Source of the DNA: Semisulcospira habei
Taxonomy: Eukaryota; Mollusca; Gastropoda; Semisulcospiridae
Direction: 5' to 3'
DNA: 64,000 nucleotides
NCBI GenBank assembly: GCA_036245525.1
Contig: BTPG01000001.1
Span: forward strand, 223,133,409 to 223,197,408
Part shown: positions 1 through 64,000 of the stretch, piece by piece
Layout of the letters: every line of letters starts with the position of its first letter
Numbering within the stretch: the first letter of the stretch is position 1
Program-made: the position numbers and the translations under genes
The notes under the pieces: model-generated
Seen by the model: the letters and a program-made list of their open reading frames with translations, nothing else
Databases searched by the model: none
Told to the model about the DNA's origin: nothing

Positions 1-560
1 AGAAACATGAGTGTTCAGGAGTGTGCTGTGGTAAAATTAATCACACGCTCAAGCTGCAGGAAAGTCTGTCGGTCTACATTCTTTCGAGGGGGATTATGAA
101 AACACGATTTAAAATCATAAAATTAACACAATTCTTTCTTTATTGTTTTATTTGTTAGTTCAAGCCACAATACATCACATATTCACGACAAACACACACA
201 ACTGTTCATGTGATGCATGCATTCTTCGTCAGAAAATTGAAGTGTAGTTTTTACAACTACAAGATACCAGAAAACTTGTCATATGACAGGTTTTCTGGTA
301 TTTTGCAAAAACTACACTTCAATTTTCTGACAAAGAATGCATGCATCACATGAACAGTTGTGTGTGTTTGTCGGGAATATGTGATGTATTGTGACTTGAA
401 CTAACAAATAAATCAATAAAGAAAGAATTGTGTTAATTTTATAATTTTAAATTGTGTTTTTACAATCCCGCTCGGAAAGAATGTAGACCGACAGACTCTC
501 CCGCAGCTTAAGCGTGTGATTAATTTTTACCACGGCATACTCCTGAACGCTCATGTTTCT
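1..560. repeat. large palindromic (foldback) element
   Basis: The left 280 bases are the reverse complement of the right 280, apart from a few substitutions and 2-4-base indels. The centre is near 282, in a perfect short palindrome around GTCATATGAC. The outer ends (AGAAACATGA and TCATGTTTCT) pair. The left edge coincides with the window edge, so the arms may extend further. No coding capacity is visible. This is a foldback or MITE-type element; the superfamily is unknown. Confidence 0.8.
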
Positions 561-1263
561 GTTTCACTTCAATTCATTTCAACGTCAACCTCCTCGACAA
601 AGGTTTTGCGGGCATCAGCACACCGATATAACACTATTGTTAACCTACTAGACCTATTTTCAGCACCCACGTGTTCGAAACGTGTGTCAGTCTTCAAAGC
701 GATCGATCGAGATTGCCTGTAAACAAAAGGACTGAGAGTTTCTAGCTTTCCGGTTGTTGCTTTCAGGTATAATTTAATTGTAAAACTAAAACTAAAAAGA
801 TTCAAGTAGAATTATTGCCTTAAACCCCGTTTTGGTTTCCTTTTTGATTAGTATTGCTCACTCACCTCGTCATCAGACTACAAATTCTACGAGCGACATC
901 TAGTTTTGACGAACATTTTTCGGTCGTGTTTTCCGGATATGACGTCATTGCCAATGTTTTAAGAGAGCGCGTCCCATGTGTAAACAGCGTTGTCAAGTGA
1001 TTTGCGAAAGGTTTGCAAATCTTTTAGGTATTTTGGAGTTTTTTAGTGTCAGTCTCTATCGAGCGAATGCTTCTGTTTTTCTCCAAAACCGTAGGCGCCC
1101 TCTTCCCATTATGATAGGTTTATAAACGTTTCTCACTGTGATACTTCACGATCGCGAGCTCTTTGTCGTTTGTAAGTGTATATAAAACTGCCGACAAGGT
1201 TTGAAGATGAAATATCACTTCAAAATTATGAAATTGACCAAAAGGCGAGTTATTGTCGCTCAG
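561..1263. other. non-coding stretch, possible promoter region
   Basis: No convincing exon or repeat was seen. Short open frames here lack splice context. A perfect CRE octamer lies at 940-947. Confidence 0.3.
940..947. promoter_or_regulatory. CRE-like octamer TGACGTCA
   Basis: Perfect palindromic cAMP-response-element consensus in a stretch richer in CG dinucleotides, about 300 bases before a candidate + strand exon. A single octamer is weak evidence. Confidence 0.25.
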
Positions 1264-1370
1264 CGAATGTAGACTGACGGAAGTGGACGAATCGCCAGTA
1301 AAGTGGGACATGCCAAAACAAATACCAGAAAACCTGCCATATAGTATATTACCTGACAGAAGTTCTGCAT
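1264..1370 (+). CDS. candidate upstream exon of the unidentified + strand gene
   Basis: An open stretch with protein-like composition (includes TEVDESPVKW and QIPENLPYSILPD) lies between a plausible acceptor (GTCGCTCAG) and a weak donor (GTATCT). If used, it ends in phase 1, which is what the exon at 5824 needs. No ATG was identified upstream in frame, so the true start is unknown. The opposite strand also has an open frame here. The assignment rests on phase and composition only. Confidence 0.3.
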
Positions 1371-1531
1371 GTATCTGGTTGTTAAGTTTTGAAGTTTTCT
1401 TCTTTTTCTTCCATTTTGCTTTGGACATTGCTGCATGGCTGTCAGTTTTGACGTGAGGAACACCAGATGAGTAAGACCGCATATTTCCAATACTGGCAGA
1501 GGATTCATCTGAAAAATATGATGACATTAGC

Positions 1532-2382
1532 TCTCACTCAATTGTCTGCATCTGTCTTGTATTAACTGCCCCAAAATGAAAAACTCAACATTTTGAATAT
1601 TTTCTATCTGGATACAACACTGACTGTTCTCCAACCCACCAACCACCAGCTACTAATGGGCCTTCTCTCTCTGAACAGCTGAAACAGGATTTTAATGAGC
1701 ACACTTGTGCGCATGAAAGAGGACAGGCATCATAGTCCAAGTCTGTATGAGATTTTGACTTAACGGATTGAGGAAAATCCCCAATCATTCTAGTCCTCCC
1801 GGGGACCAATCCCAGTAGGTCCATGCTAGCTAGCAGGCAATGCTACCTATGAGCTATGTCTCCATGTCTCAAAGCCATATATTATTTTAAAAAACTTAAA
1901 CAAAAGACTCTTGGCCCTTTGGCTTCAGAGTTTACTAAGGATAAGTATTTAGTCAACACTGCCATTGCCAAACAACAATCATTGACCTTGCAGTTGCAGT
2001 TTGTTATTGTTAATATATAAATACTTGGTGCAATATTGTGCCTACCCTCACATGCCTCAGACGAACACATTTAACACAACAGACGTCTGCTACATTATTT
2101 CAGTTCTGAAAATTAAAATGTTTTATATGCTGAAAAGTGTTAAAATACATTTGTGAACTTGAACTGTTGTCAAGTTTTTGTGAGTTTGTGCATGAATATC
2201 TGTGACTGAAATGCAACCTACACCACTTTTCAGTTCCTATCTATAATTTCGTAAGCAGTTCACCGAATAAACTCGACTGCTGTGACAAAGTGAAGCCAGG
2301 AGGTCTTTCTTTCCGTTCGTGTGATCACTGTGTGTGTATGTGCAGCACATAGGTCATTAGCCTAAGTTACTTAAGCCACACA
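1532..2382. repeat. segment A, copy 1, of a circularly permuted duplication
   Basis: This 851-bp block recurs at 4952-5802 in the same orientation with one substitution seen (near 2154/5574). It is followed directly by segment B copy 1 (2383-2836). In the other copy the order is B then A. It contains a tRNA-like repeat on the - strand. Confidence 0.9.
1575..1863 (-). repeat. candidate tRNA-derived SINE (also at 4995-5283)
   Basis: Read on the - strand from about 1863, there is a tRNA-like head with an A-box-like TAGCTCATAGGTAGC and a B-box-like GGGATTGGTCCCC about 40 bases later. An unrelated body of about 200 bases follows, ending in an A-rich stretch near 1575. The spacing suits an internal RNA polymerase III promoter. 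The same unit is inside segment A copy 2. The SINE family is not recognised. Confidence 0.4.
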
Positions 2383-2852
2383 GGCCACACAGGGCAATTG
2401 CTTCCGGTGCATGTAGTAACTTTTCCGCCAGAAATAGTTCAAAAAATTTCCTCCCTTTTTGCCATTTTTTTAGGGTGTAAAACTTCAATTGTATGCCTTT
2501 TTTGGCGTTTTGAGCAACAAAAGGCATGACAGGTGGTGTGAAAAAGAGCAAAATCTGGGTAATTTTAGTCGACCTAGTGTGTTCATGGGAGCCTAATTGG
2601 GGCATGTGCACGGTTGTATGCAGGCTTGCAGACGACAGTTTTGTCATGGGGTACTTAATGCATTTGAGTGTTGTGAAAAACGCTAACTCTTAATTTTTTT
2701 AAGAATTGCTGAAATAGCTTCTCCTGTGATGTGCTCCGCGTGGATTTTTTGTTTTGGCAGAAAAGTTCTTCGTTCATAGTTTTATGCTGCAAGAGGCTAA
2801 CAGATAACAGTGTGTGAAAAGGGGGCGTAACCTAATTGCCCTGTGTGGCCTG
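2381..2852. mobile_element. 472-bp MITE with perfect 19-bp terminal inverted repeats
   Basis: The ends are CAGGCCACACAGGGCAATT and its exact reverse complement at 2834-2852. There is no coding capacity. Bases 2383-2836 recur at 4497-4950 with one mismatch, but that second copy lacks the last 16 bases. The target-site duplication is not clear, so the superfamily is unassigned. Confidence 0.7.
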
Positions 2853-4494
2853 TAAAGGCAGAGTGAATTTTTCTACTATTGGCGTTTGGAAGGAGATTGT
2901 GCCCAAAAATCGACATTTTTTGCTTTTTATGCTGATATCAGGTGTTTTTTAGGCCATGTTGGCACTTTTGATGCCATACAAATAGCTTTATTTAGCTGTA
3001 TAAGGATTATAGAGGCAAAATGGTGCATATTTGTGCGAAGGGGAAAGAAAAGACTAGAAAACACACAGGAACAATCCCAGGTCACATTTTCTGTCATAGT
3101 AGTCATTCAAAAACCCTTCTGACAAGGTAACAGTCATTACGGTGTCATCTAGATGAAATTTAGTTAAATTTGATTTTTGTCGGTTGGCCGATTTTTTTTG
3201 CTTTTGTTTTGACTGCATTCAAAATACCCGTTTATCCTGCACAGTGTATTTTGGGCTTTGTGAGGGTCATCTTAGTGAAAACATGCTGTAAACTGCAAAC
3301 CTCAGTGTGGTGACACCAAAACATGTTGTTTTGACTGGTTTCTGAAGTCGGTTCAGATGGTGTGGTGCGGTGAAAAGGCACGGTTGTCATAAATATTATC
3401 GAGAAATTAGTGTGTGAGAAATCTCTTCACCTTTTTCAAACACAAATCATCCTGCTGTATCCTGAGCATATCTATTATGCCTAAAAATCCATGCCACACA
3501 TTTCCACCCACCCACCACCCACCCCAAACACCACCTTCTTGCCCCCATGCCCCCCCCCCCCCCCCCCAAATATCCCTCACCCCCAACCCTCAGTCATGGT
3601 AAGCCTAACGTTACTATGCTAACTCAGATCCCAAAACTATGTTAACCCTAATCCTAACTCTACTATGCTTACCCTAATAATACTAACCCAAAGCATTAAC
3701 ACGCACACCTCCCCCCCCCCCCTTCCCCCCCCCCTCCCTCCCCCCCCCCCCCTCTCCCGAATGAACGCACGCGTTCACGTGAAATTTTTGCTACTTTTTC
3801 AAGCATTTTACACTATTTAAAGCATTCTGCTGCTTTGCCATGCAAAGTAGTCAAAGTCAGAGAAGCACCTTGGTCCCTTGAGTTGGCTGGTACAAGGATT
3901 TGTAGCTGTTTGCAAGAAAAAGCATGTTGGCTGGTGATTCATTTTCAGAAAAAGTGCGGAACATAGCTTCAGTTGCCTTCAGTATCTTAAGCCTTGTTTA
4001 AAGCTGGAAGGAGGGAATAAAAGAAATGACACCTCATGCAGACTAGTTGTGGTTAGGCAGTTTGCTGAATTTTTTTAAACAGTGCAAGGGCTTTTCTATG
4101 TTGTCCAGTTGGGTTCAAAGTTGAAAAAACTGTCAAAATGGTTCTTGCTTGGGGGGGTAGTATAGCAAATAAATTGCCAAAAAATAACCAACTGTTGAAA
4201 ATTGTACTTGCTGGTTGTTTTGAATGCGTAACATGTGTGTCTGCTTGTCTGCAAAATATAGGGTTGCTAGCTTGAACATAAGTCTTTCTTTTTGGATCTT
4301 TACATGTGTGGTACTGACAGTCAGCCGCAGGAGCGAATGGTACTCCGGGCACCAAGGGGTGCAGGTAGTAATTTTGGTGCAGCTTTAAAACCATCAGCCA
4401 TTCATGTCTGAAACTTGGCAGTGTATCTTCTTATAGGGTACGGTTATCAGTGATAAAGTTTTGATTGCAGCTGACAACTTTTTTTGTTTCATTA
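2853..4494. other. non-coding spacer with poly-C tracts
   Basis: No gene was found. There are strongly strand-biased C-rich tracts at about 3496-3590 and 3707-3752, mixed with CCCTAA/CTAACCC-like text at 3600-3690 that is too irregular to be telomeric. A pyrimidine-rich run ends at 4494, directly at the insertion point of the permuted duplication. Confidence 0.5.
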
Positions 4495-4950
4495 CAGGCC
4501 ACACAGGGCAATTGCTTCCGGTGCATGTAGTAACTTTTCCGCCAGAAATAGTTAAAAAAATTTCCTCCCTTTTTGCCATTTTTTTAGGGTGTAAAACTTC
4601 AATTGTATGCCTTTTTTGGCGTTTTGAGCAACAAAAGGCATGACAGGTGGTGTGAAAAAGAGCAAAATCTGGGTAATTTTAGTCGACCTAGTGTGTTCAT
4701 GGGAGCCTAATTGGGGCATGTGCACGGTTGTATGCAGGCTTGCAGACGACAGTTTTGTCATGGGGTACTTAATGCATTTGAGTGTTGTGAAAAACGCTAA
4801 CTCTTAATTTTTTTAAGAATTGCTGAAATAGCTTCTCCTGTGATGTGCTCCGCGTGGATTTTTTGTTTTGGCAGAAAAGTTCTTCGTTCATAGTTTTATG
4901 CTGCAAGAGGCTAACAGATAACAGTGTGTGAAAAGGGGGCGTAACCTAAT
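4495..4950. repeat. segment B, copy 2 (MITE lacking its right end)
   Basis: Identical to 2381-2836 apart from one base. It stops 16 bases short of the MITE's right terminus and is fused directly to segment A copy 2. The fusion joins the sequences that in copy 1 lie at 2836 and 1532. Confidence 0.9.
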
Positions 4951-4951
4951 T

Positions 4952-5802
4952 TCTCACTCAATTGTCTGCATCTGTCTTGTATTAACTGCCCCAAAATGAA
5001 AAACTCAACATTTTGAATATTTTCTATCTGGATACAACACTGACTGTTCTCCAACCCACCAACCACCAGCTACTAATGGGCCTTCTCTCTCTGAACAGCT
5101 GAAACAGGATTTTAATGAGCACACTTGTGCGCATGAAAGAGGACAGGCATCATAGTCCAAGTCTGTATGAGATTTTGACTTAACGGATTGAGGAAAATCC
5201 CCAATCATTCTAGTCCTCCCGGGGACCAATCCCAGTAGGTCCATGCTAGCTAGCAGGCAATGCTACCTATGAGCTATGTCTCCATGTCTCAAAGCCATAT
5301 ATTATTTTAAAAAACTTAAACAAAAGACTCTTGGCCCTTTGGCTTCAGAGTTTACTAAGGATAAGTATTTAGTCAACACTGCCATTGCCAAACAACAATC
5401 ATTGACCTTGCAGTTGCAGTTTGTTATTGTTAATATATAAATACTTGGTGCAATATTGTGCCTACCCTCACATGCCTCAGACGAACACATTTAACACAAC
5501 AGACGTCTGCTACATTATTTCAGTTCTGAAAATTAAAATGTTTTATATGCTGAAAAGTGTTAAAATACATTTGCGAACTTGAACTGTTGTCAAGTTTTTG
5601 TGAGTTTGTGCATGAATATCTGTGACTGAAATGCAACCTACACCACTTTTCAGTTCCTATCTATAATTTCGTAAGCAGTTCACCGAATAAACTCGACTGC
5701 TGTGACAAAGTGAAGCCAGGAGGTCTTTCTTTCCGTTCGTGTGATCACTGTGTGTGTATGTGCAGCACATAGGTCATTAGCCTAAGTTACTTAAGCCACA
5801 CA
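4952..5802. repeat. segment A, copy 2
   Basis: The 851-bp partner of 1532-2382, at an exact offset of 3420 bases. It ends 21 bases before the first base of the exon at 5824, so the B-A block has separated that exon from a pyrimidine-rich run now at about 4476-4494. Confidence 0.9.
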
Positions 5803-5823
5803 AGATTACCTGAACACTTCCAG

Positions 5824-5995
5824 CGGATGGATTGACAGTTGTTGCAAAGCCGCAGCTTTTCAAATGTCCGTCTCAGAGAAGAAGACACACAAGTAGAGTA
5901 ACTGGAGGACGCAAGGAACGTCCTCGTGTGGCGATGAAGCCGCAAAAGTTGCGACATTTCAGGACCGAAAGTCATCCATCATCGCCATGTGTTTG
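5824..5995 (+). CDS. exon of an unidentified + strand gene
   Basis: A 172-base open exon between an acceptor (CACTTCCAG) and a good donor (GTAAGG). It encodes a basic, serine-rich stretch (for example KCPSQRRRHTSR). It enters in phase 1 and leaves in phase 2, which matches the exon at 11298, so the large LINE-bearing gap between them is an intron. No conserved domain was recognised. The acceptor's pyrimidine tract is poor because about 1.3 kb was inserted just upstream, so splicing may be altered. Confidence 0.55.
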
Positions 5996-6679
5996 GTAAG
6001 GTGAAATAAAACATGGTTTGAATGAGAACTATGGAGGCGGAGAAAAATACCACCATGTGGAATTTTCTAGTAAAATATATTAATTAGTCGCTAGTTTCAT
6101 ATTCTTATATTACCAGGGATAATTTTATTGGCTGGATTAAGTAATGTAATAGAAATTTTGGCCTTCGGCTAAAGATACAAACTTTATTTTGATCCAGTAT
6201 TCTGTCCCCAAAAGTGGAGAGTGCCGTCCCTTTTACAGCCAATAGCCCCAAACAACTTTAAGAAATATAGTTTTACTGCATGCAAAATAAATCAACAGGA
6301 CAATTTCATTCTTAGTTTAATGTACTGTTGTAAAATTTTGCAGACTAATCGGCTTTCTTGTTATCTCAAAGAACTTTTACATTTTCTCATAAAATGTAAA
6401 TGGGTCAAACTTATACTTTTTCTATTGATTTTTAGTAGAAAGACGATTCGTTGTGAGGTACGCTGCCGGACTAGCTGTTCATTTTATCAATAACTTAGGA
6501 ACATTTTTTTTTCCCATATCATGATGAACAAAAAAGATCGCCTAGCCTCACGGGAGGAACAGCTGAATTTGCTGCACCAAGAAATGTGCGTACTGTTGCA
6601 TACTGTCTTTGCTTTTCTGTGAAATATTGTATCACATAACACAATTTTGGGCAACACCGAGAATAAATGATGATATTAA
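5996..6679. other. AT-rich intron sequence before the LINE
   Basis: No supported gene. A short coiled-coil-like frame near 6520-6600 was considered, but joining it to the exon at 5824-5995 would create a stop codon. Confidence 0.4.
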
Positions 6680-7604
6680 GAAGGGTGGTCAAGGGGTCTC
6701 TGCCTGACTCGAAGGGTGGAGGCCCCAGGGGACGAGTTGCATTGGTGGTACGGGTAGTGGGGAACTCTTACAGCACCTCCCCCGGGATCACCCTAGACTA
6801 GGGTCTCTGGGCTTTTGTGACACACCCTCGTGTGTAATCTCTCCGGACTAGCATAGCATCCCTCTATCCCAAGACCGTCCGTGCGTGGTCCCTGGCCACA
6901 TTCTCTCCGAGGTGACCCCAAAAAATGGGCAGCACTAGCCCCCAGGCTAAACACGGCGGATCTAGAGGAGAGAACCTCGAAAATAAATCATTGTCCTGCT
7001 GCCTTGCAGGCCTGGCCGCTTGGCTGCGGAAAGGCTAAGGGAGGAAAACCCTGACATCAAAGCCCCCGTGTCTCCGGGGAAGGTTTTTGAGCCAGAGACT
7101 AGGACAAGGACAGTCTGATATAAAACCTACGACCCGAGGACCTCGATGCCACCGTCCCAGCTTGCTAGGCCATGGCAGACGAACCAAGGGTTTAAAGGTG
7201 GGGCCAGTACTGCGCACACTGCACTCCATCAAAAAGCTCCACCGCGCAGGCTTTAGGAAACGCTCACGGACCATGACACCGACCTTTCCAAGTCCTGTAG
7301 CAATGAGCAAGGGGCAAAACGGCAGGTGAAAGATGTCACTGGAAGCCGCAGTCTCAAACCTGCATGCAGGCGGTTCAGGATATTGGTCGCCTGATGTTGA
7401 CCTGGGGATGACACGTCACTCGGCACACCCTGAACGACCAAGCAGCCTTCTCTAAGGACAGCACTGCTTGCTCCACATGGAGAGGGGCCCAGAAAAGGTG
7501 GCCTAACCAAAGCTCATCCCCTCATAACCCCAGTTGGCTAGCCGCGGTCAACGGGCATCTTCTCCTGTGGTCAGAAAACAAGAAAAAACAACGGATCCAC
7601 TCTC

Positions 7605-8573
7605 ATGACGACCATGACTGGACTCAACGTAGCATGCTGGAACATCCGAACCATGCTCGACACAGCAGACAGCGGACGCCCTGAACGTCGCTTCACCCTG
7701 TTTGCCCATGAATTGCGGAGGTTAAACATCGACATCGCCGCGCTCAGCGAAGTACGCCTCCCGGAGGAAGGCAGCCTCCAAGAGCTTGGTGCTGGCTACA
7801 CCCTCTACTGGTCAGGCAGGCCTGCATCAGAAAGACGGCTCTCAGGCGTGGGCTTCATGGTCAAGATCCCCATTGTGGCTAAGCTGGAAAACCTACCAAC
7901 GGGTCACTCCGACCGCATCATGTCCATGTGCCTCCCACTGAGACATCAGCAATACGTCACCCTTCTCAGTGTGTACTCCCCAACCCTCCTGGCAGAGCCT
8001 GCAGAAAAAGACAAGTTCTACTCTGACCTGCACAGCCTCCTACAGAGCACCCCTGCAGACGACAAAGTCATCATCCTTGGCGACTTCAACGCCAGAGTGG
8101 GCCAAGACTCTGAAGCCTGGAAAGGAGTCAATGGCAAGCATGGCGTTGGGAACTGCAATGACAATGGCCGCCTGCTGTTGGAGTTCTGTGCAGAGCAGCA
8201 ACTTGTCATCACCAACACTACTTTCCAGCAAAAGGACAGTCGAAAGACCACCTGGATGCATCCACGCTCCAAGCACTGGCACCTTATCGACTATGTCCTA
8301 GTGCGTCAGAGGGACCGCACTGACGTCCTCCTCACCAGAGTGATGCCCAGTGCAGAGTGCCACACTGACCACCACCTTGTCCGCTGCAAACTCAGGCTCC
8401 GCCTCAAGCTGAAACCCAAGAAAGGGCCCCCCCCCCCCCCCACCCACCCTAAGAAAAAGCTTGATGTTGCCAGCCTTCGGCGTGACGACAAGAAAGCTGC
8501 CCTTCAGACAGATTTACAGCGCATGCTCAAAGACACAGTTGATCCATCAGACTCCTCCCCTGAAACACTCTGA
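7605..8573 (+). CDS. LINE endonuclease domain (exonuclease-endonuclease-phosphatase fold)
   Basis: A 322-residue frame starting at ATG. N-terminal LNVACWNIRTM carries the conserved Asn, IAALSEVRL the metal-binding Glu, ILGDFNARVG (about residue 158) the Asp-x-Asn, and the C-terminal TDHHLVRC the catalytic Asp-His. These are the landmarks of APE-like LINE endonucleases, which nick target DNA to prime reverse transcription. In intact relatives the frame runs on into reverse transcriptase. Here a TGA at 8571-8573 ends it. A run of C near 8428-8441 encodes a poly-proline patch. Confidence 0.85.
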   Translation: MTTMTGLNVACWNIRTMLDTADSGRPERRFTLFAHELRRLNIDIAALSEVRLPEEGSLQELGAGYTLYWSGRPASERRLSGVGFMVKIPIVAKLENLPTGHSDRIMSMCLPLRHQQYVTLLSVYSPTLLAEPAEKDKFYSDLHSLLQSTPADDKVIILGDFNARVGQDSEAWKGVNGKHGVGNCNDNGRLLLEFCAEQQLVITNTTFQQKDSRKTTWMHPRSKHWHLIDYVLVRQRDRTDVLLTRVMPSAECHTDHHLVRCKLRLRLKLKPKKGPPPPPTHPKKKLDVASLRRDDKKAALQTDLQRMLKDTVDPSDSSPETL

Positions 8574-10806
8574 GAACAACTGAAAACTGCTATTGCAAAA
8601 TCTTCTGTGGAAGTCTTGGGCTTTGTTAGAAAGAGGAACAAAGACTGGTTTGATGAAAACGACGTAGAGATCCAGGAACTTCTAGCAAAAAAATGAGCCG
8701 CCCACCAGGCCCACCTAGCCCAGCCTTCCTGCCCTGTGAAGAAGTCTGCCTTCCACCTGATCTGCAGCAGTCTCCAGCGCAAGCTTAGAGAGCTCCAGAA
8801 CGAGTGGTGGTCCAGACTGGCACAGAGGACCCAGCTTTGCGCTGACAACGGTGACTACAGGGGCTTCTACGAAGCACTGAAAGCAGTGTATGGCCCCAGG
8901 CACCTGGTACAAAGTCCCCTGCGAAGCGCTGATGGACAGGCACTCCTCACAGATAATACCTCCATCTTGAACCGCTGGTCGGAATACTTTTAGGACCTCT
9001 TTAGCGCTGAGCGCACTGTTCAAGAAACAGTCATCCTCCAAATCCCACACCTCCCACTAAAGGTTGAATTGGACGAACCACCCACCGCTGAAGAGACCCT
9101 CACAGCCATCCACCAGCTCAAGAGTGGCAAAGCAGCAGGCATTGACGGAATCCCTCCAGAGATCTACGAAGCACTGAAAGCAGTGTATGGCCCCAAGCAC
9201 CTGGTACAAAGTCCCCTGCGAAGCGCTGATGGACAGGCACTCCTCACAGATAATACCTCCATTTTGAACCGCTGGTCGGAATACTTTCAGGACCTCTTCA
9301 GCGCTGAGCGCACTGTTCAAGAAAAGTCATCCTCCAAATCCCACACCTCCCACTAAAGGTTGAATTGGATGAACCGCCCACCGATGAAGAGACCCTCACA
9401 GCCATCCACCAGCTCAAGAGTGGCAAAGCAGCAGGCATTGACGGAATCTCTCCAGAGATCTGGAAGCCTGGAGGCCCAGCTCTGCACAACAAGCTCCACG
9501 ACCTCTTTCTCTGCTGCTGGGAGAAAGGAACACTACCAAAGGATCTCTGTGATGCAGTCATCATCACCCTGTACAAGAACAAAGGAGAGAAGTCTGCCTG
9601 CTCTAATTATCGTGGAATTACCCTGCTGTCCATTGCCGGGAAAATTCTCGCAAGGCTGCTTCTGAATCAGCTGGTACCTGTCATCGCTGAAGACCACCTC
9701 CCAGAGGGCCAGTGTGGCTTCAGAGCCAGCAGGAGTACCACCGACATGGTCTTTGTGCTGAGACAGCTTCAGGAGAAGTGCCGCGAGCAGAACAAAAGGC
9801 TGTACGTAACGTTTGTTGACCTAAGAAAAGCGTCAGGCAAGGCATGTGGCAGATCCTGGAGCGACTTGGCTGTCCCCCAAAGTTCCTCAGCATGATCGTC
9901 CAGCTCCATGAGGACCAGCACGCCAGGTCAGACTCAACAATGACCTATCAGAACCATTCTCCATTCTCAACGGCGTGAAGCAGGGCTGCGTGCCGGCACC
10001 GACCCTCTTCACCATCTTCTTTAGCATGATGTTGAAGCAGGCCACAGTGGACCTCGACGATGACGATGCAGTGTACATCAGGTATCGTCTCAATGGCAGC
10101 CTGTTCAACCTCAGACGACTGCAGGCCCACACCAAAACCCTAGACCGACTGATTTGTAAGCTGCTCTTTGCTGACGCTGCCCTCGTTGCACACACAGAGA
10201 GAGCCCTGCAGCGCATCACGCCCTGCTTTGCAGATGCTGCCCAGCTCTTTGGACTCGAGGTCAGTTTGAAAAAGACAAGAGGTCCTTCATCAGCCAGCAC
10301 CCAAGGAAGAGCATCGCCCTCCCCACTTCACCATCGGCGAGCCCGAACTGAAGTCTGTACACCAGTTTACCTACCTTGGCTGCATCATCACGTCAGACGC
10401 CAAGCTGGACAAGGAGCTGGACAACAGGCTGGCAAAAGCGAACAGAGCTTTCAGGCGACTATACAAGCGGGTGTGGCACAATCAACAGCTGAAAAAAGGC
10501 ACCAAGATCAGCGTGTACAGAGCTGTCATCCTCACCACTCTGCTGTATGGTTCCGAGTCCTGGGCCCTCTACCGCAGCCAACTACGACTCCTCGAATGCT
10601 TTCACCAGCGCTGCCTGCGTATCATCCTCAGCATTCACTGGAGTGACTATGTCACCAATGTCGAGGTCCTTGAACAGGCGGAAACTGTGAGATTCGAGGC
10701 TTTGCTGCTGCGGACACAGCTTCGCTGGGCGGGGCACGTCTCCAGGATGGAGGATCATCGCCTACCCAAGATCACTCTGTTCGGCGAGCTCGCCACTGGA
10801 CACTGA
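8574..10806 (+). pseudogene. LINE reverse transcriptase, disrupted
   Basis: The reading continues from the endonuclease through stops at about 8694 and 8991. RT landmarks: a GKAAGIDGI block, SNYRGITLLS, a GFRASRSTTDM block and FVDLRKA (near 9810-9830). Then come frame changes, VKQGCVPAPTLF (about 9978), an LLFADA block (about 10160) and LLYGSESWALY (about 10540). The family's FADD catalytic pair reads FAD followed by Ala here, as if one codon were lost. A 297-bp tandem duplication (8867-9459) precedes the palm. The frame at 10471-10806 holds the thumb-like C-terminal part. Confidence 0.8.
8867..9459 (+). repeat. 297-bp tandem duplication inside the LINE
   Basis: Unit 1 is 8867-9163 and unit 2 is 9164-9459, nearly identical. 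Unit 1 carries a TAG at 8991-8993. Unit 2 lacks one base (near 9322), which shifts frame. The unit length is a multiple of three, so the duplication alone would have kept the frame. Confidence 0.85.
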
Positions 10807-10858
10807 GACAGAGGGGCACCAAAGAAGAGATACAAAGACAGTCTCAAAAAGCCACTTA

Positions 10859-11165
10859 TTGCCTGCCAAATCGACCACCGCCAGTGGTCTTCGCTTGCTG
10901 CGGACCGCGACACCTGGTGCTCCACCATTTACAAGGCAGCTGCTTCCTTTGAGGACTCTCGCAGAGCTAGTCTTAAGGACAAGCGGCTCAGGAGAAAAAA
11001 CAGAGTTGTCGAAATTCAGAACCCTGACCAGACCTTCCCTCTGCAGCCACTGTGGTCGAACCTGCCTGTCCCGGATTGGCCTCCGCAGCCATGAACATGC
11101 CTGCAGACGACGTGGGCAAGCCCTATGGAATCTTTGTTCACGAAGTCAAGCCAAGAGAGATAAGA
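10859..11165 (+). pseudogene. LINE C-terminal C2H2 zinc finger region
   Basis: A basic linker followed by CSHCGRTCLSRIGLRSHEHAC, a C-x2-C...H-x4-C type finger near 11040-11105, then a short tail. The same module is present on the - strand at the right window edge. In LINEs of this type a terminal finger is thought to bind nucleic acid. It is out of frame with the reverse transcriptase. Confidence 0.7.
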
Positions 11166-11297
11166 AGAAAAAGAATTATTATTAATTTCATGCTCCAATG
11201 ACTGTGTGATTCAAATAAGATAAGGCAACTTGCACATGGGTAACAACTATTGTATTTTGCAGCTATTGCTGGTAAAAAATGTATTTTGATCTTCCAG

Positions 11298-11424
11298 TCT
11301 AATAAAACGAGAGGCGTTGCTCCACACATCATCCACGCTGTCTTGCCTGGGTCCACATGGCACCATGACAGCCAGCCTGGCAAGTCCAGCAGATGCAAGT
11401 GTCAGAAATGCTAAACTTCTCAAG
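11298..11424 (+). CDS. exon of an unidentified + strand gene
   Basis: A 127-base exon with acceptor GATCTTCCAG and donor GTATAA. It enters in phase 2 from the exon ending at 5995 and exits in phase 0. It encodes LIKREALLHTSS followed by a Ser/Ala-rich segment ending NAKLLK. It lies 110 bases after the LINE tail. No domain was recognised. Confidence 0.6.
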
Positions 11425-11639
11425 GTATAATTATCTTAGAACTATCACAGTACATGCTGTCAACATGGGTAATAATACTAATTGACACACATGCACTTAT
11501 GTGGTACATATATTTATTTGTCATAAATGCACCAAATGTATGCTGATTTGTAATTTTTGACCTTTCAGCTGCAAGTTGTAAATCTAAAAATCACAGACCA
11601 GCACAAATTATTGCTGAGGTTACTGCCGTATATTTTTTT

Positions 11640-13619
11640 CAGACACTGTATGTAACTTGTGTTACAGTGTATGTGACATACAGCGTCTTTTATTAGAGTG
11701 TATGTCACATACAGTGTCTTGTGTTACACTCACAAACCAGATAGGTGAGGCTAGCGCTGGCAGAATTGTATGCAAACCAAGGGGAATCACAGCGCTGGAC
11801 AGACAACAGTTAGATCCCCTGCCCCCGCCTATCAGGCACCCAATCGCCAGCCCACAGAGAAATACGCAGGTATAGAATAAGACGATCATTTCCATCCTCA
11901 AAACGAATGGATCAGGTCTCTTATATAACCCATGTCTTTCTCCGGAACTTAGGAAGTGGGCAGGAGAAACATACACACACAAACATGAAGGTGCGCTACT
12001 ATATGTGGTCGGGTACCATGTCTTTCTCCGGAACTTAGGAAGTGGGCAGGAGAAACATACATACACAAACATGAAGGTGCGCTACTATATGTGGTCGGGT
12101 AAATACCCTGATTTCCCACAGTAGATGCACAGAACATTACACAACAATGTAACGATACAAATTTGCCTTGAGTTATAGATACTCACAAACCAGATAGGTG
12201 AGGCTAGCGCTGGCAGAATTGTATGCAAACCAAGGGGAATCACAGCGCTGGACAGACAACAGTTAGATCCCCTGCCCCCGCCTATCAGGCACCCAATTGC
12301 CAGCCCACAGAGAAATACGCAGGTATAGAATAAGACGATCATTTACATCCTCAAAACGAATGGATCAGGTCTCTTATATAACCCATGTCTTTCTCCGGAA
12401 CTTAGGAAGTGGGCAGGAGAAACGTACACACACAAACATGAAGGTGCGCTACTATATGTGGTCGGGTACCATGTCTTTCTCCGGAACTTAGGAAGTGGGC
12501 AGGAGAAACGTACATACACAAACATGAAGGTGCGTTACACTGTATATGACTTTTCCATTCTCGTTCTGCATCAAAGTGACCATGTGATTGTGAGGTGGAC
12601 TATACAGTGAACTCTCAGGTATAACTGCACATGTGGGGTGTAGGGGGCTCTGGATAGAGGTAGCACCTTTGCTGTTCGGCAGCTGCGTCCTACATAGGAC
12701 GGACGGGCATCACTGGTCCTCATCCATCTCCTTAATCTCTCACGTGCTGGCTCCAAGCGCCACACCCTGGCAAACCACCTCAGCTGGTGGGCTAAACCAC
12801 GTGAGGGGGTGGTGTTCACATTGCACCACTAGGCGGATGAGCTGTTTCTGACAGCCAACGGCTAGAGGACGGAGGAGATCAGGTTGGATCCAACGGCCAA
12901 ATGTGGGGGAGTAAACCCTTCAAATCAGGAGTGGAGCCCCGAAGGCAGACAGCTGCCTGTATTCACGCACTGTTCTGGCAGCTCCTGCAGCCAAACTGGT
13001 GCCAAACGTACTGCTTTGCATTCCTTTGGATACATCAGCGAGGCCGAGAGGGGGATCTTGACGACTGGGCACCCCAGGATCTCCATACACTTCGCCCAGG
13101 CTTGCGCCCTGGAGAGGTCACTCCAGTGACTGACCCAGCAAGCGCATATACTCCATTGTCTTCCGAGACAGGATGCCAAAACAAGGAGCGCGTCCAAACA
13201 CCTTAAAATATCCACATTAGCTCATGCACACTGTGTGATGCTCATGAGCACATGCACCCTGAGAGATCAAGAGAGAGAGACACTGTATTCTAGGAATTCC
13301 TGAAAAGACTGAAGACGAGGGTCATGAGGATCTGCACAGGCCCATGGATAGGATCATTAGGACCAGAAGCACAAGCTGGGCTCCTGAGAATCTCTCATTG
13401 TGCACATACAAAGATACGCCCCTTTTCGGCACTTATGACTAGGAGTTCATGTGCAGACTATTCACTTTGCAATCACATAATCGTCTGGTCAGATGGCCTT
13501 CCTAGCATGACCTGAAAGCCAGTGTAACACAAGACAATGTATGTGAAATACATTGTAACACAAGACACTGTATGTGACATACACTGTAATACGAGACACT
13601 TTATGTGACATACAGTCTT
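11640..13619. mobile_element. DNA element of about 2 kb with long array-like terminal inverted repeats
   Basis: The left end (11640-11730) and right end (13520-13619) are inverted copies built from tandem near-palindromes of the type GTGTATGTGACATACA joined by CTTGTGTTACA. No transposase frame was seen inside. The interior holds a 453-bp direct repeat and a GC-richer segment (12600-13200). It occupies the intron between exons 11298-11424 and 14084-14158. The superfamily is unassigned. Confidence 0.55.
11728..12540. repeat. nested tandem repeat, 453-bp unit with an 86-bp inner duplication
   Basis: Unit 1 is 11728-12180; unit 2 runs from 12181 to about 12540. Each contains two copies of an 86-bp block starting CATGTCTTTCTCCGG (11931 and 12017 in unit 1). 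The opening part (ACTCACAAACCAGATAGG onward) is also found at 58409-59116 inside the Crypton-like gene, so it is a dispersed family. Confidence 0.8.
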
Positions 13620-13790
13620 AAAAAATATATAACAGTGACCACTTCTGCCAAATTTAGCAGTTAGGTCCAAAATAACAGACCAGGCACTGTCAAAGTTTTA
13701 ATCATCAGTTTAAATTTTGAGGGCATATATTCAGGATAGATTTTGCATTCTGTCAGACCCCTATTCTGTCAGACGCTTATCCCTGGGCAC

Positions 13791-13993
13791 TTTAACCCTT
13801 TAGCCCCGAAAACAGGAGATGGAGTGACCATGATAATTCAAAGATAGTGCCAGATTAGCTTGGCACCTTCAGATGCCAAGCTAATCTGGCACTACCTTTG
13901 AATTATCATGGTCAATTCATCTCCTGCAACTGTTAGTCGCTAGATAATATCTACAAAATTGAGGAAATGCGGCTGTGTGGTTAAATGAGTTAA
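13791..13993. mobile_element. piggyBac-like hairpin MITE
   Basis: Bounded by TTAA-containing ends (TTTAACCC and GAGTTAA) with a long central stem: a block beginning AATTCAAAGATAGTGCCAG pairs with its reverse complement around a short loop (near 13875). TTAA ends plus CCC-type termini recall piggyBac target sites. It lacks a transposase and belongs to a family with six copies in this window. Confidence 0.6.
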
Positions 13994-14083
13994 TATCTTC
14001 TGATTATGCCCTTATGAAGTGTGTTTATCTTCTCGTTTCATTATTTTACTGCAGTATGATTTTGTTTTATGATCAATTTTCAG

Positions 14084-14158
14084 GATATCAATTCTTTGGA
14101 CCAGGAGTTGAGAGCACATCTGAACAGTGTACCCAGTCCTCGATTCATCACTTTGCAG
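14084..14158 (+). CDS. exon of an unidentified + strand gene
   Basis: A 75-base phase 0-0 exon with acceptor AATTTTCAG and donor GTTAGA. It encodes a helix-like DINSLDQELRAHLNSV followed by PSPRFITLQ. It joins the previous and next exons in frame, which strongly supports the gene model although the product is not recognised. Confidence 0.65.
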
Positions 14159-14804
14159 GTTAGACGTTGAAAACCATTTGTTTTGAGATATTCACCGTTA
14201 TAATTATTTTATTTCTGTTTTTGTTGTTGCTGTCAGTGAGAGCTGTCTAGTGTATTAGTTGTATGGTACACGTATATCTTTGGTGTGTGTGAGCATTTCT
14301 TGTTGGTGTGTCTACTCTGCTAAGTTTATTTTCCTTGTATATCTCGTTGCGTGAGTGTGTATGTTAGGGCATATATATGTACTGTAGGATGCAAGGTGTG
14401 TGTATGTTAGTATGTCATTTGTATGGCGCCTAGAGCTTTTCTATTGAAAGTATAGGCGCCTTAAAAATATACATTATTATTATATATTATTATTATATTG
14501 TGTGTTTTTATCATTAAAAGCATATTTATGTGTTGCATTATTCTGGGGTGAATGTATTGTTTTGACTATCAATTAACTCATTTGAGATGTGCCACATTGG
14601 GATACATGTAATAAAGCCGCATTTCTGAATGCAGCATGCCTTGAATGTGGTATGTAATGTGACTGAACGAGTTCCCAAATTTGTCAATTTAGGGCTTAGT
14701 ATGTTAACTCATTCAAGCGGCCCCGCATCAATAGCTGTGAAACTGTGTGGTCAGTGACAATGCTAGACAACACATCCGCAGCTATTGTAATGTTGCTGGG
14801 TGCC

Positions 14805-15018
14805 TTAACTCATCCTACCCCAGACACACCACAGCATGATAAGGATTGACCATGATAGTTCAAGGGTGATGCCAGAATAGCTTGGCGCCTATGGGCGCCA
14901 AGCTATTCTGGCATCACCCTTGAACTATCATGGTCGGTCTGTGTCCTGCACTAGAGTGCAGTCTTCAGAGGACAACGGCAAAATTTGGGGATTTCGGTGT
15001 TGGGGTAGAATGAGTTAA
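14805..15018. mobile_element. piggyBac-like hairpin MITE
   Basis: Termini TTAACTCATCCTACCCCA and the near-exact reverse complement ending TGAGTTAA. The central stem carries the core GCCAGAATAGCTTGGCGCC and its complement. The copy at 62835-63048 is the same subfamily in reverse orientation. Confidence 0.7.
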
Positions 15019-15284
15019 ATGAGTTCACCAACTCTTTAACTGATCTGTCTGAACAGCCAGTGAATGTTACCCCCATGTGAATGCTGCCACCTGTACTGCA
15101 AACAGTACACCTGAACTGTAAACGGTGCACCTGTTCTGTAAACAGTACTATTTTCTGCACGCACAAGGGGGCAAATTGTAATTTCATTTGTATACGTTTT
15201 GATTTTGTTTGTTTTTATGTTTCTGGTAATATTTGATTTATGTTTAGTTTTAATGTTTAATTGTATTTATTTTGTACTTGTCAG

Positions 15285-15467
15285 AATAACTATTGGTCCA
15301 TGGTGAGAAGTCTTTTGCCCCTGTGGGAGCAGTCGCTGCCTGATGGACCGTGGACTAAAATACCTCAACTTCAGCAGCAGCACCAGCAACATCAGTCGTT
15401 AATCAGCGATCGGTCCACGAGGTCACGACGTCAGCGTGGTACGCTGCAAGCCAGGGCTACAAAATAA
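15285..15467 (+). CDS. terminal exon of an unidentified + strand gene
   Basis: Acceptor GTACTTGTCAG, entry in phase 0, 60 codons, stop TAA at 15465-15467. It encodes NNYWSMVRSLLPLWEQSLP, a Gln/His-rich stretch and a basic tail. The four well-supported exons give about 185 residues of C-terminal sequence. I could not assign a family. The 5' exons lie left of 5824 and were not resolved beyond one candidate. Confidence 0.7.
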   Translation, partial: NNYWSMVRSLLPLWEQSLPDGPWTKIPQLQQQHQQHQSLISDRSTRSRRQRGTLQARATK

Positions 15468-15468
15468 A
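15463..15468 (+). terminator. poly(A) signal AATAAA overlapping the stop codon
   Basis: A canonical hexamer overlaps the TAA of the terminal exon. If used, the 3' UTR is only about 15-30 bases. Confidence 0.45.
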
Positions 15469-15765
15469 GATCTCAGATTATGAAATGTTTTGATTAACTC
15501 CATGGGCATGTTGCCAGTGGCACTACTTACACAGTACAGCCAGAACCAAATGCATAGGGGTTAACCCTTTAAATCCCAGAACTAAATTACTTACATGGCA
15601 TGGAAGGGCTAGTAAAATGTGTATTATTACCAGCTCCTGAACCTCATTCCATATAATTATTTTGATATTGTCCATGAGAACATGTATTTGGACATGAACA
15701 TACCATATGTATGCTGTTAAGCTGCTTGCAGATTCTAAACAAATCTTTTTTTTATGGCTATTTTG

Positions 15766-15960
15766 GACCTATATCCTGATCCCTGTGACCTTGATCTTTG
15801 AGAGAGGTCACTCAAATTGGTATGCTTAAAAAGGTCTTGCCATAAAATATTCTTCGACCAAGTTTGAAGACTGTGGCTTGAATAGTTTCCGAGAAAATGC
15901 CAATGTTAAAGTTTACCACTGACAACTCCGGACACCAGATGGATGACCACTGGCCCATTA
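15766..15960 (+). repeat. dispersed repeat (GTGACCTTGATCTTTGAG type)
   Basis: About 195 bases shared, in inverted orientation, with 47612-47790: a GTGACCTTGA start, a GGTCACTCAAATTGGTATG block, AAAATGCCAATGTTAA and a terminal GATGACCACTGGCCCA block. It is short, AT-rich and non-coding. It is probably an old MITE or SINE; no polymerase III boxes were seen. Confidence 0.6.
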
Positions 15961-16485
15961 CATATGTTCATTTTTGCTATCACTCATGAGCCAAAAAATC
16001 TACTGGAATGCTTGATTATGTAAATATAAATTCTTAAATTGGCACCAGGTCAAAGCAAATTCCAACAAGAGAGAGAGAGGAAGTGAAAAACAAAGAGAGA
16101 GAGAGAATGCATACAGTGTCAATTTGACTTTTTTTGCTCACAGTACGATTACAGTTGATATTATACAGAAGTTTCTGGAGCGCAATGTCCGCGTGCATGC
16201 TGTTGACACCTACAGTTATTATTTTCAGTATTCATTTACATATCCATTGCAATTTCTGTATTTGCAATATATGGCGTCTGTTCAGACATCTTGGCAAACT
16301 TCTTTATACAAGCTGCAATATGCTTTGTAGTTTTGTAGGACATGCATTATTTTCACGTGCATGCTGTAGTTTATTTTGTAACTTTCTGTGCATACATATA
16401 TGACATATGATAGAGCCCGTATCTGGCTTTTTTCCAGTTAATCACTTGATTGCTGTCAAGATAACGGGTGCTATGAACAATTTAA

Positions 16486-16720
16486 ATTGTTTCCTCAAAA
16501 CCCTTACCGATGGCATTACCAATAGGAAGGTACACTAGCTCACCTGATTTCAGCCCAAGTCCGTTGTGTGAATCAGCACAACCAGGGAGGTGACTCCAGG
16601 GAGTCATTCACCAAACGCAGCCCCAGTTGGCCTCCCCTCCCTTCAGTTTCTATAAGTCCCTATGGGCTGACCCACCAGTTTGACCCACTTAGCTGCCTTC
16701 CGGAAGGTTGCACTGGTTTG
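16486..16720. repeat. left inverted terminal repeat, DIRS copy 1
   Basis: Starts with AATTGTTTCCTCAAAACCC then a GATGGCATTAC block. The reverse complement of 22245-22465 matches over about 200 bases, including the ACCTGATTTCAGCC and GGCTGACCCACCAGTTT blocks, with scattered changes and a small indel near 16610. Confidence 0.8.
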
Positions 16721-17473
16721 CCTTGTGTGAATTACCTCGCATTGTGCACTGGACTTTCACTTCGCCCGTGTTGGATTCTTACGAGAGACTGATTTGTGTG
16801 TGGTGGCTGCGCCTGACGGGTTTCTTTTTCTCTTCCGAGCCCTCATGCTTCCCGCAGGGACTTCTATGAGGTAAGGTCTCGGTTAGCGCCCGAGTTGTCA
16901 GCCATGGTGGACGGTCTCCGGCCTTGCGTGCGTTTGTTCTTTCCTCGTGCCACCACGCGGCGGAGCAGGGTATTGCGCTCTTATTTTTGGGCACCCATCC
17001 TAGATAAAATAAGATAATATAAAAAATAAATAAAAAAAGAAGGAGGAGATATGAAAGTATGGACTGTTCGCTTACGGGCCAGCGCTTCCGTTCGTGTGCT
17101 CTGATGGTCTGTTGTAGTGCCCAGCTGCGCTGGTGCCCCGTATGCTTGGGGTTCCAGTGGCCTAGTGACAACCATGACCGCTGCCTACCCTGCTCGGGCT
17201 GCTCCTCGTCCCGACTGTGCAAGGTTTGCGACTCCTGAAAGGAGCAGCACTGGTCCCGCCTCTGAGACTTCTATCATTAGATAGGACTGAATCTTGGCCG
17301 CCCGGGACCGCGGAATGCAGCCGCCGGCGCCTCGCCCCTCGGCTACTGCAACTGCTGCTGCTGTGCCTACTAGCCCCCCGAGACCCCGTAAGCGGGCTTC
17401 ATCGGACATTGTGGGACTGTCTGCGTGAAGGCTGACCGCTACTGACAAGTGTGCTCGCCCCCTGACCGTCTCC

Positions 17474-18901
17474 GCCCTCCCGGCGGGGTATCAGGACCTA
17501 CAGATGCAGGGATGGCCCCGCTCAGCCGGACTAAACCAGATCGAGACCAGGGCCCAGGCCGATGATAAGAGAAGGCGCCATGAGCTGAGCTCTCCAGACG
17601 CCCGCTACCACTTGAGCCCCGCCCATACGGCGCCTATCCACCCGGGGCTCAGATTGCAGACCGCCACGGCACCAGCGGATGGATGGACACATGCGTCACG
17701 GACGCTCACTGTCACCCGAAGTTAGTCCTGGGCAGAGGGCCATCCGACGGCACTCTAGGAGCCCTGATCCACGGTGCAAGACTCGTCGCCCCGACTCACA
17801 CCGCTCCCGCTCGGCACGGCGCGGGTGGAGGGACTGTGGCCAGGCTCCCCTTCTAGCGCGAGAGGGCTCGCGGGCTGGCAGCCACGGCGCCTTCGATCGC
17901 AAGCGAGTACCGTTTTGGCTTGCGGCGGTCAGACTCCTCTGAGCGCCCACCGGGTTCGCGGACCCTTTCTTCGGGCGGGTCCATTGCGCTTGTGGGCTCC
18001 CCCGCCCACAAGAAGCCCTCTACTGTCCACCTGCGCATCGGCGCCCCCTCCCCTGCACCCACCCCTTCTGGTCTCTCGAATGGGGAGGTGGGAGAGGATA
18101 TCCTCAGTCTACATCCGGAGGACTCCGCTTCGGTGCTTCTTCTATGCACCCAGCGGCACCTTCGTTCACCGCTGGCAGCAGTCCTCACTCTTCCCTCCAC
18201 AGCTCGTCGCCTGCCGCCTCTCATGGAGCCGCAGGATCGGAGACCATTAAGGCTCTGGATGCGGCCGCGTGAGTGATCACCAGCTCCCTCCCTCCAGACT
18301 TGTGCCCTCCGTCTCCTCCCATCAAGCGGAAGACCTCGGCCTCTGTCGGCACCTCGCGGCAGGCCAAGCGCATCAAGTCCCTACCGCAACCCCCCTGTTT
18401 CGAGATGTCGCGGACGTATTCAACTCCCACCTGCAGCAGGGTAGGTTGGGGGAGAAGAATTTCTTCGCTGAACGCCAATGGCCCGCATATGTCAACATCC
18501 GCTTTCAGCAGAGTTGGTATGCGGGACTCTCCCAGGCCTTATGTGGCCCCCACCCAACAGTGGACACAGCGGCTATGGCGCAGAGCGGAGGTAAGGGGAG
18601 CGCGGGGGGAGACTCGACCCCGGGCTTTGACAAGACAGCAACCCTTATGCGAAATGCCTTAGCCTGCATAGCGGATTTCTGGGCTTCCCTGGAGACGCTG
18701 GATCCCCTACGTGATCTGCATTCCTTGGCAGTTACCACCAACCGGGCTGTGTACCAGGCCTCCACGAACGTGGTGACGGCTACGGCTAACTGCGACCTGA
18801 TGAGATGGGACGGTGTACTGCTACGGTGCACCGGCCTTCCGGCCTCGGTCACAGTACAACTCAGTCAAGCCCCCCTGGGGGAAGCCCTTTTCTTGGCCTG
18901 A
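17474..18901 (+). pseudogene. DIRS gag-like region
   Basis: Frames rich in Arg, Ser and Pro (RS-like stretches at 17700-17900), then a basic SRQAKRIKSLPQPP segment (about 18350-18390) and, after a frame change, an FDKTATLMRNALACIADF block (about 18627). The same blocks recur in DIRS copy 2. This is the position and style of the ORF1 nucleocapsid-like protein of DIRS elements. It is not open in one frame. Confidence 0.6.
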
Positions 18902-18904
18902 CCT

Positions 18905-20218
18905 GGCAGTCAGTTAAGGAGGCGCCCAAGGACCTATGGCTGTGGGTGGCCTCCGCGGAGCCCTCCTGCTTTCCAACCACCCACAGGGCCGCGGGTCGTC
19001 CCTTGCGGAACTACAGATCCGCCCCTCGACCTTCTTCTTCTTCCAGGGACACGGCTCTCGGAACCTCCACGCCTCTGGCCCCCACAGCGCCCGACGCCGC
19101 GGGCGTGGGAGGACCCAGTGACTCGCTTCCCCCTCAACCCCCACCGACCATTCCGGAGTCCCTGGTCGGCGAGAGGTTAGCCCTCTTCAGAGACGAAGGG
19201 CGGTCCCGGCTTCCAGATGACCTCTGGGTACTCGCCACCGCCTCGGAAGGGCTCCAGATATCGTTCCGACAACCGCCCCCTCTCCGACCCTCGCCACTCT
19301 GGACCCGGTCCCTGGCCTATCCCGGGAAAGCAGATGCCCTGGCAGGTGAGGTCGCCTCCCTACTGCGGAAAGCCGCCACGGAAGTCGTCACCCGCCCCGA
19401 CGTGCTGGCCTTCTACAGCCGCCTCTTCCTGGTTCCCAATACAGGCGGCAGGTGGCGACCGGTCATCGACCTGTCTGCTTTGAACAAGTTCATCACAGCT
19501 ACCCCCCTCCCCCTTTCGGATGGAGACAGCGCGGGCAGTAAGAGCGGCCGTGCATCCCACGGACTTTGCGATCAGCCTACCTACACGTCCCGATGCGTCC
19601 CGCTTCCTGACTCTACTTGCGCTTCGCCTTTTGCGGAATAGTTTACCAGTTCCGAGCGCTCCCTTTCGGTCTCAACCTCGGCCCATGGGTCTTCACCAGG
19701 ATCATGGATGCAGTAGTGGCCCTCTCCAGGCGGGGCTCCTCCAGCCCTCTGTCCAATTACTTGGACGACCTGCTCCTTCGGAACTAGGTGGCTTCTACTC
19801 TGGAGACGGACTGGGACAGTCTTCTGTCGCTCTTGCAGCGACTGGGCTTCCTGGCCAACCACGGAAAATCGGACCTCTCACCTTCCCACACTTTCGTCCG
19901 ATTGGGGATGGACTTCCTGACCAAGCGGCATAGGGTGAGACTGACAGAAGCGCGCGTACAGACGCTGGCGCAGTTAGTGCATCAGGTGTGCATCGCGGAC
20001 ACGGGCCCAACCAGGACCTGGCGGCAGCTGCTGGGACATCAGCGCAGCAGCGGACCTGCTTCCCCTCGGCGGACTCTATTCGTGGCCGATCCCGTTGCAT
20101 CTCCTCTACCACTGGTGCCGATCTTCGGGTGACCTGGAAGCCCCAGTCCCGGTGGGCTCCCTGGTTCGACCACACCTCAGAAGATGGACGGACTCTGTCT
20201 GGCTTGGGTCGGGATTAA
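18905..20218 (+). pseudogene. DIRS reverse transcriptase, frameshifted
   Basis: Conserved RT text is visible in three frames: SRLFLVPNTGGRWRPVIDLS (about 19411-19470), an LPFGLNLGPWVF block (about 19661) and the catalytic YLDD at 19758-19769. Frame changes fall around 19500-19640 and a TAG follows soon after YLDD. The family copies RNA into DNA. Confidence 0.75.
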
Positions 20219-20262
20219 CCCCCCCCCCTGCCTCCCCCCCCCCCCCCCCCCCCCCCCCCCCA
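20219..20262. repeat. poly-C tract inside DIRS copy 1
   Basis: An almost pure C run between reverse transcriptase and RNase H, broken by one CTGCCT. It is a likely slippage site and a spot where assembly length is uncertain. Confidence 0.8.
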
Positions 20263-21100
20263 CAACCGCGGCTCTCGCTGTGTACGGACGCGAGCCGGTC
20301 GGGCTGGGGGATGCATCTCCTTCCCGTGTTCGATGAGACTTTGGGTCAGTGGCCTCCGGCCTTACGGAACAGGCAAAGCTGCTGGGCTGGGCGTTGGAAC
20401 ACTGGGAACCTCGCCTCAGGCACCAGGGGGTTTGGATTTTCTCAGACAACTCACCGGTGGTGTCCTACATTCAGAAGCATACCTTGCATGCTCCTGTACC
20501 AGTTACTGCCCTGGTGCAGAGACCGTGACATCTCGCTCCGGGCGCGACACATCCTGGGCCACCTACACGTGCTCGCGGACTCCCTCTCCAGTCGAGGGCA
20601 GCGCCTGCACACCGAGTGGACGTTCAGGCCGGAGCTCTTCTGGATGATCGGCACTCATTGGGAGATGCCACTGGTTGACCTGTTCGCAACACGGTGGAAC
20701 ACCCAGCTTCCCCCCTTGTCTCACCTGTTCTGGACCCACTCACTTGGGCAGTGGACGCCCTTTCGGTCCCTTGGGAAGGCCTCGTGGCCTACGTGTACCC
20801 CCCCAGCGATGTGGGTATCCAAGGTTCTGCAGAAGCTCAGAGGCTCAAACACGGTCATCTTCCTGGTGGTCTCCATCAAGTGGAACTTTAGTTGGACGAC
20901 AGACCTTCTGAGCCTGGCCACGGACCCACTGCTGCAGCTACCATCGCCGCACACAATGCTGGAGCAGCCGCGGCAGAACCTGTTCCGCCCTTGCCCAGAG
21001 AGGCTCCAACTACACGCTTGGAGGTTGTGCGGAAGGCCCTCTCCACCAGAGGTTTCTTGGGTGCAGTGGCGGCTATCACGGCAGCCCGCAGGAATCACAC
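20263..21100 (+). pseudogene. DIRS RNase H and connection region
   Basis: LCTDASRSGWG at about 20278 holds the first RNase H Asp. Downstream text in shifting frames (a LADSLSSRGQ-like block near 20572 and an LFATRWN block near 20680) matches the region between RNase H and recombinase in DIRS copy 2. Part of it is open in the 361-residue frame 20095-21180. Confidence 0.65.
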
Positions 21101-22110
21101 CTTGCAGGTGTAGAAGGGGAAGTGGAGGCTCCTGCAGGCTTGGTGCCTGGCCAGAGACCTGTCCCCCACGACTCTTTTAGTGCCCCAGCTGGCCGAGTTC
21201 TTCCTTTGGCTGCTTGCGGATCAGGATCTGGCCCCTATCACCATCCGGGGATATTTCCCCCTGATCCCCGACACGTACCAGCATTTGGGCCGGCCGGATC
21301 CAGGAGCGTGCAAAGACCTGGCGGATCTCATGACCCACTTTGAGTTGCAGCGCCTGGTCCAGCGTTCCCCGATTCCACACTGGGACCTTGCGTGGTGCTC
21401 ACGTGGCCGAACTCAGGCCGGTTCGAACCTCTGCCCCTGGCCACCTTGGCGGATGTAACCAGGAAGACATGCTTCCTCCTCGCTCTCGCTTCGGCTGCCA
21501 GTCAGCGAACTCTGCGCCTTGTCCGTGGACCCGACCTGTCTACAGTGGAGAGCGAATGGGTCGGTGCATCTCCTGACAACCCTGCCTTTTTGGCAAAGAA
21601 CAGGTTGCCTGCGGTCGGAGCGCAAGTAATCACGCTCCAACCCCTCAAGGGGTTCGACCGGTCACTGGAATCGCGACAGCAAGGCCCTGTTAGTGGATCT
21701 ACCTGCGCAGACCACGACCCCACCAGTGAGGCAGGACATGCCTCTTCCTGCCTCTGCATGGTGGCAAAACAACATTTCAGCCCAAACAATCTCCTCCTGG
21801 CTCCGCTGGGTCATCTGGTCTGCGTATGAAGACCTCTCCCCTGAGGGGGCTAAGAGGCTGCAGATCCGGGCGCACGAGGTCAGAGCAGTTTCCACAAGTG
21901 TCACATTGGACCGCAACTGTGTGGTGAGACTCACTGAGAGACATTGTGGCGGCAGTGGGGTGGCGATCAAGGGCCACCTTCGCCCAGCTTCTACCTACGA
22001 GATCTCTTGGGACAGTAAGAGAACCTGGCGCTCGTGGGCAATGTCTCCGCGGCGCAGCACTCCCTCCCAGCGCAGACGCGCCATAGAGTGCCCCCAGGGC
22101 GCCTTACTAA
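21101..22110 (+). pseudogene. DIRS tyrosine recombinase
   Basis: The N-terminal part includes ITIRGYFPLIPDTYQHLGRP. The catalytic part has SSWLRWVIWSAYE, the H-x-x-R box in AHEVRA (21870-21887), a VGW block (about 21957) and the FYLRDL box with the nucleophile Tyr at 21992-21994. A one-base frame change separates the last two boxes, so the enzyme is broken. In DIRS elements it inserts the circular DNA intermediate. Confidence 0.75.
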
Positions 22111-22159
22111 GCATGTTACTGTCACGGGGTATTGTGAGCAGCACCCTCCACCTTTTCGT

Positions 22160-22493
22160 TATTAGTAATGCCATCGGTAAGGGTTTTGAGGAAACAAATT
22201 AATTTTTCTCTAAAATATATTTTTCGAAAAATACTTATCGATGGCATTACTCGAAGGGCCCTCCTGCCTGCCCCGCTTGCCGCCAGTTTGCTTAGTGTGA
22301 AACTGGTGGGTCAGCCTATAGGGCCTTATGGGAAGGGAGGGGAGGCCACCCGGGGCTGCGTTTGGTGAACGACTCCCCGATTGTGCTGATTCACACAACG
22401 GTCTTAGGCTGAAATCAGGTGAGCTAGCGTACCTTCCTATTAGTAATGCCATTGGTAAGTATTTTTTGAAAAAATATATTTTAGAGAAAAATT
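22160..22493. repeat. internal complementary region and right inverted repeat, DIRS copy 1
   Basis: 22160-22250 reads as the joined outer ends of the element: the part with GGGTTTTGAGGAAAC matches the left tip and the part with TTTTTCTCTAAAATATA matches the right tip. This is the hallmark that distinguishes DIRS from LTR elements. The right inverted repeat follows to 22493. Confidence 0.8.
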
Positions 22494-22632
22494 AATATTT
22501 GCTAATAGATTATAATCAGAAGATGTTATGAAAAGATATATGTTTGGCACACATACACAGCATTAATGTCTTGTAAAATTAAACTTCATTTTATGGTGTA
22601 TTTCAGAAAAGGTCCTAAAATTATCACATGTA

Positions 22633-22995
22633 CATACCCCACCCGGGTCTGCCTTGGGGGACTTGGGTGGGGTTAACTACTTTTTAGTTCCCAGGGTCAC
22701 CCTGGTCAGGGTGGGTTTTCTCTTCTATTCTGGGGCATGTGTTTCTGTCTACCCTTGGTCCATTCACCTGTATTTGCCTTTTTAAAACTCTCCCTACTGT
22801 CTGCGCTGCCTGTAGCTCTTGATGTTGGATGTGTGTTGCTAAATGGTCTCAGCTTTATTTAGGCCCCATGTTGTAGGTTTATTTAACGTGTTGGACCAGC
22901 TGGCAACATACATTCAATGTTTTGTTTACGTTTTTTTTTTCACAAGCAGTGCAGGCCGTCCTGAGAAAGTCTTGCTTCTGTCAGGACGTTAAGCA
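22633..22995. repeat. dispersed module, copy 1 (CCCACCCGGGTCTGCC type)
   Basis: About 360 bases shared in the same orientation with 60896-61630, with blocks CCCACCCGGGTCTGCC, CTACCCTTGGTCCAT and TTGGATGTGTGTTGC, ending near a GTCAGGACGTTAAGCAATGTAC block. The second copy is interrupted by a palindromic insertion. No coding capacity. Confidence 0.75.
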
Positions 22996-23515
22996 ATGTA
23001 CAATCACTCAGTCACATGTACATGAACGCAGTGGCAGACTTCAAGTACCCAAAAGTAATACATCACGTTACGCCAACTCTTTTGACCCTCAGGCTGTTAC
23101 CCTTTTCAACAGTAATATCAGTATATACTCATAGTGTCTGTCAACATTCTTTAGTACTAGCCCTTTCTGTAGTTCACTGCAACATTGCTGACACCAGAAG
23201 CACAGGGGGAATACACCATAAGTGTTTCTCATGCCAAGAGTGTTACAAAGGTAACAATACGTCTGTTACAGTTCATCTCTTTAACTGAGAGTTATGGGTT
23301 ATTTGATTATTACATCGAGTGAATGATGATGCCATGTGTATGGGTAGACAGTGAATTTCCCCATGAGGGATTAATAAAGTATTATTGTATTGTATTATAT
23401 TGTTTATATAGACTTAATACATTTACTGAACTGTAATATGTATACATTATATATTTACATTATGTGCCAACAATTTGAAACATGTATGATAAGTACTCTG
23501 ATACTTCTTTTTGGA

Positions 23516-23613
23516 ATTGTATGCTGATGAGCAAAAGAAATGTGACATCATTGGAATCATTAAGCGTTTCCAGTGATTCAAATGATGCCATGTTTCTTTG
23601 TTCATCAGTATAC
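23516..23613. repeat. short hairpin element, CTGATGAGCAAAAG family
   Basis: About 98 bases forming one imperfect stem: CTGATGAGCAAAAGAAATG pairs with its reverse complement near 23612. Relatives are at 38838-38934 and 39476-39572. Confidence 0.65.
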
Positions 23614-25421
23614 ATGTATAATACCAGTAGGTGTACATGTACCCTGTTAGCATAATGCTGGTTCGTACAAGCTTTGCTTACTGCAGCATTATTAAAATGT
23701 GTAATAAAATGAACATTTAGAAGTATTGATGAGCTCTAGTGAACACTAAACTGACTCGTAACCATTTTCTCAATAATATTTTATATTATATAAAAAAATC
23801 CCACTTCGAGAGAACAAACATCAAATGAACTCGCATCAGAAAAAAAAAGACATGCCATCCAACAAAATTACACCATGTTATTTATTTCACACATAATCCC
23901 CTTGTAGTCATAACGAACCACTCATAAATTAAAATAACAATCAACAAAAAAAATGTAAATTACTCAAATCTAAATTTTAACGCCCTTGTGCATACAGACC
24001 TGTGGCTGCATGCACAAGGACGTTCAAGGGAAACAAGTGCAGTGATTGTATTATTCCTCTTCTCATAAATACAGATACTCTTACATACAATCTTTACACA
24101 TGAGCCTTGCAAGTCTAGTGCCATATGCTGAAGATGAATTGCATATGATAACGCAAGTGTGGTGCTTGACCAGCCTGGCACTAGGTGTCAGGCTGATCAA
24201 ACACCACCATTGAGCTATATGAGTGATCTATCTCTGGCAACATATTTGCTGCGTGCAGAAGACAATTAAAAATGTCAACCACTGGGGAGGTGAAACACAT
24301 TTAAAGGTTAAGCAGAAAAAAGACGGAGCAGTTAAAGTCTTGCATCAACATTCAACTAAAATTTCTATCGTTCTCACCTGGCGACCAACAACAAAACGGA
24401 TCAACCATGATGGTGCAAGGAATAGTGCCACACAAGCACTACCCCCAAACTATCACTGTCAATCCACATCTGCAGCTATAGGTGTAGTCTCAAGCAAACG
24501 ATACATCTCCATTTTTGGCTCCAAAGCGTTAAAATCATGCACAAGTAGGTGCAACCACTGCACACAGAAGCCTGAAAGCACAGACCACAGTAATTTACAT
24601 ACAATTTAGATTTCATTGAAAACTTTCTTAAACTAGCATTAGGTAAAGAAAAAATTCAACAATAACAAGTAGTCTGTGTCCCTTGACAGTGAGGACAGTG
24701 CAAGCAGTACAAAAATCATCTCACTTGATCACATACACTGTCCTCAGGGGAATGATGCATCCATTTGTGCTAATCCTTTGGCTGTTGGTAATGTGTTCGG
24801 TTGAGGTTACACCTTTTCTGCATCAATTGCAAAAGTTGCTTGCAAAACAGTTCATTCAGAGTAACATGTAATTCCCTTGTATATGCAGCCACTGTCACTG
24901 TTTACAGTATGAGTGGCTGCATGGGCATGATCAGTGTCTATCTCCCATTAGAATTTTGGCTCACAGACAGTATGAGGCACTTAGTCCGACAGTGAAATGT
25001 ACACAATTACACTCAAGGATGCTTTTCTTCATCTTCAGGATGCAAATGGCACCAATCATGGTCAGAAAGAGGCATAAATTTTCATGAGCTCCTGGAGATT
25101 CAGGGGATAATGAGAATCCATGCCTCTTGCAGATGGATCCGGCTGGATGTACAACAGAATACAAGTATGATTCACTGGTTTCATTGTTCTTTTTTGACAG
25201 ATCTTTCCTGTTCTCAACATTTACAGTTGCTATAATACTAGTAATAGAATCAAATGTCCACATTCATTGTAACACATTCTTTGTCTGGCATCATCTAAAA
25301 CTTGTAACATATACACTAGAAATCTATTGCATAAAAGAATCAATGAGAAAGTTTAAATCTAACTTCAACAGAGTGGAAAAATCAGTCTACATATACCAAC
25401 TGCACCTCACAGAGCTCAATA
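23614..25421. other. AT-rich non-coding stretch with small palindromes
   Basis: No supported exon. Imperfect palindromes are present at 23990-24025 and 24159-24208 and around 24868-24930 (GCAGCCACTG ... CAGTGGCTGC type). Confidence 0.4.
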
Positions 25422-26109
25422 CAGTTAAACTTGTATAAGGCGACCAACCTGTGTGGAACTGTGTAACAAAGTGGACACTTCAGACAGGTGGTCATCTTAT
25501 AGTTGTACAGACCATCCATCATCTTTAGTTCTGTACTTATATAGAACCTTTCAAGACCACTTTTACATAGGAACATTTCCACACCATATGTCCTAGTCTT
25601 ACTGCACTAAGCTTTCTGGTATAGCATGGTGAACTTGTAGGCGGCAAAACCACCACGGCTTGTTCTACTCCAGAATCAATGACATCATGCTCCTCACGAA
25701 AGTGATAAAAACATCTGAATGTGAAACAGACAAACCATTACGATTCATCATCGCTGCTGTAGATATTAAATGTTTACATCGTTTTCTCTACAAAGCAGCG
25801 AAACTCAACAGAATTAGCGACTCGGACCAGTGCAGACGACAAAAACGCTAAAGTGAAAATGGCTGTGGTCCGCTTTGATTGATTTTTGGTGATTTGTGAC
25901 TTGGTTGTGAAAGGTTCTATAAAACATAGAAGTGGAGTGTTCATATACTATCATTTCTAGACAGAGCTCATGAAATGATAGTACATGAACACTCCATTTC
26001 TATGCCATAATGTCTGTATAAAATGACCACCTGTCCGATGTGAACAGGGCGGTCTCCTTAGGCAGGCAGTGGTCTAATACAGGTGGTCACCCAGACAGGT
26101 TTTACCCTG
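25422..26109. mobile_element. Tc1/mariner-like MITE
   Basis: Ends resemble each other in inverted orientation (CAGTTAAAC... with GCGACCA, and CAGGGTAAAACCTGTC with TGACCA). TA flanks the left end. A perfect-looking inner hairpin lies at 25928-26010 (GGAGTGTTCAT...). No transposase. Confidence 0.4.
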
Positions 26110-26591
26110 CACTGATATCAAATCAGACAATATGATGTACTTTTTGCTGTCTCAACCAACAAACACATAGATGTGCAGTTCGAAAAAAATACAAAACTTC
26201 CACTACATGTATAAGTATTAAGGTGAAATCTGTCTAACACAAACTGGAAAATTATGACCACAGTTCTGAAAATAGTTAACGGTACACCTAATCGCTGTTT
26301 TGTTTTCTGTTTATGTTGCAAGATATACTGTACATATTTACACTCTTTATGTACAGTATGACATAGTGCATATCCACAGACCAAACATCCTCAGGTCGAT
26401 GTCAGCCATAGTTGGCCCGCGCACAATTGTACATAGACATGTTAAGGCTGGCATCAGCCCTGGGACCTTCTGCATACTGGGTGAAATGAAGCTCGACCTC
26501 TCTCCTCAACTCACCGATGCAAATTACATGCACACACAGGGATGAATGTGTAAAAACTATTACACACAGACATAAAATAACTGCACATCAT

Positions 26592-26614
26592 CACCACACA
26601 CACACACACACACA
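26592..26614. repeat. (CA)n microsatellite
   Basis: About ten CA units followed by degenerate ACACAAACACA text. Confidence 0.8.
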
Positions 26615-26652
26615 AACACAGAATCATATGCACACAAACATACACAAATGTA

Positions 26653-27570
26653 TCCTATGTGATCAATAAGCATCAGGACTGGTGCCATAGTAAAGGAGCT
26701 AAAATACGCAGAGTGAAGCCACTTGGCACAGATTTACCTTGACCCCAACCGTGCATGCACACTAAGTTTTAACGTCCTAGATTACTTCCACTCTTTACAG
26801 CAGTGCTTGGAAGGAACGTGTGGTCGTCGCATTGACCATGACAGCGAAAGTTGTGCAGAGAATCTGCATCTAATTTTGCCAAAAGCTTGGCGATACCTGT
26901 GCAGAGGCCTATGCAAAGTTGCAGAAAGTGTATGGCGAGGAGTGTATGAGCTGCACATGAGTGTACGAGTGGTTCAGACATTTCCAAGATGGCCGACAAC
27001 ATGTCGACAATGACGAACGTTCTGGGAGACACACAACCAGCAGAACTGAGAAAAACAAGGGGATTGTTCATCATGCGTATGCTTCACCTGGTCAGAAAGT
27101 AAACAAGGAGTACTACTGTGACATGTTGCAGCGTTTGCGGGATGCTATTTGTCAGAAAAGACCAGAATTGCATGCGTCCCGTGAGTGGCAATTGCACCAT
27201 AACAACGCACCTACCCATTCAGCACAGCTTGTACAGCAGTTTTTGGCGAAGCACAACATACCCCAGATCCGACAGCCACCGTATTCCCCAGATCTCGCCC
27301 CTTGCAACTTTTTCCTCTTTCCAAAAATCAAATCCCACTTGAAAGGAAGAAGATTTCAGGACGTCCAGGAAATCCAAGTGAATGCGATGAGGCAGCTGCC
27401 GATTATCCCAGAAAACCAGTTCCAGGAATGCTTCCATCAATGGAAACAGCGCTGGATTAAGTGTATGGCTTCTGAAGGGGACTACTTTGACGGAGATTAA
27501 ATGCCAAATTGGTCCGTGTTGTAGTTTTCTTTTTATAGCACCAGCCCTGATACTTAATGATCACACCTCG
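26653..27570 (+). mobile_element. mariner transposon, internally deleted
   Basis: Inverted ends: the left TCCTATGTGATCAATAAG and the right, read inverted, CGAGGTGTGATCATTAAG, continuing to a GGACTGGTGC-like block. TA dinucleotides flank both sides (26651-26652, 27571-27572), the mariner target duplication. At about 918 bp it is shorter than the usual 1.25-1.3 kb because the transposase gene has lost its middle. Confidence 0.8.
26900..27500 (+). pseudogene. mariner transposase remnant
   Basis: The N-terminal part (AKLQKVYGEEC, then a TGA, then VYEWFRHFQDG) reaches a DERSGRHTTSRTEKN linker and jumps directly to GIVHHAYASPGQKVN. About 120-130 residues with the first catalytic Asp are gone. The second Asp survives in the HHNNAPTHSA region (as Asn, where the family has HHDNAPAH) and the third in YSPDLAPCNFFLF. 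It ends ASEGDYFDGD and stops at 27500. Two catalytic positions are lost, so the protein is inactive. Confidence 0.8.
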
Positions 27571-27712
27571 TATATATGCACATACTTGGGTGAAAGCTGC
27601 TGATGTTGAGAATACAGAATGGTCCGGTCAACACTGGTGCCAGAAATTTGTTTTTGCAGTCTAAAAGCCTTACTGTGACTTCTCTTGCAACTTATACATC
27701 AAATGTTTGTGT

Positions 27713-27937
27713 TTTAACCCATATCATACTGAGGCTAAAAGCTTCAAATTTGTACACTGCCCTATGCAAGCTACATTATAGTACTTACAGGTAAGGATAT
27801 AGACCAATGACTTTAGTTCAAGGGTGGTGCCAGAATAGCTTGGCGCCTAGAGGTGCCAAGCTATTCTGGCACTACCCTTGAACTACTTTAGTCAAACTAA
27901 TTAAGCACAGTGGTGTATTCCGAATGATAAGGGATAA
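27713..27937. mobile_element. piggyBac-like hairpin MITE, second subfamily
   Basis: TTAACCC left end and GGGATAA right end. Outer arms (CATACTGAGGCTAAAAGC ... ATTCCGAATGATAAGGG) differ from the first subfamily, but the central hairpin core (GCCAGAATAGCTTGGCGCC) is the same. Copies are at 38961-39176 (inverted) and 63102-63336. Confidence 0.65.
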
Positions 27938-28528
27938 TCAGAGTGTAAAAGGGATTCCTTTGAAAATACCATACACATAACTTTGAACTACAGATGGCTG
28001 TCTTTCCATGTGCCAACTTTCACCCATGCACACACATACATGTATCATAAATTACCAAGTAGAAGATTTAAAAAAGCCTGCAATCAGTAGCATTATCACA
28101 CTATCATACATATACCTTGCTTCAACTGAGTAGAGACAATAGACAGTGATGTCCTGATTGATGTCTGGCTATACCAGCAAAGGTTTAATCTCCTTGTGAA
28201 TGCAGTCACTGACACTGTTTACAGTAAAGGTGGCTGCACGCAGAAGAGGACTAAACAGAACACAAACAACAATAAGAATTGCACATCAATATCCACTGTT
28301 GTGCTAAACAACAAACCAACAATACATCAACAAGAAGAGAAAAAAGCACCGCGAACTGAAATGCTTTTAACCAAATTTCAAACTTTTGTTGCGTTGTCAC
28401 AATGAGAGAAAAAAAATTCCGTTTCATGAAAGATATCTTTCTTTCACGTCTACAGCCAACTGCAAGATGTATGACCATTCCAGCTGAAGCCTAATGCTGT
28501 AGATGTAGCAAGTATAAAAGGCACTATG

Positions 28529-28745
28529 GTTAACCCATTTAAAAACACGGCCTCTTTTCTCAAATTTTGTAGACGTTGCTTATCGACTATGTTCCAGCTA
28601 CAGGAGATGGACCGACCATGATAATTCAAAGGTAGTGCCAGATTAGCTTGGCGCCTAATGGTGCCAAGCTAATCTGGCACTACCCTTGAATTATCATGGT
28701 TGATCCATCTTCTTCTACAGGGTGTTGGGGCTAAAATGGGTTAAC
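28529..28745. mobile_element. piggyBac-like hairpin MITE
   Basis: GTTAACCCATTTA at the left and TAAAATGGGTTAAC at the right. The central stem of about 50 bp contains GTGCCAGATTAGCTTGGCGCC and its complement. Confidence 0.7.
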
Positions 28746-29271
28746 TCTCACGGCCAATCTTAACTCACGCAATGTCTCAGTGGCACCTCACATGTGACTC
28801 TGCTTTATGAGTCATTGTGTGAAAACTGAAGACGAATGAAAAAAAAGAGAAAAATTTAGAAAGTGGTCCCACATTCAGATTAACCACCTTGTGTGTGCAT
28901 CCACCAGTAATGTGAACAGTAACAGTGGTTGCATGCACAGGGCGTCAATTAAACAGTCATAATAATCTGACCCTGGTAGTAAATGGCGCGGTAATAAACA
29001 TGACCCTAAAAGTGACATGCCTCAAAGACCAAGGTAGAGGAACAAGCACAAAGCAGAAATCAAACCAATGAAACCTCTGAACATAGCCCAGCATGTTCTG
29101 ATATTTATAATCTATGAAAAAAAAATTAAAAAACAAAACAAAAACCCTCACAACCTGAAAACAAAGAAATAAACAATAACAACCACAAAGGAAAAAGTCA
29201 CTGTTGCACAGGTTTCACTTGCAATAAAAAATATGTGGAGAAATTGTTTCACCCGCTGCTACCACCATGAA

Positions 29272-29486
29272 CTTAACCCATTCAGCCTTGACCTAATACA
29301 GCAGGAGATGGGTTGACCATGATAATTCAAGGGTATTGCCAGATTAGCTTGGTGCCTTTTGGCGCCAAGCTAATCTGGCACTGCCTTCAAATTATCATGG
29401 TCGATCCATCTCCTGCAACTGGTGCATAAGGGAGATGACGGCTAAAAAATTTGGGAAATACGCGCATCAGGCTGACTGAGTTAAGT
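29272..29486. mobile_element. piggyBac-like hairpin MITE
   Basis: CTTAACCCATTCAG left end, CTGAGTTAAG right end, and the same central stem with GCCAGATTAGCTTGG. Confidence 0.65.
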
Positions 29487-30168
29487 GTTCTGTCTCATGA
29501 CCAATTTTAGTACTGCTAGTACGAGTTCACATGATAATCATGCATAGCACATAGGTGACAGTACAAAAAATTGAAAAGACTGAACACAGTCCAAGGACCA
29601 ACTATGTCCCATGATCCAGGTCCAGCAAGAGACATAAATTCTCATGAGAATTTATGCCTCTTTCAGACAGAGCAGGCTGGCTGAAGGGCTGTTCTGTCTG
29701 AAGCAAAAGCTGACATTCGGCTTTCTGGGATTTTGAAAAAGCTGAGTCAGCCTCCAGGGCATGAAGACTGTCACCCATGCTAACATATTACGTACTGGTT
29801 TGTGAGTTTGGACCCAGCAGCTTTCTGTTTCAGGCACAAGGCCCAAAAACACATACCAGTACACAATTAACCTCTTTTCCTGTTGTCTCGTTTGATCAGC
29901 ATGCATGCAAACTATTGCATGCACATGTATTCATTTAAATATGTACATTTATTTTGAGTACAAGAACAATAACTGAATGTGTGCTGGATTGTGATTCTGG
30001 ACCTTACAGCTCCTGGACATATGGTCCCAAATCACGGACTAGCATACAATTAAAAGATGTTAAAGCAACAACCAAAATGGATTCTTAATTCTCTTGTGAT
30101 TGAGCAGTACATGAAAATGAGAAACCGAGGTAAGAGAAAAGCAGAGGTAAGAGTAGGTTAGAGAACAA

Positions 30169-30344
30169 CAGAAACTGTTTAGAGTAACCATCTTTTCTTC
30201 CCAGAAAAAAGTGGCCGTATACAACATGCTCTCTCAAAAGAAGTCTTGCAAGGCGAAGTGTCACCTGTCATTGAAAAAGACATGGTTTTTAATGATTGAC
30301 AGGTGATCACTCTTAAGGATGGTCGCTCAAAACCGGTTCTGCTG
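30169..30344. mobile_element. short palindromic Tc1/mariner-like MITE
   Basis: CAGAAACTG left end and GGTTCTGCTG right end in inverted orientation with shared GATGGT blocks. The inner stem pairs GTCACCTGTCATTGA with TGATTGACAGGTGATC. Confidence 0.45.
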
Positions 30345-30611
30345 TAGAACTATTATGCCAAAGTTGGATCAGGGAGAGCCAAATGCACACACAACTTGCA
30401 AACTGCTGGAAAACTCCTTGTCTGACAAGCAAAAATGATCTCTTCTGGTTGCCCAAATGAAAGTGTAAATCCCTCGTTTCAAGTTGCAGTTTATGAAGAA
30501 AGATACACACAAAATTCAACCACAAAACCCACTGAAACCATCAGCAACTGCATCAAAAAATTTTCATCATAACGTTGACCAGCTCAGGTACTGCCCTCAA
30601 GCAGTCAAATA

Positions 30612-30816
30612 TTAACCCATTGAGCCCCAACACCCTACAGCAGGAGACGGACTGACCATAATAATTCAAAGGTAGTACCAGATGAGCTTGGTGCCTTCAG
30701 GCGATAAGTTCATCTGGCACTACCCTTGAATTATCATGGTCGATCCATCTCCTTCAGCAGGTACATAGTCCTTAGGTAGCACCTCCAAAATTAGGGATTG
30801 TGGTCCTGGGGTTAAA
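30612..30816. mobile_element. piggyBac-like hairpin MITE
   Basis: TTAACCCATTGAGCCCC at the left, GGGGTTAA at the right, and a central stem with GTACCAGATGAGCTTGG. This is the most diverged copy of the first subfamily. Confidence 0.6.
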
Positions 30817-30950
30817 TGCTTTATGATCACTTTTCTGGGACATCAGACATGTTTAAAATTTGAAATCCCAACCCAAAGAGTGACTGCCAAGCATGTAAAC
30901 AAGGAAGACAGAAACTTTTGCATGTGACAAAGTGCTCTAAGAATACAATA

Positions 30951-31229
30951 CAGTAGAACATGCTTTGAGCAACTGCCTTTTAATGCAAGAAAAAGTGGTC
31001 TTAAAAGACAGGTACTCTCTCAAGAGAAGTCAGAGTCTCGGACAGTTGAAAGATAAAAATGTAACCTGTCAACTATCATTAACCCAAAGATGGATACAGC
31101 CATCTATTAGATGGCTGTATCCATCTTGGAGTTATGATAGTCTTGTGACAGGTTACATCAGATGATCCAAATGGTCTCTTATTACATAGGATCTCTCATA
31201 AGGATGGCCAATCACAAATGGTTCTGCTG
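30951..31229. mobile_element. palindromic Tc1/mariner-like MITE
   Basis: CAGTAGAACATG left end and GGTTCTGCTG right end inverted. A TA precedes the left end. The inner stem ATGGATACAGCCATCTA pairs with its complement at 31105-31127, flanked by a second pair (GTAACCTGTCA ... TGACAGGTTAC). Confidence 0.5.
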
Positions 31230-31451
31230 CAGCCGTTTTCCGCTCTGTTTTAGATAACACTTTGCTAGACTGCTCTATCTCTGTCATTCTAAAGTGTGTT
31301 TCTTTCTTTCTTGGTTCTTCAACCCCCTTCTGCTTGCAGCTGTCTGTACTTATACAATACAGGTGGCTGCATGCAAAAAAAGGTATGTCTGAGCTATTCA
31401 ATTCTGAAAGTGGAAGCATCACCTCAACTCATAAATCACGCCTTCTTCTTG

Positions 31452-31628
31452 TCAAAATTCATCATGCACATTTGCCGCAAAGTTCATGACCTTGCTGGTG
31501 ATGAAAATGTCCTTATGTTTCAACACTTCGTCCATTGACAGCCGTTCATCGTGATTGTCGTCCATGAACGAGATGAGATTCTTTGCCTCCATCAAAGCTT
31601 GCACAGGATTCTTTGGGTCCAGATATTT
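31452..31628 (-). CDS. SDF4: SDF4 exon 6 (EF-hand 6 and C-terminus)
   Basis: Acceptor TTTTCTTAG. Begins KYLDP, loop DDNHDERLSMDE, ends VMNFAANVHDEF, TGA at 31454-31452. Confidence 0.9.
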   Translation of the reverse strand, partial: KYLDPKNPVQALMEAKNLISFMDDNHDERLSMDEVLKHKDIFITSKVMNFAANVHDEF

Positions 31629-34600
31629 CTAAGAAAAAAAGTGCATAACATACAAATATTAGATGGAAAGTAGAATAATTATTTCGCACTTAAAGCCCAC
31701 TACATACCGTGTATGAGGTGATTATATGGGAGACGCTATAACTGCCCATTGCATAGCATACAGCGGGCTTCAGTTCATTCACACTGAACAATGACTTCTG
31801 CAACATTGAGATGCATCTGTAAAGGCTCTACAGCGCCTCTACAGATGCCTCCCAATGTTGCAGTAGTCACTGTTCTGTGTTCAGCAGGAATGAACAAAAC
31901 GTTGGCAGGGGTCCACAAGCCAGGTCCACATTAACAACTTATGGCAGACAAAGGACAGCACAGCAAAGAAGAAAACGTTTGGATTCATTACTAGTTTTGT
32001 TTTCCAAATACTATTTTAACAGAGGACATAGGTGTTTCCTCAGAAGCCTGGCACTTCAACTTCCCATTAAATTGGGGTGGGGAGAGAGAGGGTGATTCAA
32101 GGGATGGAAGTGGGTGGTTTGGGAAGTGGGGGGTGGTGGTGTGTGGCATCATAAGAACAACTGACCCTGAGCTCATCCTTGGTGACTTTGCCGTTGTGGT
32201 CAAGGTCAATGACCTTTTGGAACTCTGTTTGGCGCTCCTTTTGCCAGGATTTGTCCATCGCTTGAAACTCCTCCCCCTCCACCTCACCAGGTGGGAGCGC
32301 GATAAACTCTTCCTCTGAGATCACTAGATCAGCATTAGTATCTTCAAAAGAAAAACAAGGAAGGAAATTGTAGTTAACACATTGAATGATTATTTCAAAA
32401 TTGGCTAATCTGGGTGTTGTCCTAGTTAGAGTCTTTAAAGTGAAAAGAAAAATTCATTTTTCTCTAAAAGGTATTTTTTCGAAAAATACTTACCGATGAC
32501 ATGACTACATGGGAATATCTACTTCTAGGCTCAATTTTAGCCTACTTGCCCGTTGTGTGCCCACACAACCCGAGAGGCCCTCGGGGAACCCCCCAGAGGG
32601 GCCGAGAGTTATCTCCCCATACCTGCCTTACCAGATCCGGTCACGAGACCATTCAGTCTGATACTTCGCTCGAAAGCGGCAAGCGGGGCAGGAGGGAGGG
32701 TTATCCGAGTCATGTCATCGGTAAGTATTTTTCGAAAAAATACCTTTTAGAGAAAAATGAATTTATTTCCTCAAAAACATTACCGATGACATGACTACAT
32801 GGGAGAATTGCGAAGAGGAGGCGGGTGCCGCCCACAACTCCCCCAACAGGACAACGCCGTCCACCCCGTGGCACACTCCCGACAATTTTAGCGAAGTGCA
32901 ACCTACGGTGCCGGTGGCACCGGGAGGGAGTGTTGCGTCGCGGCGATGTCCCCCCCCAGTGCGAGATTCTCTCGCTGGCTAGCCAGGTCCCGGAGGTAGA
33001 AACGGGCAAGACCGACTCGGTGTTTCAGCCCACGGCTGCCACGATGTCCTTGACAGTGCCGTTTCGCTCAAACGCGACACTCGTGGCCATAGCTCGTACC
33101 TCGTGTGCGAGAATGTGCGGCCTCTTAGCTCCCTCAGGGGCTATCTCTTGATAAGCGGAGCGTATGACCCAGCGGAGCCAGGAAGAGATCGTCTGGGCTA
33201 TAATGTCACGCTGTTTGGGTCTTAGAGGTAGGAAGAGGCGCGACCGCCCCCTGCGGACGAGCTTAGATTGCCGCAGATAGATTTTAAGGGCGCGCACGGG
33301 ATCCTGTAGCCTGGTCTCCTGGGACCGGGGTCGGTCTCTCAGCGGCCTAATGGTGATCACCTGAGGCGGAGTTAAGGCGACCTGTTATTTGCCAGAAAGG
33401 CCGGGTCCGTGAGGAGCCGGACGGAGCCGTCTGTTCGGAACTGCAGACCGGCAGGGCGTGCTGAAGGCGCATGTAGCTCGCTCCCGCGCGAAGCGGTAGG
33501 AAGTGCCAGCAGGAAACAAGTCTTGCGTGCCAAGTCCGCGAGCTGGGCCAAAGGTAATGGTACGAAGCGGGCGGAGTTCAACCACGTGAGCACCCAGGGT
33601 AGGTCCCAGCGAGGAAGGAGCGAGCGGAGTGTAAGGTGCTGGGTGCCGAAGTGTCCCATAAGGTCGGCTAGGTCCTTGCAGGCGCCCGGATCGGGTCGTC
33701 CCAGGTGACGATAGGTGTCCGCCATCATGGACCGGTAACCGCGTACCGTGATGAGGGTTAGGCTTTGGTCTCGAAGAGCCAGAGAGAGAAGTCCGCCAGC
33801 GGAGGATGAGTCAGATCCGTGGGCGGAAGGCCAAGATCGGTACACCAGGAACAGAGGACTCGCCAGTTCCCTCGTAGGCTCGAAGGGTCGACAGTCCCCG
33901 GGGCGCAGCGATCGCCTCCATAGCTGCATCTGAGTCTACTCTAGCTCCGAGGGTTTGCCGCCCAACCTCCAGGCGTGAAGGAGGAGCCACTCCAGGCAGG
34001 GGTGAACAGCGGCTGGCGCGGTTGCTTGAGCATGGTCCGCGGGGTGGGCAGCAGCAGGGGCGGGTCTGTGGCGAGGCTGAGCAGGTCGGTGATCCAGGAG
34101 CGGTTCCAGACGAGCGGTGCGACCGACAGGAGGAACGCCGAAGAGCCCCGCAGTTAGAGGAGGACTTAGGGCACGAGGACGGTAGGGGGACCGGTATAGG
34201 CCACAAGTCCGTCCCAGGGAAAGGAGAGCGCATCGACAGCCCAGGCAAGGTGGTCGGGAATCGGGGAGACGAAGAGGGGAAGCTGGTGGTTCCACCTCGT
34301 GGCGAACGACTCGGCCTGGGGAGTCTCCCAGCGGGCGCAGATCATCTGAAAGATGTCCTGTCGCAGGGTCCATTCCGTGTGTAGGAGTTGGTCGCGGCGA
34401 GACCGAGAGTCGGCCAAGCCATTTAGGCATCCGGGAACGTGCGGGGCTTGAAGGATAATGCTCCGGTCCTCGCACCAACGCATCTTCCTGTAGAGGAGCA
34501 TACACAGGTCAGGGGAGCGTGTGCCACCCAGCTTCTGGAAGTAAGCGACCACGATCGTGTCGTCCGAAAGCACGAGAAGCTCCTGGTGTCGGAGGAGGTA

Positions 34601-37600
34601 CTCCCCGGCGTGAAGGGCTCGCCATACGGCCTGCATCTCCAGACAGTGGGTGTGCTCTTTTTCTTTTTTTTTTTTTCTTGGTGTGCGCCCAGTGTGAGGG
34701 CCAGGGGCCCGCCTGGAGGGGGAGAGGCTAAGGGAACTCCCAACGCTAGCCACGTAGGGCCGGTCCACCGACGAAGGTGCGGACGGAGCATCTGGGGCAC
34801 TGGGACCGCGGCCGTCAAGTCTCTGGAAGACGTGAGCCAATGGAGAAGATGCAGTTGAATTGGCCGGGAGTAGAGACGCCCTAGAGGGATAAGATCCGCT
34901 GCGGCGTTCATCAAACCCAGCAACTGAAGCCAGACTCTGGTGGGGCCTGCATCCTCCCGAGCTAACTGGTCGGCTAGATCAGCAATCCTCTTGATCCGGG
35001 GCACCGGAAGGCGTACCGTGTTGAGGTTGGTAGGGAGTTCCATACCCAGATGCACAACCCGGCGGGAGGGAGAGATCCGACTTGCCGTCGTCTACTAGGA
35101 AGCCCAGGTGTGCCAGGAGGTGCAAGAGAGCATCTCTGTCCGTGGCTAGCGCGGTCTCCGATTGGTTGCACAACGGAGGCCGTCCAGGTAGTTCGACGTG
35201 GACTGGAGGAGGACTGTCGGGCTAAGGCGACTAAGGCGTCCATCCGCCAAGTGAAGACCCAGGGGCGGAGGTTGAGTCCGAACGGCAATCCTACCGAAGG
35301 CGCTCGAGCGGTGCGCACTAGTGTCCTGAACAGAAAGTGGAACGCAAGGAGTCGGGGGCGCGACCGAGTCGCGCAAGCTAGGGCTGACGTCTCTCCTGGC
35401 CAGACTCAGTGAGTAGGGCGCTACGCCGGCGTACAGATCCTCCGGAAGGATCAGCGGGCTTGACGGGGAGAGACGGGAGAGGAAGGCCAGTCACGTTGGA
35501 CGGCACATGGCGGACTGCTGCAGGCCGGGCTCAGTGAGGCGGGCGCTGTGCCGGCAAACAGACCCTCCGGAAGGGTCAGCGGGCGTGGCAGCAGTGGCAG
35601 TCCTCTGATCAGCCATCAAGTGACCTGAAAGTGGAACGGAGGGAGTCGGGGCGCGACCGTGTCGTGCAAGCTAAGGCTGAAGCCTCTCTTGGCCAGACTC
35701 CGAGAGCAGGGCGCTATGCCGGCGTTCAGATCCTCCGGGGGGAGCGGCGACGATCCCGGCGAGGCGAATGATCCCTCCAGCGACGCTCGAGGGGCGAGCG
35801 TGAGTGTCTAGAACTGACGGTGGAACGGGATGAGTCGGGGGCGCGACCATGTCGCGCAGGTTGAGGCTGACGTCTCTCCTGGCCGGACTCAGTGAGAAGC
35901 GCTCTATGCCGGCGTTTAGATCCTCCGGAAGGATCAGTGGGCTTCTCGGGGAGAGAGAGAGGATGAAGGCCAGTCAACGTGGGACGGCTCATGGCGGACT
36001 GCTGCAGGCCGGGCTCAGTGAGGCGGGCGCTGTGCCGGCAAACAGACCCTCCGGAAGGGTCAGCGGGCGTGGCAGCAGTGGCGATCCTCTGGTCAGCGCA
36101 CAACGCCGGGTCCCGACGAGCAGACCGTTCCGAGGGCCGATGCGAGGAAGGGCGGTCGTTACCGAAGGGGCGGCGGAAGTGTCCACAGGAGCCGGACGAG
36201 AGATAGTAGACGGAGGTCACTCTCGCCGATAAAACTCCAGAGGTCCGACCAAACGTCTCCGGCCAAGTCGCACAGACATCCCGAGGAACGAACCGCCGAC
36301 CCGTAGAGACTGAGTCGCCGAACAGCAAGGGTCCACCCAAGGGGGCACGGTGAAGTTACGCTCGCAGGTCCGGCGGCAACGTACTGCAGGGGCGGAGCAG
36401 GGCATCTCGACGCATGAGGTCGCAGTTGGCCGAAGCCACCATCGCGTTGACCGAGGAATGGTAGGCGGCGCAATTGGCGGTCTCCGCGAGGACCAGCAGG
36501 TCTCCTAGGAGGGGAGAGATGGAAGAATGCCAGGATACCTCCACCCGACGAACCAAGGCTTGAGTGAGGAGCTCCATAACACCCGAGCAGGCTAAGGTGT
36601 TTCGGACCAAGGTCGCTGTCTTGTCCAGGCCCCGCAGCGGGGACCGCCGCAGCAGAGTCAGACCGCCGGCTAGGGACACTGCCGAAGGGTCCAGCGTAGG
36701 CAGAGGGATGGAGAAGGCCTGGGAGAGTCCAGCATACCCGTCCCGCCGAAAGATGTCTAAATCCGCGGGCCAGCGACGGTCGGAGAAGAAGACCGGCTCC
36801 TGGGACGTGGCCAGCTGTAGGTGCGACGAAAGACGTCTCGAAGACCCTTAAAGCCGGGCGGTTGGGGAAGCGACCTAAACTTCTTGACCTGCCTCTCCGC
36901 GTCAACGAAGGCGGCGACCTTCCTCTTCAGCTCCGGGGAAGCTGCCGCGTGCGAGGTCGAGCGATCCTCCTCGTCCAACAGAGCCGAGACCGAGACTTCG
37001 GGTAGCAGGCTGAGCGCATCGTCCTGCAGGGGGCGTCGAGAATCCCGCTGACGGTGCTCGCGAGGCGAGCGAGAGCGCGGGCGTCTGGAGGAGGAACGGT
37101 GAGGATCAGGGTCGCGGCTGCGTCGCGACGGACGGTGCTGACGTCTCTCCGGGCCCTACTCCGGAAGTAGGCCACTATGCCAGCAAGGCGATCCTCCGGA
37201 AGGATCAGCGGGCTTGGTGCGGGGAGAGTGGTGAGGACGGCTCGTCAACGACGGACGGCTCAAGGCCAACTGCTGCTGGTCACTCTCAGTGAGACGTGCG
37301 CTAAGCCGGCAAACAGACCCTCCGGAAGGGTCAGCGGGCGTGGCAGCAGTGGCGGTCCTGTGGTCAGACAAAACCGCGAACCCCGAAGAGGGGACCGTTC
37401 TGTGCGGGAGTGGCCGAGGAAACAGCCAGGGCGGCCAACGTGTCAAAGGGCGCTGAACGCTCGTAAGCCGGGCGGGCACGCTCTCGGCGGTAAAAGGACC
37501 AAGGTCCGCCCACATAACCTCAGGCCAGGCCGCACACCGCTTACACTCTGGTATCAGATTCAGTCCACCCAACCAATTTCAAATACAACGATTTTGAACT

Positions 37601-40600
37601 TCCAAAAACTACAGCAGCTCGCCTGAGCTTGCCCTTAGCACCACGTGAAAGTTCTGTGTTTACGTTCCGTGTGTGAGTGAATGCGCGTGACTCACGTGAG
37701 CGCGCTTGTTGGGCCCAGTTCGGGGCGGCGCTTTGAGCCGATTTTCAATTGGGATAAAGCGCCTATTTAATGTGCTTAATATTATTATTATTATTATTAT
37801 TACACCTGCGGTCCGAGGAACCACCGAACGCGGTAGGGAGACCGAGTGAGTGTCCGTCGGCCACCTAAAGTCATCGCACCGGGAGCACAACGACATTATC
37901 GAAGCGTAGGCGGGCTCCCGGTGAAAGCGTAATGGGGCACTCTCGGAGGGCTAACGGGGCTTTAAACGGGCTAACACACACGGAGCCCAAGGCCCACGTG
38001 CAAAACGGGCGCGACACGGCAACAGCCGACCGTGAGCTAATCAGGCACTACGCACTGAAACGAACCCCAAAGCAAAAGCAGGGAAGCACCCACAGGCAGC
38101 CGGCTCTCAGCCCGAGGGCCGGCCGAGGGAACTACCGCTACCTTACCTCTGCAACGAAGGGAAGGGGGGGGAAGGGCAGTCAAACCGCCGTCCACAGAAG
38201 CAGAAGAATCCCCGCAAGTGGCCCAACGAAGCAGGAAGAGAAGGCCAGGTAGAAGGCAGGGTAGAAGCGGGCGCAGAGCACACGAAGTCGGCAACAAGCG
38301 TCGGTAGGCAGAAGACCGGTCGAGGCAGCGAGAGCGCGGGCCAGACACGTCTTCTCTCCACGAGCGAAGTAGAAAGACTGAATGGTCTCGTGACCGGATC
38401 TGGTAAGGCAGGTATGGGGAGATAACTCTCGGCCCCTCTGGGGGGTTCCCCGAGGGCCTCTCGGGTTGTGTGGGCACACAACGGGCAAGTAGGCTAAAAT
38501 TGAGCCTAGAAGTAGATATTCCCATGTAGTCATGTCATCGGTAATGTTTTTGAGGAAATAAATTTCATTGAACACATCAAGCCTTTATGGTAAAAATACG
38601 CAAACATGAGAAATGTTATTTGAATAATACATATACCACTTATAAATGATATATTAAGAGTACTGTTTGTCTGGGTGGACAGCAGATTACAGGTAAATGA
38701 GCATGAAATAGTAATACTACAGGATTCTTAGTACTGAACCTTTCTAAAGCTCCTTTCGTTTTAAACTCCCTACTTACTGTCTGCACTACAGAGTCTAGCC
38801 TGGCAAAGCATTTTGATCTCAGATAGAAGATGAAATATACTGATGCTCAAAAGAAACGCGACATTTTTGGATTCATCAGAAACACATATTTCTGATGATT
38901 AAAAAAATTTCACATTTCTTTTGCTCATCAGTGTATAAAAGCTCTGCATTATAAATGCTCTTTAACCCTTATCATTCAGAATACACCAGTGTGTGAAATA
39001 AGTTTGACTAAAATAGTTCAAGGGTAGTGCCAGAATAGCTTGGCGCCTCTGGCACCACCCTTGAACTAAAGCCATTGGTCTATCCTAATCTGTAAGTACT
39101 ATAATGTAGCTTGCATATGGCAGTGTACAAATTTGAAGCTTTTAGCCTCAGTATGATATGAGTTAAATGCAGGTGTATGCCCACATGCCACTCGCACGCC
39201 TGAAGAACCCAAATGAACTTTACTATCTTCCCATGCAGATGCAGGAAATCATGGCAATTTCAAGCGTAAAAAGAAAACCCACCAATTCCACTCATTATGC
39301 TGATAACCATGTTGTTTAGTGTCTTGCCACTCTGCTCTGGATGCCGGAAAGACATGAATTCATCTCGCGTCAGCTCATTATCTTGTGGCTCTTCATCTGC
39401 GTCTGACCAGCGGAACTTGTAACGAATTAGCTCCTCCTTGGCTGTAAGTGTAAACAGTCACGTGAAAATGAAAATATATTGACGAGCAAAGGAAATGCAA
39501 TATCATTTGAATCATGGTAAAAACTTCAAGGTTTCCAATGACTCAAATGATATCGCTTTTTGTTTTAGATTGTAAGTATACAATACAGGTTAAGAGTACC
39601 CTGCAAATGTTTTTAGTCACAGTGGAGAATCTGGCACAATTTGTGAGTCTTATTCTCTGAACTATCGTGACTCATCCATCTCCCAAATTTAACTCGTTCA
39701 CATCAAATAATGACTTTTACAACTTTAGGAGAGGTCTATAAAGACAATGCGACAGCACAGACATTTTAGACCCACCCTGAAGTTGTAAAAATCATTATTT
39801 GGTGTGAACGAGTTAAATTTAACTCCATTGTGCTCGCAGACACCGGTGCCGTAAACAGTTTCAGCAGCTGAATGCACAAGGGGGCAAATTATAAATACAG
39901 GATGTAAAGGTGATTTATTCCACCAGTCATCAGATTTCCTGCCACTGATGACGGCATTACTTACAGAACCGTCATAATAGTAGAGTATACTCACAATCTG
40001 GGTCCAGCTGAATCTGGTCATAATCCACAACATGGCGCTCAGAAAGGTCATGATCATAACCCTTAGCCAGCAGGAAATGCACATAATATTCCTTCCAATG
40101 CACTCGACCTTAAACAGAGGAGTACGTATTAATCACAAAGGGCCAAGAGTACGATTGAGTGTCCAAATGATGTGACAAGCACCCTGCATTTTGAAAAGCA
40201 AAATAATTTTAATATTTCATATAAATCTGATGTACCTTTGCATACATAAACATTGACACTAAGTAAAATTTTTATGTTATTTGCAGTTTGGTTGTTATTG
40301 AACTTTGAAGTTTAAAGTTTGAACATAACATTTACAATGTCACACATTTAACAATTCACAACAAGCACAAGCTGTAAGCAATTTTTTGTATTTGTATGTT
40401 TCAACATTATGTTCCCCATCCAGATTAAATGGTATGTCTATAAATAAAGTGTGTTAGTGGAAAATGCAAACTTTGATGCCATAAAAACTGTTTGAACATA
40501 ACTTTACACCACAATTTCCAATTTCAAAAGCCATTAATTTTTCATTCTACTTGGAGAAATATTTGTAAAATGTTATGCTAAATGCACAGAAACAAGTCTC

Positions 40601-43600
40601 TAATTTAAGTGCAAAAGCCAATTGAAAAAATAATGTTTACATAGTTCTGAATACTGACAAAGTTGTTCAATACACCTTCACTGCAATGTTATTCTCATTT
40701 TTGATCTCACGCAATCAAATACAGCTTCTGTAAGCTAAAAAGGACTACACTAGATGACTTTTATCTGCTGTTAACTATTCCAATAGAAAATAAGCCAATT
40801 TTTACAAACTGGGCCAAGTTTTGGCACAACTTCAATTACATTCATAAGATTGAACATAACTTTACACCTTCACAAAAATTATTTTTGGTCTCACAAGGAC
40901 AAATAACAAACTCTTGGGAAAAAATAAGTATGCATACCAATCCCACTAACAAGCACAGCCATTATATCAAACCAGTGATGTTTACGCGATTTTCAAAAAG
41001 GGCTGTTGCAACTTTGCAAGTGTTTGTACATAACTTTACATCTTCTGACTTGCACACAGGAAAAATCTTAAGATTATTCCAGAAAAATCTCTAAAGAAGA
41101 CACTATCATCGAGCCTACTTTCACCTATAAGCAGCGTGCATACTGTTCTGATAAAATTTCATTTGTTAGTCCATCAAAATTACATAAACAGTAGCAAAAA
41201 GACAGAAAACAGGTTGCATGAACATAACTTTACACAGTCACATTCACACATTTGCCTTGTAACTTGACAAGTAGAATTATTTAGAAATTTGTTGATTGCC
41301 TGTAGTGTACAAAAGAAGAATGACGTTTGCACTAACATGATTTCATGACAAAAAATGAAATAGAAAGATAAAAAATAATGACATGGCGTGTTTGAACATA
41401 ACATGATGACACAGGACCATTTTTTTAAAGCACAAAAGTAAAGGTGCAGAGTTATAAAATGCAGATTTGAAAGCTGTTTGTGATGATAAATATTTTAAAG
41501 ATAGTGCATGCATAAAGGTTAATGCACAAATTTCAATGCACAACAGGAAATGTAATCATCGTTGCATGAACGTAACATAACACAACGTAGAGTTATGTTC
41601 ATGAGGAATAGCTGTGACATTGTCTTGTTTTGCAGTCACTAAAATTGTATAGGTCTTGAAATTGATATTTTATAGATTTATCTGGTTATCTTACCTACTT
41701 TATTGCAGGACGGCCAAAGAAATGAAATTGGTGTTTGTTTGTAACTTTACACAGTGCATGTGATGTACTGATGGTTTAAAGTTATGTACAAACAAAAAAC
41801 AAAGAAACATTTATCCTAGAATATATCACATGCTTTATTATTATAAAAAAGTAAACAGCATCTTTTCAGCTATTGGTAGTTTTTATATAAAGTGATTGTG
41901 ATTTTAGGTGATAAATTATGTTTGAACGTAACTTTACATCTCACAAAGTTGTGTCAAGTTATGTTAACGAGGAAAAATTAAAAAGAGTATCAAAATGTTT
42001 TGTGTACCAGCATGTGCATAACTATTTTTAAGTGTTGGCATTATCTGCTATATGATTTGCAACAAAATATACCCTTCAACAAAAATAATGTGCATAGTGG
42101 TTTGAACATAACATTTACAAGCCAGCACGTAGAAAAAAATACAATAAAATTATTTGAACAAAATTAGGTATTTTTGGGCCTACCAAGGTCTTGTCAAATA
42201 AGTATAGTCCTACTATAGTTTTATTGCAGAATAAGTGAAAAGAAAATAATATATCTATAAAGTTTGCTGGACTGCTTGAAGTTGAACATAGCAATTTACA
42301 CTCAAAATTTGCATGCATACTCAACTGTAACCCTCGTAAAGGGTTTCTTTCATCTATCACCCATGCATCTTCTTCAAAACCTTGATATAAATCACTACAC
42401 CAGTTGTCTTCAGCAAAAACAACAGATTAGTAGAGATAAATTAGTGCCTAAACTGTTTGAACATAACTCAACATTTACACCATTCTGAGTATTAATCTTT
42501 ATAAATGGATTAGTGGATGATTTGATTTTCCATGTAAAAACCACAAACCTTTCATTATAAAAACAAAGTACATACTCTACAAAATAACACATACGTTTTA
42601 ATAATTGACCATTTTTCAAAATGTGTTATAGTAGTATGATTTCTGCTGACAAAATGTACAACACGTGTTATGTTCAAGCAGGCTCTCATATGGTGAATTA
42701 TACAAAAGCAACACACTAGAAAATCATCAACTCATTTAGGCCAACATTGCAAACATCTTGTGACAGTGACATTGATTTTTTATAGTGCAGCATGCCTTTG
42801 AAAATCTGAGTTCCATGGAGTATGTGTAAAATGTGTCACGTTTTATTCTCAAGTTATAATTCGGATTTGGTCAAACAAACTGTAATATTTTGATAATGTC
42901 CCAAATTCTTCTGTGGTCACCCATAAATCATGTATCATGTATCACTGGAAACCTTATCCATTTCTCTACAACATGATGTATGCCTTAGTTTGATCTGACC
43001 ACTTCTGATAATTTTGTACCAGGTTTTGTGAGGGAGGGTGTAGATTTTACCACTAGACACCCAGTTGTACTCTTGACCAAAGACAATTACTGATGAAAAA
43101 ATACAGCTTAAATCTACCTGTCTGTGAAAATGATAACACTAGTGAATTTCAGTTCACCACCAAGTAATCTTAAATCCCATTCAAATGAAACACATGTATA
43201 TTATATGCAAAAAGTAAACAAAAAGATCATTCAAATCAAATACATTACACAATATATCACATTAAAACTTTTAAAAGAAAAGAAACAGAGAAGGTTCAAA
43301 GAAAAAAATAACTTACACCACCTGGAATGCTGGTACACAAAATTTCATACCATCATTTGAGGTGATATAAATTGGTGACAAACTTTCATGTTTTTAACCC
43401 TTTAAATGTCAGCAGTGCTTGTTGTCACGGCAATTCCAGCAGGAATCACCATGACAAAATGCATTACTGTCAGCTAGAATGAAGGCAAACTTGTGCTAAT
43501 GCTTTTATCCCATACTTCTGCAAGAATTTTTCATTTATAACACTGTTTGAAAAATTAGAATTTTCAGTCCACCTAATAAAAACTATCACACATTTCGTCA

Positions 43601-45901
43601 TAAATGCAACCATCTTCTTAATTATACCATTGCCATCAGGATCAAGATGTTTGAAAATTTCTTCATTTTCATCAGCTGCTGCAGCGAAGTGTTCCTCCAT
43701 CTTCGTCTCTACCCATGCCTCCATTTCTGGAATACTCAACCTCCCATCTCGATCAGAATCAACCCTGAAAATAATAAAATTTGAAATTAACCCCCTTGCG
43801 CAAACCACTCCCACTAGATAGTTGTGTTAGTAGTAGTAGTAGATTCATAACGGGTTAAATAAAATGCGTCATGATGATGATGATGTCTACAGATTTCAGT
43901 CTCAGAAAGAAACAAGATGAGGATTTCATCCCAAAGTCAACCGTATTGTTTGGAGCTCAGATGCATTTATCTGTTAGGAACATTAAGAGTTGTTCATATT
44001 TTTAGGCTATTATGCTGATCCATTTCCCTCCTCTCTAAGCCAACCTCTGATCAACACATGTCGGCACACACAAAGACGGACACATGGCACTTCCCGCCAT
44101 TAGCACGCTCTGTGGGCTCGTGTAGCGACAGGACTGATCCATCTACACTGGCACACATAAATAAAGACGGACACACGGCGATTCCCACCAATCGTAAGCT
44201 CTGTGGTCTGGCATAGCATAGCTATTCTGAAAAAGAATAATAGCATGAACACCGAAATGACATCACTTCAAGTAGTTCAAGCTTCACGTCATGGCATCAT
44301 TAGTCCCACGATGCCGTGTTCATAGTGACGACTTGATGTTATATGTGACTCATCGCAGTACTAACATTTGACGTATAAGAGAAGCAACTTTGCAATTTTC
44401 TTGCTAATTTTCACACCTAGGGCTTACAGGTCACAATCTGACCTAATCCTAACCCAGGGCTGGGACAAACAGAATGGGTTAAATGCAAACACTGTTTATG
44501 AACAGTCATGCTAATGAGAAGATATTTTTTTCGTAAAAGAAAAATTAAAGTTATGTTAGCTGTTTTATAAATGACTCCGAAAAAGTGGTGCAGAAAATTG
44601 TCTGATTTTCACACCTAAGGCATACCGGTCACAATTGACCTAATCATACCCGACAGCCGTGACAAACTGTAGGCTTATGTAAATACCGTAAATGCGATTA
44701 TTAATGAGAAGACTGGGGTTTTTTTTCATTAAAAAAGATTAAATTGTTTTAAGATTAACCCAGATAATTCATGAAATTAATAACAAAAACATGAAAATAT
44801 ATTTTTTCAAAAAATATTTAATTATCAGTATAAATAATCACTAAAATTGTTCTAGAGGTACAATGCTGCTTAATGAACTCATTCAATATGTCCCTTTTAT
44901 CTAGCTATATAGTATATATGCAAAATATCTCGTTAAGAAAAATTATGGACTCCAGTGTTGATCAACCAATTTTTGTAAAAACTAAAATGGCCATTTTCTC
45001 GTCAAGGAGCATCTAAATAAAAAAATCGAAAAAAAGGTCTCGAGATTATAATTTTAATATCCTAAAATTTCAAGCTTGTCCGTCCTCAAACGCGGTCTCT
45101 AGTTGCTGTCACTTACACACACACATATTATATATATATGGCGCTTTGGCGCCAAGAAGACGTTCTCTAGCAAGGTTTGCATAGCTACTAGTACTAGCTA
45201 GACGTGATGTCATTTTTATCTTGTTACTTCTTTGCCAAAATGTCTGCCCCGCATGCCAAAAAACGTCATGTGCATGCTCCGGAATGCGTTCCAACCAGAC
45301 TCATTTTAAAGTCTACCATATTTTCAATATGGTAGACAAAAAAGGACTCGGACCAAAGAAAATCAAATATCAAATCTCACACACAGCATGAATGGCCAAA
45401 TAGAATATTATTAGAAAATTCAGAGGTTCACAATCACACAGAAATATTTCCAAAAGAAAATCAAAACCTGACTTACTTGAAAAATATGTCCTTTAATTTC
45501 GATTCTGCTTCATCATAACGGTCATTCTCAAACTCTTCGTGGTCACCTAGAAACATCTCCTTGTGGAAATCTCTATTCATATGACCATCCTGCTCCATTT
45601 TAATGGCATCCATATGGTCGACAGGTCTCAATTTCTCTACCGGCAACTTTGGAATATTATCTGGAACTTTGACAAACTTTAAACCATCGTCTGGTTTCAA
45701 GTCTCCGTTGATAAAATTTCCGTCGCCATCGTCAACAGCACCTCCCCCCTCCTCTCTATCTTCTTGGTCTATTACAGGTTCACCATCATCTCTTTCAATT
45801 TTGTCGCCATTCCCCACACTCTGCACCTTTTTCAAAGGTAAGGAGTATCCGGTGTGCTGGGTAACAATGACTAGCACGAGAATTGCGGCTTTCAACTTCA
45901 T
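31452..45901 (-). CDS. SDF4: SDF4/Cab45 orthologue, EF-hand secretory-pathway protein (6 exons)
   Basis: Join on the - strand: 45901-45477, 43764-43628, 40108-39995, 39441-39283, 32341-32166, 31628-31452. All junctions are GT-AG and all phases agree, giving 395 codons and a TGA stop. The product has a hydrophobic N-terminal signal (about residues 1-20), an acidic region and six EF-hands (loops about 144-155, 183-194, 239-253 degenerate, 279-290, 324-335, 360-371). It ends NVHDEF, close to the HEEF end of vertebrate Cab45. The KMEQDGHMNRDFHKEMFLG block and the YLDP-to-VQAL block also match that family; human Cab45 is 362 residues. Cab45 is a Golgi calcium-binding protein that helps sort secretory cargo. 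The reticulocalbin/calumenin family is the nearest alternative, but the C-terminus favours Cab45. No lesion was seen. Confidence 0.9.
32166..32341 (-). CDS. SDF4: SDF4 exon 5 (EF-hands 4 and 5)
   Basis: Acceptor TTTTGAAG, donor GTCAGT. Loops DTNADLVISEEE and DLDHNGKVTKDE. The intron upstream of this exon (32342-39282) contains a complete DIRS element, whose left tip lies only about 110 bases before the acceptor. Confidence 0.9.
32450..32805. repeat. right inverted repeat and internal complementary region, DIRS copy 2
   Basis: 32450-32670 is the inverted repeat. 32715-32805 reads as the joined tips: CTTTTAGAGAAAAATG pairs with the 32450 tip, and TTTATTTCCTCAAAAAC pairs with the 38563 tip. Confidence 0.8.
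32984..33929 (-). pseudogene. DIRS copy 2 tyrosine recombinase
   Basis: The N-terminal part is in the 33372-33929 frame (TVRGYRSMMADTYRHLGRPD). The catalytic part is in 33025-33360 (SSWLRWVIRSAYQ, AHEVRA box at about 33090-33110, then a VAAVG block). The FYLRDLA box with its Tyr codon at 32996-32998 is present one frame over. The boxes are all there but not in one frame. Confidence 0.75.
34420..34850 (-). pseudogene. DIRS copy 2 RNase H to recombinase connection
   Basis: The - strand frame 34166-34840 shows VWRALHAGEYLLRHQELLVL and a CLNGLADSRSRRDQLLHTEW block, parallel to copy 1 near 20400-20620. A TTTTTCTTTTT run at 34660-34680 interrupts the region near the expected RNase H start. Confidence 0.55.
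34974..35380 (-). pseudogene. DIRS copy 2 reverse transcriptase, 5' part missing
   Basis: LPFGLNLRPWVFTW is readable near 35270. The catalytic box reads YLDG (35179-35190) instead of YLDD, so one catalytic Asp is gone. The upstream fingers region with the RWRPVIDLS block seen in copy 1 is absent; gag-like repeat DNA occupies its place. Confidence 0.7.
35380..37640 (-). pseudogene. DIRS copy 2 gag-like region with triplicated segment
   Basis: Arg/Ser/Pro-rich frames. A SRQ-like basic block (RQVKKFRSLPQPPGF) lies at about 36850-36890 and a LDKTATLVRNTLACSG block near 36600, as in copy 1. A segment of about 200 bp ending in AGACCCTCCGGAAGGGTCAG is present three times, near 35400-35620, 35870-36100 and 37140-37370. 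Confidence 0.6.
38350..38563. repeat. left (5') inverted repeat, DIRS copy 2
   Basis: Reverse complement of 32450-32670, including the GCCCCTCTGGGGGGTTCC block and the TCATGTCATCGGTAATG tip. Confidence 0.8.
38838..38934. repeat. short hairpin element, CTGATGAGCAAAAG family
   Basis: TACTGATGCTCAAAAGAAA pairs with TTTCTTTTGCTCATCAGTG. The loop side contains an inner TTCATCAGAAA/TTTCTGATGA pair. Confidence 0.65.
38961..39176. mobile_element. piggyBac-like hairpin MITE, second subfamily (inverted)
   Basis: Reverse orientation of the copy at 27713: TTTAACCCTTATCATTC at the left, ATATGAGTTAAA at the right. Half of the central stem is deleted, leaving CTTGGCGCCTCTGGCACC. Confidence 0.65.
39283..39441 (-). 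CDS. SDF4: SDF4 exon 4 (EF-hand 3, degenerate)
   Basis: Acceptor CACTTACAG, donor GTGGGT. The loop around DADEEPQDNELTRDE is longer than 12 residues and probably does not bind calcium normally. FMSFRHPEQS matches the FLSFLHPEHS-type block of the family. Confidence 0.9.
39476..39572. repeat. short hairpin element, CTGATGAGCAAAAG family (diverged)
   Basis: GACGAGCAAAGGAAATGC at the left and a degenerate complement at the right. The middle TCATTTGAATCAT pairs with ATGACTCAAATGA. Confidence 0.5.
39995..40108 (-). CDS. SDF4: SDF4 exon 3 (rest of EF-hand 2)
   Basis: Acceptor GTTTAAG, donor GTGAGT. Encodes RVHWKEYYVHFLLAKGYD and continues to a QIQLDPD end. Confidence 0.9.
40319..42480. repeat. decayed tandem satellite, period about 176 bp, in an SDF4 intron
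   Basis: The motif TTGAACATAACTTTACAC and close variants recur near 40319, 40492, 40668 (degraded), 40850, 41023, 41218, 41392, 41567, 41738, 41925, 42098, 42280 and 42455. Intervals are 169-195 bases. Text between the motifs is largely diverged, though some neighbours still share a TTTGRTCTCAC block. It looks like an old tandem array whose short motif stayed conserved. Confidence 0.75.
42481..43627. other. intron sequence
   Basis: AT-rich. An inverted TGTTATGTTCAAGC motif near 42667 may be a stray satellite relic. Nothing else was recognised. Confidence 0.4.
43628..43764 (-). CDS. SDF4: SDF4 exon 2 (EF-hand 1, start of EF-hand 2)
   Basis: Acceptor TATTTTCAG, donor GTATAA. Canonical loop DSDRDGRLSIPE, and the first half of loop DPDGNG, split across the next junction. 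Confidence 0.9.
44395..44760. repeat. two-copy direct repeat of about 210 bp in SDF4 intron 1
   Basis: Blocks TTTTCACACCTA, GGTCACAAT, GACCTAATC and TAATGAGAAGA occur in the same order and spacing at 44410-44530 and 44610-44720. A similar two-copy repeat (AAGACGGACACA, CTCTGTGG) lies at 44060-44210. Confidence 0.55.
45477..45901 (-). CDS. SDF4: SDF4 exon 1
   Basis: ATG at 45901. Encodes the signal peptide MKLKAAILVLVIVTQ, a Glu/Asp/Gly-rich linker and the family-specific DGHMNRDFHKEMFLG block. Donor GTAAGT. The linker is longer than in vertebrate Cab45. Confidence 0.9.
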
Positions 45902-46324
45902 CTTGCAAGTTGTAAATTACAGAATGTAAAACTGGCACAGTAACTAAGATGATATCACATCGAAGAACACTGAAACTTCACGTCCAAAACTTCTGCAACA
46001 ATCTAATCAACAATTCCAGCAGGAACAGCTAATAACATATTTACTAGCCGGTGCATACCAGACAGTAAACCAAACTGTTTCAGACTCTGCTCAACACTGA
46101 TGGATTACGATATGTCTGCAATGTTGATAGCAAAACAAACTGGTCAAGTCCAAACATTTCTCATCTACGACGCCATTTTGCGCAGTCGTACTTTCACTCT
46201 CAGACACCAAAGAGTTCCACGTCGCCGGTCGGGTTGTATGAAAAACTGAAGCAGTCATACCTGCTTATTTATCAACAATTGATGTATCTGTGGGTGTATG
46301 TGTGCATGTGCGGGCGTGTGCCCC

Positions 46325-46364
<40 letters not shown>

Positions 46365-47091
46365 GTGTGTGCCGGTGAGTGTGTGTGCGTGCACAAAACC
46401 CCTAAAATGGGTGACTTTCTTTACCACCCTTATGGAAAATGGGTGTGTGTAGAATTCTGGGTGGCCAAGTCAGGCACCCATTTTTTCTGAGGGTTGTTTC
46501 TGCATTATCTTTCATTCAAAAGTCAGAAGAAAAAAAATCAAAATAGGATGTCCCATTTTCGCAGGTTTATCTCATGTTGTGTCTTTGCAACACACTGGGC
46601 CTGTGTGTTACCACGGAAGCGAGCGTCTCTATGGATCAACTTGATAGCTGATTGGTCGGCTGCGCAGTGACATGAACTGAGTTGTTTCCCCTTCTATTGT
46701 CTTTCGTCCCGCCAACCGTTGTTCTATTTGCAGAGGTACGATTGATTTTATGCAATATTTCTTAGTTAAGAGCAAGCCCAAGTGTACTTCTTCAGCGCAG
46801 TTATTTAACTGAGATGCTCCCAATCGATACAATTGCAAAGTGCCTATATGGACCCGTTTGGCCGAGAAAACTGAGACGTCTGCTACGACCGGCATCTGCT
46901 GCTCAGTCAGTCTTGTAGTAACAGATAATAGAACCCCACTATTTTAACAAAAGCTTTCTTCTTCAATGAAAGGAATTTGTTCAATAACACCATTACAAGG
47001 TCAATCTGTCACGTGATTGTGTTGCTTTTTTTTCTGACATGTGTGATTGTGATCGAAAAGTAACTTGACACATGCATGCACTATAAATAAA
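45902..47091. other. intergenic region between divergent SDF4 and the Crypton-like gene
   Basis: The head-to-head gap holds the SDF4 5' flank, a GT microsatellite and no other supported gene. Confidence 0.45.
46325..46361. repeat. (GT)n microsatellite
   Basis: About 17 uninterrupted GT units, with degenerate GTGTGTGC text up to 46395. Confidence 0.85.
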
Positions 47092-47172
47092 ATGGCACCA
47101 GATTTCAGTGTGTATTTCAATCCTCGTACGCAAAACTACCTCGCGATTCGAAGAACAGACTTCCACAAACAG
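47092..47172 (+). CDS. candidate first exon of the Crypton-like gene
   Basis: ATG directly after CTATAAATAA; 27 codons starting MAPDFSVYFNPRT; donor GTTTTT. It joins the next exon in phase 0. No domain. Confidence 0.4.
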
Positions 47173-47323
47173 GTTTTTGGGATTGTGCAACTGAAGTGTC
47201 GCTTTTTACTGTATTACCAGTTATTGTTCATAGGGGGCAGGAGATACTGCAGTAATTATGTATATATCTGATCCGAAATGTCAACGGTTTACAATGGTTG
47301 CATTTCACATGTTTGCATTGCAG

Positions 47324-47548
47324 CACTGTTTTGGCCACACTCAGCACTTTCTGCACACACAGATGGCAGCAGGATGTCCAAACCCATTGGGATTTATGGA
47401 AGTGGACAAGCACGCCCCTTCCTGGCACATGACCAAGGCCCATGGCAAAATTAGTCAGCTGCAGTATGATGGCCCAGCCTCTACCGCAGAGGGTGCATCT
47501 GGTAGGAGGGTCCATAGACGGCAGCGGAATGCCCCTAATTACAAACTG
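47324..47548 (+). CDS. candidate second exon of the Crypton-like gene
   Basis: Acceptor TTTGCATTGCAG, 75 codons, donor GTAAGT. Includes a His/Cys-rich start (HCFGHTQHFLHTQ). Phase 0 on both sides. Linkage to the downstream conserved part rests on phase only. Confidence 0.45.
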
Positions 47549-47611
47549 GTAAGTGATTCTATGATGATCTTCATTTTATTGGCTCGTATGTGAAGCAAAA
47601 GTGAGTTTATG

Positions 47612-47790
47612 TTCTGGGCCACTGGTCGTCCATCCGTCGTCCATGGTAAACGTTAACAGTGGCATTTTCTCGGAGACTATTCAAGCCACATTCTTCAAGC
47701 TTGGCCCAAGGATACTTTTGGGCAAGACCTTTGTAAACATACCAATTTGAGTGACCTCTCTCAAAGGGTCCTGCGGGGTTGACAGATGTG
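47612..47790 (-). repeat. dispersed repeat, inverted copy of 15766-15960
   Basis: Shares CATACCAATTTGAGTGACC (reverse complement of the first copy), CAGTGGCATTTTCTCGGAG and the GGGCCACTGGTCGTCCATC end. It lies in an intron of the Crypton-like gene. Confidence 0.6.
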
Positions 47791-47978
47791 TGAAAACTGC
47801 TTACATTTTCAGAAAACATGGATTTTGCTGCTGCAGAAGCCAGTCCTCGTCACCGAGGTCACACATATGTAAATCGGTCATACACGGGATTACTCTTTAT
47901 AATCTTGTGCAAGGCCCCTTAAACCAAAATTGGGCTGTTTCTGTCCTAATGCAGCTTTTTTTTTCTTTCCTTTTCCAG

Positions 47979-48555
47979 TTGGCAAATGGAGCCTGGGATG
48001 GACCTGAGACTGAGTGTGCAAGTGCATCACAATACAAGGACAGTGATGACGAGGAGTTTGTTCCTGGCTCGAGCTCACAGGATGCAGATGGTGTGTCGCC
48101 ATCAATCTCTGGGGTCTCTGACACAGACAGTATTGTATTGAATATGTTAAATATGTTAGATTTCAAAGTGGTTGGTTCAGGGTGGGCAGGTGTCACTGAA
48201 GCAAGTACCAGCAAGGTGCAGTGTGCGTTAGGGGGTGAATTAGGGGGTGGCAATGACAATGTGGATAGCCAGAAGGAACATGATGTTGGGGGTGGGGAAA
48301 TAGCGCTTACCGAAGAAACACGTGTCGCAGAGAGGGAAAGGAAAGTACAAATTGTGTAGCAAGCTTGCCTTCAAGATGTCCATGCAGATGAGGCAGACGT
48401 TGCTAAAATTTTGGTGATGAAAAAAGGGACAAAGCAAAGGCGTCAAGCATGAATCAGACTACAAGATGAGGGTGATTACATGCATAACGTTGCCGTTCTT
48501 GAAAAGAAATCAGGATGTTTGATTCCTAAATATCGCACCAAAACTAGTAAGGTAG
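47979..48555 (+). pseudogene. Crypton-like gene, acidic region and start of conserved block
   Basis: Acceptor TTCCTTTTCCAG. An acidic stretch (SDDEEFVPGSSSQ) runs to a TAG at 48357-48359. The frame continues through VHADEADVAK, a TGA at 48450-48452, then GDYMHNVAVLE and GCLIPKYRTKT up to the Gypsy insertion point. The expected Cys pair of a first finger just before VHADE is not recognisable. Confidence 0.6.
48552..48555. other. target-site duplication GTAG, left of the Gypsy element
   Basis: GTAG at 48552-48555 and again at 57753-57756, directly outside the TG...CA ends. Removing the element and one GTAG restores the interrupted frame (…KV|DN…). Confidence 0.8.
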
Positions 48556-49133
48556 TGTAACCGGACTCTGGTTAGCTAGCCTTTTACTAGCCTGGCTGGC
48601 TTGTGTATTAGATGGTCAGACCTCAATGGACTGCCCATCCAACGTACAAGTCCAGTAGTGCCAGTCTAGTTCAGTTTTAGCCACCTTTTAAGTCCGTTCC
48701 CTTTTTAGGTTTAGGGAAGGGTCTGGAGATTGTTGTGGAGTGTAATCTTCAAGTCTTTTACACTGGTCTCGCATGCGCACTCACAAAATATGTGTGTCTG
48801 CCTCGCGTTGTGTTCAAAATTACCAAATCGCGCAATGGACCTACCACAGTATCCAGCGAAACCCTAGTTGATATGATCGAGTAGTGACTGTGCGTGCATT
48901 GCCATGTGTGCCACACTAAACTGGTAGAGCTAAGAACGTTAACAAACTCTCAGCATGTTCTCAGTCTCACTGACACACACACGTACACACACACTCTTGC
49001 GCTGCCATCATCACACACTGAAACGTGTACAAACATCAGTACTGACTCGCATCCGTTCTCGCATTCATCATCAATCAGTCTGACTCTCAGTCTCAGCGAT
49101 AAGATTTCTATAAGTGCTTTAGTTTTATTTACA

Positions 49134-49139
49134 GTACAT
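49134..49139 (-). terminator. poly(A) signal in the Gypsy 3' LTR
   Basis: TTTATT on the + strand, AATAAA on the element strand. It lies about 740-760 bases downstream of the predicted transcription start and suits the R/U5 boundary. The same signal is at 56782-56787 in the 5' LTR. Confidence 0.5.
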
Positions 49140-49408
49140 TGACATTCCATTACCAGTCATGATGTCAGACATGTCAAAAACCATTCATTGTAGCACAAAA
49201 CAAAACACAATAATACAGACGCTCATAAGACACCTGAAATCGTAACTATGCTTACCTACTCATTAGACCTTATGAACCCAAAACTATGCTAGCCTACACA
49301 CTAGACGTAATAACTGACACAAGTAAAAACCAAATTCTAATACCCAGTCCTATAGATCAAAAACTCACTTAACTAAGTACTTAAATTACCTACTTAATTA
49401 ATCATAAA

Positions 49409-49895
49409 TGTCCTTTGCGGGACAAAGGCGAATCCGTTTCGGGATTGTTGGGTAGTCCTTTCCGGGACTAGAGAAGATAACACTCGTCCGTTTCTGGACG
49501 AAGCGCTACAACTACACTTAAACCGAGTCCTTTACGGGACTATCTAAACCATGCGGTCTGTCCGTTGCTGGACAGTATTCCTTTACAGGAATTCTACTTA
49601 ACTATGCGTCTATTGCTAGACAGTGTTCCTTCACAGGAATTCTAATTAATTACAGGTCCATCGCTGGACAGTATTCCTTCACAGGAATTCTAATTAACTA
49701 AGTCATGCAGTATGTCCGTTGCTGGACAGTATTCCTTTACAGGAATTCTAATTAACTACAGGTCCATTGCTGGACAGTATTCCTTCGCAGGAATTCTAAC
49801 TTACTAATGTTCTTTGCAGAACAGAGTCTTCTCTTGCGGGAAGCCTCACTACTATTTAATGTTCTTTTGCAGAACAGAGTTTTCCCTTGCGGGAA
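49409..49895 (-). other. array of about 19 small GNRA-loop hairpins, 3' LTR copy
   Basis: Consecutive stem-loops, mostly 5-bp stems with 6-base loops. Examples on the + strand: AGTCC-TTTCCG-GGACT, TGTCC-GTTGCT-GGACA, ATTCC-TTTACA-GGAAT, GTCT-ATTGCT-AGAC, TGTTC-TTTGCA-GAACA. Stems vary in sequence yet remain paired. The four middle loop bases always fit TYNC, which is GNRA on the element's sense strand. From the sixth hairpin on they come as doublets about 50 bases apart. Confidence 0.8.
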
Positions 49896-50070
49896 TGCTA
49901 GGCACCGCTATTTATACCCCACACCCCTAGGGGTGCCTTTCGCCGATTGGCTTACGCATTACTCGCTCTGGCACCAGCAGCATCGCTAACTGTACTGGGC
50001 CTGCGGGCGTGCTGGGGGAAATTGGTACTACTGTACTAGAACACTGAGCTAAATTATCTCCCCTGCTACA

Positions 50071-50083
50071 CTCCCTCCTCCTT
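50071..50083 (-). other. Gypsy polypurine tract
   Basis: CTCCCTCCTCCTT on the + strand, AAGGAGGAGGGAG on the element strand, directly abutting the 3' LTR. This is the expected primer for plus-strand synthesis. Confidence 0.75.
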
Positions 50084-51240
50084 AAGACCTAATGTGACTC
50101 AGTGTCACATTAGTCTACAAAAGAGTATAGACAAAATGCACACAATAATAATAATCCTGCTCAAGCGTGTACATACGGTTTAACAAAATCAAATACACAA
50201 CACAAACAATTCAAAGTTCAGCGCAAAAATGAGCAAACAGACCCTGTCTGTTGCTGAAATACAAATCTTCAAAACAGCATAATTCCTTAGTCAGATGATT
50301 AAGAGTTATAAAACAAACAAAAAATAATAATATACTGGTCCGGGAGTCCGGACATGCACAAATCAAACTGACAACAAGAAAATCAAAAATCAAAAACACT
50401 TCAAATTCGACACCAAAAACTGATTTACACATGAAAAGAACATCTGAAAAGAAAATTAAACGGATGTTAATATCATTGTTCGTCCTCGAAGAATGTCCTT
50501 GGTTTTTCTTGAGGTTTAGCGTCCTCCTGTTGTCTTTGTCTCTTGTTCACATGACGTGAGAGGTTGTCTGGTCAGAGCCTACCGGACAACACTCTCGTCT
50601 GGGGGTTTCCAGCTAGAGCCACTGGCTTACTCCCAGACATGTATGAGACAGACGCCCATCTCAAATTCAAATCAACGGACTCAATGTGAGCTGGAGGGCC
50701 AACTCACTCTCAAAGGTGTCACTGAAGAGGGAAGCTGACTAGAGCCAGCACGAGCTCCCTCATGAGATGCCGCCATCTCACTCAATTCCTTCGGACATGA
50801 GACATACGCATGTCTCATTGACCACAATGCACTCCTGGCATTGGGTCCAGACTGAGTCTCTGAAAACAAATTCAAAAGATTTCCATAAACAAATCGATGC
50901 GCACCTCCACAGTGGCTCGACAAAACAAAGTTTAAGCATCATACAACATTGGTATAAAAAATCTTGCGACTAAAATATTCGCACACAAATATCAATCAGT
51001 AGACTTTCAAAGTATCAAAACATTTTGCATTTGGACGCATTTAAATGTGTAAAACATCAAATCTTAGTGTTAGGCACATAGTACGTGACAAAACATAGTC
51101 TCATTTGGCAGTATTACCTGCGATGTCATGTTGTCATGTTCAGACTGAAAGGGGTGGCGCCCCTTTCGGGTCGACATCTCTCTCGCGCCTGTCTCCTGTC
51201 ACTTTCTCTCGCCTGGGGCTACTAGCAATAGTACCCTTTT
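50084..51240 (-). other. Gypsy 3' internal region without integrase core
   Basis: Where the D,D35E integrase core should lie, no matching text is readable in any frame on the - strand. Only short open frames and AT-rich sequence are present. Confidence 0.55.
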
Positions 51241-51753
51241 CTAAGTAAGGCTCTTATCAGGCACAACGTCATATAGTAAACCGTCCACTACCCTCAGATT
51301 GTCCCACTGAGCTATTAGTGTTCTGACAGCTGCGCTATACTTGCAAACTTCTGTCCTAGGAGGCTTCTCTCCTTTCTCTATCAGAGCTATTAGAATGCTA
51401 GTCACTGGATCTCTCTTTTGGAATATCTCTAAGTCCTCACGAGACCAGCTAGCAAACCAGTTGCTTTCCGGCATGCCAGGACCAAACGCAGAAGACTGAG
51501 CAGAATCCACGGTATCCCCTTTAGACATTGAGGCAGAATTACTCTGATCCGATTCATCTTCCCTGACTACTACACTGGACCTGTCGGTGGTAGTGTCGCC
51601 CTGACTTTCACTGATAGTTGGGTCCGCACGCGGAACATCTTCACCCTTCGGTGAAGCAGCGTTCCTCTGAGAACCGCTAGCTTTCCCAACATCAGCCGAG
51701 TCATGGCCACGTGCTTGCCGACGTGTCACCACTCTCACATGCTGCTTGCACAC
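51241..51753 (-). pseudogene. duplicated Gypsy pol linker (second copy)
   Basis: The frame starts with QHVRVVTRRQARGHD and ends GLLYDVVPDKSLT. It parallels the linker in 51978-52620 (HVRVVTRSQVRGHD, RNAASPKGEDVP, NWFAVWSREDL), so the RNase H-integrase linker occurs twice. This copy lacks the DSCVDENS repeat of the first copy. It ends in a stop where the zinc-binding domain should begin. Confidence 0.75.
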
Positions 51754-51977
51754 TGATCACACTGTCTACACCATCTGGCAACGTCATCCGCCATGCCTGG
51801 CCAGTACACGTGTCGTCTGACATTTGCCAGGGACTTATCGCGGCCTAAATGACCTGCACATCTTATGTCATGTGACATACATAAAACTTCTTGTCTAATC
51901 TCAGCTGGGGCTACTAGCAATAGTACCTCATCCTGAGTAAGACATCTACTGGAAACAACGTAAAGCAAGCCATCCAC
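51735..51977 (-). pseudogene. Gypsy integrase N-terminal zinc-binding domain
   Basis: HDIRCAGHLGRDKSLANVRR followed by a YWPGM block and CRQCDQC gives the H-x-H...C-x2-C pattern of retroviral-type integrase zinc domains. It runs straight into the duplicated linker after CASSM, with no catalytic core. Confidence 0.8.
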
Positions 51978-53300
51978 TACTCTCAGACTGTCCCACTGAG
52001 CTATTAGTGTTCTAACGGCTGCACTATACTTTGAAACTTCTGGCTTTAAAGGCTTCTCTCCCCTCGCTATTTAAGGCTAACAGAGTGCTACACACTGGAT
52101 CCCTCTCTTGGAACTTCGCTAAGTCCTCACGAGACCAGACAGCAAACCAATTGTTCTCACAAGAAATAGAGTCCGACGCTACAGGAACACTATCAGACCC
52201 ACTGTTATCATCCACACAGGAATCAACACTGTTCTCATCCACACAGGAATCAACCCCGGTCCGACCCGCATGCTCCATCCCATCCCTTTCCTCTAGGGAC
52301 GCGCCCTCTAAATCTCTCGACATGCCAGGATTAGATGTACTAGACTGAGCAGAATATAAGGTATCCTCAGCTGACACTGAGGCAGAATTACTCTGAACCA
52401 TGTCATCTACTCTGACCGTTACACGTGTCCTGTTACTGGTAGAACTGCCCTGAAAGTCGCCGACAACTGGGTCCACATGCGGAACATCTTCACCTTTCGG
52501 TGAAGCAGCGTTCCTCTGAGTACCGCTTGCTTCTCCACTGTCTGCTACATCATGGCCACGCACTTGCGAGCGTGTCACCACCCTTACATGCACACAACAC
52601 TGACTGCACTCTTCCCTCAAACAACGTCTTCTAGGGATTCTAGACAACCCATCCGCATTCCCATGTAGGGAGTCCCTTTCCGGTGCTCTATCTGGAAATC
52701 GTATGTTTCCAATGTAGCCACCCACCTGGCTACCATGCCTTCAGTCTGATCGAATGATTTCAACCACCTTAGGGAGCTGTGATCAGTTCTGACCAAAAAC
52801 GGACGTCCCCAAAGATAGTGTGAAAAATGCTTGACGAACTTTATCACTGCATACAACTCTCTGTGTGTGGTACAGTATCTCTGCCTAGACTTAGACAAAG
52901 TACAACTCGCGTAAGCGATCACTTTCTCTTCTCCACCTTGGATCTGTGACAACACGGCACCAACCGCTGTTGCCGAAGCATCAGTATCGAGGATAAATTT
53001 ATCCTCTCTCGTCGGATAAGCTAAGACGGGTGAAGAGACCAGAGCTGCCTTCAATTTCTCGAACGCAGTCTGACACTTCCTGCACCAGTCAAACTTCTGG
53101 TTTTTCTTAGTCAGGTTAGTCAGGGGACTGGCTATCTCTGCAAAACCACAAATGTACTTCCTATAGTACGACGTGATCCCTAAGAAGCTTCTGACCTCCA
53201 TAACATTAGTAGGAACAGGCCAGTTAACCACTGCCTCCACTTTCGCTGGATCACAAGTCGTCCCTTCACGCCGGACACGACATGACCGAGAAAGGTACAC
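51978..53300 (-). pseudogene. Gypsy RNase H and linker
   Basis: The 52617-53300 frame carries the RT connection (FLGITSYYRKYI), RNase H with ILDTDASATAVGAVLSQ and RTDHSSLRWL, and ends by frameshift near 52690. The following frame (52024-52725) continues with HGNADGLSRIPRR, Cys-rich text and an acidic linker with a short repeat (DSCVDENSVDSCVDDNS), then NWFAVWSREDL. Confidence 0.85.
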
Positions 53301-54244
53301 TCACTTTGAAACAAACAGCATTTGGACGGTTTTAGTTTCAGATTTGCTTCCCTGAACTTCTGGAAAACGACCCTGAGATTCTCTAGTGCCTGACTTTCTG
53401 TCTTGCCTAAACAGATTACATCATCAATGTAAACTAGACACCTCTCGAACAAAACACCGCTCAGTGTCATTTCCATCAATCTTTCAAATGTCGCTGGGCT
53501 GTTGCAAAGCCCGAACGGCATAACTTTGAACTGAAAAAGGCCTTTGTGCGTTGCAAACGCAGTCTTTTGTTTATCTTTATCGTCCATCTCAACTTGAAAG
53601 AAACCCTGAGCTAAATCGAGAGTTGAAAACCAACAAGAACCCGACAAAGCATCAAGCGAATCTCCGATATGAGGAAGGGGATACGCATCCTTGCGCGTCA
53701 CATGATTCAATCTCCTGTAATCGACACAGAACCTGACAGACCCGTCCTTTTTCTTGACCAACACCACGTTTGCTGCCCAAGGACTATCACTGGGTTCTAT
53801 GACATTTTCTTCTAACATCTTTTCAATTTCTTTCTCCACAGTTTCTCTTTGAGCTAACGGAAGACGACGGGGAGGTAGTTTCACTGGCTTACTATCCCCG
53901 GTATCAATCGTATGTTTCACTTTGCTCGTTCTACCAAGCTTACCACCTGCGGACTGAAAAACATCTTGAAACTCAACAAGAGTTTCCTTCAACTTTGTTT
54001 TTGTCCCTTCACTTATTTCTGACGACACACTAGTAACCAGGTGCTCGAGGTGACTAGGAAGTTTATCGTCCGCATACACTACTTCTTTCTCCTCCGACCC
54101 TTCGGACAAAGAATTCACAGAAAACACAGTTTCTACAAATGCTACTTCTGTGCCATCTTGCACCTTAACATCTCTATCAGTAAAATTGGTAAGCGGAACA
54201 AAAACCTCTCCGTCCGTAACCTGAACCATACACCTAGGGACCAC
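53180..54244 (-). CDS. Gypsy reverse transcriptase
   Basis: A 354-residue frame. Typical blocks: EIEKMLEENVIEPSDSPWA, VRFCVDYRRLNHVT, FSTLDLAQGFFQV, VMPFGLCNSPATF, catalytic YIDDV (about 53427) and a TFLGHVVS block. It is separated from protease by a frame change at the homopolymer 54258-54264 and from RNase H by one near 53265. The RT core itself is open. Confidence 0.9.
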   Translation of the reverse strand: MVPRCMVQVTDGEVFVPLTNFTDRDVKVQDGTEVAFVETVFSVNSLSEGSEEKEVVYADDKLPSHLEHLVTSVSSEISEGTKTKLKETLVEFQDVFQSAGGKLGRTSKVKHTIDTGDSKPVKLPPRRLPLAQRETVEKEIEKMLEENVIEPSDSPWAANVVLVKKKDGSVRFCVDYRRLNHVTRKDAYPLPHIGDSLDALSGSCWFSTLDLAQGFFQVEMDDKDKQKTAFATHKGLFQFKVMPFGLCNSPATFERLMEMTLSGVLFERCLVYIDDVICLGKTESQALENLRVVFQKFREANLKLKPSKCCLFQSECTFLGHVVSGVKGRLVIQRKWRQWLTGLFLLMLWRSEAS

Positions 54245-54860
54245 TAGCCCTGTGTCTTTTTTTGAACTTGTCTATGCCCTCTAACAATCCATCAGTTTTT
54301 CCTAAAGTACGTTGCTGTACAAAGGATCCCCTGACGAACATTTCCGATTTAGGGGGCACAATGACGGTATCGCACACCTGTACTCTTGCACAGATATTCG
54401 ACTTTTCCCTTTTCAACTGAACCACTGCCTCGCCTACTCTCAAAGAACCTTGTGCCAAGTCTAATAGACAGGCATGTTTCTGCATGAAATCTGTCCCCAA
54501 AATTCCTGCAGATTTCCCAATATCACCAACGACCACAGTGTGTTCGAAAATTTGACCACCTATTTCTAGAGCTAGGACCGCTTCACCCTTAATCTCTAGA
54601 CTCTGTCCATTAGCAGTGCAAAGTCTTAACTTACTTTCTCTCAGTGGAATCTGGAAATCTCCTCTTACTTGCTCAAACACTTCTGTGCCAATGACCGTAG
54701 CAGAAGACCCGCTATCAACTAAACAGTCCATGTTTACTTTCCCCATATTCACTAATGCCAACCAGCATCCTGTGTTTGACAATACGCATAAACGTTGCCC
54801 CTTAGCGTCCTCTAAGCAGCCGTCATCACTGATTAATTGGGCCGAGTCTCGGGCTGCCAA
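54234..54860 (-). CDS. Gypsy aspartic protease region
   Basis: A 208-residue frame with the retropepsin active site CLVDSGSSATVIG (about 54700) and a downstream AGILGTDFM block, the usual flap-to-second-helix text. The frame is shifted relative to gag, as is common for Gypsy gag-pol junctions. Confidence 0.85.
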   Translation of the reverse strand: MAARDSAQLISDDGCLEDAKGQRLCVLSNTGCWLALVNMGKVNMDCLVDSGSSATVIGTEVFEQVRGDFQIPLRESKLRLCTANGQSLEIKGEAVLALEIGGQIFEHTVVVGDIGKSAGILGTDFMQKHACLLDLAQGSLRVGEAVVQLKREKSNICARVQVCDTVIVPPKSEMFVRGSFVQQRTLGKTDGLLEGIDKFKKRHRASGP

Positions 54861-54874
54861 GAGCTCTGCCCGCT

Positions 54875-55958
54875 CTAGTTTCCCTGGCCTGGCGCGTTTT
54901 CGTTAGGCGCTGTGCCACTGACATGGCCATTTCCTCTCCTATCGCTGTTATTGGGGCACTGCTTTGAATAGTGTCCCTTCTCTCTGCAGTTAAAGCACAC
55001 AAACTCGGCTGTGTTTCTAGCTCTACCACCAGTCGGCTGACGACTCAAAACTTTCGTTACTTTCTGTAGCTCTGAAGTGATTTTGTCACTAAGCATCTGG
55101 AAAGCTTTCGCTAGACTTTCATCTATCACCTCTGTAGGACTGATATTCCGGACTCCTCCCTCTGGATTATCTGGCTTCCTACCCTCAAACCTCTCTTCAA
55201 AAGACTCAAACTCACTCGCTAGTGCTATGGCCTCATGGATGGTGGAAGGATGGTGAAACTGTACATGTCTCCTCAGGTCTTTAGATGGCAAACCACTGAC
55301 AAACTGATCTATCACGATTGTCTCCCTTGCTTCGGGGGGCATTCGAGGATAAGCATTACTCGCAATGCGGTTCAACACGAAACCATACTCTGTCACGCTT
55401 TCGTTCTTCTTCTTCAACCTGGATCTGAACTCAACTCTGTACAAATTTTCTTTTTCTACGGGGTCAAAACGTCTTTCTAAGGCAGCTTTGATAGCATCGT
55501 AATCTTCCAACTCGCCTAATGATAGCTCACCTAGCACCTGTTGTGCTGAACCTCTGAGTGACATGGCAAGGTTTACTCCCTTTTCATCATAGTCCCAACC
55601 GTTCCATCTAGCGCACGTTTCAAAATGACAGAACCAATCCTTTAAATCACCTTTGGTGCCCGTGAACACATCAGGGACCCTCTCCTTCCTAGCACGACTG
55701 CTACTTGCATTCAGAAAAGAGCTAGTTGTTATCTACTCTGTTCTGTGGAGAACGATGACTACAGCTACTGCGGCTGCACGAACTCTCTTCACTACTACTA
55801 TATGACTCACTAGGTGAATGCCTGCCTTTTCCCTGAGACTTCTTCCTCTTGTGATCTACCTTTGGGTGAACACTAGACGGACTGTGCACCAACCAGCTTG
55901 GCGCTAGGATCCTCAAAAAGCACAAAACTGCACCCATATTGCAATGACCAAAGCTCAC
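54875..55958 (-). pseudogene. Gypsy gag (two frames)
   Basis: The N-terminal frame 55722-55958 is Ser/Lys/Arg-rich. A one-base frame change near 55725 leads to the 54875-55669 frame with capsid-like text (a WFCHFETCARWNGWD block, FVSGLPSKDLRRHVQF) and a CCHC knuckle, CFNCREKGHYSKQC, at about 54980-55020. Gag forms the particle that packages element RNA. Confidence 0.8.
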
Positions 55959-56189
55959 ACTAGGCGAACTAAATCATAAACTACAATAAACCGCTCTAAA
56001 CGAATGAACGATGGCTAGACTCAAAAGTACACGACTGATACCAATGAAAACGCTTCACGACGCTACTAGCGCGAACTGTCCAGTACCATCACGTTAACAT
56101 AAACAGACTTTGGCAAAGGCGCTCTGCACAGTACACTACTGATATATCAACCAGTCCTAGTCTTTGAAACAAAACTGGATCAATCAAGA

Positions 56190-56208
56190 AATCCTGGTCA
56201 CGGCACCA
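56190..56208 (-). other. Gypsy primer-binding site, tRNA-His
   Basis: Nineteen bases equal to the 3' end of animal tRNA-His plus CCA (+ strand text ends CACGGCACCA), so the element RNA can pair with that tRNA. The site lies six bases inside the 5' LTR. Identification of the tRNA is from memory of insect tRNA-His. Confidence 0.75.
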
Positions 56209-57066
56209 AATTTTTGTAACCGGACTCTGGTTAGCTAGCCTTTTACTAGCCTGGCTGGCTTGTGTATTAGATGGTCAGACCTCAATGGACTGCCCATCCA
56301 ACGTACAAGTCCAGTAGTGCCAGTCTAGTTCAGTTTTAGCCACCTTTTAAGTCCGTTCCCTTTTTAGGTTTAGGGAAGGGTCTGGAGATTGCTGTGGAGT
56401 GTAATCTTCAAGTCTTTTACACTGGTCTCGCATGCGCACTCACAAAATATGTGTATCTGCCTCGCGTTGTGTTCAAAATTACCAAATCGCGCAATGGACC
56501 TACCACAGTATCCAGCGAAACCCTAGTTGATATGATCGAGTAGTGACTGTGCGTGCATTGCCATGTGTGCCACACTAAACTGGTATAAGCTAAGAACGTT
56601 AACAAACTCTCAGCATGTTCTCAGTCTCACTGACACACACACGTACACACACACTCTTGCGCTGCCATCATCACACACTGAAACGTGTACAAACATCAGT
56701 ACTGACTCGCATCCGTTCTCGCATTCATCATCAATCTCTGACTCTCAGTCTCAGCGATAATATTTCTATAAGTGCTTTAGTTTTATTTACAGTACATTGA
56801 CATTCCATTACCAGTCATGATGTCAGACATGTCAAAAACCATTCATTGTAGCACAAAACAAAACACAATAATACAGACGCTCATAAGACACCTGAAATCG
56901 TAACTATGCTTACCTACTCATTAGACCTTATGAACCCAAAACTATGCTAGCCTACACACTAGACGTAATAACTGACACAAGTAAAAACCAAATTCTAATA
57001 CCCAGTCCTATAGATCAAAAACTCACTTAACTAAGTACTTAAATTACCTACTTAATTAATCATAAA

Positions 57067-57553
57067 TGTCCTTTGCGGGACAAAGGCGAATCCGTTTCGG
57101 GATTGTTGGGTAGTCCTTTCCGGGACTAGAGAAGATAACACTCGTCCGTTTCTGGACGAAGCGCTACAACTACACTTAAACCGAGTCATTTACGGGACTA
57201 TCTAAACCATGCGGTCTGTCCGTTGCTGGACAGTATTCCTTTACAGGAATTCTACTTAACTATGCGTCTATTGCTAGACAGTGTTCCTTCACAGGAATTC
57301 TAATTAATTACAGGTCCATCGCTGGACAGTATTCCTTCACAGGAATTCTAATTAACTAAGTCATGCAGTATGTCCGTTGCTGGACAGTATTCCTTTACAG
57401 GAATTCTAATTAACTACAGGTCCATTGCTGGACAGTATTCCTTCGCAGGAATTCTAACTTACTAATGTTCTTTGCAGAACAGAGTCTTCTCTTGCGGGAA
57501 GCCTCACTACTATTTAATGTTCTTTTGCAGAACAGAGTTTTCCCTTGCGGGAA
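57067..57553 (-). other. array of GNRA-loop hairpins, 5' LTR copy (RNA leader)
   Basis: Matches the array in the other LTR. The fifth hairpin has one broken pair here (AGTCA/GGACT). The array starts about 27-35 bases downstream of the TATA box, so it would form the very 5' end of the element's RNA. Confidence 0.8.
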
Positions 57554-57579
57554 GCCTGCTCGCTTTTGCTAGGCACCGC

Positions 57580-57587
57580 TATTTATA
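57580..57587 (-). promoter_or_regulatory. Gypsy LTR TATA box
   Basis: TATTTATA on the + strand, TATAAATA on the element strand, in the 5' LTR. Predicted start site 57550-57557. It is the only good TATA in the LTR. Confidence 0.6.
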
Positions 57588-57756
57588 CCCCACACCCCTA
57601 GGGGTGTGTTCGGCGTGCCTTTCGCCGATTGGCTTACGCATTACTCGCTCTGGCACCAGCAGCATCGCTAACTGTACTGGGCCTGCGGGCGTGCTGGGGG
57701 AAATTGGTACTACTGTACTAGAACACTGAGCTAAATTATCTCCCCTGCTACAGTAG

Positions 57757-58408
57757 ACAACCTTCTCGCCTGTAGCCACTGCAAAGGGCTCTATCAAAAA
57801 AAGCTGATCTCTGTACACTCAAAACGTTGCTGTCAGAAACCAGGAGGGTTTCAGTTCGCTAAGAGAGGTGAGGTGGCACGACATGGGAGGCTAATGCTTC
57901 CAATACCCTTAGACGTTGACTTTTCCTTCTATCATAAGGTTTTAGCCAGACAGAGAGATGATGAGATAAGCCATCTCATCAGAACTGACCCCTTGCTTCT
58001 TGAGTATGGAAAGAGATTATTTGACCGCAGGGACATTGAAGAACACACGGCTGGGCAAATCAGCTTCAGGATGCGAGAGTTAGGGAGACTATTAAAGATT
58101 CTTAGAGTGAGGTCAGAAATGAAAATCACAAGTTTAAATGCTGTGATCAATTCAGCTAGCTTTGATCATGTTGTACTGGCTGTAAAAGAGCTAGCAGAAT
58201 TTGATGAGGACACACATCAGTTCAAAAAAGGCAATCTTGCAATGTGCATAGGCCATGCTTTGAAAAAATGTTCACACATCAAACAGTTGCAGGCATCCAA
58301 ACAGCTTGGGCATGGTTCAGATGACAGGTGGCGACAGGAGCTCTCTGAGGCGCAGCGGTTTGACTGTCTTCACCGGGGACTGGTACAATTGTGTGTCAGC
58401 TACAGCAC
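57757..58408 (+). pseudogene. Crypton-like gene, second finger and N-terminal recombinase region
   Basis: Resumes the frame after the Gypsy element: CSHCKGLYQKKLISVHSKRC finger, then MLPIPLDVDF, a RDDEISHLIRTDPLLLEYG block and RMRELGRLLKILR. The helical text continues to FDCLHRGLVQLC, where a repeat is inserted. No stop between 57757 and 58408. Confidence 0.65.
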
Positions 58409-59111
58409 TGTACAACAAACCAAGGGGAATTACTCAGCGCTGGACAACAGTTAGATCCCCTGCCCCCGCCTATCAGGCACCCAATCGCCAGCCCACAGAN
58501 NNNNNNNNNTGTACAACAAACCAAGGGGAATTACTCAGCGCTGGACAACAGTTAGATCCCCTGCCCCCGCCTATCAGGCACCCAATCGCCAGCCCACAGA
58601 GAAATACGCAGGTATAGAATAAGACGATCATTTGCATCTTCAAATAAGATGCATCAGGTCTCTTATATAACCCATGTCTTTCTCCGGAACTTAGGAAGTA
58701 GGCAGGGGAAACATACATACACACAAACACGAAGGTGCATTACTATATGTGGTCGGGTAAATACCCTGAATTCCTACAGTAGATGCACAGAACATTACAC
58801 AACAATGTAACGATACAAATTTGCCTCGAATTATACTGAGATACTCACAAACCAGATAGGTGAGGCTAGCGCTGGCAGAATTGTACAACAAACCAAGGGG
58901 AATTACTCAGCGCTGGACAACAGTTAGATCCCCTGCCCCTGCCTATCAGGCACCCAATCGCCATCTATACCTGCGTATTTCTGTGGGCTGGCGATTGGGT
59001 GCCTGATAGGCGGGGGCAGGGGATCTAACTGTTGTCCAGCGCTGAGTAATTCCCCTTGGTTTGTTGTACAATTCTGCCAGCGCTAGCCTCACCTATCTGG
59101 TTTGTGAGTAT
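58409..59111. mobile_element. palindromic repeat insertion in the Crypton-like gene
   Basis: Flanked by a 12-base direct repeat TCAGCTACAGCA (58397-58408 and 59111-59122). It contains two identical 91-bp blocks around an assembly gap, text shared with 11728-12540, and a terminal palindrome of about 280 bp. Confidence 0.6.
58500..58509. other. assembly gap (10 N)
   Basis: Ten N between identical 91-bp blocks 58409-58499 and 58510-58600. Confidence 0.99.
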
Positions 59112-59116
59112 CTCAG
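58836..59116. repeat. palindrome, arms about 128 bp
   Basis: From CTGAGATACTCACAAACC at the left to its complement at the right; centre near 58976 with about 24 unpaired bases. The arms are almost identical, so the palindrome is recent or conversion-maintained. Confidence 0.85.
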
Positions 59117-60274
59117 CTACAGCAGCCCAGTCGGTCGGGAAAACGACCATGAACAAACCCAAGCTGATCCCATCATGTGAAGATGTGAGGAAGGTCCAAC
59201 AGCTTCTTGAGACAAGGATGGTTTCGGAAGATTATCCGACAGTGGTTAAAGCAACTCTTTGCGCTGTATCACTTTTCAACCGAAAACGAGAGGGAGAAGT
59301 TCAGAGAATGAAGGTATCAGACTTCCAGAATACTAAGATTGGATCGATCACCAATCAAGATATCTTGAAATGTCTCACAGAGGTTGAGAAGAAAATGGTG
59401 AATCATTTTCAGTGAGTGGAAATCAGAGGCAAGTTTAATAGGAGTGTTCCCATTTTGCTGACGAAGAAGATGATGACAACTGTGGACAGAATCCTTCAAA
59501 TGAGGCAATCAGTGCCAGCTCTCGCTGGTTCCCAGTACATCTTTGCCACACCTTCTGGTCAGAGGCCTTACAGAGGCCATGATGTTCTGAAGGAACATGC
59601 GCTACAAGCACAAGTGTCAAACCCAGCCATGTTCACATTTATTCAGTTACGGAAGCAGGTTGCAACTTTGGCTCAGTCAATGGCCATCTCGGAGTTAGAC
59701 CAGGATCAGCTGGCAGACTTCCTTGGTCATGATATTCGGATACATCGCCATATCTACCGCCAAACCTCAAGACATCCTTCAAAAGGCAAAAGTGGCAAAG
59801 ATTCTTCTGTCAGTTAACAATGGGATGACAGATTTTGAGAGTTGCATTAGAGCTGAACTGGGCGATGATGAAGAGATTGACTTTGACAATGAAGACACAT
59901 CAGAAACTCACAGAGAGGTCTCGGGGGAAACAGCACTTGTGAATGAAGCAAGTAGCAAGTCAACAACACAGGAATCAATGAGCATGACAGAGAAAAGACG
60001 TCCAGAGCCTGATGACAATCTAGATAGTTTTGATGATGACAGTACTACGTCAGCTCCTGTTTGAAAGAAAGCTAGATTTACAAGGAAACCATGGGGGGAA
60101 GCTGAAGAGAAAGCTGTTCAAACTCGTTTCAAGACACACCTCATCGTGAACAAACTTGCTGGAAAGGCTGAGATACAGCAGGCAATTGCAGAAGAGCCAG
60201 CACTTAGACATAGGCGCTGGACAAACATTAAGGATTACATCCGCAACAGACTGAAAAAGTTACAAAAGAAATGA
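59117..60274 (+). pseudogene. Crypton-like gene, catalytic recombinase domain and Myb-like C-terminus
   Basis: NKPKLIPSCEDV leads into the catalytic domain: box I Arg in LFNRKREGEVQRMKVSDF (about 59275-59330), box II Arg in FIQLRKQVATLAQ (usual His replaced by Ile), LGH and the nucleophile Tyr in FLGHDIRIHRHIYRQ (about 59720-59760). A TGA near 59415 and a frameshift just after the Tyr break it. Acidic text follows, a TGA at 60062, then a Myb/SANT-like RKPWGEAEEKAVQTRF block, ending RNRLKKLQKK and TGA at 60272. Confidence 0.7.
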
Positions 60275-60289
60275 ATTGAGATTCTCAGA

Positions 60290-60880
60290 CACTCGCGGCA
60301 TATTCGTTTTCATACAGATTTATTACAAGAGTGTTAATTATTATTGGGTTGGTTTCAGCATGTATAGCTTGTTTTTATCTGATGGACGCCTGAATCATTT
60401 TGTATACTGTATAATTGCAAAAGGAAACAGCAGGCTGGGGACGAAAGACAATAATAAGATAAGAAAACCATTGACAACGTAAAGATTTATTACCAGAGTG
60501 TTATTATGGGGTTGGTCCACCTGGATCATTTTGTATACTGTATAACATTTAAAACTTTGAAAATGGAACAACAGTTGGGGACGAAAGACAATAATAAGGG
60601 GTAAGAAAAACATTGTCAACATAAAGATTTATTACATGAGGGCTACTATGGGGTTGGTCCGCCTGGATCATTTTGTATGCTGTATAACATTTAAAACTCT
60701 GTAAATGGAACAGCGGTTGGGGACAAAAGACAATAATAAGATATAAAGAAACAAACATTGTCAACATAAAGATTTATTACAAGATCATTATTATTCGGTT
60801 GTTTTCAGCGTGTATAGCTCTGTTTTTATCTGATGTACACCTGGATCATTTTGTATACTGTGTAACATTAACCTTACTTT
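60290..60880. repeat. tandem repeat, about 150-bp unit, four copies
   Basis: Each unit has AAAGATTTATTAC, GGTTGGT, CTGGATCATTTTGTAT and GGGGACGAAAGACAATAATAA blocks. A fifth copy lies at 61640-61770. The array starts directly after the stop of the Crypton-like gene. Confidence 0.75.
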
Positions 60881-60895
60881 GCAACTAAACAGTGG

Positions 60896-61630
60896 CCCCC
60901 ACCCGGGTCTGCCCTGGGGGACTTGGGTGAGGTTAACTACTTTTTAGTTCCTAGGGTCACCCTGCTCAGCCCCAATGGGTGGGTTTTCGTCTCAATTCTG
61001 GGGCATGTGTTTCTGTCTACCCTTGGTCCATTAACTTGTATTTTTCTTTTTTAAGCTGTCCCTACTGTCTGTGCTGCCTGTATCTCTTGAAAAGAAGTAC
61101 CCAACGGAGAAAGAAACACTCTTAGAAAAGATGGTTACAACACAAGTTATTAATATTTCGGGTAAATCCGCTTTTTCAAAACAGACAAACAAGAAGAGAG
61201 ATCAGTTGCTACTTATCTTCATTTGCAGAAGGAATGGGGCACATTCCTTCTGTGAACAAAGATAAGTAGTTACTGATCCTTCTGTTTGTTTGTTTGTCTG
61301 TTTTGACAAGGCGGATTTACCCGAAATATTAATAAATTGTGTTGTAACCATCTTTTCTAAGCGTGTTTCTTTCTCCGCTGGGTACTTCTTTGCATTTTAC
61401 ACGATTGGCAGTCACCTTTTGGGTCTGAATAATTTTTTTAAAATATTTTTTTTGTTTTTTTTGGGGGGATCTCTCTTGATTTTGGATGTGTGTTGCTAAA
61501 TGGTCTTAGGTTTATTTAGCGTATTAGACCGGCTGGCGACATACATTCAATATTCTGTTCATTATTTTATTTTATTTTTTCCCCTTCATTATCAGTGCTG
61601 GCACGTCCTGAAAAAGTCAGGACGTTCAGC
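60896..61630. repeat. dispersed module, copy 2, with a nested insertion
   Basis: Same text as 22633-22995. The module is split at TCTCTTGA, which is duplicated on both sides (61083-61090 and 61472-61479) of a nested element. Confidence 0.7.
61091..61471. mobile_element. nested foldback insertion with 8-bp target duplication
   Basis: 61092-61396 is a palindrome with arms near 150 bp (AAGAAGTACCCA ... TGGGTACTTCTT), followed by about 75 T-rich bases. An 8-bp duplication would suit a hAT-like superfamily, but the right boundary is not palindromic, so the assignment is open. Confidence 0.5.
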
Positions 61631-61851
61631 AATGTACACCAATCGGGACGAAAGACAAAAATAAGATAAGAAAACCATTGTCAACATGATAAAGATTTAT
61701 TACAAGAGTGTTATTATTTCAGTGTGTATAGCTTGTTTTTATCTGATGTACGCCTGGATCATTTTGGAGATGTCTATAACTTTTTTGTTACTATAAAGTA
61801 CACTTTGCATACTGTGCATTGTTTCAAAAGTCACAGGAAGCATAAACCTTA

Positions 61852-62541
61852 GCTGAGTTGGTATACCTCGCCCTCTACCTAGGTTAAACGCACCAGCGGC
61901 GCCATTGTTGCTATTTTCGCACCAGACCAGTCACTCAGACCGGTCATGTGCACCAGAACTGCGCACGCAGGTTGGCTTCTGCACTTGTAGTGTGGTCTTG
62001 TACGTTCACGCGGAAGATTGTGATCGCAGTCGGAAAAAAAGGTTCGTTTGCGGTTTTAACTTTTAGCCATGCCTTTTACCTCCCCGAACACGCCAGTTTT
62101 GTGTTCAGATGGCGGAGGCTTGTGTCATGCCCCACACCACTGAAACAAGTCTATTGTACATGTAGTGCGCTCATTTCTCGAACTTCAACTATGACGGTGC
62201 TTTCTGCCACAAACGACGCAGATGTCGCAAAATCACCTCCATTGAGGATTTAAAAAAGCTATTTTTCAAATCTGCCAAATCGCATAATGTTTCGTGGTGC
62301 TAGCATAAGGATGGATGCATTATTGCCGGATTGCATATATGGGAAAGGGTTTATTCTTTATTCATGTTATTTTGCAGCAATCAAACGACGCTCACGTGAT
62401 TCTTTCTTGGAGGTTGCCCATTACAGGTGCAGAAAGCACACGCTCTAAACCGCTCGGACCGGTCTGGTGCCAAAATAGCAACATTGGCACCGCTGGTGCA
62501 TTTAACCTAGGCACTGAACGAGGTATACCAACTCAGCTAAA
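61852..62541. mobile_element. non-autonomous DNA transposon with TIRs of about 85 bp
   Basis: The left TIR TTAGCTGAGTTGGTATACC continues through GCACCAG and GTTGCTATTTT blocks to about 61940. The reverse complement is at 62447-62541. The interior holds short open frames without homology that I recognise. Confidence 0.65.
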
Positions 62542-62834
62542 CTTTATTGTCGCACTGACTTGCTAGAACTCAGTATTATATTTCTCTCTCCATTTTATGA
62601 ATAGAGTCACAGAAACCCTTTACGTGCCGAACTTGGGCAAGAACTAGTTTTCCTCATCACAAAGTTGCCAGAAAAAGGTTTAACTGCTTTTGATTGTTTT
62701 ATTTTAAGTGTCTACAAACAATTACTGTGTTTTTATATGCATGCACCTTTGATGTGATTAATAAAGGCTGAAGTTTCAAGTGATTTCCTATGTTGTCAGT
62801 TAATTAATTAATGTCAGTGTTCTGTTTTGTCATT
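62542..62834. other. AT-rich spacer
   Basis: Nothing recognised. Confidence 0.4.
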
Positions 62835-63048
62835 TTAACTCATTCTACCCCAAGACCGGAATCCCCAAATGTTGAAGTCGTCTTCTGAAGACTGCATTGC
62901 AGGGCAGGACACAGATCGACCATGATAGTTCAAGGGTGATGCCAGAATAGCTTGGCGCCCATGGGCGCTAAGCTATTCTGGCGTCACCCTTGAACTATTA
63001 TGGACGATCTTTATTTTGCTGTGGTGTGTCTGGGGTAGAATAAGTTAA
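62835..63048. mobile_element. piggyBac-like hairpin MITE
   Basis: TTAACTCATTCTACCCCA ... TGGGGTAGAATAAGTTAA; inverted relative to the copy at 14805-15018, with the same inner and outer arms. Confidence 0.7.
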
Positions 63049-63101
63049 GTGTTAGTTTCTTCGTCTGGGTCTTTTTCTATCTTTCAAATTTTTCCGCACT
63101 T

Positions 63102-63336
63102 TTTAACCCGCATCATACTGAGACTAAAAGCTTCAAATTTGTACACTGCCATATATATATATATGCAAGCTACATTACAGAACTTACAGATGAGGACATA
63201 GACCAATGGCATTAGTTCAAGGGTGGTGCCCCAATAGCTTGGCGCCTAGAGGCGCCAAGCTATTCTGGCACTACCCTTGGACTATTTTAGTCACACTTGT
63301 TGTACACACTGGTGTATTCCGAATGATAAGGGTTAA
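63102..63336. mobile_element. piggyBac-like hairpin MITE, second subfamily
   Basis: TTAACCCGCATCATACTGAG at the left, GATAAGGGTTAA at the right, central core as in the others. A (TA)n expansion sits in the left arm near 63151-63163. Confidence 0.7.
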
Positions 63337-63647
63337 TATTCAAAATGCTCTGTTGCTGTTTGTCTCAAACTCCAGAGTACATAAAAAAAAAGTCCTTTAA
63401 TTTCCAGAATTCTCACATAAATGCCATGATAAACTGTTTCGCTTCAGAAGGACAAAACGTAGCAATGTTTAAAAGATTTCCTCTGTAAAAATCATAATCG
63501 AAAGATTACGGGCCAGTGTTCATTGAATTTTGCACCATACAATGTTAAAAATGTTAATGCATACATACACATTAAGTTGAAAAAAACAAAACAAAAAAGT
63601 GAATGTGAAAAAGAAGTATTCCATGAACTTGACCTTATTACAGACGC

Positions 63648-64000
63648 CTCTCTTGGCTTGACTTCGTGAACAAAGATTTTATAGGGGTTGCCCACGACGT
63701 CTGCAGGCCTCCTCGTGGCTGCGGAGGCCAATCCGGGACAGGCAGGTTCGACCGCAGTGGCTGCAGGGGAAGGTTTGGCCAGGGTTCTGAGTTGCGGCAT
63801 CTCTGTTTTTTTCTCCTGAGCCGCTTGTCCTTAAGGCTAGCTCTGCGAGAGTCCTCAAAGGAGATGGATGCCTTGTAAATGGTGGAGCGCCATGTGTCAC
63901 GGTCCGCAGCAAGCGAAGACCACTGGTGGTGGTCGATTTGGCAGGCACTAAGTGACTTCTTGATACAGTCTTTGTATCTCTACTTTGGTGCCCCTCTGTC
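63648..64000 (-). mobile_element. LINE 3' end, second copy, cut by the window edge
   Basis: On the - strand it matches 10860-11150 of the first LINE: a TTSGLRLLRTVTHGAPPFTR block, an FPCSHCGRTCLSRIGLRSHE finger and the TTCACGAAGTCAAGCCAAG tail. The finger frame (63679-63948) is open. The 5' part lies beyond the window. Confidence 0.85.

Follow-up and report, generated by a model that had tools for sequence, protein, structure and literature searches.

A string of GNRA-type hairpins at the predicted 5′ end of the RNA of a Ty3/Gypsy element in Semisulcospira habei

The element and its parts

Why would a retrotransposon carry a string of about 19 small hairpins with GNRA-type loops at what is predicted to be the very beginning of its RNA? 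This question is raised by a Ty3/Gypsy element located on the minus strand of a 64-kb stretch of DNA from Semisulcospira habei, which is referred to below as the window. The element shows the characteristics of the Ty3/Gypsy group, namely paired long terminal repeats (LTRs) with TG..CA ends, a CCHC Gag, and the order protease–reverse transcriptase–RNase H. Its parts are as follows:

56215..57752 (−), 5′ LTR, 1538 bp, TG..CA, delimited by alignment of both LTRs
48556..50070 (−), 3′ LTR, 1515 bp, delimited by alignment of both LTRs
57067..57553 (−), hairpin array, 5′ LTR copy, 19 GNRA hairpins, of which 14 form 7 doublets (57553 to 57217) and the last 5 stand alone (57199 to 57067)
49409..49895 (−), hairpin array, 3′ LTR copy, counterpart of the 5′ LTR array
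57582..57587 (−), TATAAA of the 5′ LTR, starting 34 nt before the first hairpin
49911..49916 (−), TATAAA of the 3′ LTR (copy L026), with the first hairpin just 21 nt away
56782..56787 (−), AATAAA, the sole one within 57752-55601, putatively used for polyadenylation
56191..56208 (−), primer-binding-site-like stretch, 6 nt past the 5′ LTR
54875..55669 (−), Gag fragment containing a single CCHC zinc knuckle; a premature stop lies upstream in gag of the window copy
54234..54860 (−), aspartic protease
53180..54244 (−), reverse transcriptase
52617..53300 (−), RNase H region

The alignment of the two LTRs comprises 1540 columns with 5 mismatches and 27 gap columns, and this small number of differences indicates that the insertion is young. 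The initial annotation had placed the array correctly in both LTRs, but the LTRs themselves extend beyond the coordinates that it gave, to the boundaries listed above. Two segments of the 5′ LTR that are absent from the 3′ LTR, 57554-57566 (13 bp) and 57604-57614 (11 bp), flank the TATA box; the short distance between TATAAA and the first hairpin in the 3′ LTR results from the absence of the 13 bp. The primer-binding-site-like stretch bears what we take to be a resemblance to the 3′ end of tRNA-His.

The window copy is broken, as its gag frame from the ATG at 55937 comprises just 71 codons, and the six frames submitted to Pfam gave no match to an integrase. Among the 36 Gag relatives listed, three rows name an organism, and each of these is a gastropod (Batillaria or Pomacea). 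Several other repeats and mobile sequences were also observed in the window: a 274-bp direct repeat (76% identity) within the element, 3′ of RNase H (51469-51742 and 52318-52591); near-perfect inverted and direct repeats of approximately 100–130 bp at 58403-59116, just outside the 5′ LTR; a mariner-like transposase fragment (DDE_3, Transposase_1) at 26961-27500 (+); and pieces of a non-LTR retrotransposon, encoding endonuclease and reverse transcriptase, at 7605-9895 (+).

Hairpin number, stem covariation and loop identity

The presence of about 19 consecutive hairpins in each LTR, proposed in the initial annotation, was confirmed at 19 units in both. Under a strict criterion for a GNRA hairpin, which demands at least 4 outer Watson–Crick pairs around N-GNRA-N, 16 of the 19 units in the 5′ LTR and 17 of the 19 in the 3′ LTR were detected, whereas dinucleotide shuffles (2000 per array) yielded means of 0.083 and 0.097 strict hairpins and a maximum of 2. 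The opposite strand contains no strict GNRA hairpin in either array, and in the rest of the 64-kb window such hairpins occur isolated or paired per kb. The suggested doublet arrangement was also recovered: counted from the RNA 5′ end, units 1–14 form the seven doublets and units 15–19 stand singly. One unit of the 5′ LTR array is damaged (57184-57199) and its 3′ LTR counterpart is intact. A 45-codon upstream open reading frame starts within the array (57189-57052, −).

Loops and stems were compared in an alignment of 18 units of the 3′ LTR in a 16-nt register, 16 of them distinct, from which unit 2 was omitted since its loop is one base longer. As had been claimed, the loops of all 18 units conform to GNRA, and they represent six types (GCAA, GUAA, GUGA, GCGA, GAAA, and GGAA); 6 of the 16 distinct units have a non-standard closing pair, close to the third originally estimated. 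The further claim that the stems differ between units yet change on both sides holds for five of the six pairs in the 18 aligned units. Two-sided stem changes occupy 20 cells, as compared with a mean of 7.2 after shuffling, and the covariation score of 0.482 was reached by none of 500 shuffles (0.135 when shuffled) and fell to at most 0.117 when the partner strand was slid. An alignment at the level of doublets, which covers six of the seven and whose doublet was also used to build a covariance model, gives the same picture of covariation as the single units. The inner part of the stem, TCC/GGA, is mostly constant, and the outer pairs vary jointly.

A search of the 1.98-Gb source assembly identified 53 copies of the family, each with 5–25 units (median 18). 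When counts were confined to the array proper, the 53 arrays contained 931 GNRA hairpins, with the loops GCAA (387), GUAA (181), GUGA (109), GCGA (93), GAAA (90), GGAA (38), GAGA (32), and GGGA (1); thus, seven GNRA types recur and the eighth occurs once. Hairpin-like matches with non-GNRA loops numbered 66 inside these arrays, of which 41 are a single recurrent spacer palindrome with an ATTA loop, AGTT-A-ATTA-G-AATT, that lies between doublets (e.g., copy L071, ~305-315). Among the 40 copies in which individual loop cells were scored, GNRA is obeyed in 702 of the 709 readable cells, the remaining 51 of 760 being gapped, including unit-2 forms of other length. Unit 17 is absent from 9 of these 40 copies and one of the 53 copies has only five units, indicating that no fixed unit number is needed. 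Three same-strand LTR arrays with equal search scores (L059, L060, and L061; G000 C8 ~9.567-9.582 Mb), spaced approximately 7255 bp apart, look like a tandem element with a common middle LTR.

Loop variants were examined in 46 copies, which represent 33 insertions after LTR pairs were merged and in which unit forms of other length were dropped. Variants common to at least two insertions kept GNRA in nine of nine cases, as compared with 5 of 16 private variants (Fisher P = 0.001), and loop changes shared in this way affected no positions other than N and R. On a parsimony tree built from 850 nt of flanking LTR sequence in 44 copies (L039 and L066 pruned), 36 loop changes on internal branches kept or restored GNRA and one, the lone exception to this pattern, broke it; on terminal branches the corresponding numbers were 23 and 9. 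Since copies and units recombine, the events in both the tree and the variant test are over-counted, and because units exchange sequence, transfer from one GNRA unit to another can by itself propagate variants that keep GNRA, with no need for selection acting on each. Stem changes common to at least two insertions in the 46 copies affect either the outermost pair or both sides of the inner pair of unit 12, which changes across copies from T-A to C-G, with T-G intermediates present; the tree places six inner-stem changes on internal branches, two of which (units 7 and 18) are unlike the unit 12 type. Simple recent duplication of one unit, raised at the outset as an alternative, was rejected in view of the two-sided stem changes and the contrast between shared and private loop variants.

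Strand, position and a sister family

The expectation that the array begins where the TATA box predicts transcription to start was borne out in most copies: the first hairpin lies 34–35 nt past the start of TATAAA in 36 of the 45 copies that have an upstream TATAAA. The spacing differs in the other 9 of the 45, including the window 3′ LTR (21 nt), and an exact TATAAA is absent from the stretch examined in 8 of the 53 copies. If the AATAAA located 3′ of the array is used, the array should sit in R and occur at both ends of the RNA; an ATTAAA that starts at 57518, within the array, makes the R boundary ambiguous.

The initial annotation had left the strand of the structure in doubt. This doubt persists for the pairing of the window family itself, which is found in 85 of 96 cells on the sense strand and 91 on the antisense strand, with in-context pair probabilities (0.71 sense and 0.70 antisense) that do not separate the strands; for units 1, 3, 18, and 19 the mean in-context sense-strand probability is at most 0.23. 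The sense strand is nevertheless indicated by the loop rule, by the fold energy of the array (z −5.8 sense, −3.2 antisense), and, most clearly, by the array of a sister family described below. An antisense-strand structure, despite its slight edge in own-family pairing, was rejected on the same three grounds.

The sister family was found through a Gag search of the source genome, in which 112 of 5269 candidates were scored. These included a higher-scoring group, to which the window copy belongs, and a lower-scoring group (76 rows) in which the gag frames are mostly open. Upstream of gag, the own-family array is present in three of three regions of the higher group (L096, L100, and L101), and a different array is present in six of seven regions of the lower group (L097, L098, and L102-L105). 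The seventh region, L099, was considered as a further array-bearing family and rejected, as it contains neither array and no match to the window LTR. L097 and L098 show ~77% identity to the window LTR over approximately 190 nt near the 3′ end of the latter, and their promoter-proximal site is occupied by 10 and 7 units, respectively, with a period of 48–50 nt. In the four sister copies whose sequence covers both features (L098, L103, L104, and L105), the first hairpin is located 24–30 nt past the start of TATATAAA. A second tandem repeat of approximately 50 bp is found 3′ of the hairpin array in the LTR of the sister family (L098:1899-2013).

The minimum-energy fold of the L098 sense strand consists of seven clean hairpins, and the antisense strand has no such fold. 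Each hairpin comprises a stem of 5–6 bp, a 1×1 mismatch (lacking in the first unit), an upper stem of 6 bp that contains G-U pairs, and a loop of 5 nt. The fold energy of the array is modest (z −1.7 sense, +0.1 antisense) because the linkers are unstructured. In an alignment of 12 sister units, 11 of them distinct, from which a degenerate unit of L103 (~163) was omitted, two-sided changes affect 6 of the 11 pairs, among them each of the five outer ones. The covariation score is 0.360, as compared with 0.197 after shuffling, and none of 500 shuffles reached it; sliding lowered it to 0.159 or less. The number of further pair types in these 12 units did not exceed that of shuffles (282 of 500). 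Sense pairing is found in 114 of 121 cells and antisense pairing in 87. The loops are GAAUA, GAACA, and GCAUA, all of the form GNRNA, and are closed by U-A in all 12 aligned units. A hairpin scan that was blind to the loop returned GNRNA in 40 of 40 matches inside the six sister arrays, as compared with 2 of 24 outside, and added a unit (L105:145-173) in which C-G takes the place of the closing U-A, providing one more two-sided change.

Proposed role and comparison with known systems

Two related families thus carry, at the predicted 5′ end of their RNA, unlike hairpin strings with paired stem variation and with loops that vary mostly where a GNRA-type fold allows, which argues for selection on RNA shape; RNA-level selection for a string of GNRA-fold hairpins at the 5′ end of the RNA is considered highly probable. 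For such an RNA-level function, the initial annotation had named packaging, dimerization, translation control, and nuclease protection as candidates. The explanation that we favor overall, with a probability of roughly 45%, is that the GNRA-fold array is a multivalent landing platform, most likely for the Gag of the element itself. The array would start at, or a few nt from, the predicted 5′ end of the genomic RNA and would be repeated in the 3′ R copy; arrays would be retained for their RNA rather than their DNA, and many weak hairpins of the same fold could together form a multivalent platform for an RNA-binding protein that would read the GNRA fold and not the sequence. The reader would most likely be the element's own Gag, with its one zinc knuckle, and the array would then mark full-length RNA for assembly. 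A multivalent protein platform of some kind is somewhat favored; the assignment of that protein to Gag, and of the role to packaging, is tentative. Gag is preferred because retroviral packaging elements sit in the leader, where nucleocapsid binds hairpin loops (PMC7599994), and further because the element has a CCHC Gag of its own and many copies of one fold suit avidity. The same source reports that a loop change in HIV-1 psi hardly affected packaging (PMC7599994). A more speculative proposal, somewhat less likely than not, is that this Gypsy clade has a standing need for a 5′-terminal string of GNRA-fold hairpins, which different families would meet with unlike sequences, one with GNRA tetraloops and another with GNRNA pentaloops like that of boxB.

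Control of translation or stability, in which 5′-terminal hairpins would protect or insulate cap-proximal RNA or guide ribosomes past the leader, is an unlikely explanation. The array is located at the predicted cap, and the leader, which extends for approximately 1.6 kb between the predicted start and the ATG of gag (55937), contains 30 ATGs, so that simple scanning is improbable without splicing or another device; however, single hairpins have little stability (about −2 to −10 kcal/mol), and a plain obstacle has no need of GNRA-type loops.

RNA–RNA docking, by which GNRA loops would enter the minor grooves of other hairpins and bring about compaction or genome dimerization, appears rather improbable. 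A CC:GG step can serve as a receptor for GNRA loops. Such a step is kept near the loop in most own-family stems, and GNRA tetraloop–receptor contacts are named as a dimerization device in the literature (PMC7357161), but the 11-nt receptor half CCTAAG is absent from 57752-55601, and in the sister family no CC:GG adjoins the loop, yet the loop fold is kept.

It is quite improbable that the function resides in the DNA, where a dimeric protein would recognize the imperfect palindromes, as in an insulator or downstream promoter array, and the RNA hairpin would be a by-product. The mostly constant inner stem of the window family, the nearly constant core of the sister family, and the position of the arrays just inside the promoter would suit such a function, and the insulator of Drosophila gypsy is located in a similar place. 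Nevertheless, the outer stem pairs vary, but do so jointly, the GNRA loop rule holds on one strand only, and the G-U pairs of the sister family are meaningful solely in sense-strand RNA. A neutral origin, in which a hairpin seed that appeared by chance was expanded in tandem by unequal template switching, could produce the range of 5–25 units and the variants common to different units and lineages, but is very improbable given that 16 distinct units of 18 stay paired via two-sided changes, that the GNRA-breaking loop variants of the 46-copy test were all private, and that the arrays of two families differ in sequence yet share a similar loop fold and a matching site.

If the clade-wide need for such hairpins proposed above is real, the strings would constitute a modular RNA code that is read by its fold, through which Gag or a host factor would recognize the element RNA multivalently and independently of sequence. 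To our knowledge, little has been established about the means by which LTR retrotransposons other than those of yeast label their RNA. With up to 25 hairpins, covariation within one sequence, and a sister family, the system amounts to a natural mutational experiment, and the question is directly testable. For repeat annotation, it is a warning that such arrays resemble ordinary tandem repeats of LTRs.

Known RNA families and other genomes were also searched. In Rfam (56000-57800, E up to 5), no family reached its gathering score, the one match, with 15.9 bits where the cut-off is 72, lying outside the array. In viral contigs, a 15-base array pattern matched 24 stretches, none with at least 4 units in 500 nt, which were taken as chance; a longer array pattern gave no match, and alignments to Gag (0 of 21 stretches) and to reverse transcriptase (0 of 40) were likewise negative. 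In prokaryote genome contigs, none of 159 stretches gave a Gag alignment, and the 15 reverse transcriptase loci recovered from 74 stretches have no more than two GNRA hairpins per 500 nt. Among the titles and abstract openings listed in searches of an open library, from which most subscription papers are absent, none concerned GNRA hairpin arrays in LTR elements. Structured leader elements are already known as a kind.

The boxB element of phage lambda serves antitermination and is read by the N protein. N prefers a GNRNA pentaloop, which adopts a GNRA-type tetraloop fold by extruding one base and for which the closing U-A matters (PMC12027372). Accordingly, boxB and the sister array share GNRNA loops closed by U-A (11 of 11 distinct aligned sister units). 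They differ in that the sister unit at L105:145-173 is closed by C-G, in that the window family has true GNRA tetraloops, and in that there is no N protein here. The guanidine-II riboswitch has ACGR loops and occurs in bacterial hosts. This riboswitch (mini-ykkC) consists of two small stem-loops (PMC7357161). It resembles the window array in having short hairpins in tandem, but has two of them.

The Drosophila gypsy insulator is composed of tandem Su(Hw) sites within the 5′ untranslated portion of its Gypsy element. Its units are DNA sites of one recognition sequence, whereas the stems of the window array vary and covary and the array starts at the predicted RNA start; insulator-type repeats of one fixed sequence were rejected for this array, as the outer stems vary on both sides and only the inner TCC/GGA is mostly constant. 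A further likeness concerns a GACG-hairpin pair in the leaders of type C retroviruses, a motif reportedly described by Konings and colleagues in 1992. This pair has a role in packaging and dimerization and is located downstream of the primer-binding site. None of the 18 window units examined has a GACG tetraloop, all being GNRA, and the known motif is a single pair with GACG loops, whereas the window family has up to 25 hairpins with GNRA loops at the very 5′ end of the RNA. The two are alike in consisting of hairpin pairs with conserved tetraloops in the 5′ untranslated region of a retroelement, and the pairing of hairpins that characterizes the retroviral motif recurs in the window array, where 14 of the 19 units form the seven doublets.
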